A program made the translations under genes and the position numbers. Below, piece by piece: positions 1-16,191 of a DNA stretch of 16,191 nt. The DNA is taken from positions 1 to 16,191 of the forward strand of contig JALWSI010000168.1 of assembly GCA_027080315.1 (NCBI GenBank). The letters run 5' to 3'. Source of the stretch: a bacterium (GTDB lineage Bacteria > Thermosulfidibacterota > Thermosulfidibacteria > Thermosulfidibacterales > JALWSI01). A model generated the notes under the pieces. It worked only from the letters and a program-made list of their open reading frames with translations, did not search any database and had not been told where the DNA came from. Position 1 is the first letter of the stretch. Each line of letters begins with the position of its first letter.

Positions 1-455
1 CCATAATTTAGGTCTATGTAATCTAAAATAGCCGTATGGATCGCTCCCTTGATAGAGCTACCCGGCACGATTAACCCCAAGGTTAGTGGGTTTTTGAGAG
101 CAGGATCGAGAAGCATGCGGTTTTCCGGTTTTTTGCCAAGCACTACGCTCTTGTAGGTTTTAAAAATCCCCCTGTCTTTTACAGGAGCAGCCACCAATGC
201 ATAAGGCTCTGGGTCCTCTATGCGCTCATACAGAAACTTTCGCAGGTCAGCAAAGTTGTGGCTGGCGAAATACGCCGTCACATCCGCCAACGGCTGGCTT
301 TCAAGCCAAAGTGCAATATCTATGAAGTAGAGAAACAGCTCACCATTACTCTTCTCTTTAATAACATACCCAAAAGGGTCAAGGTCTTGACCAGAGCCGA
401 TATGGACAGGGCTCAAAACCTCTAATTTAACCGGAATATAATCTTTAGAGTTCAT
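1..455 (-). CDS. csm5: Csm5, type III-A CRISPR RAMP protein (partial, C-terminus beyond the left edge)
   Basis: This is the N-terminal 151 residues of Csm5, a RAMP-fold subunit at the head end of the Csm interference complex that contacts the 3' part of the crRNA. I translated it from the reverse complement. It opens with a RAMP first strand and His-Gly motif (LSPVHIGSG, residues 14-22) and reaches the conserved VPGSSIKGA motif (residues 130-138) before leaving the window. The ATG overlaps the csm4 stop (TAATG) and is preceded by GGGAGGTG, so the start is well supported and translation is probably coupled to csm4. Its place after csm4 is the standard III-A order. The reading frame is open throughout. 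It could be confused with another RAMP, but motif and position both favour Csm5. Confidence 0.9.
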   Translation of the reverse strand, partial: MNSKDYIPVKLEVLSPVHIGSGQDLDPFGYVIKEKSNGELFLYFIDIALWLESQPLADVTAYFASHNFADLRKFLYERIEDPEPYALVAAPVKDRGIFKTYKSVVLGKKPENRMLLDPALKNPLTLGLIVPGSSIKGAIHTAILDYIDLNY

Positions 456-1438
456 TACACCTCCCAGCAAAACGGAACCATAAGGGGAAGGGTGCATTGG
501 ATGATGTCTTTATTGCTGTGGATGTTTCTCAAGACGCAGGTGCCCAGGTCAATCTCGCGCTTTTTGAAAACAGCCCCCTCTTTGAAAGCGAGGAACGGTT
601 TTTTGAAAGGATTGGTTTCTCCAAACCCATTCCAGACCTTGCCGTATTTGGTCATGAGGGCGTAGGTACCGTCCCATGCCCTCATCTCCGTCGTGGAAAA
701 GACGGATAGGTTTAACAGGTAGTTCCCCTCTGGATTCTCTATGTCATACGGATCAAAGTTCGTGTCCCGGACAATTTCAAACATCCCTCTCCCCACGGAA
801 CGATCCCGTCCGTATCCTTCTTTTTCCATCTGTTCCATCAGACTTTCAAAGGTTTCCAGGAAATCGGGACGGACCTTGGCATACAGGTCAAACCTGAAGG
901 CGTCATCAAAGAAGGTTTCTGCGGTAAAGAATAGGCCCCCCTCCTCCGCCACACGCCCCGTCGTTCGGTCAATCACGTTGTGCGGGGTTTCAGTCTTTTT
1001 ACCTGAATGGGCATCCTGCCTGTCTGCAAGTTCCAGGAAAAGGGACTCGAGGTCAAAACCATCCTTCAGCTTTTTCCACGTCTCTATGGGAATATAGGAG
1101 TTTTTCTTGAATTTCTTTAGCTTTTTCAGGACGTTGAAAAGCGCCGTTTTGCTGTAAACCTTCTCTCCAAAAAGCTTCGGATCCTTCTGAAGGCGCTCAC
1201 GGAGAGATTTTCTCCCGAACCAAGGTACAGCCGGAAAGGGCAAGAGCCCCTCAGGAAAGGCGGAACTTAGTATAAAAGGCGGGTTTCCCTCAACAAACTG
1301 GGCTATGAGATTTTCAAGTGCATCTTCACCCTCCAGTTCCCCGGCGAAACAGAGCAGGTGCCCCGCGAGTGTATCACTTTGTAAAGCAGAGCCCAAAGGG
1401 GATGTGGGTATGAGCTTGTATCTTAAAAACTTCATCAT
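455..1438 (-). CDS. csm4: Csm4, crRNA 5'-tag binding RAMP subunit of type III-A complex
   Basis: Csm4 is the RAMP subunit that caps the Csm complex at the crRNA 5' handle and contacts Cas10. The 327-residue product is typical for the family. Visible signatures are the early SDTLAGHLL segment (residues 21-29, compare the family's SDTLxG), the Gly-rich loop GYGRDRSVGRG (about 208-218), and a conserved-looking C-terminus ending in LPLMVPFCWEV. The start overlaps the csm3 stop as ATGA. A second ATG follows immediately, so initiation could be at 1438 or 1435. No separate Shine-Dalgarno is obvious, so translation is probably coupled to csm3. The next gene, csm5, overlaps this stop by one base. Confidence 0.92.
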   Translation of the reverse strand: MMKFLRYKLIPTSPLGSALQSDTLAGHLLCFAGELEGEDALENLIAQFVEGNPPFILSSAFPEGLLPFPAVPWFGRKSLRERLQKDPKLFGEKVYSKTALFNVLKKLKKFKKNSYIPIETWKKLKDGFDLESLFLELADRQDAHSGKKTETPHNVIDRTTGRVAEEGGLFFTAETFFDDAFRFDLYAKVRPDFLETFESLMEQMEKEGYGRDRSVGRGMFEIVRDTNFDPYDIENPEGNYLLNLSVFSTTEMRAWDGTYALMTKYGKVWNGFGETNPFKKPFLAFKEGAVFKKREIDLGTCVLRNIHSNKDIIQCTLPLMVPFCWEV

Positions 1439-2100
1439 TGGTTAAAGATATTATCAGGGATATCCCACGGCTCTCCATCCAGCGTGACGTCCTCAAACTT
1501 TACCTGACCCGATCCCCGAGAACTTTGACCACCTAAAGCATCAAGCTCAATGAGCCGCATTCCTTTTTGGAGATAAGTAAGGAAGTCCTCCTTATCCCCC
1601 TCAAAAACCTTAAAAGAAAAGCTGAACTCAAACTCTACCCCCGCAGGCACCCTCTCAAGGGGGCGAGGATGCTCAGCCGTTCCAGTAATGCGATTTATGG
1701 TATTCTCATATTTCTCCTCCATAGGAAGATCTCCACTATCAAATTTTTCCTTCCAAGTCTCTGTCATATAAGCATCTCTCACCACAAGGCGCGTGGGACC
1801 AAGGTTCTCCGCTCTATTATCTCCAGCTGCTCCAAAAATGGTGCACACAGGGCAACCTATTTGTCCGCAAGAACAAGGTTTGCCATTACTCACTTTCTCT
1901 GGGAAGTAAGCCAGCTCAATGAGAGAACGCATCTTACCTTTGATGGACGAGCCGGGTATATAGGGCTCACCCGTGACGGGATGTTTTACAATAGGTTGAT
2001 CAAGGCCACCTATCTCAATGGTGTCTTTTGAAGCCCCAATATGAAGCCCAGTTAGTAACCTTATCGTTCCTTTTATGGTTCTAATCTTCTCCAATCTCAT
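1435..2100 (-). CDS. csm3: Csm3, backbone RAMP and target-RNA nuclease of type III-A complex
   Basis: Csm3 forms the filament backbone of the Csm complex and cuts bound target RNA at 6-nt intervals. The 221-residue protein shows the family start GTIRLLTGLHIGAS (residues 11-24), the catalytic loop GGLDQP with Asp34 (equivalent to the Asp32/33 position in studied Csm3 proteins), the YIPGSSIKGKMR motif (47-57), and the Gly-rich GGQSSRGSGQV loop near the C-terminus. A Cys group CSCGQIGCPVC (Cys76, 78, 83, 86) precedes IFG and looks like a zinc site. The start is preceded by AAGGAGAG. It lies 14 nt after csm2 and overlaps csm4 by four bases. With Asp34 present, target RNA cleavage should be intact. 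Confidence 0.95.
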   Translation of the reverse strand: MRLEKIRTIKGTIRLLTGLHIGASKDTIEIGGLDQPIVKHPVTGEPYIPGSSIKGKMRSLIELAYFPEKVSNGKPCSCGQIGCPVCTIFGAAGDNRAENLGPTRLVVRDAYMTETWKEKFDSGDLPMEEKYENTINRITGTAEHPRPLERVPAGVEFEFSFSFKVFEGDKEDFLTYLQKGMRLIELDALGGQSSRGSGQVKFEDVTLDGEPWDIPDNIFNQ

Positions 2101-2114
2101 GGTGTCTCTCCTTA

Positions 2115-2504
2115 TCAGTTATTCTTCATCCCCAATCCGTAACAGAACCCCACCACAGCCTCGAAAAGGAGAATGAACGCATCAAAATCCCTCTCCTCAT
2201 TTATGGCATCAATGTGTTCCCACAAAAAATCTTTGAACCGAGTAGGGATTTTTTGATTCTCAGGGTTCGCAGAATAGGCAGCTTTAGACTTTACCATTTT
2301 TATTAACGGCAGGGTCTTTTCAAACCCTTTCTTATCCACTTTCACTTTCTTCTCCAATGCCTTGAATTCGTTGTAAAACTTCCGGAGTTGATTAGCAGTA
2401 AGTTTCTTCTTTTCCTCTTTCACAAAAAGTCTGGCCCACTTTTCCGCCTCTTTATCCAAGAGGTCTCTCTTTATGTTTCCCTTTTCGTCATAAAAGCGGC
2501 TCAT
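2115..2504 (-). CDS. csm2: Csm2, small subunit of type III-A complex
   Basis: Csm2 is the small all-helical subunit that lines the inner filament of the Csm complex and binds the crRNA-target duplex. The 129-residue product matches the family in size and in its most conserved segments: LTANQLRKFYNEFKALE (about residues 35-51) and LPLIKMVKSKAAYSA (about 65-79). It is highly charged and lysine-rich. The ATG is preceded by AAGGAGGGAG. It sits 14 nt downstream of the cas10 stop and 14 nt upstream of csm3, so it is certainly part of the same transcript. Confidence 0.93.
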   Translation of the reverse strand: MSRFYDEKGNIKRDLLDKEAEKWARLFVKEEKKKLTANQLRKFYNEFKALEKKVKVDKKGFEKTLPLIKMVKSKAAYSANPENQKIPTRFKDFLWEHIDAINEERDFDAFILLFEAVVGFCYGLGMKNN

Positions 2505-2518
2505 AGAACTCCCTCCTT

Positions 2519-4966
2519 CTACTTTCTGTTACGATACAAGGCGTATGAGGCGGGAAACTCCAGATACGACATCCAGAATTCGTCCCCCGCCATCTCTTCA
2601 AAGGTTTTCCTCTCCAGGTGTTCTTGCATGTTCCGTGCTATGTCGTACCTCATGAGAGACTTGTAGAGTCCCGCCCGGAGCTTGCTTTCTTTGTTGCTCA
2701 CAAAATCCCGGTACATGCGGGCATACCTTAGCAACCTGTTCACAAAACCAATGGGGACCTTATCGTCTCCTGACTCATTGACAAGGTTATCCAACCACTT
2801 TCCCTTCTCAAGGAGCTGTGGATAAACGTCCCAGCCAGCGGTCACGCCGAGAAAGGTGAAGGCATTTTTGGCTCCCTTCTCAAAACCTTTGGCTCTGTCC
2901 AACTGCTCCTCCACCACCTCTGCGAGGGAACGAACAGGATAGCGGTGTTTGGCAAGAGCGATTCCTGCAGACAGATGAATATCAAGATTACCCCCCACGT
3001 ATCTCCTGAACTCCGCTGTTAGCTCCTGGGCAAAATCAAGAACATCTACCCATGGCCCAATAAGAAACAGATCATCCCCACCAGCAAAGATCAGATACAG
3101 GTCGGGGTATTTCTTTTCTATAAAGCCAACAAGGTAATCTGAGAAAAAGTGGTTAAGCATTCGGCTCAACGACGCCAGACGAGATATAGTTAACGCTGAC
3201 GGTTCTTTTTTGTCTCTGCCCAAAAGCCCTATGGAAAATATAAGCCCCAGGTTGTCCACATCGGCTTTAAAAGCGGCAAGAAAATCCTTTCCCTCAAAGC
3301 CATCTTCACTTTGCCGTTGAGCTTTTTGGGCAATCATGGAAAAGGTTTTTGGCATACCCTCTACGATCTCACCTCCATTTTCCTCCATCAAGGCTTCGTA
3401 GAGTTTAGGATCCAACCGCCAGCGATTGATGTCCTCGGAAGTCACCTTTGGAATGTAGCCAGCAACGGCGTGATGGTAAAATCTGTCATACCCCCTTAAA
3501 TTAACAATCTCAAGAAAATCCCCTTCTGGTGGACGATCATGGAAACTCATTGAAATATCGCCAAAAAGAGGAACAGACCCTTCACCTGCTCGCCCTTTTT
3601 CAAATGTTATGTATTTGAAGTTATCGTTGGGAAGTCGCTTACCAACCACATTGATTTGAAGGTCACACTCTTCACATAACCTGAGCCCATCCATCTCTCG
3701 GTTTGCCGCATTGCGCTTGCAAACCACGCAGTTGCCTTCTTGGTACTCATTGTAATTTAACTGGAAGATGGGAGAGAAGCTTTCTTTTTTCATAAGGCCA
3801 TGGAACTTTTTCAATTTCTGAGCATCAAGTTGGTCAATGAGATCTTCGTAAACTTCAGGAAATCTTTCTAACGTCAGGTCTTGCTGTGTCAACGTGAAAT
3901 CCCTTAAACAATTCAGGGAGAGTTCGCCCTTGAACTGCCGGTGAAAGAACTTTTGGATTTCCCCGTCTATCTCGTACAGCGTTTGGCGGGTTTTCTTTGT
4001 GTTGGGAAGTAAAAGAAAGAACTTTCCACCAGCATCCATGATCTTAGCCACGGGGTAGAGCCCCAACCGATTCAGGATTTCAATAATCACAGAGCGGGTC
4101 AGCATCTGCAGGTAAAAGGATCGCGCCCGGAAGAGTTTTGCAACTCCTTTGCTATGCGACTTCTCCACGCCCAAAATGTAACTTTGAATCCCGGAGAGGT
4201 CACCTGCGAAGAGAATAAACTTCTTTTCCCTGTCATTTATGTCGGGCAATCCACCCTCTTCACTGTGGTAGGCATACAAAGCCTGAGCAATGGCAGCGGT
4301 TCCCCACAAGTGATCAAATAGAGAAACATCGGGTACAGCCTTGTAGCTTGAGGAGGGAATACACCAGGTGTAATTTTCGAGGATGGAGGACAAACTTCCC
4401 AAGTAATGATTAAATGTCTCATTCCTATCTATTTTCGCCACCTCGTAGCGAAAGGATTCATAGAATGTGGGATAATCCTCTTCTATCTCTTTCCACGACA
4501 CAGGAAAGGGGTCTTCCTCCAATTTTCTCAACTGGTAAGATAGCTCTTCACCCTTTTTATCATCGGAAGTAAGGGACACCTCCGAAAAGATGGGCTTCAA
4601 CGGAGTTTTTCTGAAGCTACCCTCTCCTGATTCAGTACCCATCCTCTCTAACCCCGAGGCAAGCCAATCTGCAACGGCAATAGAGAGGGATTCCAAAGTA
4701 TCATCTGGGAGATGATGTGAGGAGGCGATCTTTGCCAGAACAGATCTATATGCTTGAAGTTCCTTTGGCAAAGGAAGATCATACTCTATGAAATAATCCG
4801 TATAAAGCACATGCAGGTACCCAGGTTTTCCTGTTGCTTTATTTGTAGGACAGTAGGTTGATATCATCTCTTCAGAATGTGGTGCTCTGGCTCTCTGTCC
4901 AAACTTACCAATATCGTGGAGTAACGCCCCTAAGACCACTTTTTCAAGAATGCCACCACACGCCAC
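2519..4966 (-). CDS. cas10: Cas10/Csm1, type III-A CRISPR large subunit (HD nuclease plus GGDD cyclase)
   Basis: Cas10 is the signature subunit of type III systems. On target RNA binding its HD domain cuts single-stranded DNA and its Palm domain makes cyclic oligoadenylate second messengers. The 815-residue protein has the HD motif LLHDIGK (His17, Asp18), a possible second metal-site His pair at 84-85, the first palm region from about 250, and a zinc finger with Cys413/416/431/434. The catalytic palm has KADVDNLG (567-574) and an intact GGDD (629-632), followed by the helical C-terminal domain. Both catalytic centres look active. The start is a GTG at 4966 behind a GAGGGGG stretch. An overlapping ATG frame upstream (4944-5015) is discussed under findings. 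A cyclic-oligoadenylate effector such as Csm6 would be expected nearby but is not in the window. Confidence 0.96.
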   Translation of the reverse strand: MACGGILEKVVLGALLHDIGKFGQRARAPHSEEMISTYCPTNKATGKPGYLHVLYTDYFIEYDLPLPKELQAYRSVLAKIASSHHLPDDTLESLSIAVADWLASGLERMGTESGEGSFRKTPLKPIFSEVSLTSDDKKGEELSYQLRKLEEDPFPVSWKEIEEDYPTFYESFRYEVAKIDRNETFNHYLGSLSSILENYTWCIPSSSYKAVPDVSLFDHLWGTAAIAQALYAYHSEEGGLPDINDREKKFILFAGDLSGIQSYILGVEKSHSKGVAKLFRARSFYLQMLTRSVIIEILNRLGLYPVAKIMDAGGKFFLLLPNTKKTRQTLYEIDGEIQKFFHRQFKGELSLNCLRDFTLTQQDLTLERFPEVYEDLIDQLDAQKLKKFHGLMKKESFSPIFQLNYNEYQEGNCVVCKRNAANREMDGLRLCEECDLQINVVGKRLPNDNFKYITFEKGRAGEGSVPLFGDISMSFHDRPPEGDFLEIVNLRGYDRFYHHAVAGYIPKVTSEDINRWRLDPKLYEALMEENGGEIVEGMPKTFSMIAQKAQRQSEDGFEGKDFLAAFKADVDNLGLIFSIGLLGRDKKEPSALTISRLASLSRMLNHFFSDYLVGFIEKKYPDLYLIFAGGDDLFLIGPWVDVLDFAQELTAEFRRYVGGNLDIHLSAGIALAKHRYPVRSLAEVVEEQLDRAKGFEKGAKNAFTFLGVTAGWDVYPQLLEKGKWLDNLVNESGDDKVPIGFVNRLLRYARMYRDFVSNKESKLRAGLYKSLMRYDIARNMQEHLERKTFEEMAGDEFWMSYLEFPASYALYRNRK

Positions 4967-5103
4967 AACACATCCCCCTCTCTAAAACTTCTTTTAACAC
5001 TTCCACTTGCTCCATAACACATAAGCAAGCCTATCACAACACCCCTTTTGTGTCACATTAGATACATACGAAACACGATGGCGAGCTACTTACAGAACAG
5101 TAG
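4967..5103. other. Leader region of the csm operon, no gene seen
   Basis: This non-repetitive AT-rich stretch separates cas10 from the repeat array. On the minus strand it must carry any csm promoter, but only weak matches are visible (for example TTGTGA, 17 nt, TATGGA), so I do not call one. The minus strand also holds a 23-codon frame (5015 to 4944) that overlaps the cas10 start out of frame. I see no terminator hairpin, tRNA or CRISPR repeat here. Confidence 0.5.
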
Positions 5104-5319
5104 GCGCAAAGCGTAAGGCCGTAAAGAGTGAAGAGTTAAGCGGGAGGAGTAAGAAGAGCAGGACTGAGGGACTGAGCGTAAAGCGTGAAGTGTAAGGAGT
5201 AAGAAGTCAGGGATCAGAGGTCAGTAATCAGAAGTCAGAGGTCAGTAGTCAGAAGTCAGTAGATTCTTAAAACTTAAAACTTGCAACTTAAAAGTTATAA
5301 GCAACTTAACCCTTCACAA
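5104..5319. repeat. Period-7 degenerate tandem repeat block with three word families
   Basis: Read on the plus strand, this stretch divides into heptamers almost without interruption. From 5104 the words are of the GCGTAAG type (GCGCAAA, GCGTAAG, GAGTGAA, GAGTTAA, GAGTAAG). From 5204 to 5259 there are eight unbroken AAGTCAG-type words (AAGTCAG, GGATCAG, AGGTCAG, TAATCAG, AAGTCAG, AGGTCAG, TAGTCAG, AAGTCAG). From 5267 they are TTAAAAC-type words (TTAAAAC twice, TTGCAAC, TTAAAAG, TTATAAG). A few one-base slips and short spacers (about 5118, 5161, 5260-5266, 5302-5305) break the phase. No long open frame crosses it and no spacer-repeat alternation exists, so it is not a CRISPR array. It resembles in style the heptanucleotide short tandemly repeated repetitive sequences known from cyanobacteria, though the words differ. 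Confidence 0.85.
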
Positions 5320-5456
5320 AACCCAATAAACGCAACCAACTCAAGAAACGCAATAACGCAATAAGCCCAACAAACCCAATAGACGAGATAGACCAGATGG
5401 ACCAGACAAACCAGACAGACCAAACAGACCAGATAGACCAGAAAAACAAGACAGAC
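5320..5456. repeat. Period-9 degenerate tandem repeat block with two word families
   Basis: The period changes from 7 to 9 at about 5320. Plus-strand units are AACCCAATA, AACGCAACC, AACTCAAGA, AACGCAAT (one base short), AACGCAATA, AGCCCAACA and AACCCAATA up to 5381. From 5382 come GACGAGATA, GACCAGATG, GACCAGACA, AACCAGACA, GACCAAACA, GACCAGATA, GACCAGAAA and AACAAGACA, ending at 5453 directly before the stop codon of the roadblock gene at 5457. The two families share a purine-A-C start and are joined in phase. The function is unknown. Its sharp boundary at a stop codon suggests either insertion behind the gene or growth by slippage in the 3' untranslated region. Confidence 0.85.
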
Positions 5457-5819
5457 TCACACCAACTTTCTAAGCTCCGTTGATAGTTTTTTAAGCGTAA
5501 TCAGGGTTAAACCAAGTTTTGCTTCCTCTTTCATAAGGGCAAGCAGCACCGCATCTTCACCCACGCTCATGAGAATGGCATCTCCCTTCTCTGCCCTGAT
5601 CAGCACCTGTTCCAAGTTTCCCTTCTCAAGTTCTACAGCTGCCCGTTCTCCTAAGGACAACAGAGCAGCTCCCACTGCCGCCACTCTGTCTTCTTCCATC
5701 TCTTCTGGCAAAAGAGTCTCTATGGGCAAACCGTCAATACTCACTAAAGCCAAAGCCTCAACACCGGGATCAGAGGCCACCGCCTTCTTCAAGGCCTTCA
5801 TTATCTTGCTATCTGCCAT
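5457..5819 (-). CDS. Roadblock/LC7 (MglB-like) domain protein
   Basis: This is a 120-residue single-domain protein of the Roadblock/LC7 superfamily, whose bacterial members (MglB and relatives) usually regulate small Ras-like GTPases such as MglA or act as dimeric scaffolds. The evidence is the fold pattern: an N-terminal helix (residues 1-17), the strand-turn segment GVEALALVSIDGLPIETL (about 19-36), a small-residue helix VAAVGAALLSLGERAAVEL (about 46-64), then VLIRAEKGDAILMSVGEDAVLLALM (about 71-95) and a C-terminal helix. No signal peptide or membrane segment is seen. The ATG is preceded by AGGAGGTG and lies 24 nt after the peroxiredoxin, so the two are probably co-transcribed. No GTPase partner is encoded nearby. 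Its exact role cannot be read from sequence. Confidence 0.8.
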   Translation of the reverse strand: MADSKIMKALKKAVASDPGVEALALVSIDGLPIETLLPEEMEEDRVAAVGAALLSLGERAAVELEKGNLEQVLIRAEKGDAILMSVGEDAVLLALMKEEAKLGLTLITLKKLSTELRKLV

Positions 5820-5843
5820 ATCTTCACCTCCTGAGGTATGTGC

Positions 5844-6335
5844 TTAGCCACCCAATTTCTCAAGCTCTTGCAGCACCTTATCAACGTGTCCTTTGGCCCT
5901 GACGTTTCTCCACCGTTTCAGAATGGTGCCATCAGGACCTATGACAAAGGTGGAACGAATAACCCCCATTCTCACCTTGCCGTACATCTTCTTCTCGCCA
6001 AAGGCCCCGTAGGTCTCCAACACCTTCTTCTCTGGATCGCTCAAAAGATAAAAGTTCAGCCCGTGTTTCTCTTTGAATTTGGCATGGCTTTTAAGGCTAT
6101 CTGGACTCACCCCCAAGACCACGGCTTTATCGCCTATGCGGTTCATGCTGTCGCGAAAGTCACAGGCCTCAGTGGTGCATCCCGGGGTGTTGTCCTTGGG
6201 ATAAAAGTACAGCACCACCATCTTACCCTGACCCAAAAACTGAGAAAGGCTAACCTCTACCTCTTCACCCTCAGGTGAAAGGGCTGGCAGGGTAAAGTCT
6301 GGAGCCTTGCTTCCCTCTTCAGGAATCCCGCTCAT
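5844..6335 (-). CDS. bcp: Peroxiredoxin of the Bcp/PrxQ family
   Basis: This is a thiol peroxidase that reduces hydrogen peroxide and organic hydroperoxides, normally recharged by thioredoxin. The 163-residue protein shows the thioredoxin-fold start APDFTLPAL (residues 11-19), then VVLYFYPKDNTPGCTTEACDFRD (about 40-62), with peroxidatic Cys53 and resolving Cys58 in the CX4C spacing typical of Bcp/PrxQ. The conserved Arg and RSTFVIGPDG region follows near residues 125-135. No signal peptide is seen, so it should be cytoplasmic. The ATG follows TAGGAGGA at a good distance. It leads a short minus-strand operon with the roadblock gene and is divergent from hcp across a region of about 190 nt, which suggests shared oxidative or nitrosative stress control. 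Confidence 0.95.
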   Translation of the reverse strand: MSGIPEEGSKAPDFTLPALSPEGEEVEVSLSQFLGQGKMVVLYFYPKDNTPGCTTEACDFRDSMNRIGDKAVVLGVSPDSLKSHAKFKEKHGLNFYLLSDPEKKVLETYGAFGEKKMYGKVRMGVIRSTFVIGPDGTILKRWRNVRAKGHVDKVLQELEKLGG

Positions 6336-6446
6336 TAAACCATCCTCCTAAAATACGCCTATCAGGTGTCTTAAATACCTCTATTAGCCCGCTGGCTCAA
6401 CCCTTAAGCAAGACGAATCATATAGGGCCAAACTTTTTTCTAAGTA

Positions 6447-6462
6447 TTTGATTCACATCAAA
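6447..6462. promoter_or_regulatory. FNR/CRP-superfamily operator upstream of hcp
   Basis: TTTGATTCACATCAAA is a perfect 6-4-6 inverted repeat containing TTGAT-N4-ATCAA, the consensus half-sites and spacing of FNR boxes. Its centre (6454.5) lies about 41 nt before a transcription start inferred from the -10-like TAGATT at 6483-6488, the class II activator position. FNR-superfamily regulators, including the HcpR group, are known to control hcp genes. Which member acts here is inference. Confidence 0.75.
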
Positions 6463-6482
6463 GCCTACGTCTCCAAAGTTCT

Positions 6483-6495
6483 TAGATTGATCAAT
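6483..6495 (+). promoter_or_regulatory. Putative hcp -10 element and start region
   Basis: TAGATT (6483-6488) matches the -10 consensus at four of six bases and would start transcription near 6495, giving a leader of about 30 nt before the hcp ATG at 6526. There is no good -35 hexamer at the right place, as expected for an activator-dependent promoter using the palindrome at 6447-6462. A second palindrome, ATTGATCAAT (6486-6495), overlaps the start. Confidence 0.4.
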
Positions 6496-6525
6496 GGACC
6501 AAAAAGAGAAGCAGGAGGTGTCAAT

Positions 6526-8154
6526 ATGTTTTGTGACCAGTGCGAGCAAACGGCAAAGGGCGTGGCATGTACAGTTAGAGGGGTATGCGGCAAGACCCCC
6601 GAGGTTGATTATCTGCAGGATCTTCTCCTCTACATGGTTGAGGGAATCGGCATAGTGGCCACCGAGGGTCAGAAGGTTGGCGTGAGAGACAACAGGGCGG
6701 ATGTCTTTGTGTGTGATGCCCTCTTCTCAACCCTCACCAACGTCAACTTTGATCCCCAGCGTTTCGTCAACTACATTAAGGAGGCCACCGAGATCAGAGA
6801 AGAGCTGAAGGCCAAGGTGAAAGAGGCTGGTGGCAACACCGACTTTCCAGAGGGCCCTGCAACCTTCCAGCCTGCTGAAGAGGTGGAAGAGCTCATCAAA
6901 CAGGGAGAGATGGTGGAGCTTAAACCCACCCCCAGTCTTGACAAAGACATCTTCTCTCTCAAAGAGACCCTGCTTTACGGCATAAAGGGAATGGCATCTT
7001 ACGCCTATCACGCCTACGAGCTGGGACAGGAGGACCAGAAGGTTTACGACTTCATCCACGAAGGCATGGCAGCCCTCACCAGAAACGACATGAGCTTAGA
7101 CGACTGGCTGGGCATGGTTCTGAAGTGCGGAGAGATGAACCTGCGCACCATGGAGCTTCTGGATGCCGCCAACACCGGCACCTACGGCAACCCCGAACCA
7201 ACCCCGGTCTCTCTGGGAGTGAAGAAGGGTAAGGCTATTCTGGTCTCTGGCCACAACCTCAGGGACCTTGACGATATCCTGAAACAGACCGAGGGCAAGG
7301 GCATCAACGTTTACACCCACGGCGAGATGCTTCCCTGCCACGGATATCCAGAGCTTAAGAAGTATCCCCACCTGGTTGGGCACTACGGCACCGCCTGGCA
7401 GAACCAGCAGAAGGAGTTTGCAGAGTTTCCCGGCGCCATCGTCATGACCACCAACTGCCTCATGCCTCCAAAGGACTCCTACAAAGATAACCTCTTCACT
7501 GTGGGTCCAGTTGGCTGGCCCGGGGTGGCCCACATCTCGGGCAGGGACTTCTCAGCCGCCATCAACAGGGCCTTGGAGCTTCCCGGCTTCACCGAGGATG
7601 TTGAAGGCAAGACCATTCTCACAGGCTTTGCCAGAAACGCCGTGCTCTCGGTAGCAGACAAGGTGATAGAGGCAGTTAAGGGTGGCAACATTCGTCACTT
7701 CTTCCTGGTTGGAGGATGCGACGGCGCAAGACCGGGACGTAACTACTACACGGAGTTTGTTGAGAAGGCCCCCAAGGACACGGTGATTCTCACCCTTGCC
7801 TGCGGCAAGTTCAGGTTCTTTGACAAGGATCTTGGCGATATCGGCGGTATCCCCAGGTTGCTGGACGTGGGCCAGTGTAACGACGCCTACTCTGCGGTGC
7901 AGATCGCCCTTGCTTTGGCAAAGGCCTTCAACTGCGACGTGAACGAGCTGCCCCTCTCCCTCATCATCTCCTGGTTTGAGCAGAAGGCCGTGGCCATTCT
8001 CTTGACCCTGCTCTACCTGGGGATAAAGAACGTGAGGCTGGGCCCCACACTCCCTGCCTTCGTAAGCCCCAACGTTCTGGACGTGCTGGTGAAGAACTTT
8101 GGCATAAAGCCCATAAGCACCGCTGACGAGGATCTGAAGGCAATACTGGGTTAA
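6526..8154 (+). CDS. hcp: Hybrid-cluster protein (Hcp), class I, NO/hydroxylamine reductase
   Basis: Hcp carries an Fe-S cluster and an Fe-S-O hybrid cluster. It reduces hydroxylamine in vitro and is linked to nitric oxide detoxification in anaerobes. The 542-residue product starts MFCDQC with Cys3, 6, 15, 21 (CX2CX8CX5C), the class I [4Fe-4S] pattern of strict anaerobes, unlike the wider-spaced enteric type. Hybrid-cluster ligands can be placed: His243 (SGHNLRD), Glu267 (HGEMLPCHG), Cys311 (TTNCLMPP), Cys398 (VGGCDGARPGR, the persulfide position), Cys426 (LACGKFRF), Cys451 (GQCNDAYS), Glu485 and Lys487 (SWFEQKA). All are present. The start at 6526 is preceded by AGGAGGTG. A longer frame from a TTG at 6448 is rejected because it runs through the operator. 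The ferredoxin partner follows 53 nt downstream. Confidence 0.97.
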   Translation: MFCDQCEQTAKGVACTVRGVCGKTPEVDYLQDLLLYMVEGIGIVATEGQKVGVRDNRADVFVCDALFSTLTNVNFDPQRFVNYIKEATEIREELKAKVKEAGGNTDFPEGPATFQPAEEVEELIKQGEMVELKPTPSLDKDIFSLKETLLYGIKGMASYAYHAYELGQEDQKVYDFIHEGMAALTRNDMSLDDWLGMVLKCGEMNLRTMELLDAANTGTYGNPEPTPVSLGVKKGKAILVSGHNLRDLDDILKQTEGKGINVYTHGEMLPCHGYPELKKYPHLVGHYGTAWQNQQKEFAEFPGAIVMTTNCLMPPKDSYKDNLFTVGPVGWPGVAHISGRDFSAAINRALELPGFTEDVEGKTILTGFARNAVLSVADKVIEAVKGGNIRHFFLVGGCDGARPGRNYYTEFVEKAPKDTVILTLACGKFRFFDKDLGDIGGIPRLLDVGQCNDAYSAVQIALALAKAFNCDVNELPLSLIISWFEQKAVAILLTLLYLGIKNVRLGPTLPAFVSPNVLDVLVKNFGIKPISTADEDLKAILG

Positions 8155-8164
8155 ACAGAGATAA

Positions 8165-8187
8165 GGCCCTCCCCCTGTGGGAGGGCC
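8165..8187 (+). promoter_or_regulatory. Intercistronic hairpin between hcp and the ferredoxin gene
   Basis: GGCCCTCCC (8165-8173) and GGGAGGGCC (8179-8187) form a perfect 9-bp GC-rich stem with a 5-nt loop. It begins 10 nt after the hcp stop, and the downstream Shine-Dalgarno follows within 20 nt. There is no T-tract after it, so it is not a typical intrinsic terminator. It more likely stabilises the hcp 3' end or lowers expression of the second gene. Confidence 0.7.
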
Positions 8188-8207
8188 ACAACCAGAAGGA
8201 GAGACAG

Positions 8208-8945
8208 ATGAAGGTTTTAAGGAAGATAATTGAGATAGACGAAGAGCTCTGCGACGGTTGCGGAGAGTGTATCCCCGCCTGCCCAGAAGGGGCCCTACAG
8301 ATCGTAAACGGGAAGGCGAAGCTGGTAAAAGAGAACTTCTGCGATGGCCTTGGCGAGTGCATAGGCAACTGTCCCAAGGGGGCCATTCGCATAGTTGAGA
8401 GAGAGGCCGAGGCCTTTGACGAAGAGGCGGTGAAACAGGAGATGGAGGCTAAGAAAAGGCAAGAAGAGCCCCTGCCCTGCGGATGCCCCTCTACCCACGT
8501 AAAGAGCTTTAGCCCCTCGCCTTGCGAGATCGCCAACGAGCCTCAAGACCTGGAACCCACGGCCTCCCAGCTTTCACACTGGCCGGTTCAGATACGTCTG
8601 GTTCCCCCAACTGCACCCTTCCTAAAGAACGCCCACTTAGTGGTGGCGGCAGACTGCACCCCCATAGCCTACCCCACCTTTCATCGCGACTTTCTCAAGG
8701 GCAGGGTGGTGATGATGGGATGCCCCAAGTTTGACAATGTGCAGGATTACGTAAACCGCTTTGGCCAGATCTTTAAAGAGGCCAACATACGCAAGGTGAC
8801 GGTCTTGGTGATGGAGGTGCCGTGTTGCTCAGGACTCCCCATGGTGGTGAAGAAGGGGATGGAGCTTGCCCAGAAAGAGGTGCCTCTTGAAGTGGTGGTG
8901 ATAGGAATAGAGGGAGGAATCATCAAAAGGGCTCAGGTTGCGTGA
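8208..8945 (+). CDS. 4Fe-4S ferredoxin-domain protein, probable Hcp partner
   Basis: This 245-residue iron-sulfur protein has a ferredoxin-like N-terminus and a larger C-terminal domain. The first cluster site is complete (Cys15/18/21/25, CDGCGECIPACP). The second is CDGLGECIGNCP (Cys45/51/55), where the second Cys is Leu48. It should therefore hold a three-Cys cluster or none; relatives of this family that I recall share this CDGLG form. The rest has CGC at 91-93, Cys150 and Cys172 in DCTP and GCPK, and a Cys pair in VPCCSG (206-207), further possible metal or redox sites. Ferredoxin-like genes next to hcp are a known arrangement, so it probably supplies electrons to Hcp. The ATG follows AAGGAGAG. 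Its 3' end overlaps the convergent thrC by 13 bp. No membrane segment is seen. Confidence 0.88.
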   Translation: MKVLRKIIEIDEELCDGCGECIPACPEGALQIVNGKAKLVKENFCDGLGECIGNCPKGAIRIVEREAEAFDEEAVKQEMEAKKRQEEPLPCGCPSTHVKSFSPSPCEIANEPQDLEPTASQLSHWPVQIRLVPPTAPFLKNAHLVVAADCTPIAYPTFHRDFLKGRVVMMGCPKFDNVQDYVNRFGQIFKEANIRKVTVLVMEVPCCSGLPMVVKKGMELAQKEVPLEVVVIGIEGGIIKRAQVA

Positions 8946-10321
8946 GCCGAGATAAACTCCTTCACCTTTTCAACGTCGTAAGGCAGCACCGTAACCCTGC
9001 GCTTTTTCCCCTCTAAGCTCTTAATTGCGGGGGGGCGCTGGGGCTCCACACCAGTGGCCTTAACCACCGCCTCCGGAAACTTGCACGGATGGGCCGTTGC
9101 AAGGCAGATCATGGGGAAGGAAGAGCGCAAATCTACCCCTGCCTTAATCCCCACAGCGGTATGGAGATCAACGATGTACCCGGTCTTGCGGTAAATAGAC
9201 CCTATGGTCTCAATTGTCTCCTCCTGGCTCACAGCCATAGAGGCGAAGTCCTCTGCAACCCTTTTGAGCTCTTCTTGCGAGAAGCTCATCTTGCCTGTGG
9301 CCTTGAACCCCTCAAAGGCCTCTCTCACCTTCTTGGGGTCTTGGTTCCAGAGGTAGTAGAGGTATCTCTCAAAGTTGCTGGCAATCTGTATGTCCATACT
9401 GGGGCTTATTGTGGGAACCACCTTGCCCAGGGAGTAGTCTCCCCTTGAGATGAACCGGTAGAGAATGTCGTTCTCGTTGGTGGCGAGCACAAAGCGGTTT
9501 ATGGCCCCCTCGGGAAGCATCCTCTTTGCCACCACCCCTGCAAAGATGTTGCCGAAGTTGCCGGTGGGAACCGTGAACTCAACGGCCTCGGCGCCGTCAT
9601 CTGAGAGTCTCAGGTACCCCCAAATGTAGTAAACCACCTGGGCCAGCACCCTTGCCCAGTTTATTGAGTTAACCGCCCCGAGGCTGAACCTCTCTTTGAA
9701 CTCCAGATCGTTGAAGATGGTCTTCACAATCTCCTGGCAGTGGTCAAAGGTGCCCTCTATTGCCAGGTTGAACACATTGGGATCCTCAACGGTGGTCATC
9801 TGCATCTCTTGCACCGGCGAGACCCGCCTGTGGGGATGAAGTATGAAGATGCTCATCCTCTTCTTGCCCTTCACCCCGTAGATGGCGGCGCTTCCCGTGT
9901 CTCCCGAGGTGGCGCCCAGGATGTTCATGGTAGTGTCTCGGCGATCAAGCAGATACTCAAAGAGATTGCCCAAGAACTGAAGGGCGATGTCCTTAAAGGC
10001 CAAGGTGGGACCGTGAAAGAGCTCCATCACCCACACATCACCAACCTTAACCAGGGGAACCACCTTGGGATGCTGAAAGGTTGAGTAGGATCTCTCAACC
10101 AGGGCCCGCAGGTGGTCATGGGGTATGTCGTCAACAAAGAGCCTCATCACCTCAAAGGCCAGCTCCGGATAGCTCAGACCCCTCCACCTGTTCAGGGTGC
10201 TGGGCTCTATCTTTGGAATCTCCTGGGGCAGAATGAGCCCCCCATCTGTTGCCAATCCCATCATCACGGCATCTGAAAAGGATACCGGTTCTATTCCCCC
10301 TCTTGTGCTTATGTATCCCAT
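8933..10321 (-). CDS. thrC: Threonine synthase (PLP-dependent)
   Basis: Threonine synthase converts O-phosphohomoserine to threonine in the last step of threonine biosynthesis. The 462-residue protein begins YISTRGG (residues 3-9), diagnostic of the enteric/yeast-type branch. It has the PLP-binding Lys110 in FHGPTLAFKD and the phosphate-binding loop GATSGDTGSAA (136-146). A longer frame begins at a TTG at 10333, but that codon overlaps the Shine-Dalgarno GGGAGGAG, so the ATG at 10321 is preferred. It is the last gene of a minus-strand run after the MBL hydrolase and DUF3108 genes, with 14 nt between the DUF3108 stop and this ATG. That linkage to threonine synthesis has no obvious metabolic logic. 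It converges with the ferredoxin gene, with no terminator between them. Confidence 0.96.
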   Translation of the reverse strand: MGYISTRGGIEPVSFSDAVMMGLATDGGLILPQEIPKIEPSTLNRWRGLSYPELAFEVMRLFVDDIPHDHLRALVERSYSTFQHPKVVPLVKVGDVWVMELFHGPTLAFKDIALQFLGNLFEYLLDRRDTTMNILGATSGDTGSAAIYGVKGKKRMSIFILHPHRRVSPVQEMQMTTVEDPNVFNLAIEGTFDHCQEIVKTIFNDLEFKERFSLGAVNSINWARVLAQVVYYIWGYLRLSDDGAEAVEFTVPTGNFGNIFAGVVAKRMLPEGAINRFVLATNENDILYRFISRGDYSLGKVVPTISPSMDIQIASNFERYLYYLWNQDPKKVREAFEGFKATGKMSFSQEELKRVAEDFASMAVSQEETIETIGSIYRKTGYIVDLHTAVGIKAGVDLRSSFPMICLATAHPCKFPEAVVKATGVEPQRPPAIKSLEGKKRRVTVLPYDVEKVKEFISAHAT

Positions 10322-10335
10322 ATCTCCTCCCAATC

Positions 10336-11079
10336 TCAGGGTCTGCTAACCACCTTAACCAGCCTGCCCTTTATGCTTCCCAAAAAGAGCTCCGCCTCCA
10401 TCTGCAGCGGCAGCCTTGCAGAGTCCTTTGAGAACCAAACCCAGACCCTGCCGTTCTTCTTCCTCTTGAAGACACCTCGTATTCTCTTCCACCTGGGGGA
10501 TACCCTAAAGGTATTAAAACTGCCCAAAGAGAGTTTCAACCTCTCTTCTCCTATCCTCTTCACCACCAGCTTCTCAAGGTGTTTTCCGTCTGTCACAGGA
10601 ATAATAGGGGCCTCTTTACCCCATTCTGGTCCCCAACGATAGCGAAAGAGCACAGAGAAGGGATCAAAGAGAGGAGGACACCACCTGTTGTACCTTGGCG
10701 GCTTCTGATTCTTTACGTACTCCACCTGACAGCTCACAGGCCTGTACTTGATCACATCGTGACGGCGGTAATGCCCCTCCCTCACCTTCTTCTCGTAGTA
10801 GTAGAAGGTGCTAAGTTTGGAATCCACAGATGACGAGAAGAGATCCCTCACCCGGTAGAGCCTGTCCACCACCCCTGTGGACCACACCTTCATCACCATG
10901 TTGTAGCCGCCCTCCCACCTCTGACAGGAGATCATGGCCTCTCCTACCTTTATCCCCTCCCAGGTGATCACGTAGTGAAGCTCCTCGTAGGAGGGTATCT
11001 TCAAGGCCTCTCCGAAAGAGAGGGAGGATAATAAGATCAGGATAGAGAGTAGTAGAGCAGTTCCCCAGTATCTTCGCAC
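10336..11079 (-). CDS. DUF3108 family secreted protein
   Basis: This 247-residue protein of unknown function resembles DUF3108 proteins, which are exported and predicted to be beta-rich. A signal peptide is clear: MRRYWG, then a hydrophobic core (about residues 7-21), then SFGEA as a likely cleavage region. The mature part opens with LHYVITWEGIKVGEA (about 34-48), a family hallmark. It ends with a segment ARLPLQMEAELFLGSIKGRL (about 222-241), typical of the family's C-terminus. Cys residues at about 52, 117 and 134 might form a disulfide in the periplasm. The start is a GTG preceded by AAGGA, giving a 43-nt overlap with the MBL gene upstream and suggesting translational coupling. A role in envelope maintenance is possible but not shown by sequence. 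Confidence 0.8.
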   Translation of the reverse strand: MRRYWGTALLLSILILLSSLSFGEALKIPSYEELHYVITWEGIKVGEAMISCQRWEGGYNMVMKVWSTGVVDRLYRVRDLFSSSVDSKLSTFYYYEKKVREGHYRRHDVIKYRPVSCQVEYVKNQKPPRYNRWCPPLFDPFSVLFRYRWGPEWGKEAPIIPVTDGKHLEKLVVKRIGEERLKLSLGSFNTFRVSPRWKRIRGVFKRKKNGRVWVWFSKDSARLPLQMEAELFLGSIKGRLVKVVSRP

Positions 11080-12011
11080 TTAATCAGTCCTTTCTCTTCA
11101 AGCAGGTCAAGTCTGCCAAAGGTATCAGAGAGGGCAACAAAACAGAAGTTGTGGTTCTCCTTAACCTCAGGGATAAAGGCAAGCATGATCTCAAATGGTG
11201 TGGCCCGTCCTAATTCCTTGATGAGCTCAAGCATCATCTTCTCTTTGTAGGCTATTCTCCTCTTTGTGGCATCTACAGAGGCCGCAACCATACCCCATTC
11301 CTCTTTGTGAGAAGGGAAGAAGACCTCTAACCCCATCTCTTTCAGCCTCTCAAGGGAGCGAAGATGCTGATGCATGGCTCTGAGTCTCTCCCCATTGGGC
11401 TCAATGTGGATAATGGGATCGGCGGTCATGGAGGAGAAGATCACATCGCCGGTGAAAGCCCACTGCTCCTCAAGGTTCACCAGCCCAATGTGCCCCAGGC
11501 AATGGCCAGGAAGGTGTATCACCTGCAGCTCCTGGCCCATCCACAGAATGGTGTCTCCCTCCTCAATGGGAGAGAGAATCCCCTTTGGGGGATCCTCAAT
11601 GAAGGCGGTCTCTTCATCCATAACGTCTAAGAAGACTTTAATAAACCCATCTGGCAGACCCGCCCTCTTCAGGTAGGGCACCATAGCAGAGTAGTAACCG
11701 AATCTATCGCAAACCTTTGAGAAGTCTGAAGGATGCAACAGCACCCTGCATCCGCTCTCTCTGTAAACCCTGTACACCTGTCCATAATGATCTGCGTGAC
11801 CGTGGCTCAGAACCACCACCTCAATATCCTTTGGGGTGAGCCCCACCTCGGCAAGCCCCCGGGTCAGGGCATCCCAGGCCTTTGGTGTGTTCACACCAAC
11901 GTCTAAAAGGGTTACGGGAGGCTGATAAGAGAGATAACAATAGATGTCTCCTATGGGGTAGGGGGTGGGCACCGGTATCCGTATCCCCTTTAGCAGTCCT
12001 TTCTTCTCCAT
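11037..12011 (-). CDS. MBL-fold metallo-hydrolase with C-terminal winged-helix-like region
   Basis: This is a 324-residue metallo-beta-lactamase-fold hydrolase, probably using two metal ions. The ligand motifs are complete: SHGHADH (His70, His72, Asp74, His75), PGHCLGH (His170), TGDVIF (Asp189) and FPSHKEE (His235). After about residue 250 the sequence turns helical and ends with a small winged-helix-like region (LDLLEEKGLIKCEDTGELLYYSL), as in several MBL subfamilies including lactonase/thioesterase-like enzymes. The substrate cannot be assigned. The start is the ATG at 12011, preceded by GAGGG. A longer GTG frame from 12056 lacks a well-spaced ribosome binding site. It is first in the minus-strand operon with the DUF3108 gene and thrC, divergent from the MerR-NifX gene. 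Confidence 0.88.
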   Translation of the reverse strand: MEKKGLLKGIRIPVPTPYPIGDIYCYLSYQPPVTLLDVGVNTPKAWDALTRGLAEVGLTPKDIEVVVLSHGHADHYGQVYRVYRESGCRVLLHPSDFSKVCDRFGYYSAMVPYLKRAGLPDGFIKVFLDVMDEETAFIEDPPKGILSPIEEGDTILWMGQELQVIHLPGHCLGHIGLVNLEEQWAFTGDVIFSSMTADPIIHIEPNGERLRAMHQHLRSLERLKEMGLEVFFPSHKEEWGMVAASVDATKRRIAYKEKMMLELIKELGRATPFEIMLAFIPEVKENHNFCFVALSDTFGRLDLLEEKGLIKCEDTGELLYYSLS

Positions 12012-12097
12012 GGCAGAGCCCTCAATACCACAGGGCAGAAAGTATAGAAAGCTCACTCCAAAAGGGCCACGAATAGAACAAGCCGTTTACATGTCAC

Positions 12098-12125
12098 TTG
12101 ACAATTGTATTTTCATGTATATTCT
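12098..12125 (+). promoter_or_regulatory. Promoter of the MerR-NifX operon
   Basis: A perfect -35 TTGACA (12098-12103) is followed after 16 nt by TATTCT (12120-12125), four of six matches to the -10 consensus. This predicts a start near 12132 and a leader of about 26 nt before the GTG at 12158. The -35 ends in the palindrome ACAATTGT (12101-12108). MerR-type regulators usually bind the spacer region, so autoregulation is likely but no longer operator repeat is obvious. Confidence 0.65.
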
Positions 12126-12157
12126 TGCCAATGCGAACAGAAGGGAGGCATGGCAAG

Positions 12158-12844
12158 GTGAAAGAGAGAACCCCTTTGTACCCCATGGGTGTGGCTGCAG
12201 AGCTTGTGGGAGTCCACCCCAGGACCCTTCGCATCTACGAAGCCCAGGGACTGATTAAGCCTAAGAGGAGAGGGGGTAAGAGATACTACTCTGAAAGCGA
12301 CATTGCCCGTATCAGGTGCATCAAGACCCTGCTCAATAAAGGCACGGGAATTGAAGGTGTTAAGAGACTCTACTCTCTGGCACCTTGCTGGAAGGTGCTT
12401 GAGTGCGGCGATAAGCGAGAGAACTGTGCGTGGTATAAAGCCTATGGGAGGTGGAGAATGAGAATCGCTTTCTCGTGTGAAGGACCAGAAGGATTGGAGG
12501 CAACCGTCTCTCCACACTTCAGAAGGGCCAGTCACTTCACCTTTGTTGAGCTGGACGGAGACGGAGAGATCGTTAACGTGGAGGTGAAAGAGAACCCCTT
12601 TGTGAACATACACGGTCCAGGGATAGTGCCCCAGTTTGTCAAAGAAGAGGGAGCTGACATAATAGTTGCAGGAGGCATGGGGGTAAGGGCCTCTCAATTC
12701 TTCCAGAACATAGGAGTCAAGCCTTTAATTGGGGCCCAGGGCAAGGTGATAGAGGTGCTGCAGGCCATACTTAGAGGAGAAGAGTTTGAGGGAAGCTTCT
12801 GTGAGCACGGCGAGCACCACGGACACGAGGCGTGCAACAACTAA
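12158..12844 (+). CDS. MerR-family regulator fused to a NifX/NifB-like cofactor-binding domain
   Basis: This 228-residue two-domain protein begins with a MerR/HspR-type winged helix: YPMGVAAELVGVHPRTLRIYEAQGLI (about residues 8-33) is the helix-turn-helix and RRGGKRYYSESDIARI (about 37-52) the wing. A Cys linker follows (CWKVLECGDKRENC, Cys77/83/90). Residues 101-210 form a dinitrogenase iron-molybdenum cofactor-binding domain like NifX and the NifB C-terminus (MRIAFSCEG, SPHFRRASHFTFVE, GADIIVAGGMG). The tail CEHGEHHGHEAC is rich in His and Cys. I infer a sensor whose NifX domain binds a metal or Fe-S cofactor and controls the operon. The start is a GTG behind AAGGGAGG, 9 nt away; the frame extends to a TTG at 12098 but that codon is the -35 element. 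It leads the Fe-S ATPase operon. An internal start may also operate. Confidence 0.85.
   Translation: MKERTPLYPMGVAAELVGVHPRTLRIYEAQGLIKPKRRGGKRYYSESDIARIRCIKTLLNKGTGIEGVKRLYSLAPCWKVLECGDKRENCAWYKAYGRWRMRIAFSCEGPEGLEATVSPHFRRASHFTFVELDGDGEIVNVEVKENPFVNIHGPGIVPQFVKEEGADIIVAGGMGVRASQFFQNIGVKPLIGAQGKVIEVLQAILRGEEFEGSFCEHGEHHGHEACNN
12446..12460 (+). promoter_or_regulatory. Internal in-frame ribosome binding site and ATG (free NifX domain)
   Basis: GGGAGGTG (12446-12453) matches the anti-Shine-Dalgarno complement at seven of eight bases. It is followed after 4 nt by an in-frame ATG at 12458, exactly where the NifX-like domain begins (MRIAFSCEG). Initiation here would give a 128-residue stand-alone NifX-type protein (12458-12844) in addition to the MerR fusion. 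Whether it is used is inference. Confidence 0.45.
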
Positions 12845-12865
12845 AACCTTAAGGAGGATAGAGCC

Positions 12866-13399
12866 ATGACAATCTGTATCACCTCTACTGGAAGCAGTCT
12901 GGATGCCCAGGTTGACCCCCGTTTTGGCAGGGCAGCCTGGTTTCTCTTTGTTGACCAGGATTCCTTAGAGCTTAAAGAGGCCATTGAGAACCCAAACGTG
13001 AACGCCATGGGTGGAGCAGGGATACAGTCAGCCCAGCTTGTTGCAGAGAGAGGCGCTCAGGTGCTCATCACGGGAAGCTTAGGACCCAACGCTGTGACGG
13101 CCCTAAGCGCAGCAGGCACCAAGGTGGTTACGGGGGTTCACGGAATATCGTGCAGAGAAGCAGCAGAACGGCTCAAGGAAGGGAAGCTATCACCTCAGGA
13201 TCCCGGCCAGATCTCTCCCGGTCCTGCCCACGCAGGTATGGGAAAGGGCGGAGGCCGTATGGGAGGATTTGGCACCATGCCCTCTTCTCCGGGATTCTCG
13301 AGCAAGGAGGAGGAGATCTCGGCCCTGAGAGAGGAGATGGAGTTCATAAAGGGGAGAGTTGAGTACATCACCAAGAGACTACAAGAGTTAGAGAAGTAG
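12866..13399 (+). CDS. NifX-like cofactor-binding protein with Gly-rich linker and coiled-coil tail
   Basis: Residues 1-105 of this 177-residue protein form a dinitrogenase iron-molybdenum cofactor-binding domain (ITSTGSSLDAQVDPRFGRAAWFLFVD, then the GGAGIQSAQLV and GAQVLITGSLGPNA segments). Such small domains carry or bind metal-cluster intermediates; in nitrogen fixers NifX binds FeMo-cofactor precursors. A Pro/Gly/Met-rich linker (about 110-145, with GMGKGGGRMGGFG) leads to a charged helix (about 146-177) predicted to form a coiled coil, so it may dimerise or dock on a partner. The ATG follows AAGGAGGA and the gene begins 21 nt after the MerR-NifX stop. No nif structural genes are near, so the cofactor is probably a general Fe-S or molybdenum/tungsten-type cluster rather than FeMo-co. 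Confidence 0.85.
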   Translation: MTICITSTGSSLDAQVDPRFGRAAWFLFVDQDSLELKEAIENPNVNAMGGAGIQSAQLVAERGAQVLITGSLGPNAVTALSAAGTKVVTGVHGISCREAAERLKEGKLSPQDPGQISPGPAHAGMGKGGGRMGGFGTMPSSPGFSSKEEEISALREEMEFIKGRVEYITKRLQELEK

Positions 13400-13400
13400 A

Positions 13401-14258
13401 ATGCGCATCACAGTGGCCAGTGGAAAGGGGGGCGCTGGAAAGACCTCGGTGGCTGTGAGCCTGGCTCTCGCTGCGAAGGAAGAGTGCCTGCTGGTGGACT
13501 GCGACGTAGAAGAGCCAAACTGCTCCCTTATTCTTCAGGCTTCAATGGATAAAGAAGAGGCTGCCACCATCCCTGTACCCCAGGTGAACGAAAACCTCTG
13601 TGCCTTCTGCAAAGAGTGCTCAAAATCATGCAGGTTTCACGCCATAATGATACTTCCCCACAAGGCCGTGGTCTTTGAGAAGATGTGCCATGGCTGCGGC
13701 GTGTGCAGCTTTGTGTGTCCTCTGGACGCCATCTCTGAGGTGCCAAGGGAGATAGGAAAGGTGAGTTGGGGAGAAGGTAGAGGGGTAAGGCTGATTGAGG
13801 GTCGTCTCAAGATTGGAGAGGCCATGGCCCCTCCCCTTATCCGCCAGGTGAAGGCCAAGATAGGCCATCAGGAGCCCCCCTTGGTGATCCTTGATGCCCC
13901 ACCGGGTGTCTCCTGCCCCTTTGTAGAGACCGCCAAGGGCAGCCACTACATCCTCTTTGTGGTTGAACCTACCCCCTTTGGTTACCACGACTTTGAGCTA
14001 TCATCCCGGGTGGTGGAAGAGCTTGGGATCCCCTGGGGAGTGGTGGTGAACAAGGACATCAAAGGCCAAGCGGATGACACTCTAAGCAAGATCAGGGAGA
14101 CTTGCAGCAATAGAGGTGGGTCGGTTCTTGCTATGCTTCCCTTTAGCTTAGAGGTGGCTAAGGGATACTCTAAGGGAGAGCCAATGGTGGTGGCCGATCC
14201 TTCTCTAAAACCTGTCTTCTCCGAGGTGCTTGAGAAGATCTCTGGGGGTGTCCAATGA
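13401..14258 (+). CDS. MinD-superfamily P-loop ATPase with inserted ferredoxin domain (first copy)
   Basis: This is a 285-residue ATPase of the MinD/Mrp superfamily interrupted by a 2[4Fe-4S] ferredoxin. The deviant Walker A SGKGGAGKTS is at residues 7-16. The ferredoxin insert has Cys67/70/73/77 (CAFCKECSKSC) and Cys96/99/102/106 (CHGCGVCSFVCP). The ATPase resumes with VILDAPPGVSCP (162-173) and VVEPTPFG (187-194). Such proteins, often in adjacent pairs, occur in anaerobes near NifX-like and Mrp genes. They are thought to couple ATP hydrolysis to electron or Fe-S transfer, but no biochemical role is settled. The start lies one base after the preceding stop with only a weak ribosome binding site, so translation is probably coupled. 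It overlaps the next gene by ATGA. Confidence 0.9.
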   Translation: MRITVASGKGGAGKTSVAVSLALAAKEECLLVDCDVEEPNCSLILQASMDKEEAATIPVPQVNENLCAFCKECSKSCRFHAIMILPHKAVVFEKMCHGCGVCSFVCPLDAISEVPREIGKVSWGEGRGVRLIEGRLKIGEAMAPPLIRQVKAKIGHQEPPLVILDAPPGVSCPFVETAKGSHYILFVVEPTPFGYHDFELSSRVVEELGIPWGVVVNKDIKGQADDTLSKIRETCSNRGGSVLAMLPFSLEVAKGYSKGEPMVVADPSLKPVFSEVLEKISGGVQ

Positions 14259-15121
14259 ACAGCACGAGAGAGGTGGCTGTTATCAGTGGCAAAGGAGGCA
14301 CTGGGAAGACCACAATAAGCGCATCTTTGGCCACCCTGCTGGAAGAGGGGGTTATTGTGGACGCAGATGTAGATGCTCCCAACCTCCACATCCTTCTGGA
14401 GCCACAGGTTGAAGAGAGCCACAGGTTCATGGGTGGCTTTGTGGCAGAGATAGATAAAAACCTGTGTCAGAGATGCGGAACCTGCCATCAACTCTGCAGG
14501 TTTGAGGCGGTTATTGCCCCCAAAGAAGGAGCCTACCAGATAGACCCCATAGCCTGTGACGGATGCGGGCTGTGCCATCTAAGCTGTCCTAACAACGCTG
14601 TAAGCATGATCCAGAAGGAGGTAGGGTACTGGTACAGGTCTAACACAAGACACGGCCCCTTATTTCATGCCCTTCTTCACCCTGGAGAAGATAATTCAGG
14701 AAAGCTCGTAACCCAGATACGAACCTCGGCCCAGCAGTTTGCGAAAGAGAAGGGCTTAAAAAGGATACTCATAGACGGGCCACCGGGAATAGGCTGTCCT
14801 GTGATCTCCTCTTTAACAGGGGTGGATGCAGCCCTTCTGGTGGTGGAGCCCACCCCCTCTGGAATCCACGACGCAAAGAGGATCGTTGAGCTCACCAGAA
14901 GCTTCAACCTTGAGCTTTACCTCTTGGTGAACAGGTTTGACATAAACCGGGAAATGTCAAAGAGTATAGAGGAGTGGTGTCAGAAAGAGAGAATAGAGCT
15001 GGGGGGGAAGATACCCTTAGACCCCAGGATCCCCCAACTTCTCTTGGAAAGGAGAACCCCTTTGGAGATAAGTGAGATAAGAGACACCTTAGAGTGCCTC
15101 TATGAGAAACTCTTTAATTAA
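14255..15121 (+). CDS. MinD-superfamily P-loop ATPase with inserted ferredoxin domain (second copy)
   Basis: A 288-residue paralogue of the gene before it, in the same order of parts: Walker [11 protein letters not shown] (residues 11-20), ferredoxin insert with Cys71/74/77/81 ([11 protein letters not shown]) and Cys101/104/107/111 ([12 protein letters not shown]), then [12 protein letters not shown] (about 161-172) and [11 protein letters not shown] (about 187-197). All cluster ligands are intact, so it should hold two [4Fe-4S] clusters. The ATGA overlap with the first copy implies equal, coupled synthesis, and the two may form a heterodimer as MinD-type ATPases dimerise around ATP. The sequences differ substantially outside the motifs, pointing to an old duplication rather than a recent one. 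Confidence 0.9.
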
Positions 15122-15134
15122 GGGAGACACGGAG

Positions 15135-16010
15135 ATGGAGTGCACCGAGAAGAAAGGAATCTGCAGCAGTTGCCAACACGCTTCTACCTGCAGCGCAGAC
15201 GAACAGCGCAGGCATCAAGAAGAGCTGATGAAAGAGCGGCTTCAGCTTATACGCCACAGAATCATGGTGATGAGCGGCAAGGGAGGCGTTGGGAAGAGCA
15301 CCGTCACGGCAAATCTCGCCAACCTTCTGGCAGAAGAGGGCTACAAGGTTGGGGTGCTGGATGCCGACATCCACGGTCCCAACATCCCCACCATGCTGGG
15401 GGTGGAGGGACGAACCATGGGCATGAGCCCTGAGGGTATAGAACCCTTAGAGCTTCCCAACGGGCTCAAGGTGGTCTCTTTGGGGTTTCTCATAAAAGAC
15501 AAGGACACTCCGGTGATCTGGAGGGGCCCCCTCAAGATGGGGGTGTTGAGGCAATTCTTGAGCGAGGTGAACTGGGGAAACTTAGACTTCCTCTTTGTGG
15601 ATCTGCCTCCCGGCACAGGGGACGAGCCCTTGAGTATAGTGCAGCTCATACACCATCTTGACGGGGCTATTGTGGTCACCACCCCCCAGCATGTGGCCCT
15701 GCTGGACTCAAGAAAGAGCGTCAACTTCTGCCACAAGGTGAATGTGAAGGTGGTGGGCATAGTTGAGAACATGAGCGGGCTCATCTGCCCCCACTGTGGA
15801 GAGGAGATAGACCTCTTCAAGAAGGGAGGGGGAGAGAAGGCCTCTGTTGAGCTTGGAGAGCCCTTCTTGGGAAGGGTGCCCATAGACCCCGCTTTGGTGG
15901 AAGCAGGGGATCGGGGGGTGCCTTTTGTGACCAGGTTCGCCAAATCCCCAGCGGCCAAGGCCCTGAAAGAGATAGGAGAGAGGCTGCTACAATTTGTGGG
16001 AGAGAAGTGA
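15135..16010 (+). CDS. mrp: Mrp/NBP35-type iron-sulfur cluster carrier ATPase
   Basis: Mrp/ApbC/NBP35 ATPases bind a [4Fe-4S] cluster at a dimer interface and pass it to target proteins. The 291-residue product has an N-terminal Cys motif (Cys3/10/13/19, ending [10 protein letters not shown]) like the NBP35 N-terminus, though the first gap is shorter. It also has the Walker A GKGGVGKS (48-55), [14 protein letters not shown] (76-89), the Switch region [12 protein letters not shown] (154-165), and the bridging CPHC (Cys218/221) needed for cluster binding. A longer frame starts at 15102 inside the preceding gene, but the ATG at 15135 has AAGGGAG at good spacing and begins right at the Cys motif. 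It completes a carrier set with the two ferredoxin-ATPases and the NifX-like proteins. Confidence 0.95.
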
Positions 16011-16123
16011 AGGGGGAGGATCAGAAGGATAATAACAACACTTGTCAACCCTTCTCTCACACGAGCCATGGATGTGGGGGCGGGAAACCCCGCCCCAATT
16101 TTTTAACGAAGCTTACACCATAA
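16007..16123 (+). CDS. Possible small Cys/His-containing peptide, overlaps a terminator
   Basis: This 38-codon frame starts with a GTG overlapping the mrp stop (GTGA), has GGGAG a few bases upstream, and ends with TAA 9 nt before the next ATG, with that gene's AAGGAGG beginning inside the stop codon. The product is hydrophilic at first (GEDQKDNNN), then [16 protein letters not shown], with two Cys and two His that could bind a metal. I recognise no family. Against it, the region also holds a good terminator hairpin that encodes the [11 protein letters not shown] part. It may therefore be a chance frame, and I give it low confidence. Confidence 0.35.
16076..16104 (+). terminator. Rho-independent terminator after mrp
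   Basis: GGGGCGGG (16077-16084) pairs with CCCGCCCC (16089-16096) across a 4-nt loop, giving an 8-bp stem of only G-C pairs, followed by AA and six Ts (16099-16104). It lies 66 nt after the mrp stop and is the best intrinsic terminator in the window. The gene at 16133 follows with its own ribosome binding site, so it is either separately transcribed or fed by read-through. Confidence 0.75.
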
Positions 16124-16132
16124 GGAGGAGCC

Positions 16133-16191
16133 ATGTCCCAGATAAGTCCCAAATGTGCCTTTTGTGAAACAAGGGAGTGCTACCAGGGAAA
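16133..16191 (+). CDS. Cys-rich protein, N-terminal fragment (partial, runs off the right edge)
   Basis: The first 19 codons of a gene whose ATG follows AAGGAGGAG at ideal spacing. The visible product, MSQISPKCAFCETRECYQG, has Cys8, Cys11 and Cys16 in a CX2CX4C pattern, like the start of small metal-binding proteins such as the DUF1847 group; that comparison is tentative because so little is seen. Its position behind the Fe-S carrier ATPases would fit a metal- or cluster-binding protein. The intrinsic terminator just upstream leaves its membership of the operon open. Confidence 0.6.
   Translation, partial: MSQISPKCAFCETRECYQG

Follow-up and report, generated by a model that had tools for sequence, protein, structure and literature searches.

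The DNA analysed here (the window, 16,191 nucleotides) constitutes contig 168 in a genome of 1.84 Mb split into 253 contigs. It carries an operon of five genes separated by short or negative spacings (12844/12866, 13399/13401, 14258/14255 and 15121/15102), the first of which encodes a protein with a MerR-type head and a NifX-type body (Table 1). This ORF runs in a single frame from a GTG codon at 12158 to a stop codon ending at 12844, and an earlier note on this DNA, which had read it as one frame at these coordinates, was right in this respect; the second NifX-like protein, two ferredoxin-ATPases and Mrp carrier that it placed downstream are likewise borne out by Pfam and NCBIfam. ORP2, the second NifX-type protein, carries a stretch rich in Gly and Met and probably has a coiled coil at its C-terminus, the tail having been judged by eye. 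Four cysteines are clustered at the N-terminus of the Mrp protein (15102-15200) as C-X6-C-X2-C-X5-C, an arrangement that recalls Nbp35. Elsewhere in the window, the minus strand holds type III-A CRISPR genes at 455-4966, which encode Csm2, a RAMP protein, Cas10/Csm1 with an HD domain, and a protein of 327 aa that matched no Pfam model and is perhaps Csm4; no direct repeats were found in positions 1-470. A Roadblock/LC7 domain protein adjoins an AhpC/TSA-type peroxiredoxin at 5457-6335, and a hybrid cluster protein (Prismane, 2.4e-178) is followed by a two-cluster ferredoxin-like protein at 6448-8945.

Table 1. Features of the operon and its promoter region in the window
Feature	Position	Strand	Basis
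Predicted palindromic operator ACTTGACAAT-TGT-ATTTTCATGT	12096..12118	+	Conserved upstream block, genome scans
Sigma70-like promoter TTGACA-16-TATTCT, overlapping the operator	12098..12125	+	Consensus scan, 10/12 matches
MerR-CW-NifX fusion protein, 228 aa	12158..12844	+	Translation; Pfam; six same-order homologues
MerR (HspR/GlnR-like) winged-helix DNA-binding domain, aa 8-71	12179..12370	+	Pfam MerR_1
Cys linker PCWKVLECGDKRENCAWYK (C77, C83, C90)	12383..12439	+	Alignment with 22 unfused MerR-CW proteins
NifX/ORP-type domain, aa 101-207	12458..12778	+	Pfam, AlphaFold2, Foldseek, tree
Cys/His-rich C-terminal tail CEHGEHHGHEACNN	12800..12841	+	Sequence
Second NifX-type protein (ORP2), 177 aa	12866..13399	+	Pfam Nitro_FeMo-Co 7.1e-19; ORP2 clade
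MinD-type ATPase, two 4Fe-4S motifs (Orp3/Orp4-like)	13401..14258	+	Pfam CbiA, Fer4
Second MinD-type ATPase, two 4Fe-4S motifs	14255..15121	+	Pfam CbiA, Fer4; gene order kept in relatives
Mrp/Nbp35 Fe-S carrier ATPase	15102..16010	+	Pfam ParA/NUBPL 2.7e-100

Both halves of the first protein are recognised well above the Pfam cut-offs, MerR_1 at aa 8-71 (E 6.2e-19; 68.3 bits against a cut-off of 21.6) and Nitro_FeMo-Co (PF02579) at aa 114-204 (E 9.9e-17; 61.5 bits against a gathering cut-off of 26.3), so that a MerR-type winged helix and a full NifX-type domain do share one frame, as had been noticed from the letters alone. The best NCBIfam match of the head is HspR (NF047375), at 68 bits and under the 105-bit cut-off of that model, and Foldseek placed the head with GlnR and NmlR, in concordance with a profile search of PDB sequences. 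For the C-terminal part, Foldseek returned TM1816 (1o13), PH0822 (2yx6) and the apo orange protein (2wfb). The AlphaFold2 model (mean pLDDT 78) comprises two folded domains, with a NifX block mostly at 89-95 apart from a few weaker stretches, a weakly predicted linker (block means of 61, 54 and 54 across aa 71-100) and a disordered tail of low confidence at aa 217-228. The three-Cys linker and the Cys/His tail are real features conserved in the homologues, in which the Cys and His of the tail are retained at positions that are not fixed. The linker corresponds to the first half of a Cys-rich CW module known from unfused MerR relatives (alignment with 22 proteins), and in alignment A2, C54, C77, C83 and C90 are invariant whether the proteins are fused or unfused. 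A Pfam search with the linker gave no named model, and a literature search for a "two-CW domain" returned no paper.

The fusion heads the same operon in seven of the nine genomes of the order, that of the window included and one copy being contig-truncated; the relatives are uncultivated bacteria represented by metagenome assemblies, and the names in their NCBI titles (Aquificota, Thermodesulfobacteriota, Deferribacteres) conflict with the single-order assignment. Full-length homologues at 59-62% identity are present in five of them (G001, G002, G003, G005 and G007) and the truncated one in G004, and these six further assemblies represent two further families. Operon order is the same in all seven fusion-bearing genomes; a MerR-NifX pair thus precedes the NifX, ferredoxin-ATPase and Mrp genes wherever it was seen, the regularity for which the earlier note had proposed to search. 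In G006, the fusion gene is not visible because the contig with the operon stops within the first ATPase gene, and in G008 (73% complete) a search for the second ATPase gave no match. Between the closely related copies L070 and L071, dN and dS are 0.019 and 0.495 in the MerR head, 0.016 and 0.455 in the linker, and 0.072 and 0.952 in the NifX part; dN is far below dS and purifying selection is strong over all three. A frame error confined to one genome, which would have undone the original observation, or an assembly artefact is ruled out by the full-length homologues, the shared operon order and this selection. That a frame error or chance joining produced a protein with no function is of negligible probability, given the six further assemblies, the selection running through the junction and the conserved operator described below.

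Outside the order, no fusion was found among 98 genomes or, with the full-length profile, among an overlapping set of 386, and none was seen in 394 further genomes (some overlap possible) or in 4 more, searches run with no positive control. A contig scan with family-specific patterns, which would miss distant fusions, returned only the six known relatives and one NifX-only locus. In the open-access literature, no paper describing a MerR-NifX fusion was found.

By its gene content, the operon is of the orange protein (ORP) type and not a nitrogenase operon: it groups genes of the NifX/ORP type with those for two ferredoxin-MinD ATPases and for an Mrp carrier, the gene set expected of an ORP system. 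Against MrpORP (NF041136), the Mrp protein scores 372 bits, under the cut-off of 450, and covers positions 2-250 of 365; it corresponds to the P-loop part of MrpORP only and is without the C-terminal DiNase domain. In none of the order's nine genomes did a match to PF00148, taken as the mark of nitrogenase components, rise above the Pfam cut-off, while the controls were positive. Sensing of FeMo-cofactor is unlikely because nitrogenase genes are missing, and a FeMo-type reading of the Mo-type cofactor that had been suggested as a ligand is disfavoured on this ground and on that of the ORP-type operon.

The two halves of the fusion occur separately beside operons of the same type in other bacteria. 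Unfused MerR-CW genes adjoin ORP-type operons in three genomes of one phylum (G181, G467 and G468), and in another phylum (G267) such a gene is divergent from an ORP2-MinD-MinD-MrpORP operon. Many loci (e.g., L098, L100, L101, L105, L107, L111 and L112) in turn have a stand-alone NifX gene next to genes of the ORP2 and MinD types. In the phylogenetic tree, the fused NifX domains form one group (96/95) on the side of stand-alone NifX, many members of which come from ORP-type operons, and ORP2 stands apart (98/100). The MerR head was too short for placing the fusion among the unfused relatives in a tree of its own. In unfused MerR-CW proteins, the first Cys half-module is followed by a second (PCW...C...CxxC), and it is this place that the NifX domain occupies in the fusion. 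From these sequence relationships, we infer that the operon's own NifX protein and its MerR-CW regulator were joined into the fusion. Of the earlier suggestion that a NifX domain in the C-terminal place makes a ligand-sensing MerR regulator, the fusion itself is borne out; what was joined looks like the operon's own NifX, by the tree and by the separate halves elsewhere, and not like a generic ligand domain. The fusion and ORP2 are the only two PF02579 proteins in the window's genome, so that the free NifX subunit of the operon seems to have given way to the fused copy.

Upstream of the fusion gene, ACTTGACAAT-N3-ATTGTCAAGT stands as one conserved block in all six upstream regions aligned, those of the genomes with upstream sequence. 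The copy in the window departs from it by 2 mismatches, and its right arm is degenerate. With up to 3 mismatches allowed, the pattern occurs once each in G000, G001, G002, G003, G005 and G007, in every case at the promoter of the fusion gene, and the reversed pattern gave 0 sites in the same six genomes, which are related and hence do not amount to six independent tests. Shuffles of the window gave a mean of 0.01 expected sites. The half-sites CTTGA and TCAAG are separated by 11 bases, as they are in the HAIR box of HspR, CTTGAGT-N7-ACTCAAG (PMC6102357); the predicted operator is thus of the HAIR type (CTTGA-N11-TCAAG), with inner bases that differ from HAIR. In G267, ATACTTGACAATTACAATTGTCAAGTAT, with a separation of 12, lies between the unfused MerR-CW gene and the ORP operon and is the sole such site in that genome; in the G181 clade, just the left half-site is discernible. 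The DNA-binding region guessed before, 12098-12125, overlaps the conserved palindrome at 12096-12118. Two further sets of sites were noted: ACTTGACAATGGTTTTGTCAAGT, almost the same palindrome, where a small HspR-like gene of G450 starts (L151:4075-4097), and two weak operator-like sites with 3 mismatches in G006 (C14:3347-3369 and C160:19249-19271), adjoined by no recognised ORP-type gene.

From its head domain and this operator, the fusion protein very probably binds DNA, and a dimer of the HspR-like heads would occupy the single palindrome. The local single-target operator and the position of the gene at the head of the operon point to autoregulation. The -35 hexamer TTGACA is conserved within the left arm of the operator, so that the bound dimer would cover the -35 region of its own promoter and would most likely repress the operon. 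Kinship with HspR and GlnR, whose kin are mostly repressors, and the arm lying across the -35 region make repression rather than activation the probable mode. Activation by the classical MerR route, in which the protein binds between the -35 and -10 elements and remodels a long-spacer promoter once an effector is bound, keeps some probability because the -10 box and the spacer are ambiguous: the -10 assignment is uncertain and spacers range over 15-19 bp across the relatives. Membership of the MerR family, an operator that extends into the -35/-10 spacer and, in three relatives, hexamers weakly resembling a -10 box at 19 bp speak for it. However, the best promoter in the window has a 16-bp spacer, the unfused promoters of the G181 clade read TTGACA-16-TATAAT or TAAAAT by eye, and the HspR/GlnR kin lean the other way, and on the whole an activator is quite unlikely.

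What the protein senses is a separate question. The balance tilts towards a dedicated autoregulator of an ORP-type iron-sulfur or metal-cluster operon, with the NifX domain reading the state of the pathway. Under this scheme, the fused domain would either hold metal-sulfur cargo or dock partners (the ferredoxin-MinD ATPases, ORP2 or Mrp), and its state would alter DNA binding through the Cys linker, by which the synthesis of carriers could be matched to their load. That sensing does proceed through the fused NifX domain is about evenly poised. The Fe-S carriers of the operon and the regulators beside other ORP operons point to iron or cluster supply as a candidate signal. Such local regulators were seen at six loci (L105, L113, L115, L100, L101 and L111) and are of the DtxR type with FeoB, Fur or PadR, which suggests one ORP system under varied local control.

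The fused domain itself departs from its relatives at one motif. HFG(R/H)C is frequent among stand-alone NifX/ORP relatives, of which 21/21 have HFG and 17/21 the motif Cys in the alignment, though it is not a Pfam criterion; in the fused domains, HFRRA or HFRMA replaces it in 7/7, the window's copy having HFRRA instead of HFGRC. Because of this loss, carrier-like metal binding is not to be assumed, and a role of the domain as bait for proteins becomes a serious rival to cluster binding. In such a scheme, excess unloaded ATPases or ORP2 would bind the regulator as co-repressors. There are precedents for this: HspR has DnaK as a co-repressor, and GlnR has feedback-inhibited glutamine synthetase. 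HspR and GlnR are the closest MerR relatives by profile and fold. The replacement of the motif in every fused copy and the apparent substitution of the fused domain for a stand-alone operon subunit agree with protein sensing, as does the presence of NifX-like proteins, MinD-like proteins and MrpORP in one Desulfovibrio complex (PMC6345978). The retained cysteines of the linker, however, favour a metal or cluster, and we regard the bait scheme as possible while still short of probable.

The same cysteines raise another alternative, in which sensing (of Fe-S, Zn or redox state) falls to the CW linker, presumably as it does in the unfused relatives, and the NifX domain is carried along as a passenger, still functioning as an ORP subunit. 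Unfused MerR-CW proteins from several phyla indeed share the first CW half, and its cysteines belong to the invariant set of alignment A2. However, the second CW half is absent where NifX starts, which leaves the ancestral module incomplete in the fusion, and purifying selection acts on the NifX domain as well; a linker acting alone is therefore rather doubtful. Returning to the NifX domain as the reader of the pathway, it may tentatively be put forward, at somewhat less than even weight, that a captured NifX subunit, the only one left besides ORP2, doubles as a DNA-bound gauge through which carrier load feeds back on transcription.

If the switch is a fused pathway protein, the regulator may directly read the supply of the pathway. 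An ORP regulator with a defined predicted operator and a fused pathway subunit provides a handle on the ORP system of anaerobes, and whatever frees the fusion from DNA would point to the cargo of the ORP complex. For the MerR family, the fusion suggests a sensor domain of a new kind, and for the ORP system a route of control other than the sigma54 control of Desulfovibrio.

Among known regulators, HspR resembles the fusion in the head domain, in the half-sites and their 11-base separation, and in a site at its own promoter. The fusion differs from it in its score (68 against 105 bits), in the Cys linker and NifX domain, and in its ORP-type operon; identity with HspR proper is ruled out by the score and by a separate HspR-like protein in the window's genome, encoded after a DnaJ-like gene (DnaJ by eye). 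The unfused MerR-CW regulators of G181, G467, G468 and G267 share the head, the first Cys half-module and the operon neighbourhood with the fusion, and the operator of G267 is nearly that of the fusion, whereas they carry their own second CW half-module where the fusion has NifX. The fusion is not alone in linking NifX to a domain of the DNA-binding type, because a DUF134-NifX fusion exists in G029 (L156:5323-5994; Pfam 6.9e-18 and 8.5e-22). This protein likewise combines a DNA-binding-type helix-turn-helix with a NifX domain, but its helix-turn-helix is unrelated to MerR and its NifX domain retains HFGHC. The thioferrate storage proteins IssA and IssX belong to the same globular domain family (IPR003731; PMC5524996), and the Gly/Arg/Met-rich region in the ORP2 proteins of the relatives may also be compared with them; IssA is without a DNA-binding domain, unlike the fusion. 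In Desulfovibrio, the orange-protein complex includes MrpORP, Orp8 and two proteins with ferredoxin motifs, Orp3 and Orp4, and orp1/orp2 with MrpORP parallel the operon of the window in that genes for an Mrp protein and two ferredoxin-MinD ATPases accompany those of the NifX/ORP type (PMC6345978). The orp genes of Desulfovibrio are under sigma54/IHF control (PMC3897727). There, a DiNase domain is fused to Mrp, whereas in the window Mrp is without DiNase and it is NifX that is fused, to a MerR regulator.
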